Part shown: piece after piece, positions 1-64,000 of the stretch
How positions within the stretch are numbered: the stretch's first letter is position 1
Layout of the letters: each line of letters begins with the position of its first letter
Source of the DNA: Actinomycetota bacterium
GTDB taxonomy: Bacteria; Actinomycetota; Thermoleophilia; Solirubrobacterales; Solirubrobacteraceae
Reading direction: 5' to 3'
DNA: 64,000 nt
Assembly (NCBI GenBank): GCA_018268595.1
Contig: JAFDWH010000021.1
Location: 62,001-126,000 of the forward strand
The notes under the pieces: generated by a model
Databases searched by the model: none
What the model saw: only the letters and a program-made list of their open reading frames with translations
Told to the model about the DNA's origin: nothing
Translations under genes and position numbers: made by a program

Positions 1-1
1 G

Positions 2-835
2 GCGGTCGAGTCGGGCGTCCAGGTCGTGCGCGAGCTGAGCGACCTGATCGCGCAGGGGCACGAGATCGCTCCCGGCACGATCGAGGCGGTGCAGGGCGCG
101 CTCGACCAGCGCGAGTCGCCGGCGCGGATCCTCGAGGACGTCGTCTGGCGCCACCGCTCCACGAAGGTCGCGCCGAAGACGGTCAACCAGAAGCGCTACG
201 TCGACTCGATCCGCCGCAACACGATCACGTTCGGCGTCGGTCCCGCCGGCACCGGCAAGACGTTCCTCGCGGTCGCGATGGCGGCCGCCGCGCTCTCCCG
301 CCGCGAGGTCAACCGCATCATCCTCACGCGCCCGGCCGTCGAGGCGGGCGAGCGGCTCGGCTTCCTGCCCGGCGACCTGATGGCGAAGGTCGACCCGTAC
401 CTGCGCCCGCTGTTCGACGCGCTGCACGACATGATCGACCCGGAGCGCGTCTCGACGTACCTCGACCGCGGCGTGATCGAGGTCGCCCCGCTCGCGTTCA
501 TGCGCGGGCGCACGCTCAACGACAGCTTCATCATCCTCGACGAGGCGCAGAACACGAGTCCCGAGCAGATGAAGATGTTCCTGACGCGGCTCGGCTTCAA
601 CTCGAAGATGGTCGTGACCGGCGACGTGACGCAGATAGACCTGCCGAGCGACCAGCAGTCCGGGCTCGTCGCGGTCGGCGAGGTGCTCGACGAGGTCGAG
701 GGGATCGAGTTCATCCGCTTCGGCGGCGAGGACGTCGTGCGCCACAAGCTCGTGCAGCGGATCGTCGCCGCCTACGCCGACCACCAGCAGCGGCTCGCGC
801 CCGAGCTGCGACCCGCCGACCGCCGGCGGGCATAG
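2..835 (+). CDS. phoH: PhoH family ATPase, 5' end outside the window
   Basis: P-loop ATPase of the PhoH/PhoH2-like family, thought to act in RNA metabolism. The reading frame is open to the left edge, so the true start lies upstream; the first GTG at 26 is probably internal. Visible motifs are Walker A GPAGTGKT and Walker B with the family signature LDEAQN. The C-terminal tail is basic and ends in DRRRA. It is followed by ybeY and era, the common bacterial phoH-ybeY-era order, which supports a role in ribosome and RNA quality control. A 162-bp palindromic element separates it from ybeY, so the operon is not tightly packed here. Confidence 0.93.
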
Positions 836-836
836 G

Positions 837-998
837 GTGGCCCCCGCGGTGGGTACACACATCGTTCGACGGTCCCGCATGACCGCCTGGCTGTGTCCTC
901 GGATCTCGAAATACCGTTGGTATTCCTTCGATCCTGCGTCCTTGCCAGTCGGCCCGCGGGCCTCGTCGAACGACGCGCGTACCCACCGCGGGGACCAC
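837..998. repeat. 162-bp intergenic imperfect palindrome, copy 1
   Basis: The whole phoH-ybeY gap folds back on itself. The outer arms CCCCGCGGTGGGTAC (842-856) and GTACCCACCGCGGGG (979-993) are perfect inverted repeats. They are extended by GTGG/CCAC at 837-840 and 995-998. Further in, CGTTCGACG (862-870) pairs with CGTCGAACG (964-972). The apex is AATACC-GTT-GGTATT near 914-928. Between these blocks the arms match with scattered, mostly transition-type differences. Internal landmarks (CTGGC, CGG-TCTCG, the apical stem, CTTCGA, GCG, GCCAG) recur in the element at 55858-56026, so the two look like one family. The DNA reads open in one frame, but I see no protein signal in it. Confidence 0.8.
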
Positions 999-1003
999 TG
1001 TCG

Positions 1004-1438
1004 ATGATCGAAGTAGAGGTGATCGGCCTCGACGACGGGGTGATCGACGAGCTGACCGCGCTCGACGTCGAGGAGCTGTGCGTGCTCGCGTTCTCCTCGG
1101 CGGGGATCGAAGACGGCCACGTCGCGGTCGCGTTCGTCGACGAGCAGACGATCCAGACGCTCAACCGCGACCACCGCGGCAGAGACGCCCCGACCGACGT
1201 GCTGTCGTTCCCGATCGACGGGGTCGAGGACGGGGCGGCCGGGAGCGGGGCGGCGGGAGCCGGGTCGAACGGCGCGCCGCGCGAGCTGGGCGACGTCGTC
1301 ATCTGCCCGCCCTGCACGGAGGACATCAGCGAGGCGGTCGTGCATGGCGCGCTGCACCTCACCGGGATGGATCACGAGGTCGACGACGGCGAGATGCTCG
1401 CGCTCCAGGCCGAGCTGCTGCGCTGGGTGCGCGAGTGA
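1004..1438 (+). CDS. ybeY: Endoribonuclease YbeY (16S rRNA maturation)
   Basis: Zinc-dependent endoribonuclease needed for 16S rRNA 3'-end maturation and ribosome quality control. The family signature is near the C-terminus: HGALHLTGMDH, giving the three metal-binding histidines, after the conserved PTDVLSFP block. I chose ATG 1004 (MIEVEV), giving 144 aa, the usual family length. A longer frame from 893 would translate half of the upstream palindrome. The stretch between the DVLSF block and the His motif is rich in Gly and Ala (GAAGSGAAGAGS), a lineage-specific insertion. Its stop codon overlaps the era start in GTGA. Confidence 0.94.
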   Translation: MIEVEVIGLDDGVIDELTALDVEELCVLAFSSAGIEDGHVAVAFVDEQTIQTLNRDHRGRDAPTDVLSFPIDGVEDGAAGSGAAGAGSNGAPRELGDVVICPPCTEDISEAVVHGALHLTGMDHEVDDGEMLALQAELLRWVRE

Positions 1439-2352
1439 GCGCCGGAGCGGACACCGGCACCGGCACGGGGACCACGCGCAGCGGCTTCGTCGCGCTCGCG
1501 GGGCGGCCGAACGTCGGCAAGTCGACGCTCGTCAACGCGATCGTCGGGCGCAAGGTCGCGATCGTCTCCGACAAGCCGCAGACGACGCGCCGCGCGATCC
1601 GCGGCGTCGCGACGACCGACGACTCACAGCTCGTGCTGGTCGACCTGCCCGGCGTCCAGCGCCCGCGCGACGCGCTGACGGCGCGCATGCAGCGGCGCGT
1701 GGAGAGCGAGTTGGCGGACGCCGACGCGGCGCTGCTGCTCGTCAACGCGATCCAGGGCATCGGCCCGGGCGACCGCTTCATCGCGAGACTGCTGGCGGGA
1801 GCTAGAACGCCGGTCGTGGTGGCGGTCAACAAGGTCGACCGCTGCTCGCGTGCGGAGACGATGGCGGCGCTGGCGGCTGCCGCGGAGCTGGGCGTGGGCG
1901 ACGAGATCTTCCCGATCTCCGCGCGCACCGGCCAGGGCCTCGGCGCGCTCGTGGAGCACCTCGCGGGGCTGCTGCCGGAGGGGCCGTTCTTCTTCCCGCC
2001 GGAGGAGCGCTCGGACCAGTCCGAGCAGGTGCTGCTCGCCGAGCTGGTGCGCGAGCAGGTGCTGCGCCGCACGCGTCAAGAGGTCCCGCACGCGGTCGAG
2101 GTCGAGGTCGAGGAGATCGAGGAGCGGCGCGACGACCTGATCGCCGTGCGCGCGGTGATCTGGGTCGAGGCCGAGTCGCAGAAGGGCATCCTGATCGGCG
2201 CCGGCGGCGGCATGATCAGAGCGATCGGCACGGCCGCGCGCAAGGAGCTGGAGCGGGAGCTGGGCTGCCGCGTCCACCTCGAGCTGGCCGTCCGCGTCCG
2301 CCGCGCCTGGCGCTCCGACGACCGGCTGCTGGACCGGCTGGGGATCGAGTAG
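1435..2352 (+). CDS. era: GTPase Era
   Basis: Ras-like GTPase that binds the 3' end of 16S rRNA during 30S assembly. G1 is GRPNVGKST, switch region QTTRRAIRG, G3 DLPGV, G4 NKVD, G5 SARTG. A C-terminal KH domain follows, with ILIGAGGGMIRAIG as its GxxG turn. G3 has Leu where most Era proteins have DTPG. The start is GTG 1435 in a 4-nt overlap with ybeY, giving 305 aa; the first 14 residues are a Gly/Thr-rich extension before the P-loop. The gene ends 7 nt from the convergent MFS gene, and I see no clear hairpin in the gap. Confidence 0.95.
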   Translation: MSAGADTGTGTGTTRSGFVALAGRPNVGKSTLVNAIVGRKVAIVSDKPQTTRRAIRGVATTDDSQLVLVDLPGVQRPRDALTARMQRRVESELADADAALLLVNAIQGIGPGDRFIARLLAGARTPVVVAVNKVDRCSRAETMAALAAAAELGVGDEIFPISARTGQGLGALVEHLAGLLPEGPFFFPPEERSDQSEQVLLAELVREQVLRRTRQEVPHAVEVEVEEIEERRDDLIAVRAVIWVEAESQKGILIGAGGGMIRAIGTAARKELERELGCRVHLELAVRVRRAWRSDDRLLDRLGIE

Positions 2353-2359
2353 CGGCGCT

Positions 2360-3739
2360 TCAGCGCGCGCGCACGCCGCGGCGCCCCACGCTCGCCGCCA
2401 GCACGAACGCGCTGACGCCCGCGAGAACGAGCGCCAGCTCGTGCAGGCCGGCGCTGTCGACGCCGTCGGCGAAGACGACGCCGAGCAGGCTGGTGGACAG
2501 CACGGCGCCGACGAAGCGGCAGGTCTGGAAGAGGCCGGCGGCGGCGCCGGTGCGCTCAGGGTCGCTGGCGCCGTAGAGCGCCGACTGCAGGCCGAGGTTG
2601 TTGAAGCCGATCGGGATGCCCAGCACGACCGTCGCGGGCACGATCGCCCACAGCGGCGTGCCGGTCGTGAACGTCGCGAGCAGCAGCGTGCCGACGACCA
2701 TCGCGCACGCGCCGGCGATCAACGCCGCCCGCTCGCCGCGCCGCGCGACGAGTCGCGCCGCGACCGGGGCCGCCACCACCGCCACGCCGGCGAGCGGCGC
2801 CACCAGCAGGCCCGTCTGTCCGGAGCTGAAGCCGCGCGCCGCCTCCAACCACAGCGGCAGCGCGAAGAAGATCCCGAACGCGACGACGTTGACCAGCAGG
2901 TACTGCGCGCAGACGGCGAGCAGCCTGCGGTTGCCCGCGAGCATCCGCACGTCGAGGAACGGCTCGGCGCGCCGGCGGTCGCTCCACACGAGCGCCGCCC
3001 CCGCCAGCAGGGCGACCGGCACCAGCCACCACAGCGGCTGCTCGGCGAACGACAGCAGCAGCGCCAGCATGCTCGCGAGCAGCGCCGTGAACGCCGCGAT
3101 CCCCGGCAGGTCCACGATCCGCCGCACCACCGCGAGCGACACGCCGCCGGCATGCTGGCGGTCGCGCGGCAGCCAGCGCAGCGCGAGCGGCAGCGCGACC
3201 AGCCCGAACGCGACGTTGACGAGGAAGATCGCCGGCCAGCCGGCGAGCGCCACGAGCCCGCCGCCGACGACCGGGCCGAGCGCCGCGGTGGAGGAGTTCG
3301 CGATCGTGATCGCGGCGATCGACGACGGCGCCGGTCGCCCGCCGCCGGAGGCGCGCCGCAGCAGCGCGAGGCCGGCCGGGTAGCCGGCCGAGGTGCCGAC
3401 CGCCAGCAGCAGGCGCGCCGCGATCAGCCAGCCGAAGCTCGGCGCGAACGGCCCGAGCGCGCCCGCGACGATCACGACCACGAAGCCGAGGCACTGCAGC
3501 CGCCGCGGGCCGAACTGGTCGGCGAGGCGGCCGAGCACCGACTGGCCGACCGCCGCGACGAGGTAGAAGCTGGAGATCAACCACGACAGCGAGACGACGC
3601 CGACGTCGAAGTCGCGCCCGACGCGCACGAGCGCGACCGCGATCATCGAGCTGTTGATCGGGTTGAGGACCGTCCCCAGCAGGATCGCCGCGAGCACGCG
3701 CCCCGGCACGCGCGCCGGGGCTGCCGTCGGCGAGACCAT
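2360..3739 (-). CDS. MFS drug/metabolite exporter (DHA2-like)
   Basis: Polytopic inner-membrane transporter of the major facilitator superfamily. It has about 14 hydrophobic segments, and the MFS signature after TM2 appears as LGRLADQFGPRRL. Length is 459 aa from ATG 3739. This start lies 7 nt after a minus-strand TAGCGT box, matching the leaderless pattern of the window. The longer open frame upstream is antisense to the phosphopantetheinyl transferase and is rejected. Substrate is unknown. The divergent neighbour activates carrier proteins, so a link with a secondary metabolite is possible but unproven. Confidence 0.85.
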   Translation of the reverse strand: MVSPTAAPARVPGRVLAAILLGTVLNPINSSMIAVALVRVGRDFDVGVVSLSWLISSFYLVAAVGQSVLGRLADQFGPRRLQCLGFVVVIVAGALGPFAPSFGWLIAARLLLAVGTSAGYPAGLALLRRASGGGRPAPSSIAAITIANSSTAALGPVVGGGLVALAGWPAIFLVNVAFGLVALPLALRWLPRDRQHAGGVSLAVVRRIVDLPGIAAFTALLASMLALLLSFAEQPLWWLVPVALLAGAALVWSDRRRAEPFLDVRMLAGNRRLLAVCAQYLLVNVVAFGIFFALPLWLEAARGFSSGQTGLLVAPLAGVAVVAAPVAARLVARRGERAALIAGACAMVVGTLLLATFTTGTPLWAIVPATVVLGIPIGFNNLGLQSALYGASDPERTGAAAGLFQTCRFVGAVLSTSLLGVVFADGVDSAGLHELALVLAGVSAFVLAASVGRRGVRAR

Positions 3740-3746
3740 CGACGGC

Positions 3747-3756
3747 ACGCTAGCGT
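3747..3756. promoter_or_regulatory. Bidirectional -10 element, perfect palindrome ACGCTAGCGT
   Basis: The 10-bp palindrome presents TAGCGT (fits TANNNT) on both strands: 3751-3756 on plus and 3752-3747 on minus. Each box ends exactly 7 nt before a start codon, ATG 3764 rightward and ATG 3739 leftward. Both flanking genes would therefore be leaderless and would share one melted region. No clear -35 box is visible on either side. Confidence 0.6.
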
Positions 3757-3763
3757 CCGGGCG

Positions 3764-4465
3764 ATGACGCAGCTCCGCTGGCAGTCCGGGCCGGTGCGGC
3801 CCCGCCTGGCCGGCGACGCGGTCGACGTGTGGCTTGTCGCGCTCGACGGCGCGCCCCCCGGCGCTCCCGCCGACGCCCCGCTGAGCGCGGCCGAGCGCGA
3901 GCGCGCGGCGCGCTTCGCGAGCGACGAGGACCGCGCTCGCTGGACGACCGCGCGCGCCGCCCTGCGCGAGCTGCTGGGCGGCTATCTCGGCGTCCCGCCG
4001 GACGCGCTGCGGTTCGCGGACGGGCCGCACGGCAAGCCCGAGCTGGCCGGCGGGGAAGGCCCGGCCGGCGGCGAAGCGCTGCGCTTCAACCTCTCGCACT
4101 CCGGCGGCACCGCGCTGATCGCGGTCGCGCAGGGCCGCGAGGTGGGGATCGACGTGGAGCTGCCGCGCCGCGCCGTCGACCACGTCGCGATCGCCCGCCG
4201 CGTGCTCGACGCGGCCGCGGCGGAGCGCATCGCCGCGCTCGAGGACCCGCGCGAGCGCGAGCGGGCCTTCCTGCGCGCCTGGGTCCGCTGGGAGGCCGTC
4301 CTGAAGTGCCGCGGGACCGGCATCGGCGGCGGCGAGGCGCCGCCGACCGGCCCGCGGCCGTGGGTCGTCGACCTCGACCTCGACCCGCCCGGCGCCGCTG
4401 CGCTCGCGGTCGAGCGGGGGCCGGCGACGGTCCACACGTGGCGTTGGCCGCCCGCGCAGTCCTGA
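3764..4465 (+). CDS. 4'-phosphopantetheinyl transferase (Sfp type)
   Basis: Transfers the phosphopantetheine arm of CoA to acyl or peptidyl carrier proteins. Sfp-type signatures are FNLSHSGG, the Mg-binding GIDVE, and [19 protein letters not shown]. In that last motif the family usually has W-x-x-K-E-A. Here the Lys is Trp (WVRWEA), a variation seen directly in the sequence; the Glu and the downstream Lys remain. Length is 233 aa. The start is ATG 3764, 7 nt after a TAGCGT box shared with the divergent exporter. No NRPS or PKS gene lies nearby, so its target is elsewhere, perhaps a fatty-acid or siderophore carrier protein. Confidence 0.88.
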
Positions 4466-4488
4466 CCCCGCCTACAATCTCCCGACTC

Positions 4489-5097
4489 ATGCCCGACTCC
4501 GCCATCGCGTTCGACGACCGCGGCCTCGTCCCGTGCATCGCGCAGGACTGGCGGACGGGGGAGGTCCTCACGCTCGCGTACATGAACCGCGAGGCGCTCG
4601 AGCGCACGCGCGCCACCGGCGAGGTGCACTACTGGAGCCGCTCGCGCAACGAGCTGTGGCACAAGGGCGCCACCTCCGGCAACGTGCAGAGGCTGAAGGG
4701 CCTGCGGGTCGACTGCGACGGCGACGCGCTGCTCGCGCTGGTCGAGCCGGCCGGGCCCGCCTGCCACACCGGCGAGCGCACGTGCTTCTTCACGGGCGAC
4801 CTGACGCCCGGCGCGCCGTACGAGACGCTGCCGGCGTTGGAGCGCACGATCGAAGCACGCGCACAGGCCGCCGACACGTCCAGCTCCTACACCGCCAAGC
4901 TGCTCGCCGACCCGCAGCTCGCCGGCGCGAAGGTCGAGGAGGAGGCCGAGGAGGTCGTGCGCGCGGTGCGCGAGGAGAGCGACGAGCGCGTCGCCAACGA
5001 GGCGGCCGACGTGCTCTACCACCTCGCCGTGCTGCTGCGCAGCCGCGGGCTGAGCCTCGCCGACGCCGAGCGCGTGCTCGACGCGCGCAGCCGCTGA
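4489..5097 (+). CDS. hisIE: Bifunctional HisI-HisE (histidine biosynthesis)
   Basis: Fusion of phosphoribosyl-AMP cyclohydrolase and phosphoribosyl-ATP pyrophosphohydrolase, steps 3 and 2 of histidine synthesis. The N-terminal domain (about 1-105) has [18 protein letters not shown] and the metal ligands in [11 protein letters not shown]. The C-terminal domain (about 115-202) has the MazG-like acidic helix [11 protein letters not shown] and ADVLYHL. The start is ATG 4489, 10 nt after TACAAT (4473-4478), the best -10 match near this cluster. No other his gene is in the window. It sits 13 nt before trpE, so histidine and tryptophan genes are probably co-transcribed. Confidence 0.94.
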
Positions 5098-5110
5098 GCC
5101 CCGCCCGCCG

Positions 5111-6603
5111 ATGGCGCCCCCGACCGACACCGAGCCCGCACCTGCCGCGCCCGCGCTGCAGGTCGCGCCGTCGCTCGACGACGTCCGCGAGCTCGCGCGC
5201 GAGCACAACCTCATCCCGCTGCGGCACACGTTCGTGGAGGACTGCGAGACGCCGATCTCCGCCTTCCTCAAGCTGCGCGGCGACGGCCCGGCGTTCCTGC
5301 TGGAGTCGGCCGAGCAGGGGCGCGTCGGGCGCTGGTCGTTCATCGGCTTCAAGCCCCGCAGCGTGCTGCGCTGGTCGCTCGGCGACCCGGGCGACCCGTA
5401 CGCGCTCGCGGCCGCGGAGGTCGCCCGCTGGAGCCAGGCGCCGCTGCCGGACCTGCCGCCGTTCGCCGGCGGCGCGGTCGGTTGCTTCGGCTACGACCTC
5501 GTGCGCACGGTCGAGCCGCTCGGCGCACCGAACCCGGACCCGCTCGGTGTGCCCGACCTCGCGCTGATGCTGACCGACGTGCTGGTCGCGTTCGACCACC
5601 TCAGACGCGAGCTGACGATCCTCGCGAACGTCTACGCGGACGAGGGCGACGAGCTCGAGCGCGCCTACGCCGCCGCGGTCGAGGCGATCGCCGACGTGCG
5701 CCGCCGGCTCGCCGGCCCGCTCCCGCAGGCGCCGGCCGCGTCGCCCGCGCGCGACCGCAGCGCGCCGACCTGGACGAGCAACATGCCGCCCGAGCAGTTC
5801 GAGGGGATGGTCGAGCGGATCGTCGAGTACATCCACGCCGGCGACGCCTACCAGGTCGTGCCGAGCCAGCGCTGGTCGGCCTCGGTCCCGGTCGAGGCGT
5901 TCTCGATCTACCGTGGCCTGCGCGCCGTCAACCCGAGCCCGTACATGTACTTCCTCGACTTCGGCGACTTCGAGATCGCCGGCGCGTCGCCCGAGCCGCT
6001 CGTGACGGTCCACGACGGCCGCATCGAGACGCGCCCGATCGCCGGCACGCGCCCGCGCGGCGGCAGCGCCGAGGAGGACAGGCGGATCGCCGAGGAGCTG
6101 CTCGCCGACGAGAAGGAGCGCGCCGAGCACGTGATGCTCGTCGACCTCGGCCGCAACGACGTCGGGCGTGTCTCCGAGTACGGCTCCGTGAAGGTCGACG
6201 CCTACATGGAGATCGAGTCCTACAGCCACGTGATGCACATCGTCTCGCGCGTGTCCGGGCGCCTGCGCGAGGACGTCGGGCCGCTCGATGCGCTGCGCTC
6301 GATCCTCCCGGCGGGTACGCTCTCGGGCGCCCCGAAAGTCCGTGCGATGCAGATCATCGACGAGCTGGAGCCCGTCAAGCGCGGCGGCTACGGGGGCGCG
6401 ATCGGCTACCTGTCCTACACCGGCGATCTCGACACGTGCATCCACATCCGGACGGTCGTGGTGAAGGACGGCGTCGCGCACGTGCAGGCAGGCGGCGGCA
6501 CGGTCGCCGACGCGAAGCCGGACTACGAGCTGCGCGAGTCGGAGGCGAAGGCGCGCGCGGTGAAGCAGGCGATCGAGCTGGCGGCGGCGCAGCCTGACTG
6601 GCC

Positions 6604-6607
<4 letters not shown>
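5111..6607 (+). CDS. trpE: Anthranilate synthase component I
   Basis: Converts chorismate to anthranilate with ammonia from TrpG, the committed step of tryptophan synthesis. The N-terminal half has LLES (in FLLESAEQGRVGRWSF), the tryptophan feedback-site motif. The C-terminal half has PSPYMYFLDF, GASPEPLV, RPIAGTRPRG, DLGRNDVGRV and AGTLSGAPKVRAM, all diagnostic. Length is 498 aa from ATG 5111, with a Pro/Ala-rich N-terminus. It overlaps trpG by 4 nt (ATGA). I found no leader peptide or attenuator ahead of it because hisIE occupies the upstream DNA. Confidence 0.97.
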
Positions 6608-7193
<586 letters not shown>

Positions 7194-7197
<4 letters not shown>

Positions 7198-8249
7198 GCG
7201 ACGGGCGCGACGTGATCACGCGCGCGATCGACGCGCTCGCCTCGGGCGAGGACATCGGCGCGGACCTCGCCGCCGCCGTGCTGGCCGAGATCATGGCCGG
7301 CAACGCGAGCGAGCCGCAGATCGCAGGGTTCCTGATCGCGCTGCGCACGAAGGGCGAGACGGTCGAGGAGATCGCCGGCCTCGCGCGCACGATGCGGGAG
7401 CTGGCGGCGCCCGTGAAGGTCGACCACACGCGCGACGACCTGCTCGACGTCGTCGGCACGGGCGGCGGGCGCCAGACGTTCAACGTCTCGACGACGGCGG
7501 CGCTGATCGCCGCCGGCGCCGGCTGCACGGTCGCCAAGCACGGCAACCGCTCGGCGACCGGCCTGTCCGGCGCGGCCGACGTGCTGGAGGCGCTCGGCGC
7601 GCGCATCGACATCGAGCCCTCGGCGGTCGGCCGCTGCGTCGACGCGGTCGGCTTCGGCTTCATGTTCGCGCCCCGGCACCACGCCGCCACGCGCTACGTG
7701 ATCCCCGTGCGCAGAGCGCTCGCGGTGCGCACGATCTTCAACTTCCTCGGGCCGCTGACGAACCCGGCCGGCGTCACGCGCCAGCTCACCGGCGTCGCCG
7801 ACCGCCGCTACCTCGACGCGATCGCCGGCGCGTTCGCCCAGCTCGGCGCCGCGCACGTGCTGGTCGTCTCGAGCGAGGACGGGCTCGACGAGCTGTCGAC
7901 CTGCGCCCCGAGCGCGGTCGTGGAGGTGCGCGACGGGCGCTTGAGCAGCTTCACCGTCGACGCGGCCGAGGTCGGTCTCGACGGCGCCCGGCCGCACGAG
8001 CTGAACGGCGGCACGCCGGAGGTCAACGCCGAGATCACGCGCCGGATCCTCGCCGGCGAGCGCGGCGCCCCGCGCGACGTGGCGGTGTTGAACGCGGGCG
8101 CGGGGGTGTACGCGAGCGGTCGCGCGGAGACGTTGGAGGCGGGCGTGCGCGCCGCCGAGGCCGCGATCGACGCGGGCGCGGCGGCGGCGGTGCTCGAGCG
8201 CTACGTCGCCTTCACCCAGGCAGCGGCACGGGAGGGATCGTCGGCATGA
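7194..8249 (+). CDS. trpD: Anthranilate phosphoribosyltransferase
   Basis: Transfers phosphoribose from PRPP to anthranilate. Signatures are DVVGTGGGRQTFNVST (PRPP site), KHGNRSATGLSGAADVLEAL, FAPRHHAATRYVIPVRR and RTIFNFLGPLTNPA. GTG 7194 is chosen because it overlaps the trpG stop (GTGA) and gives 351 aa, normal for the family. Longer in-frame extensions would run through trpG. The trpC start overlaps its stop. Confidence 0.97.
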
Positions 8250-9037
8250 ACACGCTCGAGCGCATCGTCGACGCGACCCGCCGTGAGGTGGAGCAGCGCC
8301 GCGACGCGATCCCGCTCGCGACGCTGGAGCGGCAGCTGATCGCGCGCGGCGACGACCGCCCCTTCGCGGAGGCGCTCGTGCATCCCGGCATCAGCGTGAT
8401 CGCCGAGCACAAGCGCCGCTCGCCGTCGGCCGGCGCGATCCGCGAAGGCGCGACGGTGACGGAGATCGTGTGCGCCTACGAGCGCGCCGGCGCCGCCGCG
8501 CTGTCGATCCTGACCGAGGGCCCGCACTTCGGCGGCTCGCTCGACGACCTGCGCGAGGCGCGCGCCGCGACGCGGCTGCCGATCCTGCGCAAGGACTTCG
8601 TCGTCGACCACTACCAGCTCTACGAGTCGGCCGCGGTCGGCGCCGACGCGATCCTGCTGATCGTCGCCGCGCTCGAGCCGCGCCAGCTCGAGCGGCTCCA
8701 CCGCGACGCGCGCGCGCTCGACCTCGACGTGCTGGTCGAGGTGCACGACGCGCGCGAGCTGGACGTCGCGCTCGAGCTCGACGCCGACCTGATCGGCATC
8801 AACAACCGCGACCTGACCGACTTCACGGTCGACGTGCAGCGCACGTTCGAGCTGCTGTCCGACATCCCGGCCGGCAAGACGGTCGTGTCCGAGTCCGGCA
8901 TCGGGACGCGCGACCAGCTCGACGAGCTGGAGCGCGTCGGCGTCGACGCCGTGCTGGTGGGGGAGGCGCTGATGCGCTCCGACGACGTCGAAGCCGCCTG
9001 CCGCGCGCTGACCGGGCAGAGCGAGGACGCGGTTTAG
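8246..9037 (+). CDS. trpC: Indole-3-glycerol phosphate synthase
   Basis: TIM-barrel enzyme that closes the indole ring. Signatures are IAEHKRRSPSAGAI, LTEGPHFGGS, LRKDFVVDHYQLYES, GINNRDLTDF and VSESGIGTRDQL, together giving the catalytic Lys and Glu residues of the family. Length is 263 aa from ATG 8246, overlapping trpD by 4 nt. It is mono-functional; trpF is separate downstream. The 65-nt gap after it, before htrA, is the first break in translational coupling in the cluster. Confidence 0.97.
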   Translation: MNTLERIVDATRREVEQRRDAIPLATLERQLIARGDDRPFAEALVHPGISVIAEHKRRSPSAGAIREGATVTEIVCAYERAGAAALSILTEGPHFGGSLDDLREARAATRLPILRKDFVVDHYQLYESAAVGADAILLIVAALEPRQLERLHRDARALDLDVLVEVHDARELDVALELDADLIGINNRDLTDFTVDVQRTFELLSDIPAGKTVVSESGIGTRDQLDELERVGVDAVLVGEALMRSDDVEAACRALTGQSEDAV

Positions 9038-9102
9038 CCGCTGCCGGTGGCACCGACTCTTAAGCTCCGGTTGAGCGCCGACGGCAAGATGTGCCGAGTC
9101 GC

Positions 9103-10308
9103 ATGAGATCGGTCCTTCGCTCGCCTCTGGTCGCCGCGCTCGTCGGCGGCGCCGTCGTCGCCGTGGCGCTGCTGCTCGTGCCCGGCGTCGGCCGCGAGGG
9201 CAGCACGACGACGGTCGTCCAGCAGGCGCCGGTCGCGAGCCCGTCGAGCGAGGCCGCGCACCGCGGGCAGGCGGCCGCCGCCGAGCAGGGCCTCACCGCG
9301 CACGACATCTACGAGCGCGACGCGCCCGGCGTCGTGCACGTGCGCTCGGTCCTGAGAGCGAGCGCCGGCAGCTCGCCGTTCGGCGGCGCCCAAGGCACCT
9401 CCGCGACCGGCACCGGCTTCGTGATCGACGGCGACGGGCACATCCTCACGAACTTCCACGTCGTCGAGGACGCGACCTCGGTCAGCGTCGGCTTCGACGA
9501 CAACCGCGTCGTGCCGGCGAGAGTGCTGGGCACCGACGCGACGAACGACCTCGCGCTGCTGCAGGTCGAGCCCGGCGGCCTCAAGCTCTCGCCGCTTCAG
9601 CTCGGCGACTCCAGCACCGCGCAGGTCGGCGACCCGGTGCTCGCGATCGGCAACCCGTTCGGGCTCGACCGCACGCTCACGACGGGCGTCGTCTCGGCGC
9701 TCCAGCGCGAGATCAGCGCGCCCAACGGCTTCACGATCCAGCACGTGATCCAGACCGACGCGCCGATCAACCCCGGCAACTCGGGCGGCCCGCTGCTCGA
9801 CGCGGCCGGCCGCGTGATCGGCATCAACTCGCAGATCATCACCGGCGGCGCCGGCAACGGGAACGTCGGGATCGGCTTCGCGGTGCCGATCAACACGGCC
9901 AAGAAGCTGCTGCCGCAGCTCAAGCAGATCGGCTCCGTCGTGCACGCCTACCTCGGCATCACCGGCGCGACGATCGACGCGTCGCTGGCCGACCTGCAGC
10001 TCAAGGTCGACAAGGGCGTGCTGGTGCAGACGGTCACGGCCGACGGGCCGGCGTCGAGAGCCGGCGTGCGCGGCGGCACGATCGACAGCCAGCTCAACGG
10101 CGCGCGCATCATGCTCGGCGGCGACGTGATCCGCTCGTTCGACGGGCGCAGAGTCGACTCGATGAGCGACCTGACGGCCGAGATCGCGAAGCACAGACCG
10201 GGCGACGGCGTCCGCCTCGGCATCCTGCGCAGCGGCGACCCCAAGACGCTCACGGTCACGCTCGGCACCGCCCCGAGAGTCGCGCCGACGCAAACGCAGA
10301 CGCCGTAG
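9103..10308 (+). CDS. HtrA/DegP-like serine protease with PDZ domain
   Basis: Membrane-anchored trypsin-like protease for envelope protein quality control. An N-terminal TM anchor (about residues 8-28) is followed by a low-complexity linker and the protease domain. Its triad is His in [10 protein letters not shown], Asp in TNDLALLQV, and Ser in [15 protein letters not shown] domain occupies about 280-390 (YLGITG... [11 protein letters not shown]). The start is ATG 9103; GTG 9091 is an alternative. It lies between trpC and trpF on the same strand, a position with no obvious metabolic reason. Arginine is often written AGA here (GCGAGAGTG, CGCAGAGTC). Confidence 0.93.
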
Positions 10309-10328
10309 TCGCCATCTACGATGGGGGC

Positions 10329-10999
10329 ATGTCCTCCGGCGCTCCGAAGATCAAGTTCTGCGGCATCGCGCGGCTCGACGACGCCGAGCATGCGGCGATA
10401 CTCGGCGCGTGGGCGGTCGGGATGATCTTCTGGCCGGGCTCGGCGCGCCGCTGCCCGCTCGACGAGGCGGCCGCGATCGCCGCCGCGCTCAAACGCCGCA
10501 CCGAGCTGGCGGGCGTGTTCGTCGACGCGCACCTCGACGAGGTCGCGGAGGTCGCGGACGCGCTCGAGCTGACGCTCGTGCAGCTGCACGGGGACGAGGG
10601 GCCGGCCTACTGCGCGGAGGTCGCGCGCCGCACCGGCGCGAAGGTGATCAAGGCCGCGCGTGTGCGCGACCGCGCCGACGTGCGCGCGCTGCACGCGTTC
10701 GCGGCGACCGACTTCCACCTGCTCGACGCGTACGCCCCCGACCGTCCCGGCGGCACCGGCGAGACGTTCGCGTGGGAGCTGGCGGGGGAGCATCCGCGCG
10801 ATCGGCCGCTGATCCTCAGCGGGGGCCTGACGCCCGCCAACGTCGGCGACGCGATCGCCGCCGTGCGCCCGTTCGCGGTCGACGTCGCGAGCGGGGTGGA
10901 GCGCGAGCCGGGCGTGAAGGACCACGCCAAGATGACGGCGTTCGCGGAGGCGGTGCGGGCGACCGCGCCGGCCGCGCCCGAGGCTCCGGAGCAGGCCGC

Positions 11000-11003
<4 letters not shown>
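10329..11003 (+). CDS. trpF: Phosphoribosylanthranilate isomerase
   Basis: TIM-barrel isomerase between TrpD and TrpC in the pathway. Signatures are [13 protein letters not shown] (catalytic Cys), [23 protein letters not shown], and [14 protein letters not shown] (phosphate-binding and catalytic Asp region). [14 protein letters not shown] closes the barrel. ATG 10329 follows TACGAT (10317-10322) by 6 nt, so a leaderless transcript may restart here after htrA. Length is 224 aa with an Ala/Pro-rich tail. It overlaps trpB by 4 nt. Confidence 0.95.
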
Positions 11004-12225
<1,222 letters not shown>

Positions 12226-12229
<4 letters not shown>

Positions 12230-13044
12230 GCGCGCCGACCGGCATCGACCGCATCGCCGAGGCGTTCGCGTCCGCGCAGGGCCGCGCCGCGCTGATGCCC
12301 TACCTGATGGGCGGCTTCCCCGACATGGCGACGTCGCTGGCGATCGGCGAGGCGTACGCCGACGGCGGCGCCGACCTCGTCGAGCTGGGGGTGCCGTTCT
12401 CGGACCCGCTCGCCGACGGGCCGGTGATCCACGCCGCCGGCGTCGAGGCGCTGCGGGCCGGGGCGTCGGTCGCGCAGATCCTCGAGCTGGGGGCCGCGCT
12501 CGCGCCGCGGCTGCCGGTCGTGCTGATGGCCTACGCGAACATCGTCTACGCACGCGGCTTCGAGGCGTTCGCGCAACTGCTGCGCGCGCACGCGATCAGC
12601 GGCCTGATCGTGCCCGACCTGCCGCTCGAGGAGGCGCCCGAGCTGCGCGCCGCCTGCGACGCGGAGGGGATCGCGCTCGTGCCGCTCGTCGCGCCGACGA
12701 CGCCGCCGGAGCGGCTGGCGCGCATCGGCGCGCTCGCGCGCGGCTTCCTCTACGCCGTCTCGCTCGTCGGCACGACCGGCGAGCGCGGCGCGCTCGACGC
12801 CGGCCTCGCGGACTTCCTCGCGCGGGCCGCCGCCGCGACGGACGTCCCGCTCGCCGTCGGCTTCGGGATCGGCACGCCCGCGCAGGCGGCCGCCGCGGCG
12901 GACGCGGGCGCCGCCGGCGTGATCGTCGGCAGCCGGCTCGTGCGCGCGGCGGCGGAGGCGGACGATCCGGCGGCCGAGGTGCGCGGGATCGTCGCCGCGA
13001 TGGCCGACGCGCTCGCGGCGCCGTCCGCCGAGACGGTTCGCTAG
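12226..13044 (+). CDS. trpA: Tryptophan synthase alpha subunit
   Basis: Cleaves indole-3-glycerol phosphate and channels indole to TrpB. Catalytic Glu is in [16 protein letters not shown] and Asp in [22 protein letters not shown] and [10 protein letters not shown] complete the family signatures. Length is 272 aa. It starts in an ATGA overlap with trpB. Its stop codon TAG (13042-13044) is also the first part of the TAGGAT box that probably serves the next gene. Confidence 0.96.
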
Positions 13045-13057
13045 GATTCCGCGCGCC

Positions 13058-13243
13058 ATGGGCCTCGCACTCACCGCCACGCTCGCCTTCTGCCTCTGGA
13101 TCTTCCTGTGGGCGATCGGCGTCAAGGGCTTCGACGGCATGCTGATCACGCTGGTGATCCTGGTGATCGCCGGCACGATCAAGTCGCTCGGCAAGTTCCT
13201 GCCGGGCGCCGGTCGTCCGCGCGGGTCCGACGGCGGCTGGTAG
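13058..13243 (+). CDS. Small two-helix membrane protein
   Basis: A 61-aa protein with two hydrophobic segments (about 4-22 and 27-43) and a short Gly/Arg-rich cytoplasmic tail. ATG 13058 is 10 nt downstream of TAGGAT (13042-13047), so it is probably transcribed on its own as well as by read-through from trpA. It follows trpA by 13 nt. I do not recognise a characterised family; short proteins of this layout are common in actinobacteria. Function unknown. Confidence 0.65.
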   Translation: MGLALTATLAFCLWIFLWAIGVKGFDGMLITLVILVIAGTIKSLGKFLPGAGRPRGSDGGW

Positions 13244-13257
13244 CGCGCGGCGCCTCG

Positions 13258-13273
13258 CCGCTGGGCTCAGCGG
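13258..13273. terminator. Hairpin between convergent genes
   Basis: CCGCTG-GGCT-CAGCGG, a perfect 6-bp stem with a 4-nt loop. It lies at the end of the trp cluster where it meets the convergent hypothetical gene, whose stop codon lies inside the hairpin. There is no U-run, so termination efficiency is uncertain. Confidence 0.4.
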
Positions 13274-13839
13274 GAGAGGTCGAACATCATGAATTCGTAC
13301 GGCGCTTGCCAGCCATGTACGTAGACGATCACTGCGACGTCGTGCGCAGGAAGATCGCTCCACACCGCAGCGTGTGCCCCGAACGAGACCGTGCTGGCGC
13401 GATGCTCCTCGCCGTCCACGAGCATCGCGATCGGTGACGCTTCTGGAAGCTGGTCCTCGCGCATCAGGATGAGCTCGCCGAGCGGCGTCTCGAGATGCTC
13501 GGCCGCGCCCTCTCCAAGCGCGAGCGAGCGTGCTGAAAGCTCCCGACGTGCCTCGCGATCGAGGTACTCCTCGATCGCGTCGTCCTCCGGACGACCGCCC
13601 GAGAAGCTCAGGATGCGGTTGCGCGGTAGCGTGACGACCTCGAGTCGAGGATCGTCGTCGTCCTGCTGCGCGCCGTACCGGATGTAAAAAGCAGAGAGCG
13701 TCCGCGCGCCGGCGCGCACGCTGGTGTGCGCGCCGGCACGAGCCGATCCACTCGGACTGTGAACTGGGAAGACGACGCTGATCCCGGCGCGCTCGACCAG
13801 CGTGCGCAACTCGACGCTCAGAGGGGGAAGCATCGCCAT
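13267..13839 (-). CDS. Hypothetical protein, lower-GC gene
   Basis: A 190-aa protein of no family I recognise. The N-terminus reads MAMLPPLSVELRTLVERAG. Acidic and mixed-charge helices follow, and the C-terminus has short hydrophobic beta-like stretches (VAVIVYVHGW). No signal peptide or TM helix is visible. ATG 13839 lies 7 nt after a minus-strand TAAGCT (13852-13847), fitting the leaderless pattern and supporting a real gene. Base composition is less GC-rich than the trp genes, and together with the next gene it forms a pocket between two housekeeping blocks, suggesting acquisition. Function unknown. Confidence 0.6.
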   Translation of the reverse strand: MAMLPPLSVELRTLVERAGISVVFPVHSPSGSARAGAHTSVRAGARTLSAFYIRYGAQQDDDDPRLEVVTLPRNRILSFSGGRPEDDAIEEYLDREARRELSARSLALGEGAAEHLETPLGELILMREDQLPEASPIAMLVDGEEHRASTVSFGAHAAVWSDLPAHDVAVIVYVHGWQAPYEFMMFDLSR

Positions 13840-13860
13840 GTAAGTCAGCTTAGCAACGGT

Positions 13861-14349
13861 CTAGGGATGGATATGTACGTAGCTTAGCGTCGCATAGCTT
13901 GAGCCGCCGGTCGTTGTGTTCCATCCATGTGCATATGCGCGGTATGAACCGAGTATTTCAGTCAAGTAGATGCGCCCGCTCCAGATGACCGAGCATTCCG
14001 TCGAGTTTTCGCATTCGTTGGTCTCGCCCTGTCGGTAGAGGCTTCCCCGCCGAAGACTTCGATGTAGTTCACATAGGTGTGAAGGTGCAGGTGGCCCCGC
14101 GCACAGCCCGCCATCACGGACTTCAGCTCGAGCCACTCGGTTTCGCCTTCCCAAACGTTGCGGACGAACAACGTGACGCAGCCGGAGTGGGCGGTGCTTT
14201 CTTCGACGGTTGCGGCGGTGCGCGCGCGGCCGGCTCCCCTGCGTCACTGGCACGTGCCCGGGAACGGCTTGACGGGCTTCCGCGCTGTTAAGTGCGGGAA
14301 GGGCCGCCAGGCACGCGAGCATGGCAACAATAAGACAATAACGAGGCAT
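13861..14349 (-). pseudogene. Secreted protein gene with two compensating frame shifts
   Basis: Starts at ATG 14349 (MPRYCL) behind a good Shine-Dalgarno (AGGGGG, 6 nt upstream), with a signal peptide ending near NSAEA. After about residue 45 the frame becomes Arg/His-rich and unnatural, while a neighbouring minus frame (about 14230-14040) reads sensibly (TAATVEESTAHSGCVTLFV, then HLHTYVNYIEVFGG). Near 14042 the sensible frame returns to the first one (LYRQGETNECENSTECSV) and runs to the stop. One shift out and one back, the second at a GGGG run, indicates either a decaying gene or sequence errors. The C-terminus has a Cys pair and beta-rich character. Family not recognised. Confidence 0.55.
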
Positions 14350-14389
14350 GCGATCCCCCTGTCGCAAGCAGAACAGTAAGACTAAACTG

Positions 14390-15427
14390 TCAGCCGAAGA
14401 ACGTGCGCGCGATCTCGAGGTAGCGCAGGTCGACGGTCTTGATGCCGTCGACCTCCTCGAGCGGGATCGAGGTCATCTCGGTGCCGCGCAGCGCGACCAT
14501 GCGGCCCGTCTCGCCGGCCATCACGAGGTCGGCGGCGTGGACGCCGTACTGCGTGGCGAGGATGCGGTCGGTCGCCGTCGGCGTGCCGCCGCGCTGCACG
14601 TGGCCGAGCGTCGTGACGCGCGTCTCGTAGCCGGTGCGCGCCTCGATCTCTGCCGCGAGCGCGACGCCGATCCCGCCGAGGCGCGGATAGCCGTAGCCGT
14701 CGACGTCCTCGGAGGCGCGGATCTCGCGCCGCTCGCCGGACTCGAACGCGAGCTGCGCGCCCTCGGCCACGACGATGATCGAGAAGTCCTTGCCGCGCTC
14801 GTGGCGGCGCTGGATCGCCGCCGCGATCTCCTCGACGGTCAGCTCGAGCTCGGGGATCACGATCCCGTCCGCGCCGCCGGCGATCCCCGCGAAGACGGCG
14901 ATCCAGCCGGTGTTGCGGCCCATCACCTCGACGACCATCACGCGGTCGTGCGACTGCGCCGTCGTGTGCAGGCGGTCGAGCGCCGACGTCACGGTCTGGA
15001 CGGCCGTGTCGAAGCCGAACGTGTAGTCGGTGCCGACGACGTCGTTGTCGATCGTCTTCGGCACGCCGATCACCGGCAGCTCCAACTCCTCGGAGAGGCG
15101 GCGCGTGATCATCATCGTGTGCTCGCCGCCGATCGCGATCACCGCGTCGAGCGGGTCGGCCGCCTGCGCCGCGCGCACCTTCTCCAGCCCGTCCGGCTCG
15201 CGGAACGGGTTGTAGTTCGAGGTCGACAGGATCGTCCCGCCGAGCGGCAGGATGCCCGACACGCCCTTCTGGTCGAGCGGGAGGTGGTCGCGCTCGGCGA
15301 GCCCGCGGTAGCCGCGGCGCAGGCCGACCGGTTCGTGACGGTGCGCCAGCAGCCGCCGCGCGGCGGCCCGGATGACGGCGTTGAGGCCGGGGCAGTCGCC
15401 GCCGGCCGTGAGGATCCCGACTCGCAT
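14390..15427 (-). CDS. pfkA: 6-phosphofructokinase (group III/PPi-like site)
   Basis: Phosphorylates fructose 6-phosphate. Blocks are GILTAGGDCPGLNAVIRA, GGTILSTSN, PKTIDNDVVGTDYTFGFDTA (catalytic Asp) and EVMGRNTGWIA. The donor-site determinants are mixed. The position that is Gly in ATP enzymes and Asp in PPi enzymes is His (GGEHTM, about residue 103). The second determinant is Lys (PKTIDND), as in PPi-dependent and actinobacterial enzymes. The phosphoryl donor therefore cannot be assigned from sequence alone. Length is 345 aa. ATG 15427 lies 7 nt after a minus-strand TAGGCT (15440-15435), predicted leaderless. Confidence 0.92.
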   Translation of the reverse strand: MRVGILTAGGDCPGLNAVIRAAARRLLAHRHEPVGLRRGYRGLAERDHLPLDQKGVSGILPLGGTILSTSNYNPFREPDGLEKVRAAQAADPLDAVIAIGGEHTMMITRRLSEELELPVIGVPKTIDNDVVGTDYTFGFDTAVQTVTSALDRLHTTAQSHDRVMVVEVMGRNTGWIAVFAGIAGGADGIVIPELELTVEEIAAAIQRRHERGKDFSIIVVAEGAQLAFESGERREIRASEDVDGYGYPRLGGIGVALAAEIEARTGYETRVTTLGHVQRGGTPTATDRILATQYGVHAADLVMAGETGRMVALRGTEMTSIPLEEVDGIKTVDLRYLEIARTFFG

Positions 15428-15477
15428 CCCCGCCAGCCTAGCCCGTCGCCGCCGCGTCCAACCTAGAATCCCCGCCG

Positions 15478-16758
15478 GTGTCCGGTCGCGCCCTGCTTCG
15501 ATTCGCGCTGACGCTGCCGGTCTGCGCGCTCGCGCTCGCCGGCTGCGGCGGCGGCGCGGCCCAGCCGGACACGCGCCTGCGCGGCTCGGAGCTGACGATC
15601 TACAGCTCCAACCCGGAGCGCGGCCCGCTGCGCGCGCTCGCCGCGGACGTGCGCGACGCGGAGCGGCTCGCGCTCGCGCAGGACGGCGGCCGCGTCGGCC
15701 GCTACCGCGTCCGGCTGGTCGGGCTCGACGCCTCGACGCCGGGCCTCGGTCGCTCCGACCCGGCGCAGATCTCCCAGAACGCGCGCATGGCGGCGCAGGA
15801 CCCGCGCACCGTCGCCTACCTCGGCGAGCTGGCGAGCGGCAGCTCGGCGATCTCGATCCCGCTGACCAACGAGGCGGGGATTCTGCAGGTCAGCCCGCTC
15901 GACACGGCGATCCCGCTGACGACCAGAAGCCTCGCCGTCGCCGGCTCGCCGATCCGCTACTACCCGAAGCTGAAGGACGTCGGGCGGACGTTCGCGCGCG
16001 TCGTCCCGTCCGATCGCAGCCAGCTCGACGCGCTCGTGGCCGACATGCGGCGCAGCGGCGTGCGGCGCCTCGCGGTCCTCACGGACGAGGACCCGAGCGG
16101 ACGCGCGCTCGCCGTCGACCTGCGCGCGAAGGCGCGCGCGGCCGGGATCGCGGTCGTCGCGCGCGAGGAGGTCGACGAGCATGCGACGCGCCACGACGAC
16201 ACGATCGCGCGGCTGCTGGGGCCGCACCCCGACGCCGCGTTCGACGCGACCGGCGCGCGGCCGGGCGCGGTGCGCCTGTGGCGCGAGCTGCACGCCGCCG
16301 ACCCGGCGCTCCAGCTGTTCGCGACGGCCGCGCTCGCCGACGCGAGCTTCGTCGCCGGGCTCGGCCGGGCGGCGGCGGTCGCGCACGTGACCGAGCCGCT
16401 GCCGCCAGCCTCACGGCAGACGCCCGCCGCCGCGCGCTTCGCGCGCGCCTTCGCGCGCCGCTACGGACGCGCGCCCGCGCCCGCGGCGCGCTACGGCTTC
16501 GAGGCGATGCGCAGCGTGCTCGACGCGATCCGCCGCGCCGAGCGGCGCACGGACGACCGGCCGCTGACGCGCCGCGAGGTCGTGCGCGCGTACTTCGAGA
16601 CGGCCGAGCGCGGCGGCGTGCTGGGCCCGTATGCGATCGACGCGGCGGGGGACACCTCGCGCCGCGACTGGAGCGCCTACCGCGTCGCGGGCGGGGCGCT
16701 GCGCTTCGTCTCCGGGCTCGGCCGCGGCTCGCCGGCGCGGATCTCAGCCGAGCGCTGA
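15478..16758 (+). CDS. Lipoprotein, periplasmic-binding (LivK/receptor type I) fold
   Basis: Signal peptide with lipobox LALAGC (Cys about residue 23), then a type I periplasmic-binding fold as in branched-chain amino acid receptors. Visible blocks are AYLGELASGSSAISIPLTNEAGI, RVVPSDRSQ and VRRLAVLTDEDPSG. No ABC permease or ATPase gene is adjacent, so it is an orphan receptor and its ligand is unknown. The start is GTG 15478, 8 nt after TAGAAT (15464-15469). It overlaps the convergent epimerase gene by 15 bp at the 3' end. Length is 426 aa. Confidence 0.85.
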   Translation: MSGRALLRFALTLPVCALALAGCGGGAAQPDTRLRGSELTIYSSNPERGPLRALAADVRDAERLALAQDGGRVGRYRVRLVGLDASTPGLGRSDPAQISQNARMAAQDPRTVAYLGELASGSSAISIPLTNEAGILQVSPLDTAIPLTTRSLAVAGSPIRYYPKLKDVGRTFARVVPSDRSQLDALVADMRRSGVRRLAVLTDEDPSGRALAVDLRAKARAAGIAVVAREEVDEHATRHDDTIARLLGPHPDAAFDATGARPGAVRLWRELHAADPALQLFATAALADASFVAGLGRAAAVAHVTEPLPPASRQTPAAARFARAFARRYGRAPAPAARYGFEAMRSVLDAIRRAERRTDDRPLTRREVVRAYFETAERGGVLGPYAIDAAGDTSRRDWSAYRVAGGALRFVSGLGRGSPARISAER

Positions 16759-17655
16759 GCGCAGCGCCTCGTCGAGCTGCGGGTGCGCGTAGGCGTGGCC
16801 GAGCGCGAGCGGACGCTGCGGCACCGCGCGCTGCCCGCTCGTGACGATCTGCTCCATCTCGCCGTAGAGCGCGCGCAGCGCGAGGCGGGGGACGGGGGTG
16901 AGCGCCGGCCGGTGCAGCGCGCGGCCCAGCGCCTTCGAGAAGTCGCGGTTGGTGGCCGGCGCCGGCGCGCTGCCGTTGAGCGGGCCGCTCCACTCCGGTC
17001 CGCCGTCGAGCGCCGCCAGGTAGAGCCCGACGAGGTCGTCGACGTGGATCCACGGCATCCACTGCCGGCCGCCGGCGACGGGGCCGCCGACCCCGGCCTT
17101 GAACGGCGGCAGCATCTTCGCGAGCGCGCCGCCGTCGGGGTCGAGCACGACGCCGGTGCGCACGATCGCGACGCGCACGCCCAGCTCGACCGCCGCCTGC
17201 GCCGCGCGCTCCCACGCGACGCACACCTCGGCGAGGAAGTCCTCGCCCGGTGGGTCGGACTCCGGCACCTCCTCGTCGCCGCGCGGGCCGTAGTAGCCGA
17301 CGGCGGAGGCGGACACGAGCGCGCGCGGGCGCGGCTCGGCGCTGCGCAGGCCGGCGACGAGGTTGGCCGTGCCGACCTCGCGGCTCGTGCGGATGCGCTC
17401 CTTCGCGGCGGTGCTCCAACGCTGCGCGACCGGCTCGCCGGCGAGGTGGACGACGCCGTCGCGGCCGGCGAGGGCGCTCGCCGGGGCCGGCTCGCCGAGC
17501 GCGTCCCAGCGGACCGCCTCGATCCCGGAGCCGAGCCGGGCACGGGCGCGCCCGGGGTCGCGCGAGAGCACCGTCACCTCGTCGCCGCGGCGCGCGAGCG
17601 CGGCGACGAGCCGTGTCCCGATCAAGCCCGTCGCGCCGGTCACGGTCACCCGCAT
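16744..17655 (-). CDS. TIGR01777-type NAD(P)-dependent epimerase
   Basis: Extended short-chain dehydrogenase/reductase of the YfcH/SulA-like family. The Rossmann motif is VTGATGLIGTRLVAAL. The active site region is SASAVGYYGPRGDEEV, with the YYG typical of this family, and WMPWIHVDDLVG lies downstream. The C-terminal DUF1731-like part reads ALRALYGEM...QRAVPQRPLALG. Length is 303 aa from ATG 17655. The biochemical role of the family is poorly known; cell-division inhibitor is a legacy name. Convergent 15-bp overlap with the upstream lipoprotein gene. Confidence 0.9.
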   Translation of the reverse strand: MRVTVTGATGLIGTRLVAALARRGDEVTVLSRDPGRARARLGSGIEAVRWDALGEPAPASALAGRDGVVHLAGEPVAQRWSTAAKERIRTSREVGTANLVAGLRSAEPRPRALVSASAVGYYGPRGDEEVPESDPPGEDFLAEVCVAWERAAQAAVELGVRVAIVRTGVVLDPDGGALAKMLPPFKAGVGGPVAGGRQWMPWIHVDDLVGLYLAALDGGPEWSGPLNGSAPAPATNRDFSKALGRALHRPALTPVPRLALRALYGEMEQIVTSGQRAVPQRPLALGHAYAHPQLDEALRSALG

Positions 17656-17687
17656 GGGCGATTCCTACCCGATCGGGGCGCGTCGCG

Positions 17688-19157
17688 TCAGGCCGCGCCG
17701 ACGTGCAGCTCGTCGGCCGGCGCGAAACCGACCTCGTTGCCGGCGTGCGCGAGCCCGTTCACGCGCGCCTCCTCGGCCACGGCGGCGGCCACGGCGGGCG
17801 CGACGTCGCGGTTGAAGACGGACGGCACGATGTAGTCCTCGCGCAGCTCGCCGGCCGGCACGCAGTCGGCGATCGCCTGCGCGGCGGCGACCTTCATCCG
17901 CTCGGTGATCGCGTTCGCGCGCACGTCGAGCGCGCCGCGGAAGATGCCGGGGAACGCCAGCACGTTGTTGATCTGGTTCGGGTAGTCGGAGCGGCCGGTC
18001 GCCATGATCCGCACGTACGGCGCGGCCTCCTCGGGCGTCACCTCGGGGTTCGGGTTCGCCATCGCGAACACGATCGGGTCGGGGCGCATGCGGCCGAGCG
18101 CCGCCGGCGGCATCACGCGCGCGCCGGAGAGGCCGATGAAGAGGTCCATCCCGTCGATCACGTCGCCGGGGCCGCCGTCGAGCTGCTCCGGGTTGGTGTG
18201 CTCGGCGTACCAGCGCTTCATCGCGTTCATCGAGCCGTCGCGGTAGTCGGCGCGCTCGGTGTGGACGGCGCCGCGCGAGTCGCAGCCGATCACCTCCGTC
18301 ACGCCGGCGCTTCTGAGGATCTTCGTGACGGCGACGCCGGCGGCGCCGAGGCCGACGACCAGCACGCGCAGGTCGGCGATGCGCCGGCCGGTCAGCTTCA
18401 CGGCGTTCATCAGCGCCGCCAGCACGACGACGGCGGTGCCGTGCTGGTCGTCGTGGAAGACGGGGATGTCGAGCTCCTCGATCAGGCGGTCCTCGATCTC
18501 GAAGCAGCGCGGGGCGGAGATGTCCTCCAGGTTGATGCCGCCGAACGTCGGCGCCATCGCCTTGACGATCGAGACGATCTCGTCGGGGTCCTTCGTGTCG
18601 AGGCAGATCGGGAACGCGTCGACGCCGGCGAACTCCTTGAACAGGACCGCCTTGCCCTCCATCACCGGCATCGCGGCGGCCGGGCCGATGTCGCCGAGGC
18701 CCAGCACCGCGGTGCCGTCGGAGACGACGGCGACCGTGTTGCGCTTGATCGTGTACTGGAAGGCCTTGTCGGGGTCCGCGTGGATCGCGGTGCAGACGCG
18801 CGCGACGCCGGGCGTGTACGCCATCGAGAGGTCGTCGCGCGTCTTCAACGGCAGCTTGTTGTGCTGCTCGATCTTGCCGCCGAGGTGGACCTGGAAGGTG
18901 CGGTCGACGGTGTCGAGCACGCGCACGCCGTCGAGCGCTTCGAGCGCGCCGGTGATGCTGCTCCAGGTCGACTGCTCGGCGCACAGCGCCGTGATGTCGC
19001 GGACCGCCCTGCCGCCGTCGATCGCGACGAGGTCGACCGCGCCGATCGTCCCGCCGGCGTCCCCGATCGCGCTTGCTACGCGGCCGAGCATCCCGGGCCG
19101 GTCCGCGATCTCGACGCGGATCGTGAGGCTGAACTGAGCGCTCGGGGTAGTGGCCAT
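17688..19157 (-). CDS. NAD-dependent malic enzyme with N-terminal ACT domain
   Basis: Oxidative decarboxylation of malate to pyruvate. Residues about 8-80 form an ACT regulatory domain (IADRPGMLGRVASAIGDAGG), implying an amino-acid or small-ligand effector. The catalytic core has the TPGVARV region, MEGKAVLFKEFAGVDAFP (catalytic Lys), DDQHGTAVV (metal-site Asp) and the Rossmann motif VVGLGAAGVAV. Length is 489 aa. ATG 19157 has GAAGGA upstream at a long 10-nt spacing. Its promoter (TATACT, 19202-19197) lies beside a perfect inverted repeat that may be an operator. Confidence 0.94.
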   Translation of the reverse strand: MATTPSAQFSLTIRVEIADRPGMLGRVASAIGDAGGTIGAVDLVAIDGGRAVRDITALCAEQSTWSSITGALEALDGVRVLDTVDRTFQVHLGGKIEQHNKLPLKTRDDLSMAYTPGVARVCTAIHADPDKAFQYTIKRNTVAVVSDGTAVLGLGDIGPAAAMPVMEGKAVLFKEFAGVDAFPICLDTKDPDEIVSIVKAMAPTFGGINLEDISAPRCFEIEDRLIEELDIPVFHDDQHGTAVVVLAALMNAVKLTGRRIADLRVLVVGLGAAGVAVTKILRSAGVTEVIGCDSRGAVHTERADYRDGSMNAMKRWYAEHTNPEQLDGGPGDVIDGMDLFIGLSGARVMPPAALGRMRPDPIVFAMANPNPEVTPEEAAPYVRIMATGRSDYPNQINNVLAFPGIFRGALDVRANAITERMKVAAAQAIADCVPAGELREDYIVPSVFNRDVAPAVAAAVAEEARVNGLAHAGNEVGFAPADELHVGAA

Positions 19158-19196
19158 GGCGGTGAGGTCCTTCGTCGGAATGGTCGGTGTATGCGG

Positions 19197-19242
19197 AGTA
19201 TATTGCCGCTAGGCGATCTGCGCTTTCCGCATCGTGGAAAGC
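19197..19242. promoter_or_regulatory. Malic enzyme promoter with candidate operator
   Basis: On the minus strand TATACT (19202-19197) is a good -10 for the malic enzyme gene. Where its -35 should fall lies the perfect inverted repeat GCTTTCC-N7-GGAAAGC (19222-19228 and 19236-19242). A dimeric repressor bound here would block RNA polymerase. The site is also about 46 nt upstream of the polA -10 (19288-19293). The cognate regulator is unknown. Confidence 0.45.
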
Positions 19243-19301
19243 TCTGACGCTCCCCGCGGCGGCCGCGAGCCACGCCGCGCGGGTCCCTACAGTTCCACGC
19301 C

Positions 19302-21908
19302 GTGAGCACCGACGGCGCCGGTCACGACGAGCTGTTCCTGATCGACGGGAACTCGCTCGCGTACCGCGCCTTCTTCGCGCTGCCGGAGTCGATCGCGACC
19401 TCGACGGGCGTGCCGACGAACGCGATCTTCGGCTTCGCCTCGATGCTCGTGAAGATCCTCACCGAGTACGGCCCGAGAGCGACGATCGTCGCCTGGGACG
19501 CCGGCCACTCCGGCCGCAAGGAGATCTACGCCGACTACAAGGCGCAGCGCTCCTCCCGCCCCGACCTGCTGAAGCAGCAGTGGCCCGCGCTCGCGCCGCT
19601 CGTCGAGGCGTTCGGCTACGCGAACGTGTCGGTCGAGGGCAAGGAGGCCGACGACGTGATCGCGACGCTCGCCGAGCGCGCGAAGGGCGCCGGCATCCCC
19701 GTGATGGTCGTGACCGGCGACCGCGACGCTTACCAGCTCGTCGACGGCGACCGCGTGCGGATCATGACGACCTCGCGCGGCATCACGGACACGAAGGTCT
19801 ACGACCGCCAGGGCGTGATCGACCGCTACGGCATCCCGCCGGAGCTCGTGCCCGACTTCATCGGGCTGAAGGGCGACACGTCGGACAACATCCCCGGCGT
19901 CCCCGGCATCGGCGACAAGACCGCCGCGCAGCTCCTGCAGGAGCACGGCTCGCTGGAGGAGGTGCTCGCGCACGCGCACGAGATCAGAGCGGCGAAGCGG
20001 CGCGAGAACCTGCTGGCGCACGCCGACGACGCGCGCATCTCCAAGCAGCTCGCGACGATGGACCGCGCGCTCGACGTCGGGCTCGACGTGAGCGCCTTCG
20101 CCGCCGCCGAGCCCGACCGCTCGCGCCTGCGCGAGGTGTTCCGCGAGTACGAGCTGCGCGACCCGCTGCGGCGCCTGGAGGAGGCGCTCGGCAGCGCGGA
20201 GGAGGCGGCGCCGCGTCCGGAGGCGGAGCAGGCGCTGCGCGCGCGCGTGCGCGACGGCGCCGTGCCCGTCGACGTCGCCACGCTCGCGCCAGCCGACGCG
20301 GAGGTCGCGCTGGCCGCACGCGCGCCCGAGAAGCCCGAAGACGCGCTGTTCGGCGAGAGCGAGGCGTGGCGCTTCGGCGCCTACGCCGGGGGGGAGGAGG
20401 CGCTCGCGGGCGAGTGCGGCGCGCCCGACGAGCCGGCGGTGGCCGTCGGGGACCGGCCGGTCCTGGCGCACGACGCGAAGGCGCTCGGCACGGTCCCCGA
20501 GCGGCTCGCGCACGACACGCTGATCGCCGCCTACCTGCTCGACCCGGCGCGCCGCGCCTACGCGCTCGACGAGCTGTGCGAGGAGCGCGGGATCGGCGTC
20601 GAGGCGTCGGTGCAGGACGCCGCCGCGCGCGACGCGCTGCTCGTGCACGCGCTCGCCGCCGCACAGCGGCCGCAGGTGGAGGAGCGCGGCCTCGGCCCGC
20701 TGCTGCACGAGGTCGAGCTGCCGCTCGTCTGCGTGCTGCGCGAGATGGAGCGGGTCGGCCTCAAGCTCGACAAGCAGCGGCTCGCGGCGATCCGCACGCG
20801 CGTCAACGAGGAGGTCGCGCAGCTCGAACGCGAGATCTGGGACCAGTGCGGCACCGAGTTCATGATCGGCTCGCCGCAGCAGCTCGCCGAAGTGCTGTTC
20901 GTCAAGCTCGGCCTGTCGAGAAAGAGACGCGGCAAGACCGGCTACTCGACCGACGCGCGCGTCTTGCAGGCGATCCGCCACGAGCACCCGGTGATCGAGA
21001 AGATCGAGCGCTGGCGGGAGCTGACGAAGCTCGAGTCGACCTATCTGGCGGCGCTGCCCGCCTACGCCGACGCGCACGACCGCATCCACACGACGTTCAG
21101 CCAGGTCGTCGCCGCGACGGGCCGCCTCTCCTCGAACGACCCGAACCTGCAGAACATCCCGATCCGCACGCCGCTCGGCCGCGAGATCCGCGCCTGCTTC
21201 GTGGCCGAGCCGGGCAACGCGCTGCTGTCGATCGACTACTCGCAGGTCGAGCTGCGGATCCTCGCCCACATCGCCGGCGAGGAGGTGCTGAAGGAGATCT
21301 TCCGCCGCGGCGAGGACGTCCACACCGCGACCGCCGCGACGATCCTCAGAACGCCGCCGGAGCAGCTCGACGCCGGCTCGCGCTCGAAGGCGAAGATGGT
21401 CAACTACGGGATCGTCTACGGCCTCTCCGCGTTCGGCTTGTCGGACCGGCTCGGGATCTCGCGCGAGGAGGCGCAGGAGTTCATCGACCGCTACCTCGAA
21501 GGCTTCCCGGCGGTGAAGGCGTTCATCGCGCAGACGATCGAGCAGGCGACCGAGAACGGGTACGTGACGACGCTGATGGGCCGTCGCCGTCAGATCCCGG
21601 AGCTGCGCGCGCGCAACCGCCAGGTGCGCCAGCTCGGCGAGCGGCTCGCCGTCAACACGGTCATCCAGGGCACCGCCGCCGACGTGATGAAGGTCGCGAT
21701 GGTGCGCACCGACGATGCGCTCCACACGGCCGGGCTGGCGACGCGGCTCGTCTTGCAGATCCACGACGAGCTGCTGTTCGAGGGCCCGCAGGAGGAGCTG
21801 GTGCGCGCGCGCGACGTCGTCGTGCCGGCGATGGTCGGCGCGCTCGAGCTGGACCCGCCGCTGGCGGTCGACGCCGGCATCGGCCCGAACTGGCTGGAGG
21901 CGAAGTGA
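19302..21908 (+). CDS. polA: DNA polymerase I
   Basis: Repair and Okazaki-fragment polymerase. The 5'-nuclease domain (about 1-290) has LFLIDGNSLAYRAFFAL, EADDVIATLA and GDTSDNIPGVPGIGDKTA. The central 3'-5' exonuclease-like domain lacks the DxE metal motifs, so proofreading is probably absent. The polymerase domain has the DYSQVELRILAH palm motif, O-helix RSKAKMVNYGIVYGLSAFGL and QIHDELLFE. Tyr 702 stands at the position of E. coli Phe762, as in other actinobacteria. Length is 868 aa. GTG 19302 follows TACAGT (19288-19293) by 8 nt. GTGA overlap with the next gene. Confidence 0.96.
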   Translation: MSTDGAGHDELFLIDGNSLAYRAFFALPESIATSTGVPTNAIFGFASMLVKILTEYGPRATIVAWDAGHSGRKEIYADYKAQRSSRPDLLKQQWPALAPLVEAFGYANVSVEGKEADDVIATLAERAKGAGIPVMVVTGDRDAYQLVDGDRVRIMTTSRGITDTKVYDRQGVIDRYGIPPELVPDFIGLKGDTSDNIPGVPGIGDKTAAQLLQEHGSLEEVLAHAHEIRAAKRRENLLAHADDARISKQLATMDRALDVGLDVSAFAAAEPDRSRLREVFREYELRDPLRRLEEALGSAEEAAPRPEAEQALRARVRDGAVPVDVATLAPADAEVALAARAPEKPEDALFGESEAWRFGAYAGGEEALAGECGAPDEPAVAVGDRPVLAHDAKALGTVPERLAHDTLIAAYLLDPARRAYALDELCEERGIGVEASVQDAAARDALLVHALAAAQRPQVEERGLGPLLHEVELPLVCVLREMERVGLKLDKQRLAAIRTRVNEEVAQLEREIWDQCGTEFMIGSPQQLAEVLFVKLGLSRKRRGKTGYSTDARVLQAIRHEHPVIEKIERWRELTKLESTYLAALPAYADAHDRIHTTFSQVVAATGRLSSNDPNLQNIPIRTPLGREIRACFVAEPGNALLSIDYSQVELRILAHIAGEEVLKEIFRRGEDVHTATAATILRTPPEQLDAGSRSKAKMVNYGIVYGLSAFGLSDRLGISREEAQEFIDRYLEGFPAVKAFIAQTIEQATENGYVTTLMGRRRQIPELRARNRQVRQLGERLAVNTVIQGTAADVMKVAMVRTDDALHTAGLATRLVLQIHDELLFEGPQEELVRARDVVVPAMVGALELDPPLAVDAGIGPNWLEAK

Positions 21909-23092
21909 GCGAGCCGGCGGCGCCGATCGAGCTGCCGACGCGCCCGGAGCCGACGCCGCGCGCGGTGCTGCGCACGGTCCTGACGATCCTGCTCGTCGTC
22001 CTCGCGGTGTACGTGATCTACCGGCTGCGCAAGCCGATCGGCTGGCTCGTGCTGGCGAGCTTCATCGCGATCGCGCTGTCGGGGCCGGTCAACCTGCTCG
22101 AGCGCCGCATGCGCCGCGGCTTCGCGATCGCGATCGCCTACCTCGGCCTCGTGCTGGTCCCGATCGGGCTGGGCGCGATCGTCGTGCCGCCGATCGTGCG
22201 GGAGGTGAGCGACCTCGCCCACAACGCGCCGCACTACGTGCGCGACGCGCAGAACTTCGTCAACAAGAACCGCACGCTGCGCAAGCTCGACCGCGAGTAC
22301 CACATCGGCGACGAGCTGCAGAGAAAGGCGAGAGAGCTGCCGAGCCACCTGTCGGACGCGGCCTCGGTCCTCTCGAACGTCGGCGGGACGATCGTCAGCT
22401 CGCTGTTCGCGGCGTTCAACATCCTGATCCTGTCGATCTTCATGGTCGCGAGCGGACGACGATGGATCGACTGGGGGGTGGCGCAGACGCGGCCGGAGCA
22501 CGCGCCGCGCATCACGCGCGCGCTCGACCGCATCGGCGTCGCGGTCGGCAACTACGTCGGCGGCGCGCTGCTGCAGGCGACGATCGCGGGCGTCACGACC
22601 TTCATCGTGCTGACGATCCTCGGCGTGCCGTTCGCCGCGCCGCTCGCCGTCGTGGTCGGCTTCTTCGACCTGATCCCGCTCGTCGGCGCGACGATCGCGG
22701 CGGTCCTCGTCGGGATCGTGACGGCCTTCCACGACTTCCCCGTCGCGACGATCGTGTGGACGATCTGGGCGGTCGTCTACCAGCAGATCGAGAACACGGT
22801 CATCCAGCCGCAGATCCAGAAGCGCGCGGTCGAGACCCACGCGTTCGCGGTGCTGGTGTCGGTGCTGTGCGGCGCGACGCTGTTCGGGATCGTCGGCGCG
22901 CTGCTCGCGATCCCGTTCGCCGCCTCGATCCAGATCGCGCTGCGCGAGTGGTGGGACTACCGCCAGGCGGTCAAGGTCGAGATGCCGCCGGGCGTCGAGC
23001 TGCCCGAGCCGCCGCCGAGACCGGACGAGCCGCCGGCGCGGCTGAACCTGCCGCCGGGCGTCGAGCCGTCGCCTGCGGACGAGCAGAGATAG
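21905..23092 (+). CDS. AI-2E/PerM family membrane transporter
   Basis: Polytopic membrane protein with about eight hydrophobic segments. The conserved stretch near 250-300 reads AAPLAVVVGFFDLIPLVGATI, as in TqsA/PerM-type exporters and Na+/H+ exchange-like members. Length is 395 aa from GTG 21905, which overlaps the polA stop (GTGA) and decides the start. The C-terminal 40 residues are Pro-rich, with two PPGVE units. Substrate unknown; its coupling to polA probably reflects gene order rather than function. Confidence 0.88.
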   Translation: MSEPAAPIELPTRPEPTPRAVLRTVLTILLVVLAVYVIYRLRKPIGWLVLASFIAIALSGPVNLLERRMRRGFAIAIAYLGLVLVPIGLGAIVVPPIVREVSDLAHNAPHYVRDAQNFVNKNRTLRKLDREYHIGDELQRKARELPSHLSDAASVLSNVGGTIVSSLFAAFNILILSIFMVASGRRWIDWGVAQTRPEHAPRITRALDRIGVAVGNYVGGALLQATIAGVTTFIVLTILGVPFAAPLAVVVGFFDLIPLVGATIAAVLVGIVTAFHDFPVATIVWTIWAVVYQQIENTVIQPQIQKRAVETHAFAVLVSVLCGATLFGIVGALLAIPFAASIQIALREWWDYRQAVKVEMPPGVELPEPPPRPDEPPARLNLPPGVEPSPADEQR

Positions 23093-23098
23093 CGGGCG

Positions 23099-24040
23099 CT
23101 ACCAGCGCCAGCGTCCGGCCGCGGCGAGCGCCTCGGCGAGCGCGGCGTTGGTCGCGCGGGCGGCCTCCGCGGCGCCGGCGCGGACGGCGTCGAGCGGCGC
23201 CTCGCCGTTGCCGCGCGCACGCCACCCGCCCGCGATCGAGCGCGAGGCGGCCGCGACCGCCCCGAGCCCGTCGTCGTCGAGGAAGCGCGCGAAGTCCTCC
23301 GGGCGCCCGCCCTGCGCGCCGAGGCCGGGCACGAGCAGCAGCGCGCGCGGCATCAGCGCGCGCAGCACGGGCGCCTGCTCTGGGTAGGTGAGGCCGGTGA
23401 CGGCGCCGACGTCCGCATATCCGCGCGTGCCGACGCCGTCGGCGCCGAGCGCGTCGACCATCTGCGCGACGCGCTCGCCGACCGCGTCCTGGACCGCGCC
23501 GGAGCCCGGGTTCGAGGTCCGCACGAGCACGAACAGGCCCTTGCCGAAGGTGCGCGCGACGTCGATCATCGGCGCCAGCGACTCGGGGCCGAGGTAGGGG
23601 CTGACGGTCACAGCGTCGGCGTCGTGGACGGGGATCGCGGGCGCGTCCTCGTCGGCGGCGATCCGCACGCGTCCGAGCGTGGCGGCGGCGTACGCGGCCA
23701 TCGTGCTGCCGATGTCGCCGCGCTTGGCGTCCTCGATCACGAGCAGGCCGGCGCGCCGGGCGTGCGCCTCGACCGCCTCGAGCGCCGCGACGCCGGCCGA
23801 GCCGAGCGCCTCGAAGAAGGCCGACTGCGGCTTGACGGCCGGCACCAGCTCGGCGACGCCGTCGATCACCGCGGTCGCGAACGCCTCTGCCGCCGCCGCC
23901 GCGCCGGCAAGGTCGCCGACACCGTCGAGCAGCTCCGGCGGCAGCTCGCGCAGGTCGGGGTCGAGCCCCACGACGAGATGGCTGCGCGTCGCCTCGACGC
24001 GGCCGATCAGGCGGTCGGCGAAGTGGGAGGGGGCGGCCAT
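23099..24040 (-). CDS. pyrF: Orotidine 5'-phosphate decarboxylase (type 2)
   Basis: Last step of UMP synthesis. The catalytic motif is IEDAKRGDIGSTMAAYA (Lys-x-x-x-Asp tetrad region). VGLDPDL at the N-terminus and LVRTSNPGSG are typical of the longer type 2 enzymes of actinobacteria and myxobacteria. Length is 313 aa. ATG 24040 lies 9 nt after a minus-strand TAGACT (24055-24050), predicted leaderless. Convergent with the transporter gene, 6 nt apart. Confidence 0.94.
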   Translation of the reverse strand: MAAPSHFADRLIGRVEATRSHLVVGLDPDLRELPPELLDGVGDLAGAAAAAEAFATAVIDGVAELVPAVKPQSAFFEALGSAGVAALEAVEAHARRAGLLVIEDAKRGDIGSTMAAYAAATLGRVRIAADEDAPAIPVHDADAVTVSPYLGPESLAPMIDVARTFGKGLFVLVRTSNPGSGAVQDAVGERVAQMVDALGADGVGTRGYADVGAVTGLTYPEQAPVLRALMPRALLLVPGLGAQGGRPEDFARFLDDDGLGAVAAASRSIAGGWRARGNGEAPLDAVRAGAAEAARATNAALAEALAAAGRWRW

Positions 24041-24149
24041 GCGGCGGCGAGTCTAGTGATCGCCGGGCGGTAGCCGGCGGGACTGCGCGCATGCAGCCGA
24101 CGCGACTCGACCGGGTCGGCCTGCGTGCGCGTCGCTCTACGATCCGCGC

Positions 24150-25697
24150 GTGACGAGCGGCCCCGCCAGCGCCCGTGAGCGCGTCGCCCTCGTGGTCGAC
24201 GAGGGCTCCTTCGCGGAGTGGGACGCCGAGGTCGTCTCCGACGACCCGCTCGGCTTCTCGGACACGAAGCCGTACCGCGAGCGGCTCGCGGCGGCGTGCG
24301 AGGCGACCGGGCTCGGCGAGGCGGTGCTGACCGGCCGCGCGACGCTCGACGGCCGAGCGCTCGCCGTCGTGGCCGGCGAGTTCGGGTTCCTCGGCGGCTC
24401 GATCGGCGTCGCGACGGCGGAGCGGGTCGCGCGCGCGTTCGAGCGGGCGACCGCCGAGCGGCTCCCGCTCGTGGCGCTGACCGCCTCCGGCGGCTCGCGC
24501 ATGCAGGAGGGGACGCTCGCCGTCATCGGGATGGCGAAGCTCGCCGACGCCGCCGGCCGCCTGCGCGCCGTCGGGCTGCCCTACGTGGTGTGCCTGACGA
24601 ACCCGACGATGGGCGGCGTGCTGGCCTCGTGGGGCTCGCTCGGCACGGTGACCTTCGCGCTCCCCGGCGCGACCGCCGGCTTCGCCGGGCCGCGCGTCGT
24701 GGAGCTGCTGACCGGCCGGCCGCTGTCGCCGCGCGTGCAGCGCAGCGAGACGCTGCTCGCGCAGGGGCTCGTGGACGACGTCGTCGCGCCGGACGCGCTC
24801 CGCGCGCGCGTCGCCGCGATCCTCGCCGTCGCCGGCCCCACCGCGCCTGCGGCGCCCGCCGCGCCTGCGCCCGCGCCCGCGCCTCCGGCACCCGCCGCGC
24901 CTGCCGCTGACACGAACGCTCACGAGCGCGACGCCTGGGTCTCCCTGCGGCACGTGCGCGACAGACGCCGCCCCGGCGCCGGCGCGCTGCTCGACGCGAT
25001 CGCCGCCGACGTCACGGTCCTGCGCGGCGCGCGCGACGGCCACCCCGACGACCCCGCCTGCTTCGCGGCGCTCGCGCGCGTCGCCGGCCGGCCTGCCGTC
25101 CTCGTCGCGCAGCGCCGGCGCGGCGACGGGACGCCGGCGGTGATGAACCCCTCCGGCTACCGCAAGGCGCGGCGGGCGATGGCGCTCGCCGCCGAGCTGC
25201 GCCTCCCGCTCGTGACCGTCGTCGACACGCCGGGCGCGGAGCTGAGCGCCGACGCCGAGCGCGGCGGCCTCGCCGCCCAGATCGCCGGCTGCCTGGCGGA
25301 CATGGCGGCGCTGCCGGTCCCGACCATCGCGGTGCTGCTGGGCGAGGGCGGCTCCGGCGGCGCGCTGGCGCTGCTCAACGCCGACCGCGTGCTGGTCGCC
25401 GAGCACGCCTCGCTCGGCGTGATCGCACCCGAAGGCGCCTCCGCGATCCTCTACCGCGACGTCGACCACGCCGCCGAGCTGGCCGCGACGCAGGGCGGCG
25501 CCTCCTGGCAGCTGCTCGACTTCGGCGTCGCCGACACGCTGATCCCCGAGCCGGCGCCGGCGCACGAGCAGCCCGACGCGTTCCTCGCACACGTCGGCGC
25601 GGCGCTCGCAGCCGCGCTCGCCGAGCTCACCGCCGCCGACCCGGCCGACCGCCTCGCCGAGCGCCACCGCCGCTGGCGCAACATCGGTCTCTCCTGA
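24150..25697 (+). CDS. accDA: Acetyl-CoA carboxylase carboxyltransferase, AccD-AccA fusion
   Basis: Both halves of the carboxyltransferase are in one chain. The N-terminal AccD-like half has LTASGGSRMQEGTLAV and NPTMGGVLASWGS. The C-terminal AccA-like half has NPSGYRKARRAM, TVVDTPGAELS and GEGGSGGALALLNAD. They are joined by an Ala/Pro linker (about 232-253). The usual AccD Cys4 zinc finger at the N-terminus is absent. Length is 515 aa. GTG 24150 follows TACGAT (24138-24143) by 6 nt. Fused forms occur in several actinobacterial lineages; the biotin carboxylase and BCCP genes are not in this window. Confidence 0.9.
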   Translation: MTSGPASARERVALVVDEGSFAEWDAEVVSDDPLGFSDTKPYRERLAAACEATGLGEAVLTGRATLDGRALAVVAGEFGFLGGSIGVATAERVARAFERATAERLPLVALTASGGSRMQEGTLAVIGMAKLADAAGRLRAVGLPYVVCLTNPTMGGVLASWGSLGTVTFALPGATAGFAGPRVVELLTGRPLSPRVQRSETLLAQGLVDDVVAPDALRARVAAILAVAGPTAPAAPAAPAPAPAPPAPAAPAADTNAHERDAWVSLRHVRDRRRPGAGALLDAIAADVTVLRGARDGHPDDPACFAALARVAGRPAVLVAQRRRGDGTPAVMNPSGYRKARRAMALAAELRLPLVTVVDTPGAELSADAERGGLAAQIAGCLADMAALPVPTIAVLLGEGGSGGALALLNADRVLVAEHASLGVIAPEGASAILYRDVDHAAELAATQGGASWQLLDFGVADTLIPEPAPAHEQPDAFLAHVGAALAAALAELTAADPADRLAERHRRWRNIGLS

Positions 25698-25714
25698 GAA
25701 TCGGTACGGTCCGC

Positions 25715-26224
25715 GTGCCACATGTGACCGCCCGCCTGGCAGCGTGGCGGACGCTCATGAAGGCGCTCGAGGAGATCGTCTACGAGGCGGGGCGCCACGC
25801 GCTCGCCGATCAAGAGTCGCTCGTCACCGCCATCCGTCAGCGCACGGGAGCGCTTGTTGCGGCGCACGCGCTCGTCGCGTCGTTCTTCGGGGCGAGCACG
25901 TTGAGCGACGATGGCCTGCTGACGTGGAGTTGGATCGCGCTCGCATCGCTCTTGGTCGGCCTCGTCGTCGCTGCCGTGCTGCTGGCGCCATGGCGTCTCC
26001 GTTTTGCCGTGGACGCACACGTCCTGTACCAGCAGCTCTACGACGAGCACGCGCCGGGCGCGGCGTCGGACAGTCCCGTCTGGCTCATGGCAGCCGCGTT
26101 CGCGTACCAGAAGGTGCGCGACGAGAACGCGCCGCGGGTCCATGCGATGTCGGTTCTCTCAGCCGTCCTGAGCGCTGTGCTGGTGCTGCAGACGCTTGCC
26201 TGGGTCGTGCAACTCGCGAGCTAG
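25715..26224 (+). CDS. Hypothetical membrane protein, three TM segments
   Basis: 169 aa or shorter. An N-terminal amphipathic region (EEIVYEAGRHALADQESL) precedes two adjacent TM helices (about 45-65 and 69-92). A soluble stretch with YQQLYDEHAP follows, then a C-terminal TM helix. The layout of a charged helix, DQ-x-x-L...RTGAL and paired TMs resembles SLATT-like and related 2-TM proteins found beside stress or defence genes. That is only a resemblance, and no sensor gene is adjacent. The start is uncertain: GTG 25715, GTG 25724 or ATG 25757 are in frame. TACGGT lies at 25705-25710. Confidence 0.6.
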   Translation: MPHVTARLAAWRTLMKALEEIVYEAGRHALADQESLVTAIRQRTGALVAAHALVASFFGASTLSDDGLLTWSWIALASLLVGLVVAAVLLAPWRLRFAVDAHVLYQQLYDEHAPGAASDSPVWLMAAAFAYQKVRDENAPRVHAMSVLSAVLSAVLVLQTLAWVVQLAS

Positions 26225-26233
26225 ACTGCGGCG

Positions 26234-26389
26234 ATGGCCCACAGACTCATCCCGCCCGACCAGATCAGAGTCCCAACCGGAATCGGGATCCCGGAGACGC
26301 ACGGAAGCGCTCCGCGTCCGAAGCAGCCCAAGTCCCCAAGAGCAGGGCTCCTGAAGCGGATCGCTCAGGCGGTGAGGGCGAGCGGCTGA
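26234..26389 (+). CDS. Possible 51-aa basic protein
   Basis: A short frame, MAHRLIPPDQIRVPTG..., ending KRIAQAVRASG. It is rich in Pro, Arg and Lys, with no membrane segment. Support comes from context: ATG 26234 lies 6 nt after TAGACT (26222-26227), the same geometry as confirmed leaderless-type starts such as trpF. No Shine-Dalgarno is present. Its 3' end overlaps the convergent FAD gene by 25 bp. It could be spurious. Confidence 0.3.
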   Translation: MAHRLIPPDQIRVPTGIGIPETHGSAPRPKQPKSPRAGLLKRIAQAVRASG

Positions 26390-27525
26390 TCGTCCGCGCC
26401 ACCGCCGGCGGCGAAGCGCCCGCCGTGCGGCCCGCCGAGCGCGAAGTCCGGGTGGGCGATCTTGAGGTAGTGGCCGAACGACCAGTCGACGAAGCGCTGG
26501 GCGGTCATGCCGCGCAAGCCCACGGCCAGCGCGCGCGGCCACACGCGCGGGACCAGTCTCTGCACGCGCAGCATCGAGTCGAACGGGAAGCTGTGGCTCG
26601 CGGAGAACGCGTGGTAGCTCGCCAATGCCTGCTCGCGCGTCTGGCGGCCCTCGACGACGGCGCGCAGCTCGCGCCCGCACGCCAGCCCGAAGTACAGCGC
26701 GGTGCGGATCCCCTCGGCCGTCAGCGGCAGGCAGTGGCCGGCCGAGTCGCCGACCATGAAGACGCCGTCGGCGGTCGCGGGGCGCAGCTTGTGGGGGATC
26801 CAGTTGCCCTGGAATCTGACGGGGTCGCGCGTCAGATTCTCAGCCAACCGCACAGTCGGCTCCTTCACGTGGAAGCGCGGGTCGAACGAGCCGACGCCGA
26901 CGCGCACCTCGCCGTCGGCCGGGAACGACCAGCCGTAGCCGGCCGGCACGTAGCCGCGGTCGATCCAGATCTCCAGGTCCTCGCCGTCGCCGCCGGGGTG
27001 CACCTCCAACCCGCGTGAGAGCAGCGCGTCGGGCGGCTGCACGTTCTCGCCGCTGCCGAGGATCCGCCGCCACCCAAGCGCGTCCACCACCAGCGGCGCC
27101 GTCAGGTCCCCACGATCCGTGTGGACGACCTGGCCGGTGCGCCCCTCGACCTTCGCGATGTCGAACTCCGCATCCGCGCCCTGCTCGCGCAGCAGCCCGC
27201 AGAGCGTCCGGTAGTCGAACGTCGAGAACGTCCACGGCAGTCTGTAGCGGACCGTCGTGAACGGGGTGTGCATCACCAGCTCCGGGAACGTCTGCTGGAG
27301 GGCGCCCATCAGCCCCATGTTGCGCAGCCAGTCGGTGGGAATCCCGCACGCGGACGTCTGCTTCTCGCCGATCTCGTAGCGGTCGACGATCAGCACGCGC
27401 GCACCCGCGCCGGACAGCTCGCGAGCGACCGCGAGACCGGCGAACGAGGCGCCGCAGATGAGCACGTCGGCGTCGCGGTTGAGGGGGGTGCGCTCCGCGC
27501 CGCGCTTGGTCGCACGCTTCGGCAT
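26365..27525 (-). CDS. FAD-dependent oxidoreductase, geranylgeranyl-reductase-like
   Basis: Flavoprotein of the GGR/PHBH superfamily. The dinucleotide fold is LICGASFAGLAVARELSGAG, with VDRYEIGEKQTSACG just after. The second FAD motif is MVGDSAGHCLPLTAEGIRTAL. Members reduce isoprenoid double bonds or hydroxylate aromatic rings; the substrate here cannot be named. Length is 386 aa. ATG 27525 lies 12 nt after a minus-strand TAGAAT (27543-27538). Confidence 0.85.
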   Translation of the reverse strand: MPKRATKRGAERTPLNRDADVLICGASFAGLAVARELSGAGARVLIVDRYEIGEKQTSACGIPTDWLRNMGLMGALQQTFPELVMHTPFTTVRYRLPWTFSTFDYRTLCGLLREQGADAEFDIAKVEGRTGQVVHTDRGDLTAPLVVDALGWRRILGSGENVQPPDALLSRGLEVHPGGDGEDLEIWIDRGYVPAGYGWSFPADGEVRVGVGSFDPRFHVKEPTVRLAENLTRDPVRFQGNWIPHKLRPATADGVFMVGDSAGHCLPLTAEGIRTALYFGLACGRELRAVVEGRQTREQALASYHAFSASHSFPFDSMLRVQRLVPRVWPRALAVGLRGMTAQRFVDWSFGHYLKIAHPDFALGGPHGGRFAAGGGADDQPLALTA

Positions 27526-27644
27526 GGGGAACGGCGGATTCTACGGCGACGGGCGCCGTGGTGACCGGGGGCAGGTGGGCGGGACGCGCCGGGCTCGCTC
27601 CGCTAACCTCTTTCGGCTCACTTCTGTCCCCGACCGGTACTCAC

Positions 27645-29153
27645 ATGTCAACTTCGACCGACCCCACGACCGACGCCAAGATCGTCGAGGGCTCCGACGG
27701 CCTTCTGCTCGAGATCGACGGCAAGATCGTCCCCAACTACGACGCGACGCTTCAGCCGTTCGAGGAAGGCGACGTCGTCACCGGCAATGTGGTCCGCATC
27801 GACAAGGACGAGGTCCTCGTCGACATCGGCTACAAGTCCGAGGGCGTCATCCCCGCCAACGAGCTGTCGATCCGCAAGTCCGTCGACCCGAAGGACGAGG
27901 TCGAGATGGGGGAGGAGGTCGACGCGCTCGTCCTCACCAAGGAGGACCAGGACGGCCGGCTGATCCTGTCGAAGAAGCGCGCGCGCTTCGAGAAGGCGTG
28001 GCGCCGCATCGAAGCGGCCGCCGAGTCGGGCGAGCCGGTCGACGGAACGGTCATCGAGGTCGTCAAGGGCGGTCTCATCATCGACCTCGGGGTGCGCGGC
28101 TTCCTGCCCGCCTCGCTCGTCGACATCCGCCGCGTGCCGAACCTCGACGAGTACCTCGCCCAGACGATCGAGTGCAGAGTCATCGAGCTCAACCGCTCGC
28201 GCAACAACGTCGTGCTGTCGCGCCGAGCGGTCCTGGAGGAGCAGCGCCGCGAGGACCGCGAGCGGATCCTCGACCGCCTGCAGCCGGGCATGATCGTGGA
28301 CGGCACGATCTCGAACATCGTCGACTTCGGCGCGTTCGTCGACCTCGACGGGATCGACGGCCTGATCCACATCTCCGAGTTGTCGTGGTCGCACGTCAAC
28401 CACCCGAGCGAGATCCTCGCGATCGGCAACACGGTCAACGTGAAGGTGCTCGACATCGACCGCGACCGCCAGCGCATCTCCCTGGGCCTCAAGCAGACGC
28501 AGGAGGACCCGTGGCAGCGCGTGGTCGACACGTACAACGTCGGCGACGAGCTCGAGGGCAAGGTCACGAAGGTCGTCACGTTCGGCGCGTTCGTCGAGAT
28601 CCTCGACGGCGTCGAGGGCCTCGTGCACATCTCCGAGCTGGCCCAGCACCACGTCGAGAACCCGCGCGAGATCATCCAGCCGGGCGACGAGGTGAAGGTG
28701 AAGATCCTCGAGATCGACTCGGATCGCCGCCGCCTGTCGCTGTCGATCAAGCGCGTCGAGGGCCAGATCCTGCCGCTGCGCCAGCCCGAGGCCGCGGGGG
28801 CCGAGCCGGCCGCCGAGGCGGACGGCGCGAGCCTCGACGACGTGCCGGAGCTGGGCCTCTCGGAGGACGTCTTCGCGGGCGAGTCCGCGCCGGCGGAGGA
28901 GCCGCAGGCCGAGGAGCCGCAGGCTGAGGCCGCCGCGGTGACGAGCGCCGAGGCCGAGCCGGCCGCCGAGGGCGAGCCTGAGGCCGAGCCGGCCGCCGAG
29001 CCCGAGGCCGAGGCTGAGGCACCCGCCGCGGACGAGGCCGAGGCTGAGGCACCCGCCGCGGACGAGGCCGAGGCCGAGCCCGAGGCGCCTGCCGCGGCCG
29101 CGGCCGAGCCCGAGGCCGAGGCGCCCGCCGAGGACCCGACGCCGCAGGCTTGA
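27645..29153 (+). CDS. rpsA: 30S ribosomal protein S1
   Basis: Four S1/OB repeats at about residues 38-105, 128-195, 212-282 and 298-370, typical of the shorter actinobacterial S1. GVRGFLPASLVD and FGAFVDLDGIDGLIHISEL are recognisable. Residues 380-502 are an acidic Ala/Glu/Pro tail that includes two exact copies of a 30-bp unit. The start is ATG 27645 (MSTSTDPT); TAACCT at 27603-27608 suggests a leader of about 30 nt. Its own mRNA lacks a strong Shine-Dalgarno. Confidence 0.96.
   Translation: MSTSTDPTTDAKIVEGSDGLLLEIDGKIVPNYDATLQPFEEGDVVTGNVVRIDKDEVLVDIGYKSEGVIPANELSIRKSVDPKDEVEMGEEVDALVLTKEDQDGRLILSKKRARFEKAWRRIEAAAESGEPVDGTVIEVVKGGLIIDLGVRGFLPASLVDIRRVPNLDEYLAQTIECRVIELNRSRNNVVLSRRAVLEEQRREDRERILDRLQPGMIVDGTISNIVDFGAFVDLDGIDGLIHISELSWSHVNHPSEILAIGNTVNVKVLDIDRDRQRISLGLKQTQEDPWQRVVDTYNVGDELEGKVTKVVTFGAFVEILDGVEGLVHISELAQHHVENPREIIQPGDEVKVKILEIDSDRRRLSLSIKRVEGQILPLRQPEAAGAEPAAEADGASLDDVPELGLSEDVFAGESAPAEEPQAEEPQAEAAAVTSAEAEPAAEGEPEAEPAAEPEAEAEAPAADEAEAEAPAADEAEAEPEAPAAAAAEPEAEAPAEDPTPQA
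29011..29070 (+). repeat. Two exact 30-bp tandem copies in the rpsA tail
   Basis: 29011-29040 and 29041-29070 are identical and encode the 10-residue unit EAEAPAADEA twice. It is probably slippage in a low-complexity acidic tail; copy number may vary between strains. Confidence 0.85.
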
Positions 29154-29157
29154 GCGT

Positions 29158-29766
29158 CTGAGCCGCGACCGCGAGCATCGCGTCCCGTTCGTCGGACTGA
29201 CCGGCGGCATCGCCGCCGGAAAGTCGACGGCGCTCGCGGCGCTCGCGCGGCTTGGCGCGGTGACGCTCTCGACCGACGCCGTCGTCCACGAGCTGTACGC
29301 CGACGACGAGGTCCGCGACCTCGTCGTCGCGCGCTGGGGGGAGGAGGTCGCGCCGGACGGCGTCGTGGAGCGCGCGGCCGTCGCGGCGCGCGCGTTCGCC
29401 GATCCCGCCGAGCGGGCGTGGCTGGAGGGCGTCCTGTGGCCGCGCGTCGGCGCGCGCGTACTGGCGTTCCGCGAGCGGGCGCAGGCGCTCGATCCGCCGC
29501 CGCCGGCCGCGGTGGTCGAGACGCCGCTGCTGTTCGAGGCCGGCATGGAGGGCGCCTACGACGCGACGATCGCGATCGTCGCGCCCGAGCAGGTGCGCGA
29601 GGAGCGCGCCGGCATGCGCGGGCACGCGGCCGTCGCCGAGCGGACCTCGCGCCAGCTCTCGCAAGAGGAGAAGGCCGCGCGCGCGACGTACGCGGTCGTC
29701 AACGACGGGAGCGTCGGGCAGCTCGAGGCGCGGCTGTCTGAGGTGCTTGCAAAGCTGAGACGGTGA
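29158..29766 (+). CDS. coaE: Dephospho-CoA kinase, non-standard start
   Basis: Last step of CoA synthesis. The P-loop is GLTGGIAAGKST (from about 29194), followed by STDAVVHELY and PLLFEAGME. The first standard in-frame start, GTG 29260, lies after the P-loop and cannot be used. Upstream, the frame is open but has no ATG, GTG or TTG before it runs under the rpsA tail. The best remaining start is CTG 29158 (LSRDREHRVPFVGLTGG), 5 nt after the rpsA stop. Translation may depend on rpsA coupling. Length is about 202 aa. GTGA overlap with the next gene. Confidence 0.88.
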   Translation: MSRDREHRVPFVGLTGGIAAGKSTALAALARLGAVTLSTDAVVHELYADDEVRDLVVARWGEEVAPDGVVERAAVAARAFADPAERAWLEGVLWPRVGARVLAFRERAQALDPPPPAAVVETPLLFEAGMEGAYDATIAIVAPEQVREERAGMRGHAAVAERTSRQLSQEEKAARATYAVVNDGSVGQLEARLSEVLAKLRR

Positions 29767-30410
29767 GCTCGCGAACGGCACGGGTCCAGGTCGCGCGGCG
29801 GCGCGCCAAGCGGGCGAGAGCCGCCCGCCGGCGCCGCCAGGCGCTGCTGCTGCTGGGCTTCGTCGCCGCGATCGCCCTGGGAGCGCTGCTGCTGCGCCCG
29901 CTGTTCACGAGCGCGGTGCACAACCTGACCGCGCTGCCGCTCCGTCACGAGCAGACGATCCGCAAGCAGGCGAGCGAGAAGCGGCTCGACCCGTCGCTGA
30001 TCGCGGCCGTCATCTACGCCGAGTCGAAGTTCAACGACTCGACCTCGTCGGCCGGCGCGCTCGGGCTGATGCAGCTGCTGCCGTCGACCGCGCACTTCAT
30101 CGCGCAGAGATCGGGCGGCACGGCGTTCACGACCGAGGACCTCTCGACGCCGGACATCAACATCGCCTACGGGAGCTGGTACCTGCGCTACCTGCTCGAC
30201 CGCTACGGCGGCGACGAGGTGCTGGCGCTCGCCGCCTACAACGGCGGGATGGGGAACGTCGACAGATGGGTCGCCGACGCGCGCTCGCGCGGCCAGCGGC
30301 TCGCCGTGTCCGACATCCCGTTCCCCGAGACGCAGGCGTACGTGCAGCGGGTGCTCGACGCGCGGCGCGAGTACCGCCGCACGTACGCCCACGAGCTGGG
30401 ACTGCGCTGA
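29763..30410 (+). CDS. Membrane-anchored soluble lytic transglycosylase
   Basis: Cleaves peptidoglycan glycan strands. A basic N-terminus ([15 protein letters not shown]) and one TM segment (about 27-48) precede the SLT domain. That domain has the catalytic Glu in AAVIYAESKFN, GALGLMQLLPSTA, and ALAAYNGGMGNVDRW. Length is 215 aa. GTG 29763 overlaps the coaE stop. It resembles Slt70 C-terminal domains without the superhelical part. Confidence 0.92.
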   Translation: MSSRTARVQVARRRAKRARAARRRRQALLLLGFVAAIALGALLLRPLFTSAVHNLTALPLRHEQTIRKQASEKRLDPSLIAAVIYAESKFNDSTSSAGALGLMQLLPSTAHFIAQRSGGTAFTTEDLSTPDINIAYGSWYLRYLLDRYGGDEVLALAAYNGGMGNVDRWVADARSRGQRLAVSDIPFPETQAYVQRVLDARREYRRTYAHELGLR

Positions 30411-30414
30411 CGCC

Positions 30415-30813
30415 TCAGTTGTTGAGCGCCACCGGGTCCGGCGCGCCGAGGTGGGAGCCGGCCGGCGGCTCGTAGACGGCGCCGGGCTTCGCGCCCAGCA
30501 CGAGCAGGCGGATGCCCGCCGGCCCCGGCAGGACCTTGCGGTCGACGCCGGCGGCGACGCGCACGGCGTGGTCGCCGTCGAGCGGGTGGCGCTCGCCTGC
30601 GATCTCGATCTCACCCCCGCCGCGCAGCGCGAGGAAGACCTCCTCCTGCCCGTCTCTCGCATGGTCGTGCGTCGGGTAGTGCTCGAAGTTCGGCGGCATG
30701 TCGATGATCGCCATCCCGAACGAGGTGACGCCGAGCTCCGCTCGCACCCGCTTGAACGCGCCGCCGTACGCGCCCTCCATGTCGTCGATGCGCTTGACCG
30801 TGAAGTCCGCCAT
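30415..30813 (-). CDS. Cupin-domain protein
   Basis: 132-aa single-domain beta-barrel. Metal-binding cupin motif 1 is spread over HYPTHDHARDGQEEVFLALRG (His and Glu residues), and motif 2 over LDGDHAVRVAAG. ATG 30813 is behind a weak GGGAGG. No enzyme assignment is possible from the sequence. Upstream (30814-30891) is a short intergenic stretch where I see nothing further. Confidence 0.8.
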   Translation of the reverse strand: MADFTVKRIDDMEGAYGGAFKRVRAELGVTSFGMAIIDMPPNFEHYPTHDHARDGQEEVFLALRGGGEIEIAGERHPLDGDHAVRVAAGVDRKVLPGPAGIRLLVLGAKPGAVYEPPAGSHLGAPDPVALNN

Positions 30814-30891
30814 GAGCTGCCTCCCGCACGTCGAGGTGTGTGTGAGCGCTCAAACGTACAGGCTGTATGTCGAGAACGCGCCGGTTGTCGG

Positions 30892-31419
30892 TCAATAGCC
30901 GCTGGGGCTGCCTCCTCCGCTCGCCTGGGTCGTGATCGCGCTGCCGTTCGTGCCGACGACGTACCACAGGGCTCCGAACGCGTTGACGCCCTGCCCGTTC
31001 GTGTCGCCGGCCGCGCTGTCGCCGGCGTAGTAGTAGAGCGGGTGCCCGGCGTAGGTCACCTGCGTCGTGCCGTCGCCGCGCTTCGTGACGCCGAGCTTCG
31101 CGGCCGCCGCGCCGCCCGACGCCTGCGGCGTGCCGTGCGTCGTGACGGCCGGCCAGCCGGCGATGCAGGCGCCGCTGCACGTGCTCGTCGGGCCTCTGTC
31201 TCTCTGGAACAGGTAGACCGTTCTGCCCTGGGCGTCCACGAGGATCGTGCCGAGCCCGCTGCTGGAGGCGGTCTTGACGGTCAGGGCGCCGCCGCTCTGC
31301 TGGTGCATGGCGGTGCCGCCGGTGGTCGTGCTGCCGGACGAGCCGGAGCCGCAGCCGGCGGCGATCGGCGCGGCCAGCACGGCGAGGACGACGGCGAGCG
31401 CGGGGGTGCGCATGGTCAT
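30892..31419 (-). CDS. Secreted-repeat lipoprotein, copy 1
   Basis: Lipoprotein with signal peptide and lipobox (PIAAGC), then two copies of the secreted repeat of unknown function (lipoprotein_15/PF03640 type). Repeat 1 contains LGTILVDAQGRTVYLFQRD and a CSGAC pair; repeat 2 contains VTYAGHPLYYYAGD and GDTNGQG. ATG 31419 has an ideal Shine-Dalgarno (AAGGAGGT, 7-nt spacing), unusual in this window. Length is 175 aa. Paralogous to the next gene upstream on the same strand; probably surface-exposed, function unknown. Confidence 0.85.
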   Translation of the reverse strand: MTMRTPALAVVLAVLAAPIAAGCGSGSSGSTTTGGTAMHQQSGGALTVKTASSSGLGTILVDAQGRTVYLFQRDRGPTSTCSGACIAGWPAVTTHGTPQASGGAAAAKLGVTKRGDGTTQVTYAGHPLYYYAGDSAAGDTNGQGVNAFGALWYVVGTNGSAITTQASGGGSPSGY

Positions 31420-31497
31420 CGGGGGGACCTCCTTCTTCGATGCCGTCACCACCTCAGGACGCCGCTCGCAGCCCGGTCCTTCCCGCGATCCGGTAGG

Positions 31498-31528
31498 CGC
31501 GCGGCGGCTTCCCCAAAGCCGCCGCGCG
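31498..31528. terminator. Strong hairpin after lipoprotein copy 2
   Basis: CGCGCGGCGGCTT (31498-31510), loop CCCCA, AAGCCGCCGCGCG (31516-31528): a perfect 13-bp stem just beyond the stop of the gene at 31536-32078. No U-run follows on the minus strand, as is usual in this GC range. Confidence 0.65.
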
Positions 31529-31535
31529 GACCCGG

Positions 31536-32078
31536 TCAGCTCTTGCCCTTGCTCGCGTGCCCCTCGAGCTTCTTGCCGTTCGACCCGAGCGCGTACCACT
31601 CGGCGCCGAAGGCGGCGACGCCCTGGCCGTAGGCGTCGCCGGCGTCTCTGTCCTTAACGAAGTAATAGAGCGGGTGGCCGCCGTAGACGACCTGCATCGT
31701 GCCGTCGCTGCGCTTGCTCGTCGTCAGGAGCGACGCCTGCACGCCGCCGCCGGCCTTCGGCGCGCCGCCGGTCGTGACCGGCGGCCAGGCGCTCGCGCAC
31801 GCGCCGCTGCACGTGCTCGTCGTGCCCGTGTCCTTCTCGAACAGGTAGACGGTCTTGCCCTCGCCGTCGGCGAGGATCGTGCCGAGCTTGCTTCTCTTCG
31901 CCTTGATCGTCTCCGGGCCGCCCGCGTCGCTGCTCATGGTCGTGGTCGGCGTGGTCGCCGGCGTGCTCGCGGCGGCGCTGGTCGATGCGCTGCTCTTGCT
32001 CTTGCTCGAGCCGCAGCCGGCCAGCAACGGCACGGCGATCAGCGCGGCGACGACGTACGCGAATGCGCGGTTTGTCAC
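31536..32078 (-). CDS. Secreted-repeat lipoprotein, copy 2
   Basis: Paralogue of the gene at 30892. Lipobox PLLAGC is followed by a Ser/Thr/Ala-rich linker, then the same two repeats ([19 protein letters not shown] with CSGAC, and [14 protein letters not shown] with GDAYGQG). GTG 32078 ([10 protein letters not shown]) is chosen because GAGAGGAG lies 4-5 nt upstream; a longer frame to 32114 exists. Length is 180 aa. The two copies have separate ribosome sites, and a hairpin lies between them, so they are probably separate transcripts. Confidence 0.85.
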
Positions 32079-32194
32079 GGGGCTCCTCTCAGTCGCTTGC
32101 GGAACTGACGTCACAGGGCAAGACGCTCTCGGTCGCCGAACCTTCCCGGCGGCGCCGGCCGCGTCGACCGCGGCCGCTACCCTCGAACGCGCAG

Positions 32195-34234
32195 ATGCGC
32201 CCGTTCCAGCTCGACGCCGCCTACGCGCCCACCGCCGACCAGCCGGCAGCGATCGCCTCGCTCGCCGAGGGGATCGAGGCCGGCGAGCGCGCGATGACGC
32301 TGCTCGGCGCGACCGGCACCGGCAAGACGATGACGATGGCGGCGACGATCGAGGCGGTCCAGCGGCCGGCGCTCGTGATCGCGCACAACAAGACGCTCGC
32401 GGCGCAGCTCTGCAACGAGTTCCGCACGTACTTCCCGAGCAACGCGGTCGAGTACTTCGTCTCCTACTACGACTACTACCAGCCCGAGGCGTACGTCCCC
32501 AGCCGCGACCTCTACATCGAGAAGGACTCGGCGATCAACCAGGAGATCGAGCGCCTGCGCCACGCCGCCACCGCGGCGCTGTTCGCGCGGCGCGACGTGA
32601 TCGTCGTGGCGTCGGTGTCGAGCATCTACGGCCTCGGCTCGCCGGAGACGTACGACCGCAACGTCGTGATCCTCAAGCGCGGCGAGTTCGTCGACCGCGA
32701 CGCGCTGCTGCGCAAGCTCGTCTCGATCCAGTACACGCGCAACGACATCCTCCAGCGCGGCACCTTCCGCGTGCGCGGCGAGACGCTGGAGGTGTTCCCG
32801 GCGTACGCGGAGTCGGCCTACCGCGTGACGCTGTTCGGCGACGAGATCGAGGAGATCCAGCACTTCGACCCGCTGACCGGGGAGGTCTTGGAGGAGGAGG
32901 TCGAGCACGTCGGCGTGTGGCCCGCGACGCACTACAACGTCGAGGAGGGGCGGATCGAGAACGCCGTGCAGGAGATCGGCCGCGAGCTGAACGAGCGCTG
33001 CGCCGAGCTGGAGAGAGCCGGCAAGCTGCTGGAGTCGCACCGCCTGCGCCAGCGCACGCAGTACGACATGGAGATGCTGCGGGAGATGGGGTTCTGCTCG
33101 GGCATCGAGAACTACTCGCGCATCCTCGACGGGCGCAAGGCGGGCGAGCGGCCCTACTGCCTGATCGACTACTTCCCCGAGGACTTCGTCTGCTTCATCG
33201 ACGAGTCGCATCAGACGATCCCGCAGATCGGCGGCATGTACGAGGGCGACCGCTCGCGCAAGCAGACGCTCGTCGACTACGGCTTCCGGCTGCCGAGCGC
33301 GATGGACAACCGCCCGCAGAGATTCGACGAGTTCCTCTCGATCACGCCCCAGCTCGTGCTGGTGAGCGCGACGCCGGGCGAGTGGGAGCGCACCCACTCG
33401 CCGCGGATCGTCCAGCAGATCGTGCGGCCGACCGGGATCGTCGACCCCGAGATCGACGTGCGCGAGACGAGAAACCAGATCGACGACCTGATGAACGAGA
33501 TCCGCGCGCGGGTCGAGCGCGACGAGCGGACGCTGGTCACGACGTTGACGAAGAAGATGAGCGAGGACCTGACCGGCTACCTGCTGGAGATGGGCTTCAA
33601 GGTCCGCTACCTGCACTCCGAGGTCGACACGCTCGAGCGCATCCAGATCATCCGCGAGCTGCGGCTCGGCGACTACGATGTGCTGGTCGGGGTGAACCTG
33701 CTGCGCGAGGGGCTCGACCTGCCGGAGGTGTCGCTGGTCGCGATCCTCGACGCCGACAAGGAGGGCTTCCTGCGCGGGGAGACGTCGCTGATCCAGACGA
33801 TCGGCCGTGCCGCCCGCAACGTCGGCGGAAAGGTCTTGATGTACGCCGACAGAGAGACGCGCGCGATGCGCGCGGCGATCGAGGAGACCGACCGCCGCCG
33901 CGCGATCCAGGTCGCCTACAACGAGCAGCACGGCATCACGCCGGAGTCGATCGTCAAGGGGATCTCCGACATCGCGGAGTTCCTGCAGGCGGAGTCGAAG
34001 GTGCCGAAGGGTCGCAGACGGCGGATGAAGATCGACGCCGGCAGAACGCTGCAGCCGGCCGAGATCGAGAAGGCGATCGTCGAGTGTGAGGAGGAGATGC
34101 TCGCGGCGGCCGAGGAGCTGCGCTTCGAGTACGCCGCCAAGCTGCGCGACGAGATCAAGTCGCTGCGGCGCGAGCTGGACATCGCGCTGGCGGAGGCGAA
34201 CCGGGGCACCGTTCCCGTCCCGCCGGCGTCGTAG
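32195..34234 (+). CDS. uvrB: UvrABC system protein B
   Basis: Damage-verification helicase of nucleotide excision repair. Walker A is GATGTGKT (the family usually has GSGKT). The beta-hairpin region [15 protein letters not shown] is intact. Helicase motifs include FIDESHQT and [20 protein letters not shown]. The C-terminal UvrC-binding coiled coil is [25 protein letters not shown]. Length is 679 aa. ATG 32195 follows TACCCT (32178-32183) by 11 nt. No GAAC-N4-GTTC SOS box is seen here, unlike uvrA. Confidence 0.97.
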
Positions 34235-34244
34235 CCTGCCGCGC

Positions 34245-35063
34245 GTGGCCGGGCACCCCGACGCCGAGGCGATCCTGCGCTGGTACGCGGCCGTGCGGCG
34301 GGACCTGCCGTGGCGGCGCACGAGCGATCCGTACCGGATCCTCGTGAGCGAGGTGATGCTGCAGCAGACGCAGGTCGCGCGGGTCGTGCCGTACTACGAG
34401 GCGTGGCTGGAGCGGTTCCCGTCCGCGGGTGCGCTGGCGGTCGCGCCGGCGGCGGAGGTGCTGCGGATGTGGAGCGGGCTCGGCTACAACCGCCGCGCGC
34501 TGGCGTTGCAGGCGGCGTGCGGCGTGGTGGCGCGCGACGGCTGGCCGCAGACGGTCGAAGGGCTGATGGCGCTGCCGGGCGTCGGGCCGTACACGGCGGC
34601 GGCGGTCGCGTCGTTCGCGTTCGGCGTGCAGGCGGCGGCGGTCGACACGAACGTGCGGCGCGTGATCGAGCGGCTCGACCGGCGGGCGCGGCGGCCACCG
34701 GAGCTGGCGCGGCGGGCGGACGCGCTCGTCCCGGCGGGACGGGCGGCCGACTGGAACCAGGCGCTGATGGAGCTGGGCGCGACCGTCTGCACGGCGCGCG
34801 CGCCCGCGTGCGAGGCGTGCCCGGCCGCGTCGTGCCGCTCGCAGGGGCGGCCGCAGCTCGCGCCGACCGCGCGGCGCGGCGCGGCGGACCGCGTGCGCTT
34901 CGAGGAGACCGACCGCTACGTGCGCGGCCGCGTCGTCGCGGCGCTGGTGGCCGGCGCCGCGCTGCCGGACGGCTTCGCGCCGGAGCGGCTGGAGCGCGCG
35001 CTGGCGGGGCTGGAGCGTGACGGGCTCGTCGTCCGCGAAGCCGGCGCCGTGCGCCTGCCGTAG
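34245..35063 (+). CDS. mutY: A/G-specific adenine glycosylase
   Basis: Removes adenine opposite 8-oxoguanine. Catalytic Glu is in VSEVMLQQTQVARV, the helix-hairpin-helix is LPGVGPYTAAAVASF, and the catalytic Asp is in AVDTNVRRVIERL. The [4Fe-4S] ligands CTARAPACEACPAASC have spacing 6-2-4, one residue shorter than the usual last gap. The C-terminal NUDIX-like domain is missing and replaced by a short winged-helix-like tail, so the protein is only 272 aa. GTG 34245 follows TAGCCT (34232-34237), which begins at the uvrB stop. Confidence 0.9.
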   Translation: MAGHPDAEAILRWYAAVRRDLPWRRTSDPYRILVSEVMLQQTQVARVVPYYEAWLERFPSAGALAVAPAAEVLRMWSGLGYNRRALALQAACGVVARDGWPQTVEGLMALPGVGPYTAAAVASFAFGVQAAAVDTNVRRVIERLDRRARRPPELARRADALVPAGRAADWNQALMELGATVCTARAPACEACPAASCRSQGRPQLAPTARRGAADRVRFEETDRYVRGRVVAALVAGAALPDGFAPERLERALAGLERDGLVVREAGAVRLP

Positions 35064-35080
35064 CGCTAACCTCGCCGGCA

Positions 35081-35614
35081 GTGTCGCTGGACCGACGAGC
35101 GATCGAGAAGCGCGACTTCCCCGCGCGCATGCGCGGCTACGACCGCGCCGCGGTCGACGCGCACCTGCGCTGGGTCGCCGACGAGCTGGAGGCGCGGATC
35201 GGTTCGAGCGCCGACGCGACGGCCGAGCAGGTGCGCGCCGTGCTGGAGGCGGCCGAGCGCAGTGCGGCCGAGCTCGTCGCGCGCGCCGAGGCCGAGGCGC
35301 AGCGGATCGGCAGCGCCGCCGCACGCGCCGGCGACGCCTCGACCGCGCGCGTGACGGAGGCCGCGAGCGGCGCGCTGGAGCGGATCGAGGCGCTGCGCGG
35401 CGAGCTGACGACGCTGCTGGCGGCGCTCGCTCCCGAGCAGGCCGGACGGCCCGCCGTCGCCGCCGACGCCGTCGGCGCCCGCCTCGTCGCGCTCGACCTC
35501 GCGCTCAGCGGCACGCCGCGCGAGCAGGCCGACCGGGTCCTCGCCGAGCAGTTCGCGCTCGGCGACGAGCGCGCCGGCCTGCTCGACGACGTGTACGCCG
35601 CCGCCGGCCGCTGA
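35081..35614 (+). CDS. DivIVA-domain coiled-coil protein
   Basis: The N-terminus carries a DivIVA-type motif (IEKRDFPARMRGYDRAAVDAHL). An Ala/Glu/Arg-rich coiled coil to about residue 130 follows, then a short C-terminal region. Such proteins mark curved membrane or septum; a role in septation or polarity is inferred. Length is 177 aa, shorter than Wag31-type DivIVA. GTG 35081 follows TAACCT (35067-35072) by 8 nt. Confidence 0.78.
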   Translation: MSLDRRAIEKRDFPARMRGYDRAAVDAHLRWVADELEARIGSSADATAEQVRAVLEAAERSAAELVARAEAEAQRIGSAAARAGDASTARVTEAASGALERIEALRGELTTLLAALAPEQAGRPAVAADAVGARLVALDLALSGTPREQADRVLAEQFALGDERAGLLDDVYAAAGR

Positions 35615-35657
35615 CGCACGCGGACGCCGCGCCGCCGCCGGCGCTACCGTGCGGCGC

Positions 35658-37184
35658 GTGCCGACCCGCGTCCGCGAGCCCGCGACCACGCCGCGCGAGG
35701 CCGCGGCCCGCACGCCCCGGCTCGCGCTCGCCGCGATCCTCGCGCTCGCCGCGCTGCTGCGCTTCGCGACCCTGCGCACGCAGAGCATCTGGTTCGACGA
35801 GGCCGCCACGTGGGACCTCGTGCGCCGCCCGTTCGGCGAGATGCTGCGGCGGATCCCCGACGGCGAGAGCAACCCGCCGCTGTTCTACGTCCTGGAGTGG
35901 ATCTGGACGCGCGTCTTCGGCGACGGCGAGGCGGGCCTGCGCTCGCTGCCGGCGCTCGCCGGCCTGCTGACGGTGCCGGTCGCCTATGGGATCGCACGGC
36001 ACGCGGCGAGCGCGCTGCCGCGGCGGGCGACGTGGGCCGGCCTCGCCGCTGCCGCCCTCGTCGCCGTCGACCCGCTGCTCGTGTGGTTCTCGCAGGAGGC
36101 GCGCAGCTACGCGCTCGCGACGCTGCTGAGCGCGCTCGCGCTGCTGCTGCTCCAACGCGCGCAGGACGACCGCCGCGGCCGTCTGCTCGCCGGCTGGGCG
36201 GTCGTGTCCGCGCTCGCGCTCGCGACGCACTACTTCACCGCGTTCGTCTTGGCGCCCCAGGCGCTGTGGCTGCTGTGGCGGCACCCGCGCCGGCGGGCGG
36301 CGGCGTGCGCGGTCGGCGCGGTCGCGGCCGCCGGCCTGGCGCTGCTGCCGCTGCTGCTGGCGCAGGCGGGGAATCCGTACGACATCGCCGGCACGTCGCT
36401 CGCGCTGCGGCTCGCGCAGCTGCCGAAGCAGTTCCTGCTCGGCTATCGCGGGCCGCTCGCGCTGCCGTTCGGGCTGGCGACGGCGCTCGTCGTAAGCGCG
36501 GGCGCGTGGCTGCTGCTGCGTCGCACGCCGCGCCCGGCGCGTGAGCGGGCGCTGTCGCTGGCGGCGGTCGGCGCGGTCGGCGTCGCGCTGCCGCTGCTCG
36601 CGGCGCTCGCCGGCGCCGACTACCTCAACACCCGCAACCTGTTGCCGGCACTCGTCCCGCTGCTGGCGGCGCTCGCGGTCGGCTACGGTGCGAGCGACGC
36701 GCCGCGGCTCGGCCTCGCGCTGCTCGCCGCGCAGTGCGCGATCTCGCTCGCGATCGTGGTCGGCGTCTTGGCCGACGCGCAGTACCAGCGGCAGGACTGG
36801 CGCGGACTCGCACGCGCGCTGGGCGCCGGCGACGGCCCGCGCGCGCTCGTGATCGCGCCTGCCAACGGCGAGCTGGCGCTGCGCTACTACCTGCCGGGCC
36901 TGCGCACGCTCGCCCCGCGGGGCGCCGCCGTTCGCGAGGTCGACGTCGTGACCGTCGCCGGCGCGCGCGACCCGGGAAAGGCGCCCGAGATCCCACAGCC
37001 GACGGCGGCTGCGCTGGCCGTCCCGGGCTTCGCGCCGGCGGGGGCGCGCACGACGAAGACGTTCGCGCTGCTGCGCTTCCGCGCGACCGGCGGCGCGGCC
37101 GTCCCGGTGACGCCGGATCCGTTGGCGGCGCTGCGCTTCGGTGCGCGCCTGCCGTCGGTCGACGTGCTGCCCGCCGGCCGCTGA
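35658..37184 (+). CDS. Membrane glycosyltransferase, GT39/ArnT-like
   Basis: Integral membrane sugar transferase using polyprenyl-phosphate sugars. The hallmark acidic pair follows TM1 (SIWFDEAATWDLV), and about ten TM helices occupy residues 20-375. A soluble C-terminal domain (about 385-508) follows. I place the start at GTG 35658, because GTG 35649 overlaps TACCGT (35645-35650); this gives 508 aa. The acceptor is unknown. Convergent with the MBL gene, 6 nt apart. Confidence 0.82.
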   Translation: MPTRVREPATTPREAAARTPRLALAAILALAALLRFATLRTQSIWFDEAATWDLVRRPFGEMLRRIPDGESNPPLFYVLEWIWTRVFGDGEAGLRSLPALAGLLTVPVAYGIARHAASALPRRATWAGLAAAALVAVDPLLVWFSQEARSYALATLLSALALLLLQRAQDDRRGRLLAGWAVVSALALATHYFTAFVLAPQALWLLWRHPRRRAAACAVGAVAAAGLALLPLLLAQAGNPYDIAGTSLALRLAQLPKQFLLGYRGPLALPFGLATALVVSAGAWLLLRRTPRPARERALSLAAVGAVGVALPLLAALAGADYLNTRNLLPALVPLLAALAVGYGASDAPRLGLALLAAQCAISLAIVVGVLADAQYQRQDWRGLARALGAGDGPRALVIAPANGELALRYYLPGLRTLAPRGAAVREVDVVTVAGARDPGKAPEIPQPTAAALAVPGFAPAGARTTKTFALLRFRATGGAAVPVTPDPLAALRFGARLPSVDVLPAGR

Positions 37185-37190
37185 GGCCGC

Positions 37191-37832
37191 TCAGCGGCCG
37201 AGCTTCGCGACCGCTGCCGCCAGCTTGGCGGGATCGCGCAGCGGCGGCCCGTGCCCGAAGCAGACGAGCGCGGGCTCGAGCGCGGCGATGCGGCGCGCCG
37301 ACTCGCGGTTGCGCGCGGGGTCCGGGCTGAGGCCCCGCGGCGGCTCCTGGATCGGGCCGCGCAGCAGGAACGGGTTGAAGCCCCACATCACGTCCCCGCA
37401 CAGCAGCGTGCGGTCCGACTCGCGCCAGTAGGAGACGTGGCCGGGGGAGTGACCGGGCGTCTCCAGCACGGTGAAGCCGGCGACCTCGTCGCCCTCGCGC
37501 AGCCGTCTGGCGACCGGATGCGCAGGCGGCCCGGGCAGCATGCGCCCGCCCTTCCAGACGATCCTGCCGCGCTCGACCGCCTCCGCGTCGGCGGCGCCGC
37601 ACCACAACGGGATGTGGTGTCGGTCGCAGATCGCGTGGCTGGAGCCGTAGTGGTCGGGGTGCGCGTGCGTCAGCGCGTGCGCACTGATCGCGCGACCCTG
37701 GAGCTGCTTGAGGATGCGGCCCTTGTCGATCCGCGTGCCCGCGTCGACCAGCACGTCGCCGATCACGTACACGTTGACCGCGTTCGGCGGAAAGCCGGAC
37801 AGGTGCCAGACGTCGTCGGCGAGCTGCTGCAC
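37191..37832 (-). CDS. Metallo-beta-lactamase fold hydrolase
   Basis: Binuclear metal hydrolase, glyoxalase-II-like. The motif THAHPDHYG supplies the first metal site. LETPGHSPGHVSYW and LLCGDVMW supply the next ligands, and CFGHGPPL the last His. Length is 213 aa. GTG 37832 lies 6 nt after a minus-strand TAGGCT (37844-37839). Specific substrate not predictable. Confidence 0.88.
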   Translation of the reverse strand: MQQLADDVWHLSGFPPNAVNVYVIGDVLVDAGTRIDKGRILKQLQGRAISAHALTHAHPDHYGSSHAICDRHHIPLWCGAADAEAVERGRIVWKGGRMLPGPPAHPVARRLREGDEVAGFTVLETPGHSPGHVSYWRESDRTLLCGDVMWGFNPFLLRGPIQEPPRGLSPDPARNRESARRIAALEPALVCFGHGPPLRDPAKLAAAVAKLGR

Positions 37833-37938
37833 GGCCGCAGCCTATGCCACCGCGACGGCCGCCTGCGCAGGTCCGCCGCTCCGCCTGCGCCGAATCGTCG
37901 CGAACGCGTCTGGAGCCGTTGCATGGGCCGCGGCGAGC

Positions 37939-38106
37939 GTGCCGCGGGTGGGCAGACGGCAGCGGCACAGCGAGTTCGACGAGACCAACGACGATGACCT
38001 GAAGCGCATGGCGAACGACAAGTCGCGGTCGAGAGCGGACCGCCTCAAGCTTGTCGCGGAGCTGAAGTTTCGGAAGGTGCGGAACAGACAGAAGCGGTCG
38101 AAATGA
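37939..38106 (+). CDS. Small basic hypothetical protein (55 aa)
   Basis: VPRVGRRQRHSEFDETNDDD... ending KVRNRQKRSK: an acidic patch followed by a strongly basic C-terminal helix. It is too short for family assignment. Support comes from an ATGA overlap with the next ORF and from composition less GC-rich than the neighbours. GTG 37948 is an alternative start. Function unknown. Confidence 0.45.
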   Translation: MPRVGRRQRHSEFDETNDDDLKRMANDKSRSRADRLKLVAELKFRKVRNRQKRSK

Positions 38107-38381
38107 GCCACAGCCCGATTTACACTCGTCGCATGGCCTATGTCCATCCCGAGGGGCTTCGGCTCGACTCCGTTCCTCGTCATCGTCCGCGGTACCGGTG
38201 GCGAACGTGGATTCGCGGACGCGTGCCGTGGGCGATGGTCGACTGGTTCCCTAAGGGCCGCAAGGACTGCGGCCAGCACGAGTGGTACGCCTGCGACCAT
38301 GACACCGACCGCTGCTACCACTGCGAAGTCGGCGTGCGCCCTCGTCGGCTCTTCCCGCCCGGCGAGACGCCGGCGCGCTGA
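38103..38381 (+). CDS. Small Cys/His-rich hypothetical protein
   Basis: 92 aa. The C-terminal half carries CGQHEWYACDHDTDRCYHC, an arrangement of four Cys and several His that could hold one zinc ion. The N-terminal half is Arg/Trp-rich. ATG 38103 overlaps the preceding stop (ATGA), so the two are translationally coupled; ATG 38133 is an alternative. A nucleic-acid-binding role is only a guess. Confidence 0.5.
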   Translation: MSHSPIYTRRMAYVHPEGLRLDSVPRHRPRYRWRTWIRGRVPWAMVDWFPKGRKDCGQHEWYACDHDTDRCYHCEVGVRPRRLFPPGETPAR

Positions 38382-38404
38382 CCCGGCGCGCTCCCAGGCT
38401 GGGG

Positions 38405-38429
38405 GAACGTCTGTTCGCTCGCCTATAGT
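38405..38429 (+). promoter_or_regulatory. SOS box and -10 for uvrA
   Basis: GAACGTCTGTTC (38405-38416) matches the Gram-positive/actinobacterial LexA half-sites GAAC-N4-GTTC. TATAGT (38424-38429) is the -10 and lies 8 nt before ATG 38438. LexA binding would sit in the -35/spacer region and block initiation, so uvrA is predicted to be DNA-damage inducible and leaderless. Confidence 0.75.
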
Positions 38430-38437
38430 CAGTGCGG

Positions 38438-41305
<2,868 letters not shown>

Positions 41306-41374
41306 CGGGCCGGGGCAGGCGTCGCCGCCCGGCGCGTCAGGGCGTCGCGCGGCGCAGCGGGGAGTCCCGACGGG

Positions 41375-41692
41375 TCAGGGCGTCGTGCGCGGGAGGTGGC
41401 GGCGCTGCGTCACGGCGCTTCGGCGCTCGGACGCGGCCGCCGCGCCGGCGGACAGCCGTGCGCCCTGTCGCTGGGCCTCCGTGCGCACGAGCCGTGAGGC
41501 CACGCGCGCGTGGTGCTCGGCGTCGAGCGCGAGCAGCGCCAGCCCGGCCACGAGCGTCAGGATCGCGGCGAACGTCCCGAAGACGATCCCGGCGGCGATC
41601 CCGAGCGCCGCCAGCAACGTCATGCGCGGCGCCACGCGGCGCTCCGGCGCCTGTGCGGTCGAAGCTCTGCGGTCCCCTCCGTGGTGCGACAT
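41375..41692 (-). CDS. Small membrane protein
   Basis: 105 aa. A Ser/His/Arg-rich N-terminus is followed by a long hydrophobic segment (about 26-55, enough for one or two TM helices), then an Arg/Ala-rich helix. ATG 41692 is preferred because GGGAGGG lies 6 nt upstream; ATG 41698 abuts it. The 69-nt gap to uvrA holds a short direct repeat (GTCAGGGCGTCG, twice nearby). Family not recognised. Confidence 0.6.
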   Translation of the reverse strand: MSHHGGDRRASTAQAPERRVAPRMTLLAALGIAAGIVFGTFAAILTLVAGLALLALDAEHHARVASRLVRTEAQRQGARLSAGAAAASERRSAVTQRRHLPRTTP

Positions 41693-41793
41693 GACCATCC
41701 CTCCCGTTCGGCGCTAGTGGCGACCGTATGCCCGCACGGCCGGCCGTTCATCCGCCCGCGGCCGACCTGGGCGCGCGATAGCGTGTCGCCGCG

Positions 41794-42381
41794 ATGAGCG
41801 AGCTGGCGCGCCAGGCCCGTGTGTGGGCCCAGAAGTGGCGCTGGTACGAGCGCAACGCGCTGCCGTGGAACCGGGCGCGCATCCACTGGGAGCTGCTGCG
41901 CCGCGACGCATTCGCGCGCTGGCCGCTGGAGGGCAACGTGCTGGAGGCGCTCGCCGACGGCCGCCTGGAGCTCGGCCCGCACGTGCTGCTGGAGCCCGGC
42001 GTGTGGCTGACCGCGCCCGCGCCCGGTCGCATCCGCATCGGCGCAGGGACGTTCTTGAACCGCAACGTGATGGTGGCGGCGGTCGAGCTGGTCGAGATCG
42101 GCGCGCACTGCATGCTCGCCAACGGCTGCTTCGTGACCGACGGCAACCATCGCTTCGACGACCCCGACACGCCGGTCCCGTGGCAGGGCTTCACGAGCAA
42201 GGGGCCGACGCGCATCGGCGACAACGTCTGGTGCGGCGCGAACGTGGTCGTCACGAGCGGCGTGACGATCGGTGAGCGTGCCGTGATCGGCGCCAACTCC
42301 GTCGTCACGAGCGACGTCCCGCCGGGCACGATCGCCGCCGGCGCGCCCGCAAAGGTTCTCCGCGCCATCGACTACGGGTAA
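41794..42381 (+). CDS. Hexapeptide-repeat acyltransferase
   Basis: Left-handed beta-helix acetyltransferase, maltose/galactoside O-acetyltransferase-like. The C-terminal half shows hexapeptide turns (IGAGTFLNRNVMVA, IGDNVWCGANVVV, VTIGERAVIGANSVV) and the terminal block GTIAAGAPAKVLR. GNHRF is the likely active-site region. Length is 195 aa. ATG 41794 follows TAGCGT (41779-41784) by 9 nt. Acceptor unknown. Confidence 0.87.
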   Translation: MSELARQARVWAQKWRWYERNALPWNRARIHWELLRRDAFARWPLEGNVLEALADGRLELGPHVLLEPGVWLTAPAPGRIRIGAGTFLNRNVMVAAVELVEIGAHCMLANGCFVTDGNHRFDDPDTPVPWQGFTSKGPTRIGDNVWCGANVVVTSGVTIGERAVIGANSVVTSDVPPGTIAAGAPAKVLRAIDYG

Positions 42382-42393
42382 GCCCCCGGCACC

Positions 42394-44025
42394 ATGTCGA
42401 AGCGACTTGTGCTGCTCGTGCTGGCCGCGTCGCAGTTCCTCATGGTGCTCGACGCGGCCGTCATGAACGTGTCGATCTCGCAGCTCGTGGCGGACTTCGA
42501 CACGACCGTCACGACGATCCAGGGCGTCATCACGCTCTACGCGCTCGTGATGGCGGCGCTGTTCATGACTGGTGGGAAGCTCGGCGACATCTTCGGCCGG
42601 CGCCGCACGTTCGTCATCGGCCACGTCGTCTACGGCGCCGGCTCGCTGCTGACGGCGCTGTCGTGGTCGGTCGCCTCGCTCACGCTCGGCTGGTCGATCC
42701 TCGAGGGGATCGGCGCCGCGATGGTGCTGCCGGCGCTCGCCGCGCTCGTCGCCGGCAACTTCGAGGGCAGAGCGCGCGCGGCCGCCTACGGGGCGCTCGG
42801 CGGAGTCGCCGGCGCGGCGATCGCGGTCGGGCCGATCCTCGGCGGCTGGCTCACGACCGAGCTGACGTGGCGGCTCGTGTTCGCCGGCGAGGTCGTGCTC
42901 GTGATCGCGATCGTGCTGGCGACGCCGCGGCTCGTCTCCGACGTCCCGCGCGAGGAGCCGGCGCCGCGGCTCGACTGGGTCGGCGCGGTGCTGAGCGCGC
43001 TCGGCCTCGGGCTCGTCGTGTTCGGCGTGCTGCAGGCCAGCTCGTGGGGCTGGCTGGCGCCGCGCAACTCGCCGATCGAGCCGTTCGGCTTCTCGCTGAC
43101 CCCGTTCGTGGTCGCCGCCGGCGGCGTGCTGTTGGCGTCGTTCCGCGCGTGGGAGCGGCGCGAGGAGCAGCACGGACGCCCGCCGCTCGTGCACTTCGCG
43201 CTGCTGAGGCGCGTCGTCCTGCGCAGCGGGCTCGCGACGCTGCTGGGCCAGAACGTCGTGCTGATGGGGGTCTTCTTCGCGATCCCGCTCTACCTGCAGA
43301 TCGTGCAGGGCTTCGACGCCTTCCAGACCGGCCTGCGGATGCTGCCTACGTCCGTCGCGCTGCTGCTGACCGCGCTGCTCGGCGCGCGCCTGGCCGGCCG
43401 CTTCTCGCCGCGCGCGATCGTGCGCGCCGGCTTCCTCGTGCTGCTCGCGTCGGTCGCGTTCCTGCTGGGGACGATCGACCCGCAGATCGACACGACCGAC
43501 TTCGCCGTCGCGATGGCGGTGCTGGGGATCGGCATGGGGCTGGTCGTCTCGCAGCTCGGCAACGTCGTGCAGTCGGCCGTCGAGGAGCAGGACCGCAGCG
43601 AGGCCGGCGGCCTGCAGTACACCGCCCAGCAGCTCGGCTCCTCGCTCGGCACCGCGCTGATCGGCGCGATCGTGATCACCGGCCTGGCGGCCGCGTTCGC
43701 CGCCAACGTCGCGGCCGACCCGCAGATCTCGCAGGCGACGCGCGACCAGGTGTCGGTGCGGCTCGAGGGCGAGCTGTCGTTCGTCGACACCGCCAGCGTC
43801 GAGCAGGCGGCGAAGCAGAGCGGCCTGTCGGCGGGAGAGACGGCGGCGCTCGTCGACGGCTACGCCGACGCGCAGTTGAAGGCGCTCAAGGTGGGCCTGC
43901 TGGCCTGCGGCTTCGTCGTGCTGGCGTCGCTGCTCGCGACCCACGGCCTGCCGCGGCGTCGGACGCGCGAGGCCGCCGCGGAGGAGGAGGACGACGAGGG
44001 CGAAGCCGCGCTCGCGCCCGCGTGA
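42394..44025 (+). CDS. MFS multidrug exporter, DHA2 (EmrB/QacA) family
   Basis: 14-TM proton-coupled exporter. Motif D1 is LDAAVMNVSIS, motif A GGKLGDIFGRRR, and motif C region GALGGVAGAAIAVGPILGGWL. Length is 543 aa, with an acidic C-terminal tail (AAEEEDDEGE). It starts 12 nt after the acyltransferase stop, so the two may form an operon. Substrate unknown. Confidence 0.9.
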   Translation: MSKRLVLLVLAASQFLMVLDAAVMNVSISQLVADFDTTVTTIQGVITLYALVMAALFMTGGKLGDIFGRRRTFVIGHVVYGAGSLLTALSWSVASLTLGWSILEGIGAAMVLPALAALVAGNFEGRARAAAYGALGGVAGAAIAVGPILGGWLTTELTWRLVFAGEVVLVIAIVLATPRLVSDVPREEPAPRLDWVGAVLSALGLGLVVFGVLQASSWGWLAPRNSPIEPFGFSLTPFVVAAGGVLLASFRAWERREEQHGRPPLVHFALLRRVVLRSGLATLLGQNVVLMGVFFAIPLYLQIVQGFDAFQTGLRMLPTSVALLLTALLGARLAGRFSPRAIVRAGFLVLLASVAFLLGTIDPQIDTTDFAVAMAVLGIGMGLVVSQLGNVVQSAVEEQDRSEAGGLQYTAQQLGSSLGTALIGAIVITGLAAAFAANVAADPQISQATRDQVSVRLEGELSFVDTASVEQAAKQSGLSAGETAALVDGYADAQLKALKVGLLACGFVVLASLLATHGLPRRRTREAAAEEEDDEGEAALAPA

Positions 44026-44038
44026 GGCGGGCGCCCGC

Positions 44039-44069
44039 GGCGCCGGCCGCCGCGTCCGGCGGCGGCGCC
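44039..44069. terminator. GC-rich bidirectional hairpin
   Basis: Arms GGCGCCGGCCGCCG (44039-44052) and CGGCGGCGGCGCC (44057-44069) pair with one bulge around loop CGTC. It lies between the convergent MFS exporter and the phosphate-transport operon. Confidence 0.6.
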
Positions 44070-44071
44070 GC

Positions 44072-44317
44072 CTACTTGCTCAGCATCGTGCTGACGCCGA
44101 ACGCGATCGCCGCCACCACGACGAGCAGCCCGAGGACCGCCATCAGGCCGTGAAGGCCCGCCGCGATCGGCCGCTCGCGCCCGCGCTCGCCGGCGCGCAC
44201 CGACCCGCGGATCACGAGCGAGAAGGCGAGGCTGACGACGACGCCGGCGATCAGCGCGACGTAGACGACCTGCACGAGCTGGCCGAGGTCGACGATCTTG
44301 GTGGCGAGCGCGGTCAC
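44072..44317 (-). CDS. Small membrane protein of the pit operon
   Basis: 81 aa with two TM segments (about 15-36 and 53-77) separated by an Arg-rich loop (GSVRAGERGRERP). GTG 44317 overlaps the pit stop (GTGA), so it is translationally coupled and probably a membrane partner of the phosphate transporter. I do not recognise a named family. Confidence 0.7.
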   Translation of the reverse strand: MTALATKIVDLGQLVQVVYVALIAGVVVSLAFSLVIRGSVRAGERGRERPIAAGLHGLMAVLGLLVVVAAIAFGVSTMLSK

Positions 44318-45432
44318 GCGCTCGTCCCCTCGGCGGTCGTCGTGATCGCGGCGCCCTGCTGGAGGCGGCGCACGAACACCCACACGACGAACGCGACGCC
44401 GGCCGCCGCGACGACGATCGGCCCCGCCACGCCGCCGCCGAACAGGCGCGTGACGCCGTAGACGACGCCGCCGACCAGCGCGGCCGCCGGCAGCGTCAGC
44501 ACCCACGCGACGACGATGTTGCCGGCGACGCCCCAGCGCACCGCCGACAGCCGCTTGGCGGCGCCCGCGCCCATCACCGCGCCGGAGATCGTGTGGGTGG
44601 TCGAGAGCGGATAGCCGAAGTGCGTCGCGGCGAGGATCACGGCCGCGCCGGAGCCCTGCGCGGCGAAGCCCTGCGCCGGGTCCATCTTGATGATGCGGCT
44701 GCCCATCGTCTTGATGATCCGCCAGCCGCCCAGCCAGGTCCCGAGCGCGATCGCCGTCGCGGCCGAGACGACGACCCACGTCGGCACGGTCGCATCGGGC
44801 GCGAGGTTGCCGTTCGCGATCAGCGCGAGCGTGATCACGCCCATCGTCTTCTGCGCGTCGTTGGTGCCGTGCGCGAGCGCGAGCATCTGGCCCGACAGCA
44901 CTTGCCCGAGGCGGTAGCCGCGGCTGACCGGCCCGGGCGCGAGCCGCCCGACGACTCGATAGCAGACGACGATCCCGATCCCGGCGACGGCGAACGCCAG
45001 CACCGGCGCGATCACGGCCGGCACGAGCACCTTGCCGGCGAGGCCGTCGAAATGGACCGCGCTCGTGCCGTGCGCCGCCAGCATCGCGCCGACGACGCCG
45101 CCGACGAGTGCGTGCGAGCTGCTCGACGGCAGCCCGAAGTACCACGTCACGAGGTTCCAGACGATCGCGCCGACGAGCCCGGCGAACACGATCGTCGTCG
45201 TCACGAGCTGCTGGTCGACGATGTCCTTCGCGATCGTCGCGGCGACCGCGAGCGACAGGAACGCGCCGACGAAGTTGAGCAGCGCCGCGAGCGTGACGGC
45301 CACGCGCGGCGGCAGCGCGCGCGTCGAGATCGTCGTCGCGACGACGTTGGCGGTGTCGTGGAAGCCGTTCGTGAAGTCGAACGCGAGCGCCGTCGCAACG
45401 ACGATCCCGAGGATGACGTCCGCGCCGTCCAT
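44314..45432 (-). CDS. pit: Low-affinity inorganic phosphate transporter Pit
   Basis: PiT-family (PF01384) symporter. Duplicated signatures are DFTNGFHDTANVVAT near the N-terminus and GHGTND-like LALAHGTNDAQKTMG in the second half. GLPSSSSHALVGG and YPLSTTHTISGAVMG are the paired helical hairpins. Length is 372 aa. It follows a DUF47 gene by 36 nt on the same strand, the classical DUF47-pit pair. Confidence 0.93.
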   Translation of the reverse strand: MDGADVILGIVVATALAFDFTNGFHDTANVVATTISTRALPPRVAVTLAALLNFVGAFLSLAVAATIAKDIVDQQLVTTTIVFAGLVGAIVWNLVTWYFGLPSSSSHALVGGVVGAMLAAHGTSAVHFDGLAGKVLVPAVIAPVLAFAVAGIGIVVCYRVVGRLAPGPVSRGYRLGQVLSGQMLALAHGTNDAQKTMGVITLALIANGNLAPDATVPTWVVVSAATAIALGTWLGGWRIIKTMGSRIIKMDPAQGFAAQGSGAAVILAATHFGYPLSTTHTISGAVMGAGAAKRLSAVRWGVAGNIVVAWVLTLPAAALVGGVVYGVTRLFGGGVAGPIVVAAAGVAFVVWVFVRRLQQGAAITTTAEGTSA

Positions 45433-45468
45433 CTCAGCGGTGCGGCCCGGAGTGGGGAACGGGGCCTG

Positions 45469-46095
45469 TCACGAGTTCTTGATCACGATGCCCGACAGCG
45501 TGTTCGCGACCCGCTCGGTCGAGTCGATCGCCTCCTCGAGGCGCTCGAACAGGTCCTTCCAGCGGATCACGACCATCGGGTCGATGCCGGTGTCGAACAG
45601 CGACGCGATCGCCTCGCGGGTGACGCGGTCGCCCTCGTTCTCGAGCCGGTGGATCTCGACCGTGTAGTGCGAGATGTCCTTGAAGTCGCGCATCCGCGGC
45701 ATTGCCTCGGAGATCTGGCGGGCCGCCTGCATCAGGATGTGCGCGAGCCGCTGCGCCTGCTCCATCGGCGCCTCGACCTTGTAGAGCCCGAGGTAGTCGG
45801 CGACCTCCTCGGTGTAGTCGACGATGTCGTCGAGCGCCGAGGCCAGCTCGAGGATGTCCTCGCGGTCGATCGGCGTGACGAACGTCTGGTTGAGCCGCTG
45901 CACGATGTCGTGCGTGATGCGGTCGCCCTCCTGCTCGCACAGGAGGATCTCGCGCGCCAGCTCCTTCGTGTCCGGGTAGTTGCGCAGCATCCGATCGAGC
46001 AGATCGGCGGCGCGCAGGATGTTGGTGCCCGCCTCCTCGAACAGATCGAAGAACTCGCGGTCGCGTGGTGCGAAGACCTGTGACAGGCGCGCCAT
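45469..46095 (-). CDS. DUF47/PhoU-like phosphate transport regulator
   Basis: 208-aa all-helical protein of the DUF47 (TIGR00153) family. Acidic residues repeat at metal-cluster positions (LCEQEGDRITHDIV and HRLENEGDRVTREAI), as in PhoU. Its partner is the adjacent Pit transporter. ATG 46095 has AGGAGG 8 nt upstream. Three 11-nt-spaced GTGAA units just upstream are a PHO box. Confidence 0.92.
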   Translation of the reverse strand: MARLSQVFAPRDREFFDLFEEAGTNILRAADLLDRMLRNYPDTKELAREILLCEQEGDRITHDIVQRLNQTFVTPIDREDILELASALDDIVDYTEEVADYLGLYKVEAPMEQAQRLAHILMQAARQISEAMPRMRDFKDISHYTVEIHRLENEGDRVTREAIASLFDTGIDPMVVIRWKDLFERLEEAIDSTERVANTLSGIVIKNS

Positions 46096-46109
46096 GGCGC
46101 GGCCCTCCT

Positions 46110-46137
46110 GTGAACGTTGCGTGAAGGAGTTGTGAAA
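46110..46137 (-). promoter_or_regulatory. PHO box: three 11-nt direct repeats
   Basis: On the plus strand GTGAA starts at 46110, 46121 and 46132, exactly 11 nt apart. On the minus strand this reads TTCAC three times, matching the core of actinobacterial PhoP sites. It lies between a minus-strand TACACT (46152-46147) and the DUF47 ribosome site, downstream of the likely -10. That position would fit repression by PhoP during phosphate starvation. Confidence 0.7.
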
Positions 46138-46162
46138 GCCGCGCGCAGTGTAGACGGACGGT

Positions 46163-46187
46163 CGGCGGGCTGAGTGTCAGCCCGCCG
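46163..46187 (-). terminator. Perfect 11-bp hairpin after panB
   Basis: CGGCGGGCTGA, loop GTG, TCAGCCCGCCG. It starts 9 nt beyond the panB stop on the minus strand and ends the pantothenate operon before the phosphate operon promoter. Confidence 0.65.
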
Positions 46188-46196
46188 AGCCCGTTC

Positions 46197-47096
46197 TCAG
46201 CTGTCCGCGAGCAGCCGCCGGAACGCGTCCAGCTCGACCGGGTCGATCGAGTAGGTGTGGTCCGGGGCGGGGTAGCGCTGCGTGCGCACGTCCTCGACGT
46301 AGGCGCGCACGCCGGCGACCATCTCGTCCTGCAGGTCGGCGTAGCGCTTGACGAAGCGCGCGCCGACGCCCTCGCGGATTCCGAGCAGATCGTGGAAGAC
46401 CAGCACCTGGCCGTCGGTCGCGGCGCCGGCGCCGATCCCGATCACCGGGACCTCCATCCGCTCCATCAGCTCGTGCGCGACGGCCGCCGGGATCGCCTCG
46501 AAGACGATCGAGAAGCAGCCGGCCTGCTGCAGCGCGAGCGCGTCGCAGGCGACCTCGTGTGCGCGCGCGCCGGTGCGGCCCTGCGCGCGGTAGCCGCCGA
46601 GCTGCGTCGCCGTCTGGGGCGTGAGGCCGACGTGCCCCATCACGGGGATGCCGGCCTGCACGATCGCGCGGGCGCGCTGCGCCATCGCGCCGCCCTCGAG
46701 CTTGACGGCCTCGGCGCCGCCCTCCTTGACGAAGCGCTGCGCGGTCGCGACCGCCTGCTCGTCGGAGGCCTCGTAGGAGCCGAACGGCAGGTCGGCGACG
46801 AGCAGCGGCGTGCGCAGGCCGCGGCGTGTGGCGGCGCACAACATCAGCATCTCCTCGACCGACACGGGGACGGTGGAGGGGTAGCCGAGCACGGTCATCG
46901 CGCCGGAGTCGCCGACCAGCACGACGTCGACGCCGGCCGCCTCGGCGACCTGGGCGGACGGGTAGTCGTAGGCGGTGACCATCACGATCGGCTCGCCGAG
47001 GCGCTTCTTCTCGGCCAGCTCGGGGAGCGAGACGGGGAGCCGTTCGGCCGGCGGAGCGCCTGGCGCGACGGCTGTCGGGACGGGCGAGGCGGACAT
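46197..47096 (-). CDS. panB: Ketopantoate hydroxymethyltransferase
   Basis: First step of pantothenate synthesis from ketoisovalerate. TIM-barrel signatures are VMVTAYDYPSAQVAEAAGVD, VLVGDSGAMTVLGY, GGAEAVKLEGG, PVMGHVGLTPQ, and FEAIPAAVAHELM followed by GIGAGAATDGQVLVFHD. Length is 299 aa, with a Pro/Ala N-terminal extension. Last gene of the operon, 39 nt after panD. Confidence 0.95.
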   Translation of the reverse strand: MSASPVPTAVAPGAPPAERLPVSLPELAEKKRLGEPIVMVTAYDYPSAQVAEAAGVDVVLVGDSGAMTVLGYPSTVPVSVEEMLMLCAATRRGLRTPLLVADLPFGSYEASDEQAVATAQRFVKEGGAEAVKLEGGAMAQRARAIVQAGIPVMGHVGLTPQTATQLGGYRAQGRTGARAHEVACDALALQQAGCFSIVFEAIPAAVAHELMERMEVPVIGIGAGAATDGQVLVFHDLLGIREGVGARFVKRYADLQDEMVAGVRAYVEDVRTQRYPAPDHTYSIDPVELDAFRRLLADS

Positions 47097-47135
47097 GGCG
47101 GGTGCGTTCCTCTCTGACCGCGTGGTTGGCGCCCT

Positions 47136-47516
47136 CTACGAGAGGAGGGTCGCCACCTCGCTGTCGACGGTGACGATGCGGTTCTGTCTGTCGACGTGGA
47201 CGACCGTCGGCTCGTAGTGCTCCATCTCCACGCGGTCGTACTGCGCGTAGGAGATGACGATGATCGTGTCGCCGTGGTGCACGAGGCGGGCCGCGGCGCC
47301 GTTGACCTTGATCTCGCCGGAGCCGCGCTCGCCGGCGATCGTGTACGTCTCGAAGCGGGCGCCGTTGTCGACGTCGACGACGGCGACCTGCTCGTGCTCG
47401 AGGATGTCGGCGGCCTCGAGCAGCTCGGGGTCGACCGTGATCGAGCCGACGTAGTGCAGGTCGGAGGCGGTCACGGTCGCGCGGTGGATCTTCGACTTCA
47501 GCATCGTGCGAAGCAC
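47136..47516 (-). CDS. panD: Aspartate 1-decarboxylase proenzyme
   Basis: Makes beta-alanine. The self-cleavage site is YVGSITVD; Ser becomes the pyruvoyl cofactor after Gly-Ser cleavage. Catalytic Lys is in [24 protein letters not shown] and IISYAQY-like VISYAQYDR complete the signature. Length is 126 aa. It is 3 nt downstream of panC. Confidence 0.95.
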
Positions 47517-47519
47517 GGT

Positions 47520-48374
47520 TCAGGGTCTCCCGTTGGTTTGCAGGATCGTGTTGTCGATCAGGCGGGCAGGGCCGACGCGCGCGGCCAGCGCCACGAGCAC
47601 CTCCTGCTCGATCCGATCGACGGGGGCAAGCGTGTCGGCGGCGACGAGCGCGAGGTACTCGGGCTCGACGCCGTAGGGCTCCATCGCCGCGCGCGCGGCG
47701 GTCGCGACCGCGGCGGCGTCGCGCTCGCCGGCGGCGACGGCCTGCTCGGCGGCGTCGAGCGCGCGCCGCAGCGCGACGGCACGCTCGCGCTCGGCGGGGG
47801 CGAGGTAGGCGTTGCGGCTCGACATCGCGAGGCCGTCGGGCTCGCGCACGGTCGGGCAGACCTCGATCCGGGCCGGGATGTCGAGGTCCCGCACGACGCG
47901 GCGCACGACGAGCGCCTGCTGCGCGTCCTTCTGGCCGAAGAAGGCGACGTCCGGGCCGACCATGTTGAGCAGCTTCACGACGACGGTCGCGACGCCGTCG
48001 AAGTGGCCGGGTCGGTGCGCGCCTTCGAGCGGCTGCGCCAGCTCTCCGACAGCCACGGTCGTCTGGAAGCCATGCGGGTAGACCTCCTCGGCCGGCGGCG
48101 CGAACAGCACGTCCACGCCCGCCGCGGCGGCGATCTCGGCGTCGCGCGCCTCGTCGCGCGGGTACGCCGCGAGGTCCTCGCCCGCGCCGAACTGCGTCGG
48201 GTTGACGAACAGCGAGACGACCACGACGTCCGTCTCCGCGCGCGCCCGCTCCATCAGCGACACGTGGCCGGCGTGGAACGCGCCCATCGTCGGGACGAGG
48301 CCGATCGTGCGGCCCTCGGCGCGGGCCGCGCGCAGCTCGGCGCGCAGCTCCGCGACGGTGTGCAGCGTCCTCAT
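47520..48374 (-). CDS. panC: Pantothenate synthetase
   Basis: ATP-dependent condensation of pantoate and beta-alanine. Signatures are VPTMGAFHAGHVSLM (HIGH-like), VSLFVNPTQFG, FFGQKDAQQALVV and REPDGLAMSSRNAYL (KMSKS-like). Length is 284 aa. ATG 48374 overlaps the upstream DUF2520 gene stop (ATGA), fixing the start. Confidence 0.95.
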   Translation of the reverse strand: MRTLHTVAELRAELRAARAEGRTIGLVPTMGAFHAGHVSLMERARAETDVVVVSLFVNPTQFGAGEDLAAYPRDEARDAEIAAAAGVDVLFAPPAEEVYPHGFQTTVAVGELAQPLEGAHRPGHFDGVATVVVKLLNMVGPDVAFFGQKDAQQALVVRRVVRDLDIPARIEVCPTVREPDGLAMSSRNAYLAPAERERAVALRRALDAAEQAVAAGERDAAAVATAARAAMEPYGVEPEYLALVAADTLAPVDRIEQEVLVALAARVGPARLIDNTILQTNGRP

Positions 48375-49141
48375 GCGGGCGCTCCTGCCGCGAGCCGGCG
48401 CGTCGCCTCGACAAGCGCGTCGTAGAGCGGGAGCAGCTCCGGCGCGCGCTCGGCGAGCGCGTGGCGCTGGCGCATCACGGTCTCGTCGTCGCCGCGCGCG
48501 ATCGGGCCGGTCAGCGCGCGCTCGGCGCCCATCGCGGCCCAGTTCTCGACGGTCGCGCGCACGAGCGGGACGAGCGCGGCGCGCTCGACGCCGGCGTCCG
48601 CGGCGAGCCGTTCGGCGGCCGCCTCCAGCGTGAGCAGGAAGTTCGAGGCGATCGAGGCGGCGGCGTGGTAGGCGGCGCGGTCCGCGTCGGCGACGTGGAA
48701 GGGCGTCAGGCCGAGGTGCAGCGCGAGCTGTCGCGCAACGGCGCGGGCGCGGGGGGTGGCGCCGGCGATCGCGGCGGAGGCGCCCGCCAGCGTGGACGGC
48801 CGGTCCTCGGGGACCGTCATCAGCGGGTGCAGCGAGAACGCCTCGTGCGGCGCGAGCGGGTCGAGCGTCGTGGCGCCGGAGCAGTGGCCGACGAGCGGGC
48901 CGTCGCCGTCCTGGCGCCGCTCGACCGCTGCCGCCGCGTTCGCGATCTCCGCGTCCGGCACGCACAGCAGCACGACGTCGGCGCCCTGACAGCCGGCGCC
49001 GCGGCCGAGCGGTCCCTCGACGGTCACGCCCGCTTCGCGCAGCCCGGCGGCGGTCGCGCGGCCGAGGCGGCCGTCGCCGACGATCGCGCAGCGCAGGCGC
49101 GTAAGGGTTGGGAGGGCGGCTTCCCGTTCCAGTTCCCACAT
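48371..49141 (-). CDS. Rossmann/DUF2520 protein, candidate ketopantoate reductase (PanG-like)
   Basis: N-terminal NAD(P) fold (CAIVGDGRLGRATAAGLREAG; GADVVLLCVPDAEI), then the DUF2520 domain (HCSGATTLDPL, FSLHPLMTVP, AAYHAAASIASNFLLTL). The operon supplies panC, panD and panB but no panE. DUF2520 proteins of the PanG type are an established alternative ketopantoate reductase, so this is the best candidate for the missing step. I chose ATG 49141 (MWELER), 256 aa; a longer frame to 49219 begins in the divergent promoter area. Confidence 0.75.
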   Translation of the reverse strand: MWELEREAALPTLTRLRCAIVGDGRLGRATAAGLREAGVTVEGPLGRGAGCQGADVVLLCVPDAEIANAAAAVERRQDGDGPLVGHCSGATTLDPLAPHEAFSLHPLMTVPEDRPSTLAGASAAIAGATPRARAVARQLALHLGLTPFHVADADRAAYHAAASIASNFLLTLEAAAERLAADAGVERAALVPLVRATVENWAAMGAERALTGPIARGDDETVMRQRHALAERAPELLPLYDALVEATRRLAAGAPA

Positions 49142-49260
49142 GGGAGATACCGGTCGGTTCTGAGTGGAAGTGGTGTGATTCCTGCAGAGTCCGTCCCCGA
49201 AGCGGGTGACGGCTGGCACAAATGGTAGACGTCGAGGCGCCCGAATACCATCCGCAGGCC

Positions 49261-49980
49261 GTGACGACCGCCGCCGAACGCCGGGAGCAGCTCAAGCAGG
49301 TCTACCTCGAGGCGAGCGCGTGCACGAGATGCGCGCTCGCCGAGACGCGCACGACCGTCGTGTTCGGGGCCGGCAACGCGGACGCGGACCTGATGTTCGT
49401 CGGCGAGGCGCCCGGCGCGAACGAGGACAAGCAGGGCCTGCCGTTCGTCGGCCAGGCCGGCAGACTGCTCGACAAGCTGCTCGCCGAGATCGGGCTGGAG
49501 CGCAGCGACGTGTTCATCGCGAACGTGCTCAAGTGCCGCCCGCCCGGCAACCGCGACCCGCGCCCCCAGGAGATCGAGGCCTGCCGCGACTACCTGCACG
49601 CGCAGGTCGACCTGATCGAGCCGCGCGTGATCTGCACGCTCGGCAACTTCTCGACGAAGCTGCTGCGCGGCGACCCGACCGGCATCTCGCGCCTGCACGG
49701 CCAGCCCGAGGTGCACGTGCTCGGCCACCGCGCGGTGCGGCTCTACCCGCTCTACCACCCGGCCGCCGCGCTCTACACGCCCTCGATGCTGGAGACGCTG
49801 CGGACCGACTTCGCGCGCCTGCCGGAGCTGCTGGCGCAGGGGCCGCCGCCGCAGCCCGAGCGGCTGGAGGAGCCGGTGCCGGAGATCGAGCCGCTGCCCG
49901 AGCCGGAGGCGGAGGGCGCCGTGGAGGCGGCCGCGGAGGAGCCGGAGCTCAGCGCCGACCAGCTCGGGCTGTTCGACTGA
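49261..49980 (+). CDS. Uracil-DNA glycosylase, family 4
   Basis: Fe-S uracil-DNA glycosylase (UDGa type). Signatures are [16 protein letters not shown] (first cluster ligands), [18 protein letters not shown] (active site), [14 protein letters not shown] (third Cys), CTLGNFSTK and [14 protein letters not shown] 49261 is preferred because TACCAT (49246-49251) is 9 nt upstream; ATG 49222 is the alternative. The C-terminal tail is long and acidic and ends DQLGLFD, a good match to the sliding-clamp-binding pentapeptide QLxLF. It overlaps the flippase gene by 32 bp, convergently. Confidence 0.9.
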
Positions 49981-51385
49981 ACGCCAGCCCGAGGGCGACG
50001 ACGGCCGCGAGCGCCTGCAGCGCCAGCACGACCGCCGCGAAGCCCGCCGGGCTGCTCGGCGCGACCGTCAGCAGCAGCACCGGCTCGGCGAGCGCGATCG
50101 CGCCGAGCGGCGCCAGGAAGGCGGTGTGGCGCAGCGCCAGCAGGTACTGGATCGCGAGGTAGGTCAGCGCCAGCAGCGCGAAGGCGACGCCGAGCGGCAG
50201 CAGCGCGTCGAGCGCCAGCAGGCGGTCCGCGCCGAACGCGGCCTGCAGCAGCTGTCTGCCGCCGAACGCGAAGATCGCCAGCACCGGCACGGCGCACGCG
50301 AGCACGATCGCGATCGCGTTGAGCAGCACCCTGCGCGTGTCCTCGCCGGCGGCGTGGCGCCGCGAGGTCTCCGGCACGAGGTAGAAGCCGGCGCCCATCG
50401 CGACCCACACGAGCACCTTCGCAGCGACCGCCGTGGCGCCGTAGGAGCTGGCGAGGTCGGTCGAGAAGCGGTGCTTGCCGGCGATGATGTCGACGTTCTG
50501 CAGCAGCGCGACGACGACCAAGCCGAGGATCGGGATCGTCGCGCCTGTCACGTGGTCGCGCAGCGGGCGGACTGCGACGTCGCCCGCAGGCGGTCCGCTC
50601 GCGGTCGCCGGAGGGCGAAACGCCGGTCCCGCAGGCGGTCCGCTCGCGGTCGCCGGAGGGCGAAACGCCAGTCCCGCAGGCGGTCCGCTCGCGGTCGCCG
50701 GAGGGCGAAACGCCGGTCCCGCCACGGCACGCCGCCGCAGCTCCACCCCGCAGTACGCCGCCATCGCCAGCAGCGACAGCGGCGTGCCGAGGTAGGCGCC
50801 CGTCACGCCGAGGCCCGCGGCCGCGAGTGCGGCGCCCAGCACGAGCCGCGCGCCCTGCTCGCCGACGAGGCTGACGCCGACCGCGCGGTAGTCGCCGGTC
50901 CCCTGCAGGCCGCCGCGCAGCAGCGACAGCAGCAGCCACAGCACGCCGGCGGGCAGCCCGATCGCGGCCGCCCACTGCTGGTCGACGCCGACCGCGGCGG
51001 CGATCGGCGCGCGCAGCAGCACCGAGACGACGGCGACGCCGGCGGTCACGAGCAGCAGCGTGCGCGTCCACGCGCGCAGCGTCGCCACCAGCGCCGGCCC
51101 TTCGCCGAGCTGGCCGAGCACCGCGTCGCGCGCGGTCGCGACCTGCAGCGCCTGCCCGACGACCGACAGGATCAAATAGAACGAGATCAGCGCCGCGAGC
51201 GACCCGTAGTCGTCGAGCAGGCGCGCGAAGACGACCGTCGAGCCGAGCGCGACGACGTTGTTGGCGATCATCGCGGCCGCCAGCCCGCCGGCCCGGCCGA
51301 TGTCCGACCCGCGCAGCGCGGTGAGCCGTCCGCGCAGGGACACCTGCGCGCCGCCGCCCCCCTGCGATCCGGTCGCGTCGGTCAT
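49949..51385 (-). CDS. Polysaccharide/lipid flippase-like membrane protein with repeat insertion
   Basis: Wzx/MVF-like polytopic protein of about 12 TM helices and 478 aa. It resembles exporters of lipid-linked oligosaccharides (AMIANNVVALGSTVVFARLL, ...). Between the first and second halves lies a 45-aa soluble insertion made of three 15-residue units (AFRPPATASGPPAG type). The same repeat occurs in the LeuRS-like gene at 62897. ATG 51385 lies 10 nt after a minus-strand TAGCGT (51401-51396). Substrate unknown. Confidence 0.8.
   Translation of the reverse strand: MTDATGSQGGGGAQVSLRGRLTALRGSDIGRAGGLAAAMIANNVVALGSTVVFARLLDDYGSLAALISFYLILSVVGQALQVATARDAVLGQLGEGPALVATLRAWTRTLLLVTAGVAVVSVLLRAPIAAAVGVDQQWAAAIGLPAGVLWLLLSLLRGGLQGTGDYRAVGVSLVGEQGARLVLGAALAAAGLGVTGAYLGTPLSLLAMAAYCGVELRRRAVAGPAFRPPATASGPPAGLAFRPPATASGPPAGPAFRPPATASGPPAGDVAVRPLRDHVTGATIPILGLVVVALLQNVDIIAGKHRFSTDLASSYGATAVAAKVLVWVAMGAGFYLVPETSRRHAAGEDTRRVLLNAIAIVLACAVPVLAIFAFGGRQLLQAAFGADRLLALDALLPLGVAFALLALTYLAIQYLLALRHTAFLAPLGAIALAEPVLLLTVAPSSPAGFAAVVLALQALAAVVALGLAFSRTARAGRR
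50584..50713 (-). repeat. Three 45-bp-period hairpin repeats inside the flippase gene
   Basis: 40-bp cores at 50584-50623, 50629-50668 and 50674-50713, nearly identical, each separated by 5 nt. On the coding strand each contains GGCGACCGC-GA-GCGGACCGCC, which can form a hairpin with a GA loop. They encode AFRPPATASGPPAG in frame, and the array ends with GDV. Two homologous copies with the same 45-nt period lie at 62897-62981. Confidence 0.9.
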
Positions 51386-51394
51386 CGCCGCGCC

Positions 51395-51405
51395 TACGCT
51401 ACCGT
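51395..51405. promoter_or_regulatory. Overlapping divergent -10 boxes
   Basis: TACGCTACCGT carries TAGCGT on minus (51401-51396), 10 nt before flippase ATG 51385. It also carries TACCGT on plus (51400-51405), 10 nt before tsaE ATG 51416. Symmetric spacing suggests two leaderless transcripts from one melted site, as at 3747-3756. Confidence 0.55.
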
Positions 51406-51415
51406 CCGCCGGACC

Positions 51416-51862
51416 ATGCGCCAGCAGCCCTCGCCGCCGACCGGCGTCCACCGCACGAACGGCCCGGCGGAGACCGAGGCGCTCGCCGCGCGGCTGGCGG
51501 CGGCGCTCGAGCCCGGCGACGTGATCCTGATCGCCGGCGAGCTGGGGACGGGCAAGACGACGTTCGTGCGCGGCGCCTGCCGCGCGCTCGGCGTCGAAGG
51601 GCGCGTGACGAGCCCGACGTTCACGATCGGGCAGCGCTACGAGGGCCGCGTGCCAGTCTCGCACCTCGACCTCTACCGCCTCGCGGACCTCGGCGGCGAG
51701 GATCCGGCGCTGCTGGCCGACTACCTCACGCCCGAGCGGGTCGCGTTCGTCGAGTGGCCGGAGGTCGCGGAGGGCTTCGACGGGCTCGGGCGCGTCGCCG
51801 CGCGCGTGCGGCTCGCGCACCGCGGCGCGGACGCGCGCGAGCTGGCGATCGAGCTGGCCTGA
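51416..51862 (+). CDS. tsaE: tRNA t6A threonylcarbamoyltransfer complex ATPase TsaE
   Basis: P-loop ATPase that recycles the TsaBD complex during t6A37 synthesis. Walker A is GELGTGKTTFVRGACRALG; VTSPTFTIGQRYEG, VSHLDLYRL and VAFVEWPEVAE follow. Length is 148 aa. The other partners, tsaB and tsaD, are downstream after a minus-strand CAP gene. Confidence 0.94.
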   Translation: MRQQPSPPTGVHRTNGPAETEALAARLAAALEPGDVILIAGELGTGKTTFVRGACRALGVEGRVTSPTFTIGQRYEGRVPVSHLDLYRLADLGGEDPALLADYLTPERVAFVEWPEVAEGFDGLGRVAARVRLAHRGADARELAIELA

Positions 51863-51886
51863 CGCGCGTGCGGCTGGCGGTCCGCG

Positions 51887-52570
51887 TCAGCCGCAGCGCG
51901 TGCGGCCGTGGTGCTTGCCGAACTCGACGCTGAAGGTCGCGCGCAGCGGCACGCGGCGGAAGCCGCCGACCGGCACGCCGCGCGCGATCCCGATCCCGAC
52001 GTCGCGGAAGTGGGGGTTGAGGATGTTGTGGCGGTGCGGCGGGCTGTGCATCCACGCGCGCACGACCCACGCCGGCCGCGCGGCGCCGGCGACGCCCCAG
52101 GCGATGTTCTCGCCGACGAGCCAGGCGGCCGCGCGCGGCACGTAGCCGGAGGCGCGCGCCCGCCGGCCGGGGTCCCAGCCGTTCGGCGTGATGTGCGCGA
52201 AGTAGTGGCGGTTGACCATGTCGTGCGCGTGGCGCGAGGCGACGCGGTGCAGGCAGCGGTTGGTGCGCAGCGGCGCCAGGCCGTAGCGCGCCCGCGCGCG
52301 GTTCATCAGGCACAGCACGCGCCGCTGCGCGCGCAGCACGCTCCCGCGCGTCCGCAGCAGCCCGCCGGCGGGGCCGCAGCCGCGCGCGGCGTGCGCGTGC
52401 GGCCCGGCGTCGCGGGCACGCGCCGCACGGGCGCCGGGGCCGGCGGCGTCGACCGCCGGCGCGACCGCCGACAGGCAGGCAAGCGCCAGCAGGACGGCCG
52501 CGAGACTGCGTGCGACCGACCGAACGGGGGAGCTGGACGTCGTGCCGGGCAGAGGCTGGCTCGCCGTCAT
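51887..52570 (-). CDS. Secreted CAP-domain (SCP-like) protein
   Basis: Signal peptide to about residue 42, an Ala/Arg-rich linker, then a CAP domain. The site residues appear in RHAHDMVNRHYFAH, LVGENIAWG and MHSPPHRHNILNPHFRDVGIG. Length is 227 aa. ATG 52570 follows a minus-strand TAGGGT (52585-52580) by 9 nt. Several Cys residues suggest disulphides. It interrupts tsaE and tsaB. Confidence 0.88.
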   Translation of the reverse strand: MTASQPLPGTTSSSPVRSVARSLAAVLLALACLSAVAPAVDAAGPGARAARARDAGPHAHAARGCGPAGGLLRTRGSVLRAQRRVLCLMNRARARYGLAPLRTNRCLHRVASRHAHDMVNRHYFAHITPNGWDPGRRARASGYVPRAAAWLVGENIAWGVAGAARPAWVVRAWMHSPPHRHNILNPHFRDVGIGIARGVPVGGFRRVPLRATFSVEFGKHHGRTRCG

Positions 52571-52748
52571 CGGGGCGGCACCCTATGCGATGGGTCGGCT
52601 GGCACGCTGAGCGCCGCACGGCCGTTTCTCCGCACTTTGCGGAAATCCGCCGGCGCGCCGGTGTCCTTGCTCCGACCGGCCGCGCGCCAGCTCGGGCGGC
52701 GCGCCTGCGGCGCGTCATGCAGCCGCCGGTTGCGAGACGATGCGGGGG

Positions 52749-53453
52749 ATGCGACTGCTCGCGTTCGACACCGCGACGCCCGCGACGACCGTCGCGTTGG
52801 CGCTCGCAGATGAGAAGCTCCTCACGCGCCGCCACGAGCCGGGCCCCGGCGAGCGCCCCGGCCACGTCAGCGAGCTGCTGCCGCTGGCGCTGGAGCTGCT
52901 CGACGAGGCGGGAGTCGGCTTCGCCCAGCTCGACCGCCTCGCGGTGGGGATCGGACCGGGCACCTTCACCGGCCTGCGGATCGGCGTCGCGACCGCGCGG
53001 GCGCTCGCGCACGCGCACGGGCTACCGCTCGTCGGCGTCTCGACGCTGCGCGCGCTCGCGGCCGGCGCGGCCGGCCCGACGGCCGACGTCCCCGCCCACC
53101 TCGCCGTCCTCGACGCGCGCCGCGGCGAGGCGTTCGCCGCCGCCTGGGCCGGGGAGCAGGAGCTGCTCGCGCCCGCCGCGCTCGCGCCCGAGGCGCTCGC
53201 GGAGGCGGTCGCGGCGCTGCCGCCAGGCACCGTGGCGATCGGGGACGGGGCGGTAAGGTTCAGGGCCGTGTTGGAAACGGCCGGCGCCGTCGTTCCCGCG
53301 GACGACTCCGCGGCCCATCGCGTCGAGGCCGCGGTGCACGCGCGGCTCGCGGCGGGCATGGAGCCGACAGCCGCGGACGCGGTCCTCCCGGCCTACCTGC
53401 GCCTGCCGGACGCCGAGCTGGCGCTCCGCAGACGGCGCGCGACGGCATCGTGA
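52749..53453 (+). CDS. tsaB: tRNA t6A complex dimerisation subunit TsaB
   Basis: Inactive TsaD-like scaffold for t6A synthesis. AFDTATPATTVALA and GIGPGTFTGLRIGVATARAL are diagnostic. ATG 52749 is preferred (GGGGG just upstream); ATG 52740 is in frame. Length is 234 aa. GTGA overlap with rimI. The 178-nt gap upstream contains a short hairpin, TCCGCA-CTT-TGCGGA, near 52626. Confidence 0.93.
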   Translation: MRLLAFDTATPATTVALALADEKLLTRRHEPGPGERPGHVSELLPLALELLDEAGVGFAQLDRLAVGIGPGTFTGLRIGVATARALAHAHGLPLVGVSTLRALAAGAAGPTADVPAHLAVLDARRGEAFAAAWAGEQELLAPAALAPEALAEAVAALPPGTVAIGDGAVRFRAVLETAGAVVPADDSAAHRVEAAVHARLAAGMEPTAADAVLPAYLRLPDAELALRRRRATAS

Positions 53454-53953
53454 CCTCCCCGACGCTCGAGATCCGCCGTCTCACCTACTCGGACCTCCCG
53501 CAGGTCGTCGCGGTCGAGCGGCGCGCCTTCCCGACTCCCTGGTCGCTCGCGATGTTCGTGCTGGAGCTGTCGAAGCCGTCCGGCGTGTGCCTCGCGGCGG
53601 TCGCCGACGAAACGGTCGTCGGGCACCTGATCTGCTCGCGCTACGACACCGTCTGGCACCTGATGAACATCGCCGTCGACCCGGACCTGCGCCGCCGCGG
53701 GATCGCCTCCGCGCTGCTGCGCGCGCTGCTGGAGCGGATCGACGACGGCAGCGGCAGCGCGCAGCTGACGCTCGAGGTGCGGCCGACGAACGAGGCGGCG
53801 ATCGCGCTGTACGAGCGCTTCGGCTTCCGCTCGGCCGGCACGCGCCCGCGCTACTACCAGGACAACGGCGAGGACGCGCTCATCATGTGGCGCACGCGCG
53901 CGACGCTGGCGGGCAGGCTCGACGACATCCCGAACGTGAGCGGGGCCGCGTGA
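53450..53953 (+). CDS. rimI: Ribosomal-protein-alanine N-acetyltransferase RimI
   Basis: GNAT fold acetyltransferase. The acetyl-CoA pyrophosphate loop is RRRGIASALLRALL. NEAAIALYERFGF and GTRPRYYQDNGEDALIM are typical of RimI. Length is 167 aa. It is set between tsaB and tsaD with GTGA overlaps on both sides, a conserved tsaB-rimI-tsaD order. Confidence 0.93.
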   Translation: MTSPTLEIRRLTYSDLPQVVAVERRAFPTPWSLAMFVLELSKPSGVCLAAVADETVVGHLICSRYDTVWHLMNIAVDPDLRRRGIASALLRALLERIDDGSGSAQLTLEVRPTNEAAIALYERFGFRSAGTRPRYYQDNGEDALIMWRTRATLAGRLDDIPNVSGAA

Positions 53954-54945
53954 TCCTCGCGCTCGAGACGAGCTGCGACGACACCTGCGCGGCAGTCGTC
54001 ACGCAGGACGGCGAGATCCGCTCGAACGTGATCTCCTCGCAGGGCGTGCACGACCGCTACGGCGGGGTCGTGCCGGAGGTCGCCTCGCGCCACCACCTCG
54101 AGCTGATCGGGCCGGTGGTCGACGACGCGCTCGCGCAGGCGGGCATCTCGCTTCCCGAGCTGGACGCGATCGCGGTCACGCAGGGCCCCGGCCTCGTCGG
54201 CGCGCTGCTCGTCGGCGTCAGCACCGCGAAGGCGCTGGCGGCGGCGCACCGGCTGCCGCTGATCCCGGTCGACCACCTGCACGGCCACGTCGCCGCGAGC
54301 TTCCTGAAGCCGAGCGAGTTCGAGCCGCCGTTCCTGATCCTGATCGCCTCCGGCGGCCACACGCTGCTCGCGCACGTGCGCGACCACGGGCCGGACTGGG
54401 AGGTCCTCGGCGCCACGCACGACGACGCGGCGGGCGAGGCGTTCGACAAGGGCGCGCGCATGCTCGGGCTCGGCTACCCCGGCGGGCCGGCCTTGCAGAG
54501 GCTCGCCGAGGACGGCGACCCGGAGGCGTTCGCCTTCCCCACGGCGCAGCAGGTCCCCGGGCTCGACTTCTCCTTCAGCGGGCTGAAGACCGCGCTGCTC
54601 TACAAGCTCAGAGAGCTGGGGGAGGAAGAGACCGAGCGCCGCCGCGCCGACCTCGCCGCCTCCTACCAGCGCGCGATCGTCGAGACGCTCGCGCGGCGCG
54701 TCGAGCGGGCGCTGGAAACCGATCCCGCCCTCCCGCAGCGGCTCGCGCTCGGCGGCGGCGTCGCGGCCAACGGGCCGCTGCGCGAGCGGATGCGCGGCCT
54801 CGGCGTCGCGATCGACATCCCGCCGATCCAGCTGTGCACCGACAACGCCGCGATGATCGCCTCCGCGGCGCGTCACCTGCCCGCGCTGCCGTTCCCGCAG
54901 TACGCCGCCCTCGACGCCTATGCGACCGGCGAGCGCGGACTCTGA
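53950..54945 (+). CDS. tsaD: tRNA N6-adenosine threonylcarbamoyltransferase TsaD
   Basis: Catalytic subunit of t6A37 formation. The ASKHA fold has LALETSCDDTCAAVV, the metal-binding VDHLHGHVAASFL, ASGGHTLL, GEAFDKGARMLGLGYPGGP and CTDNAAMIA. Length is 331 aa from GTG 53950 (overlap with rimI). The glutaredoxin gene begins inside its last 26 nt. Confidence 0.96.
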   Translation: MILALETSCDDTCAAVVTQDGEIRSNVISSQGVHDRYGGVVPEVASRHHLELIGPVVDDALAQAGISLPELDAIAVTQGPGLVGALLVGVSTAKALAAAHRLPLIPVDHLHGHVAASFLKPSEFEPPFLILIASGGHTLLAHVRDHGPDWEVLGATHDDAAGEAFDKGARMLGLGYPGGPALQRLAEDGDPEAFAFPTAQQVPGLDFSFSGLKTALLYKLRELGEEETERRRADLAASYQRAIVETLARRVERALETDPALPQRLALGGGVAANGPLRERMRGLGVAIDIPPIQLCTDNAAMIASAARHLPALPFPQYAALDAYATGERGL

Positions 54946-55198
54946 GGCGCTGCCGCAGGTCGTCCTCTACGGCCGGCCCGGCTGTCATCTGTGCGACGAC
55001 GCGCGCGTGCTGCTGGAGCGGGTGCGGGCCGAGCTGCCGTTCGCGCTGGTCGAGCACGACATCGAGGCCGACGACGCGCTCCTCAAGGCGTATCTGGAGC
55101 GCATTCCGGTGGTCGCGCTCGACGGCGAGGAGCTGTTCGACTTCTTCGTGGACGAGGCCGAGCTGCGACGCCGACTCGCATACACTGGGCGGCGATGA
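54920..55198 (+). CDS. Glutaredoxin-like protein
   Basis: Thioredoxin-fold protein of 92 aa with active site GRPGCHLC and the cis-Pro in ERIPVVALDG. It belongs to the DUF836/glutaredoxin-like group. ATG 54920 lies inside tsaD, and its stop overlaps the rex start (ATGA). Neighbourhood with Rex supports a redox role. Confidence 0.85.
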   Translation: MRPASADSEALPQVVLYGRPGCHLCDDARVLLERVRAELPFALVEHDIEADDALLKAYLERIPVVALDGEELFDFFVDEAELRRRLAYTGRR

Positions 55199-55860
55199 GC
55201 TCCATGATCGAGCACGACGCCGAGAGCGCGCTGGGGAAGGTCGGCGAACGCCTCTCGCTCGGCGTCGCGGCGCGCCTGTCGCGCTACCTGCAGGTGCTCA
55301 CGCAGGCGAAGAAGATGGGCAAGGAGACGATCTCCTCGCAGGAGCTGTCGGACTACACGCACGTCAACTCGACGCAGATCCGCCGCGACCTGTCGGGCTT
55401 CGGCAAGTTCGGCAAGCGCGGCGTCGGCTACAACGTCGACTCGCTCGTCTCGCAGATCCGCAAGATCCTGCGCACGAGCGGCCAGCACAACATCGCGCTG
55501 TTCGGCGCCGGCCACCTCGGCCGCGCGATCGCCTCCTCCGACATCTTCGCCGACCACGGCTTCCGCGTCGTCGCGATCTTCGACAAGGACCCGGCGAAGA
55601 TCGGCGAGGCGGTCGGCCCGCACACCGTGCGCGACACCGGCGCGTTGGCGCAGATCGTCGAGGAGGAGGACATCGTCGTCGGCGTGCTGGCCGTGCCGAC
55701 GGCGGCCGCGCAGTCGCTCGCGGACGATCTCGTGGCCGCGGGGGTGAAGATCATCTTCAACTACTCCGAGGCGCTGCTGCAGGTGCCGCCCGAGGTCACG
55801 GTCCACACCTCGAGCCCGGCCGTCGATCTGCTCTACGCGCTGTACTTCTACCTCACCTAG
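55195..55860 (+). CDS. rex: Redox-sensing transcriptional repressor Rex
   Basis: NADH/NAD+-responsive repressor of respiration genes. Winged helix: SSQELSDYTHVNSTQIRRDLSGFGKFGKRGVGYNV. Rossmann domain: NIALFGAGHLGRAIA, then VPPEVTVHTSSPAVDLLYALYFYL. Length is 221 aa. TACACT (55181-55186), 8 nt before ATG 55195, gives rex its own leaderless promoter inside the glutaredoxin gene. No Rex operator (TTGTGA-N6-TCACAA) was found in the window. Confidence 0.95.
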   Translation: MSSMIEHDAESALGKVGERLSLGVAARLSRYLQVLTQAKKMGKETISSQELSDYTHVNSTQIRRDLSGFGKFGKRGVGYNVDSLVSQIRKILRTSGQHNIALFGAGHLGRAIASSDIFADHGFRVVAIFDKDPAKIGEAVGPHTVRDTGALAQIVEEEDIVVGVLAVPTAAAQSLADDLVAAGVKIIFNYSEALLQVPPEVTVHTSSPAVDLLYALYFYLT

Positions 55861-56026
55861 AGATGGTCGATTCCACGATCTCGCGGCGCGAGGGTCACGC
55901 TGGGCGGCGCTGGGCGCCCGACGGCGTCTCGCCAATGCCACCAGCATTGGCTTCGACACCGCGCGTCGCCCAGCATCCACCCATCGCACCCCTCGCATCC
56001 ACGAATCTCGTGGAACCAACCATCTA
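55858..56026. repeat. 169-bp intergenic imperfect palindrome, copy 2
   Basis: It fills the rex to GCS2 gap. The outer arms begin CTAG(AG)ATGGT at the rex stop and end ACCATCTAG at 56018-56026; just inside, TTCCACGA (55871-55878) mirrors TCGTGGAA. The apex is GCCAATGC-CACCA-GCATTGGC at 55931-55951. Arms match over most of their length, with mainly C/T and A/G differences. Landmarks CTGGGC, CGG, TCTCG, apical stem, CTTCGA, GCG and GCCCAG occur in the same order as in the 837-998 element. Confidence 0.85.
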
Positions 56027-57175
56027 GTGAGCCTCGACTTCTCCACCGCGCACGAGTCCTTCGAGGACGCGACCGACGGCACGATCGGGCTCGAGGAGGA
56101 GTTCGCGATCCTCGACCCGGCGACGCTCGACATGGTCCCGCGCTTCGAGGAGCTGCGCGACGCGGCCGCCGCTGCCGACCCGCTGCTGGCGGGCTCCGTC
56201 GCCGGCGAGCTGATCTCCTCGGAGATCGAGATCCGCTCGGGTCGCGGCGAGGACTTCGCCGCCGCGCTCGTCGCCCAGCGCGACCACCGCCGCCGGCTGT
56301 TCGCGCTCGCCGCCGAGCGCGGCGTGGCGCTCGGCGCGACCGGCACGCATCCGTGGGCCGACTACCGCGAGCAGCGCAACATCGACACCGAGCACTACCG
56401 CCGCGTCGTCGAGGGCCTCCAGTACGTCGCGCGGCGCAACAACACCTTCTCGCTGCACGTCCACGTCGGCGTGCGCGGCGCCGACCGCGCCGTGCAGGTG
56501 TGCGACCGGCTGCGCCCGGTGCTGCCGCTGCTGCTGGCGATCTCGGCCAACTCGCCGTTCGTCGACGGGCTCGACTCCGGCCTGCACACGGCGCGCACGC
56601 AGACGTTCACGAAGTCGTTCCCGCGCTGCGGCGTGCCGGACGCGTTCGGCGACTGGCAGGGCTTCAAGACCTACCTCGACTTCCTCGTGCGGACGAACTC
56701 GATCGTCGAGTACACGCAGGTGTGGTGGTCGATCCGTCCGCACCTGGCGTTCGGCACCGTCGAGGTGCGCATCTGCGACGCCCAGAGCTCCGCCGCGGAG
56801 TCGGAGGCGCTCGCCGGCCTGATCGCCGGCGCGGTGCTGCAGGCCGCGCGCGACCTCGACGACGGCGTCCCGTTCGTCGACCCCGCCCCGCGGCTGGTGG
56901 AGGAGAACATGTGGCGCGCGATCCGGCACGGGCTCGACGGCAAGCTGATCGACCTCGAGCGCGCCGAGGAGCGGCCCGCGGCCGAGGCGGTCGAGCGGCT
57001 GCTCGCGTGGACCGCGCCGACGCGGGGAGAGCTGGGGATCGAGGCGGCGCTGCCGGAGCTCAACGGCGCGCAGCGTCAGCGTCGTCTGCTGGAGTCCGGT
57101 GCGTCGATCTCCGACGTGTACGCAGCGACGGTGCGGGAAACACGGGAGACCTACGCCCAGGAGGCGATCGTATGA
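56027..57175 (+). CDS. GCS2-family carboxylate-amine ligase (YbdK/EgtA-like)
   Basis: ATP-grasp-like glutamate-cysteine ligase family 2 protein. Signatures are TIGLEEEFAILDP, GTHPWADYREQRN, NNTFSLHVHVGV, SANSPFVDG and FGTVEVRICDAQ. Length is 382 aa. GTG 56027 lies directly after the palindromic element. Members make gamma-glutamyl-cysteine or related amides; the neighbouring rex and glutaredoxin genes support thiol metabolism. ATGA overlap with the next gene. Confidence 0.88.
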   Translation: MSLDFSTAHESFEDATDGTIGLEEEFAILDPATLDMVPRFEELRDAAAAADPLLAGSVAGELISSEIEIRSGRGEDFAAALVAQRDHRRRLFALAAERGVALGATGTHPWADYREQRNIDTEHYRRVVEGLQYVARRNNTFSLHVHVGVRGADRAVQVCDRLRPVLPLLLAISANSPFVDGLDSGLHTARTQTFTKSFPRCGVPDAFGDWQGFKTYLDFLVRTNSIVEYTQVWWSIRPHLAFGTVEVRICDAQSSAAESEALAGLIAGAVLQAARDLDDGVPFVDPAPRLVEENMWRAIRHGLDGKLIDLERAEERPAAEAVERLLAWTAPTRGELGIEAALPELNGAQRQRRLLESGASISDVYAATVRETRETYAQEAIV

Positions 57176-57603
57176 GCGCACAGGACCCGACCGGCCGTCC
57201 GCCCGGTGGGCGCGAGCCCACCGAGGAGGAGATGCGCGCCGCGCTGGAGGAGGAGCTCAAGCGCGTGCGCGTCGAGCAGGTCGTGACCGAGGCGACCGTC
57301 TCGATCCTCAACGTCGCCGTGCTGCGCGCCGGCCTCGTGCCGGGCTCCGAGGGCGAGCGCGACCTCGACCAGACGCGCATGGGGATCGAGGCCGTGCGGG
57401 CGCTGCTGCCGCTCGTCGAGCAGGCGCTCGGCGCCGAGCAGGCGAGACCGATCCGCGACGCGCTCTCGCAGTTGCAGATGGCCTATGCCCAGGCCGTGCA
57501 GGCGAGCGGCGCCGACGCCGGCGGCGAGGCGCCGCCGGAGCAGCCGGCCGAGGGCCCCGGCCCCGCCCAGAGATCCGGCCGGCTCTGGGTGCCGGGTCAG
57601 TAG
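57172..57603 (+). CDS. DUF1844-type protein
   Basis: 143 aa, acidic and helical. The core VRVEQVVTEATVSILNVAVLRAG and GIEAVRALLPLVEQAL fits the DUF1844 pattern of small actinobacterial proteins often near infC or GCS genes. It ends with a Pro/Glu-rich tail. ATG 57172 overlaps the GCS2 stop. Function unknown. Confidence 0.65.
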   Translation: MSAQDPTGRPPGGREPTEEEMRAALEEELKRVRVEQVVTEATVSILNVAVLRAGLVPGSEGERDLDQTRMGIEAVRALLPLVEQALGAEQARPIRDALSQLQMAYAQAVQASGADAGGEAPPEQPAEGPGPAQRSGRLWVPGQ

Positions 57604-57614
57604 CTGTGACCGTT

Positions 57615-57635
57615 TGGGTCCCTCACAGGGACCCA
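57615..57635. terminator. Perfect 9-bp hairpin between convergent operons
   Basis: TGGGTCCCT-CAC-AGGGACCCA. The loop contains part of the sulfotransferase stop codon. It can stop transcripts from both sides; TTT precedes it on the plus strand, giving a short U-run for the leftward transcript. Confidence 0.7.
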
Positions 57636-58405
57636 GATGGACGCAGCTCCTCGTACTGCGCGATGCACGCGGCGACGTGCGCGCGCAGGGGCTCCGGGAA
57701 GGCCGACAGGTCGGGGATCTCCTCCATCGGCGGCTCGATCCCCTGCGAGTCCAGCACCCGCTGGTAGAACGGGTCCTCCGCGCCCGAGACGGCGCTGAGG
57801 CCGGTCGCCTCGCTCGACTCCCAGCGCAGCAGCTCCGGCGCGAACGACAGGCCGAGCGTCGCCAACAGCGGCGGCACGACCGCCTGCGGCGCGCGCCGCA
57901 GGTCGCCGGAGTCGACGACCACGTGCGGGATCCCACGCTCGCGGACGTGCGCGAGCTGCCACGCCAGGTCCTCCCAACCCGACTCGCGCAGCGGGAAGAC
58001 CTCGGGGCGGCCCGCGCGCCGCAGCACGCGCATGCGCGAGGCGACCGTCAGGCGCGGGTCGCGGATCAGGAACACGAGCGGTCGCGTCGCCAGCTCCGCC
58101 AGCAGCGGGAACGCGTCGCCGACCTGGAACGTCATCTCCTTGACGACGAGCGCCCGGCCCGTGCCGCGCCCGCCGAGCCCGGAGACCGGCTCGGGCGCGT
58201 CGAGCAGCTCCGCCGCGCGCGCGACCTCCGCGCGCTCGTACCACGTCGGCTCGAACGGCTCGTGCGCGTACCAGCCGACGGCCGGGTGGTTCCAGAGGAT
58301 CCGCGAGACCGCAGTCGAGGCCGTGCGCGGCGGGCCGATCAGCACGTACACCTCGCCGTGGCGCTCGCGCAGACGCCCGGCGAGCCCCGCGAGCGCGTCC
58401 GTCAC
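57623..58405 (-). CDS. PAPS-dependent sulfotransferase family protein
   Basis: The N-terminal 5'-phosphosulfate loop is VLIGPPRTASTAVSRIL; the 3'-phosphate region is VFLIRDPRLTVASRMRVL. Length is 260 aa. GTG 58405 overlaps the sbnB-like stop (GTGA), so it is translationally coupled to L-Dap synthesis genes. It may sulfate the final product or an intermediate; the acceptor is unknown. Confidence 0.8.
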   Translation of the reverse strand: MTDALAGLAGRLRERHGEVYVLIGPPRTASTAVSRILWNHPAVGWYAHEPFEPTWYERAEVARAAELLDAPEPVSGLGGRGTGRALVVKEMTFQVGDAFPLLAELATRPLVFLIRDPRLTVASRMRVLRRAGRPEVFPLRESGWEDLAWQLAHVRERGIPHVVVDSGDLRRAPQAVVPPLLATLGLSFAPELLRWESSEATGLSAVSGAEDPFYQRVLDSQGIEPPMEEIPDLSAFPEPLRAHVAACIAQYEELRPSGSL

Positions 58406-59472
58406 GCCAGCGTCAGCCACCGGCCGGTTCCCTGCTCGCGCGCCGTGCGGTACACCGCCGCGGCGCACGCGACGTCCTCGATCGCCATTCCCATCGGGTT
58501 GAGCAGGATCCGCTCGAACGGCGTCTCGCGCCCCGGCTTGATCCCGCGCACGACGTCGCCCAGCTCCGCGTGCAGGTCCGACTGGCGCAGTCTGCCGGCC
58601 AGCACGAGCTGGTTGATCGTCTTTCTCTCGCGGTTGGCCTGCTCCCAGTCGTCGACGATCAGCTTGTCGACGCCGACGTACACGTCGGGCGTCACGTCCA
58701 TGATCGAGATGTTCGAGACGAACGCGCCCGGCATCAGCCAGTCGAGCTCGATGTACGGTCTCGCCGTCACGGTGCACGGCACGACGACCTCGCCGCGCAC
58801 GACCGCCTCCTCCGCCGTCTCGCAGACGATCGCCGAGAAGCCCTCGCGGCCCAATCCCTCCAGCTCCTCCGCGAGCGCTCTGGCCGTGCGGCGGTTGTAG
58901 TCGTACAGGTAGATCCGCGAGATCGCCGGGAACGACTCCAGCAGCCCCAGCGCGTGCAGCCGGCCGATGAAGCCGCAGCCGATCAGCGCGACTGCCTCGA
59001 AGCCCGGCCTCGCGAGGTACTCGCACGCCAGCACCGTCACGCCGGCAGTGCGCATGCCGCTGATCTCGCCGCCCTCCATGATCGCGACGGGGAAGTGCGT
59101 CTCCGGGTCGTTCAGCACGATCACGGCGCTCGCGCGCGGGATTCCGCGCGTCGTCGGGTTGTCGTGCTTGGAGCCGATCCACTTGATGCCGGCCATCGCG
59201 TGCTCGCCGCCGACGTAGCCGGGCATCGCGATGATGCGGTCGGCGATGTGGCCCCTTCTGCGCCAGCGCAGGTAGGGCTTGAGCGGCTGCGCCGTCTTGC
59301 CCTCGGCGTGCAGCGCGAGCGCGCCGCGCAGCGCCTCCACGTAGCCGCGGATCGAGGGTCCCATCGCGGCCCTCACGTCGCGGCGGGTGAGGTACAGGAT
59401 GTCGCCGGCGCCCGGCTCGGCCGGGGCCGCGCCGCTCGGCTCGGCCGCCGGCTCGCTCTGCGTCGATGTCAT
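58402..59472 (-). CDS. sbnB: SbnB-like N-(2-amino-2-carboxyethyl)-L-glutamate dehydrogenase
   Basis: Ornithine cyclodeaminase/mu-crystallin family. The NAD fold is VALIGCGFIGRLHALGLL. The YLRWRRRGHIADRIIAMPGYVGG region and GIKWIGSKHDNPTTRGIPRASAV resemble SbnB, which oxidatively releases L-2,3-diaminopropionate from the SbnA product. Length is 356 aa. ATG 59472 has GAGGA 6 nt upstream and lies 7 nt after sbnA. The reaction assignment rests on pairing with SbnA. Confidence 0.82.
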   Translation of the reverse strand: MTSTQSEPAAEPSGAAPAEPGAGDILYLTRRDVRAAMGPSIRGYVEALRGALALHAEGKTAQPLKPYLRWRRRGHIADRIIAMPGYVGGEHAMAGIKWIGSKHDNPTTRGIPRASAVIVLNDPETHFPVAIMEGGEISGMRTAGVTVLACEYLARPGFEAVALIGCGFIGRLHALGLLESFPAISRIYLYDYNRRTARALAEELEGLGREGFSAIVCETAEEAVVRGEVVVPCTVTARPYIELDWLMPGAFVSNISIMDVTPDVYVGVDKLIVDDWEQANRERKTINQLVLAGRLRQSDLHAELGDVVRGIKPGRETPFERILLNPMGMAIEDVACAAAVYRTAREQGTGRWLTLA

Positions 59473-59479
59473 GGCTTCC

Positions 59480-60475
59480 TCAGGGGATCGGTGTTAGCGC
59501 GGGCACGGGCGGCACGTCCGGGACCTCCGGCCGGTGCGCCTCGACCCACGCGTCGTCGTAGACGAGGTCCATGTAGCGCTCGCCGCGATCCGGCAGCACG
59601 GTCACCACGCGCGCGCTCGCCGGCAGCGACGCGACGACCTGCTGCACGGCCGCGATCGCCGCGCCGGACGAGCCGCCCGCGAGGATGCCCTCGCCGCGCA
59701 GCAGCTCGCGGCAGCCGCGCGCGGAGTCGAAGTCGTCGACGTAGATCACCTCGTCGATCTCGCTCTCGCACAGCAGCTCGGGCGTGCGGCTGGAGCCGAT
59801 CCCCGGCAGGCTGCGTCTGCTCGGCGGACCGCCGAAGATCACCGAGCCCTGCGCGTCGACGGCGACGATGCGGATGCCGGGGTAGGCGTCGCGCAGGCGG
59901 CGCGCCGCGCCCATCAGCGTCGCGCTCGTGCTGACGGCGGCCACGAAGACGTCGACGGGCTCCTCCTCGCCGAGCGCCTCGACGATCTCGCTGCCGATCC
60001 CGTCGTAGTGGCACTGCGCGTTGAGCGCGTTCGCGTACTGGTCGAGCCAGTAGGCGCCGGGGATCTCCGCCAGCAGCTCGCGCACGCGCTCCAGGCGCGT
60101 GTGCAGGTAGCCGCCGAACGGGTCGGGCCGCTGCACCATCTCGACGCGCGCGCCGAGCTGCTCGAGGATGCGCAGGTTGAGCGGCGCGATTCTCGGGTCG
60201 ACGACGCAGACGAAGTCGAGCTCGTAGATGCGCGCGGCCATCGCGAGCGCGATGCCGAAGTTGCCGGAGGACGACTCGACGATCGTCGCGCCGGGCGCGA
60301 TCGTGCCGTCGCGCAGCCCGCGTTCGATGATGTAGCGCGCCGGGCGGTCCTTGACGGAGCCGCCCGGGTTGAGCAGCTCCAGCTTCGCGTACACCTGCGG
60401 GCCGTGGCTGAACAGCCGTCGCAGGCGCACCAGCGGCGTGCCGCCGATGCACTCGATGATCGACGCCGAGACCAT
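59480..60475 (-). CDS. sbnA: SbnA-like PLP synthase (L-Dap pathway)
   Basis: Cysteine-synthase fold type II PLP enzyme. PLP Lys is in NPGGSVKDRPARYII; ESSSGNFGIALA and GGSSGAAIAA form the cofactor pocket. SbnA condenses O-phosphoserine with glutamate to give the SbnB substrate. ATG 60475 (MVSASIIECIGGTPLVRL) aligns with the usual family N-terminus and has GGGGGA 9 nt upstream; the open frame to 60535 is not needed. Length is 331 aa. First gene of the leftward operon. Confidence 0.85.
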   Translation of the reverse strand: MVSASIIECIGGTPLVRLRRLFSHGPQVYAKLELLNPGGSVKDRPARYIIERGLRDGTIAPGATIVESSSGNFGIALAMAARIYELDFVCVVDPRIAPLNLRILEQLGARVEMVQRPDPFGGYLHTRLERVRELLAEIPGAYWLDQYANALNAQCHYDGIGSEIVEALGEEEPVDVFVAAVSTSATLMGAARRLRDAYPGIRIVAVDAQGSVIFGGPPSRRSLPGIGSSRTPELLCESEIDEVIYVDDFDSARGCRELLRGEGILAGGSSGAAIAAVQQVVASLPASARVVTVLPDRGERYMDLVYDDAWVEAHRPEVPDVPPVPALTPIP

Positions 60476-60535
60476 CCCGTCTCGTCCCCCTTTGCCGTGC
60501 GAGCGCCCTTCCCCGTGGGCGTCGCGGTCCGGCAC

Positions 60536-60586
60536 AGCTTACCGGCCGGCCACAACTTGACAAGCCGTGAATCGGCTGCCTATCGT
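60536..60586. promoter_or_regulatory. Overlapping divergent promoters of the L-Dap and tRNA-synthetase units
   Basis: Rightward: TTGACA (60557-60562), 18-nt spacer, TATCGT (60581-60586); the start is predicted near 60593, about 12 nt before the tRNA. The spacer holds the inverted repeat AGCCG-TGAAT-CGGCT (60563-60577). Leftward: TTGTCA (60563-60558), 16-nt spacer, TAAGCT (60541-60536), before sbnA. The -35 hexamers overlap, so the two transcripts compete or are co-regulated. Confidence 0.7.
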
Positions 60587-60604
60587 TGGCCGCGCAGGCC
60601 GTAT

Positions 60605-60810
60605 GCGCCCGTAGCTCAAACGGTCAAAGGAAACAATCGGGGGATCCGCACGCGCCGTCGCGCGTCAGACATCAAGCCGGGGGAGCTTCGTCTTTTCTCG
60701 GTGTCCGACCGCCGTTAGGCAACGCGATTGCGTGCGTCCCAGACCGCAAGTTTCCTGGAGAGTACTGGCCTTTCAAGCCAGAGATACGGGTTCGAGTCCC
60801 GTCGGGCGTA
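60605..60810 (+). tRNA. tRNA (anticodon UUC) interrupted in the D-loop by about 133 nt
   Basis: All tRNA parts are present in order. Acceptor GCGCCCG (60605-60611) pairs with CGGGCGT (60803-60809) with G1-U72, and discriminator is A (60810). D-stem is GCTC (60614-60617)/GAGT (60760-60763), with GG of the D-loop at 60622-60623. Anticodon arm is CTGGC-CTTTCAA-GCCAG (60765-60781), anticodon TTC (60772-60774, nominally Glu). T-arm ACGGG-TTCGAGT-CCCGT (60786-60802). CCA is not encoded. Between 60626 and 60758 lies an insert closed by AGGAAAC/GTTTCCT (60628-60634, 60750-60756) with internal hairpins. Without it the tRNA is 73 nt. Whether the insert is spliced is unknown; a tRNA-like mRNA leader is the alternative. 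Confidence 0.75.
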
Positions 60811-60853
60811 CTTACAGCAGCGATCTTCGGATTCATGCGTAATTGGGGGAGCC

Positions 60854-63205
60854 GTGCCGCCGGCAGACGACCGTGAGTTGAACGACGCCGGCGGCTACGT
60901 CGCTGCGCTGCTGGACGAGCGCTGGCAGAGGGCCTGGGCCGACGCGCGCGTGTTCGCGACGCCCGGCGAGCAGGACACGGACGGCCCGGCGCGCTACGTC
61001 TTCCCGTCGTGCCCGTTCACGTCGGGCAACGCGCACCTCGGCCACGCGCGCATCTACTCGGTCTCGGACGCGTTCGCGCGCTTCCGCCGCGCTATGGGCG
61101 ACCGCGTCCTCTTCACGACCGGCTTCGACTCGTTCGGGCTGCCGTCCGAGCTGGAGGCGATCCGCCGCGGCATCACGCCGGCCGAGTGGGTCGAGCAGTG
61201 CTGCGAGAACTTCCGCCGCGACTTCACCGGCCTCGGCGCCTCGTTCGACTGGGAGCGCTCGTTCGTCACATGCGAGCCGCAGCACTACCAATGGACGCAG
61301 CACCTCTTCCTGCTGCTCTACGAGCACGACCTGATCTACCGCCAGACCCGCCACGTCCACTGGTGCGACTCGTGCCAGACGGTGCTCGCGCAGACGCAGG
61401 CGGAGGGCGGCGTCTGCTGGCGCTGCGACAGCGAGGTCAGCTTCCGCCCGCTGGAGCAGTGGTTCTTCCGCGCCACCCGCTACGCGGCCGAGAACGACGA
61501 CAACCTCGACACGCTGAAGGGCTGGGACGTCAACGCGCTCGGCGCGCAACGCTCGCTGCTCTCGCGCGTTGACGGCGTCGAGCTGGAGGCGGCGACGCCG
61601 ACCGGCGCGCGGGCGGTCGTGTTCGCAGCCGAGCCCGACGCGCTCGCCCAGGCCGCGTTCGTCGCCGTCTCGCCCAACCACCCGCAGCTCGCCGCGTGGG
61701 TCGGCGAGCTGGAGGAGAGCGAGGCGCTGCGCGACATGAGATCGATGGGCTGGCGCAGCGGCGACCGCGCCAGCACCGTCGAGGTGATCGACACCGGCCT
61801 GACGGCGACGATCGCCGGGATCGACCGGCCGCTGCCCGTGGTCGTCTCGCCGATCGTCGACGCGCGCCACGGCGCGACCGCCGCGCTCGGCTTCCCCGGC
61901 GTCGACAGGACGGACGCGGAGGTGGGGGAGAAGGTCGGAGTCGCGCGCGCGGACGAGGCCGGAGCCGACGGCGTCGCGCTCGCCGTCGAGACCCGCCCCG
62001 CGCGGCGCTACGCGATCACCGACTTCTCCGTCGGTCGCCAGCGCAGCTGGGGCGCGCCGATCCCGATCGTCTACTGCGACGCGTGCGGGATCGTGCCGGT
62101 GCCGAAGGAGCAGCTCCCGGTCGTGCTGCCGACCGACCTGCGGATCGACGGCACCGGCAGGCCGCTCGCCGAGCGCGAGGACTTCGTCGGCACGAGCTGC
62201 CCGTCGTGCGGCGGCCCGGCGCGGCGCGAGACCGACACGCTCGACTGCCACGTCGACGCGTTCTGGACGTGGCTGTCGATCGCCGTCCCGTACGCGGACC
62301 GCGCCCACAGCATGTTCGACCACCCGCAGACGGCCAGATGGCTGCCCGTCACGAACGTGATCCGCGGCACCGACGGCGCCGGCTTCGTGTTCGACCAGCG
62401 CTCGTTCACGAAGATGCTGCGCGACGTCGGCCTGCTGACGCACATCGCGGACGGCGAGCCGTTCACGAACCAGCGCATGATCGGGCTCGTCCGCTTCGAC
62501 GGCAAGAAGATGAGCAAGCACCTGCGCAACACCGTCGAGCTGAGGGCGATGCTCGAGCAGGTCGGCGCCGACGTGTTGCGCGTGGCGATGATGTACGCCG
62601 CCGCGCCGAAGAACGACTTCCACTGGACCGACGAGCCGATCAGGTTCTGCGCCGAGTGGCTCGAGGGGCTGTGGGCGTGGGCGGCGCCGCGGGCGCGCCG
62701 CTGGGAGGCGCTCGACCCCGAGCTGCGCGAGCGGATCGACGGCTCCACGAGACTGCGGCGCAAGCTCGTGACGTGGTGCGACATGGCGCAGCGCAACGTG
62801 ACGCGGGCGCTCGACGCGATAGAGATGAAGCACGCCGTCGAGGGCGTGATCGCGCTGTCGGAGAAGCTGCGCGAGTTCGAGCGCAGAGCCGAACTGGCGT
62901 TTCGCCCTCCGGCGGTCGCAAGCGACCCGCCTGCGGTGAGCGCGTTTCGCCCTCCGGCGGTCGCAAGCGACCCGCCTGCGGGCGACGTCACACTTGACCC
63001 GCTCGACGAGGCCGCCCTGCTGATCGCGCTGCGCCAGCTCGTGCGGCTGCTCGCGCCGATGGCGCCGCACCTCGCCGAGGAGCTGTGGTGGCGCTGCGGC
63101 GAGCAGCGGATGCTGGCGACGCTGCCGTGGCCGGAGCCGGTGCCGCGCACGACCGCGCCGCAGCGGCGGCGGGGCGACGGCGTCGACGCGCCCGTGGGCG
63201 CTTAG
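60854..63205 (+). CDS. Divergent leucyl-tRNA-synthetase-like protein, editing site degenerate
   Basis: Class I synthetase, 783 aa. HLGH (61-64) replaces HIGH and KMSKH (552-556) replaces KMSKS. FDSFGLPSE, the zinc knuckle WCDSC...CWRCD (about 170-195) and VGRQRSWGAPIPIVYC identify the LeuRS branch. The CP1 domain is present, but its threonine-rich motif TTRPDT reads AAEPDA (258-263) and the VPGHD block reads FPGVD (about 347-351), so editing is probably lost. The C-terminal anticodon-binding region carries two 15-residue repeats. GTG 60854 is the first plausible start after the tRNA, 43 nt downstream. It is probably a second LeuRS with a special substrate. Confidence 0.85.
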   Translation: MPPADDRELNDAGGYVAALLDERWQRAWADARVFATPGEQDTDGPARYVFPSCPFTSGNAHLGHARIYSVSDAFARFRRAMGDRVLFTTGFDSFGLPSELEAIRRGITPAEWVEQCCENFRRDFTGLGASFDWERSFVTCEPQHYQWTQHLFLLLYEHDLIYRQTRHVHWCDSCQTVLAQTQAEGGVCWRCDSEVSFRPLEQWFFRATRYAAENDDNLDTLKGWDVNALGAQRSLLSRVDGVELEAATPTGARAVVFAAEPDALAQAAFVAVSPNHPQLAAWVGELEESEALRDMRSMGWRSGDRASTVEVIDTGLTATIAGIDRPLPVVVSPIVDARHGATAALGFPGVDRTDAEVGEKVGVARADEAGADGVALAVETRPARRYAITDFSVGRQRSWGAPIPIVYCDACGIVPVPKEQLPVVLPTDLRIDGTGRPLAEREDFVGTSCPSCGGPARRETDTLDCHVDAFWTWLSIAVPYADRAHSMFDHPQTARWLPVTNVIRGTDGAGFVFDQRSFTKMLRDVGLLTHIADGEPFTNQRMIGLVRFDGKKMSKHLRNTVELRAMLEQVGADVLRVAMMYAAAPKNDFHWTDEPIRFCAEWLEGLWAWAAPRARRWEALDPELRERIDGSTRLRRKLVTWCDMAQRNVTRALDAIEMKHAVEGVIALSEKLREFERRAELAFRPPAVASDPPAVSAFRPPAVASDPPAGDVTLDPLDEAALLIALRQLVRLLAPMAPHLAEELWWRCGEQRMLATLPWPEPVPRTTAPQRRRGDGVDAPVGA
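62897..62981 (+). repeat. Two 45-bp-period hairpin repeats inside the LeuRS-like gene
   Basis: Identical 40-bp cores at 62897-62936 and 62942-62981. Each holds GGCGGTCGC-AA-GCGACCCGCC, a hairpin with one bulge. They encode AFRPPAVASDPPA in the same frame as the flippase array and end with GDV as there. Compared with the flippase copies, the stem bases change on both sides (TCGC/GCGA versus CCGC/GCGG), keeping the pairing. Confidence 0.9.
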
Positions 63206-63248
63206 CACACACGCCGACACGCTGACTTCTCGCCGCCGCCGGCCGCGA

Positions 63249-63372
63249 TAGACTCGCGCGGTTCTTATGGGGCCCTGGGTCGCGGCGGCTGCCGGGACGA
63301 GGGCCCCGAAGCATGCCGGGGCGTGGAGAGCGCGCCGGCGTGTTCAACGGAAACCCCCCGGAGGATCCAGTC
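63249..63372 (+). promoter_or_regulatory. hppA promoter and structured leader
   Basis: TAGACT (63249-63254) predicts a start near 63261 and a leader of about 112 nt, long for this window. The leader holds GGGGCCCT (63269-63276) pairing with AGGGCCCC (63300-63307), with CGGC/GCCG inside. GGAGGA (63358-63363) is the ribosome site. I do not recognise a known riboswitch class. Confidence 0.5.
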
Positions 63373-64000
63373 TTGTCCAGCTTCCTGAGTGACCACGGCG
63401 TCGTCGTCGCGCTCGTCTGCGCGGCTTGCGCGCTGGTCTATGGCGCGCTGACGGTCCGTTCGCTGCTGGCGCTCTCGCCCGGCAACGAGAAGATGGTCTC
63501 GATCTCCTCGGCGGTGCAGGAGGGCGCGCGCGCGTACCTCAACCGCCAGTACTCGACGATCGCGCTCGTCGGCGTCGTGCTGTTCGTCGCGCTCATCTTC
63601 GTCCAGGACATCTACGTCGCGATCGGCTTCGCGATCGGCGGCCTGTCGTCCGCGGCGGCGGGCTACATCGGCATGAACGTGTCGGTGCGCTCGAACTCGC
63701 GCGTGGCGGAGGCGGCGCGCGACGGCGTGCCGAAGGCGCTCAGCGTCGCCTTCCGCGGCGGCGCCGTCACGGGCATGCTCGTCGTCGGCCTCGCGCTGAT
63801 CGGCGTCGCGGCCTACTACGGGATCCTCACGGCGTGGGTCGACAAGACCCCGAAGGAGGCGGTCGACGCGCTGATCGGCCTCGGCTTCGGCGGCTCGCTG
63901 ATCTCCGTCTTCGCGCGACTCGGCGGCGGCATCTTCACGAAGGGCGCCGACGTCGGCGCCGACCTCGTCGGCAAGATCGAGGCCGGCATCCCCGAGGACG
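63373..64000 (+). CDS. hppA: Membrane H+-pumping pyrophosphatase, 3' end outside the window
   Basis: Couples PPi hydrolysis to proton (or sodium) export. About 209 N-terminal residues are visible: TM1 ([17 protein letters not shown]), [30 protein letters not shown], and the substrate loop [20 protein letters not shown]. Start is TTG 63373 with GGAGGA 9 nt upstream. The residues that decide K+ dependence and ion choice lie beyond the window. If PfkA is PPi-dependent, both enzymes would draw on the same PPi pool. Confidence 0.94.

What the first reader, a model, noticed from the sequence alone, without database searches (positions are those of the whole stretch)
57615..63205. L-diaminopropionate operon facing an interrupted tRNA and an editing-deficient LeuRS paralogue
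sbnA-sbnB predict synthesis of L-2,3-diaminopropionate, and a sulfotransferase is coupled to sbnB. Immediately divergent are a tRNA with a large D-loop insert and a LeuRS-like synthetase, with overlapping promoters. L-Dap genes normally sit with NRPS or siderophore synthetases, and none is nearby. Inference: a dedicated module that charges a special tRNA, perhaps to feed a tRNA-dependent ligase or to build or resist a sulfated amino-acid product. The discriminator base A73, required by LeuRS enzymes, is present. The synthetase has no appended ligase domain.
Basis: partly seen in the sequence, partly recalled or inferred. Interest (0 to 1): 0.87.

Follow-up and report, generated by a model that had tools for sequence, protein, structure and literature searches.

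The report
Private tRNA–synthetase cassette beside diamino-acid genes
A soil-type actinobacterium carries a tRNA with a large extra RNA domain in its D-loop, a repurposed leucyl-tRNA synthetase and an operon predicted to make an unusual diamino acid; the same tRNA–synthetase pair recurs in related bacteria beside other unusual-amino-acid genes, which points to an undescribed way of loading non-standard amino acids onto dedicated tRNAs.

Summary
sbnA and sbnB pass the curated L-Dap family cut-offs, and they face a class I tRNA carrying a 134-nt structured insert in its D-loop plus a LeuRS-derived synthetase. That enzyme keeps HIGH and KMSK motifs, has lost the editing motif and C-terminal domain, and has a rebuilt amino-acid pocket. 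The genome also has a normal LeuRS and all five ordinary tRNA-Leu isoacceptors. The pair is a family. A tRNA 5'-half pattern searched in 232 Solirubrobacterales genomes gave 12 hits, all beside LeuRS-like genes. The 12 RNAs keep nearly every tertiary tRNA contact and A73, and their helices covary across the insert. Five different anticodons occur. Neighbouring operons change with the lineage but usually make or modify unusual amino acids: L-Dap (window), diaminobutyrate plus HypE/HypF without HypD, lysine 5,6-aminomutase, an AurF-type oxygenase. The same genome has two ArgRS-like/tRNA pairs in similar clusters. Best reading: private synthetase–tRNA pairs that charge non-proteinogenic, often diamino, amino acids, probably for a non-ribosomal use. 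Charging, substrate and fate are inferred. The link to sbnAB is seen once and is not general. Whether the insert is spliced is unknown; retention looks likelier. I found no published equivalent.

The parts
57623..58405 (-). sulfotransferase-like protein (260 aa), overlaps sbnB by 4 bp
   Evidence: Sulfotransfer_3 25.9 bits (cut-off 27) and Sulfotransfer_5 23.0 (23.2): weak
58402..59472 (-). sbnB, 2,3-diaminopropionate biosynthesis dehydrogenase (356 aa)
   Evidence: TIGR03944 357.8 bits > 326.9
59480..60475 (-). sbnA, PLP-dependent 2,3-diaminopropionate biosynthesis enzyme (331 aa)
   Evidence: TIGR03945 406.6 bits > 349.95
60557..60586 (+). sigma-70-like promoter TTGACA-18-TATCGT ahead of the tRNA
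   Evidence: 10 of 12 matches; 0.1 expected in shuffles
60605..60810 (+). tRNA with D-loop insert: class I body, anticodon UUC (60772-60774), discriminator A73 at 60810
   Evidence: cloverleaf and tertiary positions complete; 11 homologues with covariation
60625..60758 (+). 134-nt structured insert between U20 and A21 of the D-loop; branched arm with conserved CAAGCYG...CGGTG core
   Evidence: no Rfam intron or ribozyme match at permissive threshold
60854..63205 (+). LeuRS-derived synthetase (783 aa, GTG start after GGGGGA): HLGH and KMSK kept, editing motif and C-terminal domain lost, Leu pocket replaced
62900..62981 (+). two perfect in-frame copies of a 37-bp GC-rich repeat inside the synthetase gene (low-confidence, lineage-specific stretch)
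   Evidence: absent from the relatives; pLDDT near 50 in the model

Best explanation
The region is a private aminoacylation cassette. SbnA and SbnB make L-2,3-diaminopropionate, which the sulfotransferase-like protein may modify (predicted from families). The LeuRS-derived enzyme keeps the class I ATP site but has a new amino-acid pocket and no leucine proofreading motif. It activates that diamino acid, or a derivative, and esterifies it to the tRNA encoded just upstream (inferred). The tRNA carries an extra folded RNA domain at the variable position of the D-loop, which leaves the core tertiary contacts intact. The domain most likely stays in the mature RNA, marks the tRNA for its private synthetase and keeps it away from normal LeuRS, EF-Tu or the ribosome (inferred). 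The charged tRNA then gives its residue to a non-ribosomal acceptor, as Ile-tRNA does with the synthetase-like SbzA (inferred by analogy). The window is one member of a family whose synthetase-tRNA part is constant while the amino-acid operon changes.
For: (1) 12 of 12 pattern hits for the tRNA in 232 genomes lie beside LeuRS-like genes: upstream, downstream or divergent. (2) RNA covariation spans the insert: D-stem C-G to U-A, four of five anticodon-stem pairs compensatory, an insert arm too; tertiary positions 8, 14, 15, 18, 19, 48 and the T-loop core are invariant. (3) A73 in 12 of 12. (4) The LeuRS-like family forms one clade far from canonical LeuRS (branch 4.4); HIGH and KMSK intact in all but one member, editing motif lost in all, and pocket positions vary by lineage. 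(5) Canonical LeuRS, all five normal tRNA-Leu and tRNA-Glu(UUC) are present in the same genome. (6) tRNA-bearing neighbours: L-Dap genes (window), diaminobutyrate transaminase + HypE/HypF without HypD, lysine 5,6-aminomutase with an ArgRS-like gene, AurF-type oxygenase. (7) Independent ArgRS-like/tRNA pairs in the same genome: one with lysine 5,6-aminomutase, one with methyltransferases and a DdaF-like ligase. (8) Model: LeuRS fold over residues 13-765 = E. coli 3-794 of 860, so no C-terminal tRNA-binding domain.
Against: sbnAB occurs beside the pair in one genome only, so L-Dap as substrate rests on one neighbourhood plus analogy. In the Conexibacter-type loci the neighbours (aldolase family, alcohol dehydrogenase, HAD phosphatase) point to no clear diamino acid. 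One LeuRS-like protein (G035) has lost HIGH and KMSK yet stays beside the tRNA, so the protein may have a role other than charging. A 26-member clade has the synthetase with a threonine-synthase-like gene and no such tRNA nearby. No acceptor enzyme is identified in the window. An anticodon loop with U33 and a purine at 37 is kept, which decoding would also require.
Confidence: 0.6

Rival explanations
1. Natural genetic-code expansion: the insert is removed or tolerated, and the tRNA delivers its non-standard amino acid to the ribosome at a rare codon.
For: A seven-base anticodon loop with U33 and a purine at 37 is kept in all 12. The codons the five anticodons would read are rare in the genes near them: GAA 2.4, CUA 0.3, CAA 0.9, UUA 0.6, AGG 2.2 per 1000.
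Against: Ordinary tRNAs for Leu and for Glu(UUC) exist in the window's genome, so codons would be ambiguous. The anticodon changes between lineages. The cognate codon is not enriched in the window's module genes. U34 would also read frequent G-ending codons.
Confidence: 0.12
2. The tRNA and LeuRS-like protein form a working pair, but sbnAB is an unrelated neighbour and the substrate is another amino acid, such as a branched or hydroxy amino acid.
For: sbnAB is beside the pair in one genome only. Other members have different neighbours.
Against: Several tRNA-bearing lineages independently place amino-acid operons next to or divergent from the pair, and two of these make other diamino acids.
Confidence: 0.2
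3. Regulatory tRNA mimic: the RNA is a leader or sensor that controls expression of the synthetase or of the operon, rather than a substrate.
For: In nine of the 12 loci the RNA lies upstream of the synthetase gene on the same strand. The G035 protein lacks catalytic motifs yet keeps the RNA.
Against: The RNA is downstream of the gene in two loci and divergent in a third, so it cannot be a leader there. Acceptor stem, A73 and the tertiary contacts are conserved.
Confidence: 0.1
4. The insert is an intron of an undescribed splicing type, and the spliced RNA is a normal-sized tRNA. This concerns RNA maturation and is compatible with either use of the charged tRNA.
For: Removing it leaves a standard 73-74-nt tRNA. 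Short near-repeats flank it.
Against: No group I or II match even at permissive thresholds. The insert sits at the one D-loop site where length naturally varies. The insert itself is conserved in structure.
Confidence: 0.25
5. Self-resistance: the LeuRS-like protein is an inhibitor-insensitive spare LeuRS, like AgnB2 for agrocin 84.
For: The closest Foldseek match is AgnB2 LeuRS.
Against: The leucine pocket, the editing site and the C-terminal domain are all altered or absent. It has its own non-Leu tRNA, and it is present in about 47 genomes without any common toxin cluster seen.
Confidence: 0.04

Closest known systems
Pyrrolysine cassette (pylT, pylS, pylBCD)
   Same: Biosynthesis genes, a dedicated synthetase and its dedicated tRNA lie together.
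   Different: LeuRS-derived class I enzyme, not class II PylRS; tRNA of normal cloverleaf with a ~140-nt D-loop domain; anticodon is not CUA and varies between lineages; no evidence of ribosomal use.
Synthetase-like enzymes of natural-product clusters: SbzA (IleRS-like), AcmF (AlaRS-like), VlmL/VlmA (seryl-tRNA)
   Same: A synthetase paralogue in a biosynthetic setting; aminoacyl-tRNA as donor is the proposed use (PMC12945691, PMC9437257).
   Different: Those use standard amino acids and ordinary tRNAs; a text search of the review finds no 'tRNA gene' or 'non-proteinogenic'. Here the tRNA is private and structurally new.
Non-canonical tRNAs (tRNA-Sec, allo-tRNAs, tRNA-Pyl)
   Same: tRNAs with unusual shape matched to special amino acids.
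   Different: Those alter stem lengths or loops; a text search of the 2020 review showed no large D-loop insertion (PMC7609411).
Duplicated LeuRS of archaea (LeuRS-I, LeuRS2)
   Same: LeuRS paralogues with altered function; LeuRS-I has a disrupted editing domain (PMC9437257).
   Different: Archaeal, still bind tRNA-Leu, and no dedicated tRNA or amino-acid operon is described.
Staphyloferrin B sbnA/sbnB
   Same: Two-gene L-Dap synthesis.
   Different: No gene of NRPS size in the window and no siderophore synthetase noticed; the divergent partners are a tRNA and a synthetase.

Membership tests
Canonical bacterial leucyl-tRNA synthetase | Passes the curated leuS_bact cut-off | tested here: not met
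   423.9 bits against 548.4
Canonical bacterial leucyl-tRNA synthetase | Class I signature motifs HIGH and KMSK | tested here: met
   HLGH and KMSK in the window; intact in all members but G035
Canonical bacterial leucyl-tRNA synthetase | Threonine-rich editing motif (TTRPDT) | tested here: not met
   FAAEPDA in the window, FTPHADA-like in relatives
Canonical bacterial leucyl-tRNA synthetase | C-terminal tRNA-binding domain | tested here: not met
   Model aligns to E. coli LeuRS 3-794 of 860; protein ends after the anticodon-binding domain
Canonical bacterial leucyl-tRNA synthetase | Charges tRNA-Leu with leucine | not testable with these tools
   needs an aminoacylation assay
tRNA-Leu (class II) | Long variable arm | tested here: not met
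   variable loop 4 nt in the window, 4-5 nt in all 12
tRNA-Leu (class II) | A73 discriminator | tested here: met
   A73 in 12 of 12
tRNA (general) | Cloverleaf helices with covariation and core tertiary positions | tested here: met
L-2,3-diaminopropionate synthesis (SbnA/SbnB) | Both proteins pass the equivalog cut-offs | tested here: met
Pyl-type code-expansion cassette | PylRS homologue and CUA-anticodon tRNA | tested here: not met
   LeuRS fold; anticodon UUC in the window
Pyl-type code-expansion cassette | Residue inserted by the ribosome | not testable with these tools
   needs proteomics
SbzA/AcmF-type aminoacyl-tRNA-dependent biosynthesis | Synthetase-like protein in a cluster that makes a small molecule | tested here: inconclusive
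   amino-acid operons adjacent, no acceptor or final product identified
Group I/II intron in a tRNA | Recognised catalytic core | tested here: not met
   no Rfam intron match at E up to 5-10

The most novel reading that the evidence does not exclude
Solirubrobacterales hold a set of evolvable, naturally orthogonal synthetase-tRNA pairs that charge diamino and other non-standard amino acids, and at least some of these tRNAs deliver their residue to the ribosome at rare codons: natural genetic-code expansion beyond selenocysteine and pyrrolysine.
Probability: 0.1. Interest if true: 0.98.

Novelty: categorically new. Interest (0 to 1): 0.9.

Why it matters
I know of no bacterial tRNA with a ~140-nt folded domain in its D-loop, and no LeuRS-derived synthetase with its own private tRNA. 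If the pairs charge diaminopropionate, diaminobutyrate or similar residues, they would be new natural aminoacyl-tRNAs, a new route for putting such residues into metabolites, lipids, cell wall or proteins, and a source of orthogonal pairs for genetic-code engineering. The standard tRNA finder misses or misreads the RNA, so the whole class is probably absent from current annotation. It is directly testable, because one copy is in the cultivated, fully sequenced type strain Conexibacter woesei DSM 14684.

Tried and rejected
Chance tRNA half-match: rejected by 12 homologues and covariation. mRNA leader: rejected as a general reading because the RNA is downstream in two loci and divergent in a third. 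Known intron or ribozyme: no Rfam match. Pseudogene: the synthetase ORF is intact and conserved across the family. Spread outside the order: no LeuRS-like hit in 395 other phylum genomes at E <= 1e-200, and no tRNA-pattern hit among the class genomes sampled outside the order; neither search is exhaustive. A hidden 3'-half tRNA in two genomes with the tRNA-less clade: none seen. First structure prediction with 9 sequences was poor (pLDDT 51.9); the 36-sequence one is used (88.3). The single-protein genome-contig scan found nothing; the alignment scan mostly returned canonical LeuRS. Literature searches gave no match. Only hypotheses, not shown: docking of modifying enzymes on the insert; peptidoglycan or lipid as acceptor.
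Full report
WHAT IS THERE. The operon on the minus strand is sbnA (59480-60475), sbnB (58402-59472) and a sulfotransferase-like gene (57623-58405). SbnA and SbnB exceed the curated NCBIfam cut-offs for the L-2,3-diaminopropionate enzymes. The third protein only grazes two sulfotransferase families. Divergently, a sigma-70-like promoter (60557-60586) precedes a tRNA (60605-60810) and, 43 nt after A73, a 783-aa synthetase gene (60854-63205). No open frame of NRPS size lies in the window.

THE tRNA. ARAGORN reports nothing and Rfam scores only the 3' part, because 134 nt separate U20 from A21. The rest is a complete class I tRNA: acceptor GCGCCCG/CGGGCGU, D-stem, five-pair anticodon stem with loop CUUUCAA (anticodon UUC), a 4-nt variable loop, T-arm and A73. 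Twelve such RNAs were collected. Their helices pair in 96.7% of cells, with 40 double changes against 14.7 in shuffles and at most 9 when partners are slid. Four of five anticodon-stem pairs show compensatory changes, and so do pairs of an arm inside the insert. The insert lies where D-loops naturally vary in length and spares U8-A14-A21, A15-U48, G18-U55 and G19-C56 (A21 in 11 of 12). I therefore favour a retained domain over an intron; no known intron is recognised. The body resembles tRNA-Arg or tRNA-Asp, not tRNA-Leu.

THE SYNTHETASE. It is a LeuRS relative below the family cut-off. A confident model (pLDDT 88.3) has the LeuRS fold (Z 44.7 to E. coli LeuRS, residues 3-794 of 860) and lacks the C-terminal domain. 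HIGH and KMSK are kept. The threonine-rich editing motif is gone. Residues that, from published LeuRS structures (my knowledge), line the leucine pocket are replaced, and the replacements differ between lineages: for example DTFVDSSWYF becomes DCHVDAFWTW in the window, DCHVDGLWQW in Conexibacter and DCHFDALWLW in the tRNA-less clade. The genome has a separate canonical LeuRS and ordinary tRNA-Leu for all five anticodons plus tRNA-Glu(UUC).

DISTRIBUTION. Searching 232 Solirubrobacterales genomes gave two well-separated score classes: LeuRS-like proteins (full-length ones above 900 bits, about 47 genomes including fragments) and canonical LeuRS (below about 550 bits). A pattern from the tRNA 5' half hit 12 places in the same genomes; 11 are beside full LeuRS-like genes and one beside a degenerate LeuRS-like gene. 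Of 395 other genomes sampled across the phylum none had a LeuRS-like match at E <= 1e-200. In the tree the LeuRS-like proteins form one clade; tRNA-bearing lineages are basal, and a single well-supported clade of 26 lacks the tRNA (the window branch is long and its exact place unsure). That clade instead has a third threonine-synthase paralogue beside the synthetase in most loci examined.

NEIGHBOURS. Each tRNA-bearing lineage lies beside a different set of enzymes. Window: SbnA/SbnB, anticodon UUC. G098 and G175: diaminobutyrate transaminase, HypE, HypF and an isochorismatase-type hydrolase, anticodon UUG; these genomes show no HypD, so HypE/HypF are unlikely to serve a NiFe hydrogenase (the assemblies are about 92% complete). 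Conexibacter-type: dihydrodipicolinate-synthase-family aldolase, zinc alcohol dehydrogenase and HAD phosphatase, anticodon UAG. G205: AurF-type diiron oxygenase and a GNAT protein in overlapping frames, anticodon UAA. G035: lysine 5,6-aminomutase with its reactivase, an ArgRS-like protein, a LeuRS-like protein without HIGH and KMSK, and anticodon CCU. The window's genome also has an ArgRS-like gene with lysine 5,6-aminomutase genes and an odd, uninterrupted tRNA(CCU), and another ArgRS-like gene beside the only tRNA-Arg(UCU) found there, with two methyltransferases and a DdaF-like ATP-grasp ligase. Private or semi-private synthetase-tRNA pairs in amino-acid clusters thus recur with two different class I synthetase families.

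MECHANISM. Shown: the parts, their conservation, their pairing, loss of the leucine-type editing motif and pocket, and redundancy with the ordinary decoding set. Inferred: the enzyme charges this tRNA with the product of the adjacent operon (L-Dap or a derivative in the window); the D-loop domain is an identity element and keeps the tRNA out of translation; the residue goes to a non-ribosomal acceptor. Precedent for the last step is SbzA, which moves Ile from Ile-tRNA to a small molecule, and AcmF (PMC12945691). The G035 case, with a LeuRS-like protein lacking catalytic motifs and an ArgRS-like companion, suggests that the LeuRS-like protein has a binding or transfer role besides charging, and is the strongest hint that the simple model is incomplete.

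COMPARISON AND NOVELTY. The arrangement works like a pyrrolysine cassette (biosynthesis genes, synthetase, tRNA) but is not a member: different synthetase class, different tRNA, varying anticodons. It is close to natural-product synthetase paralogues but differs in having its own, structurally new tRNA. I found no description in the searchable literature, with the limit that most subscription papers are not held. I rate the tRNA architecture plus its private LeuRS-derived partner as categorically new; each ingredient alone would be a new variant.

LIMITS. No aminoacylation, size or product data. The link to sbnAB is a single case. Gene calls outside the window are my own ORF predictions supported by family hits. 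The rare-codon argument is weak, because U34 also reads G-ending codons.

Noticed in passing
L208 5104-6813 (-) and tRNA 7021-7096 (+) (G000:C26): ArgRS-like gene with lysine 5,6-aminomutase alpha/beta and KamB, divergent from an unusual tRNA(CCU) with D-stem CCUC/GAGG.
   Followed up: partly
L207 4655-9263 (-) (G000:C4) and L209 8271-12884 (+) (G003): tRNA-Arg(UCU), ArgRS-like gene, two methyltransferases and a DdaF-like ATP-grasp ligase in one run; in G003 the synthetase gene starts 27 nt after the tRNA.
   Followed up: partly
L148 2575-8001 and L149 12271-17677: HypE and HypF beside diaminobutyrate transaminase in genomes without detectable HypD: possible hydrogenase-independent cyano or carbamoyl chemistry on an amino acid.
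   Followed up: partly
L151 9323-11083 (+): LeuRS-derived protein that has lost HIGH and KMSK but keeps the neighbouring D-loop-insert tRNA (anticodon CCU).
   Followed up: partly
L025 5692-7026, L152 11303-12637, L154 6642-7952: Third threonine-synthase paralogue beside the tRNA-less LeuRS-like genes; immediately downstream in the g15 loci.
   Followed up: partly
window 62900-62981 and about 50475-50795: GC-rich repeat inserted in frame in the synthetase gene (two perfect 37-bp copies); similar peptide repeats occur in another window ORF, as if a mobile mini-repeat invades coding sequence.
   Followed up: no
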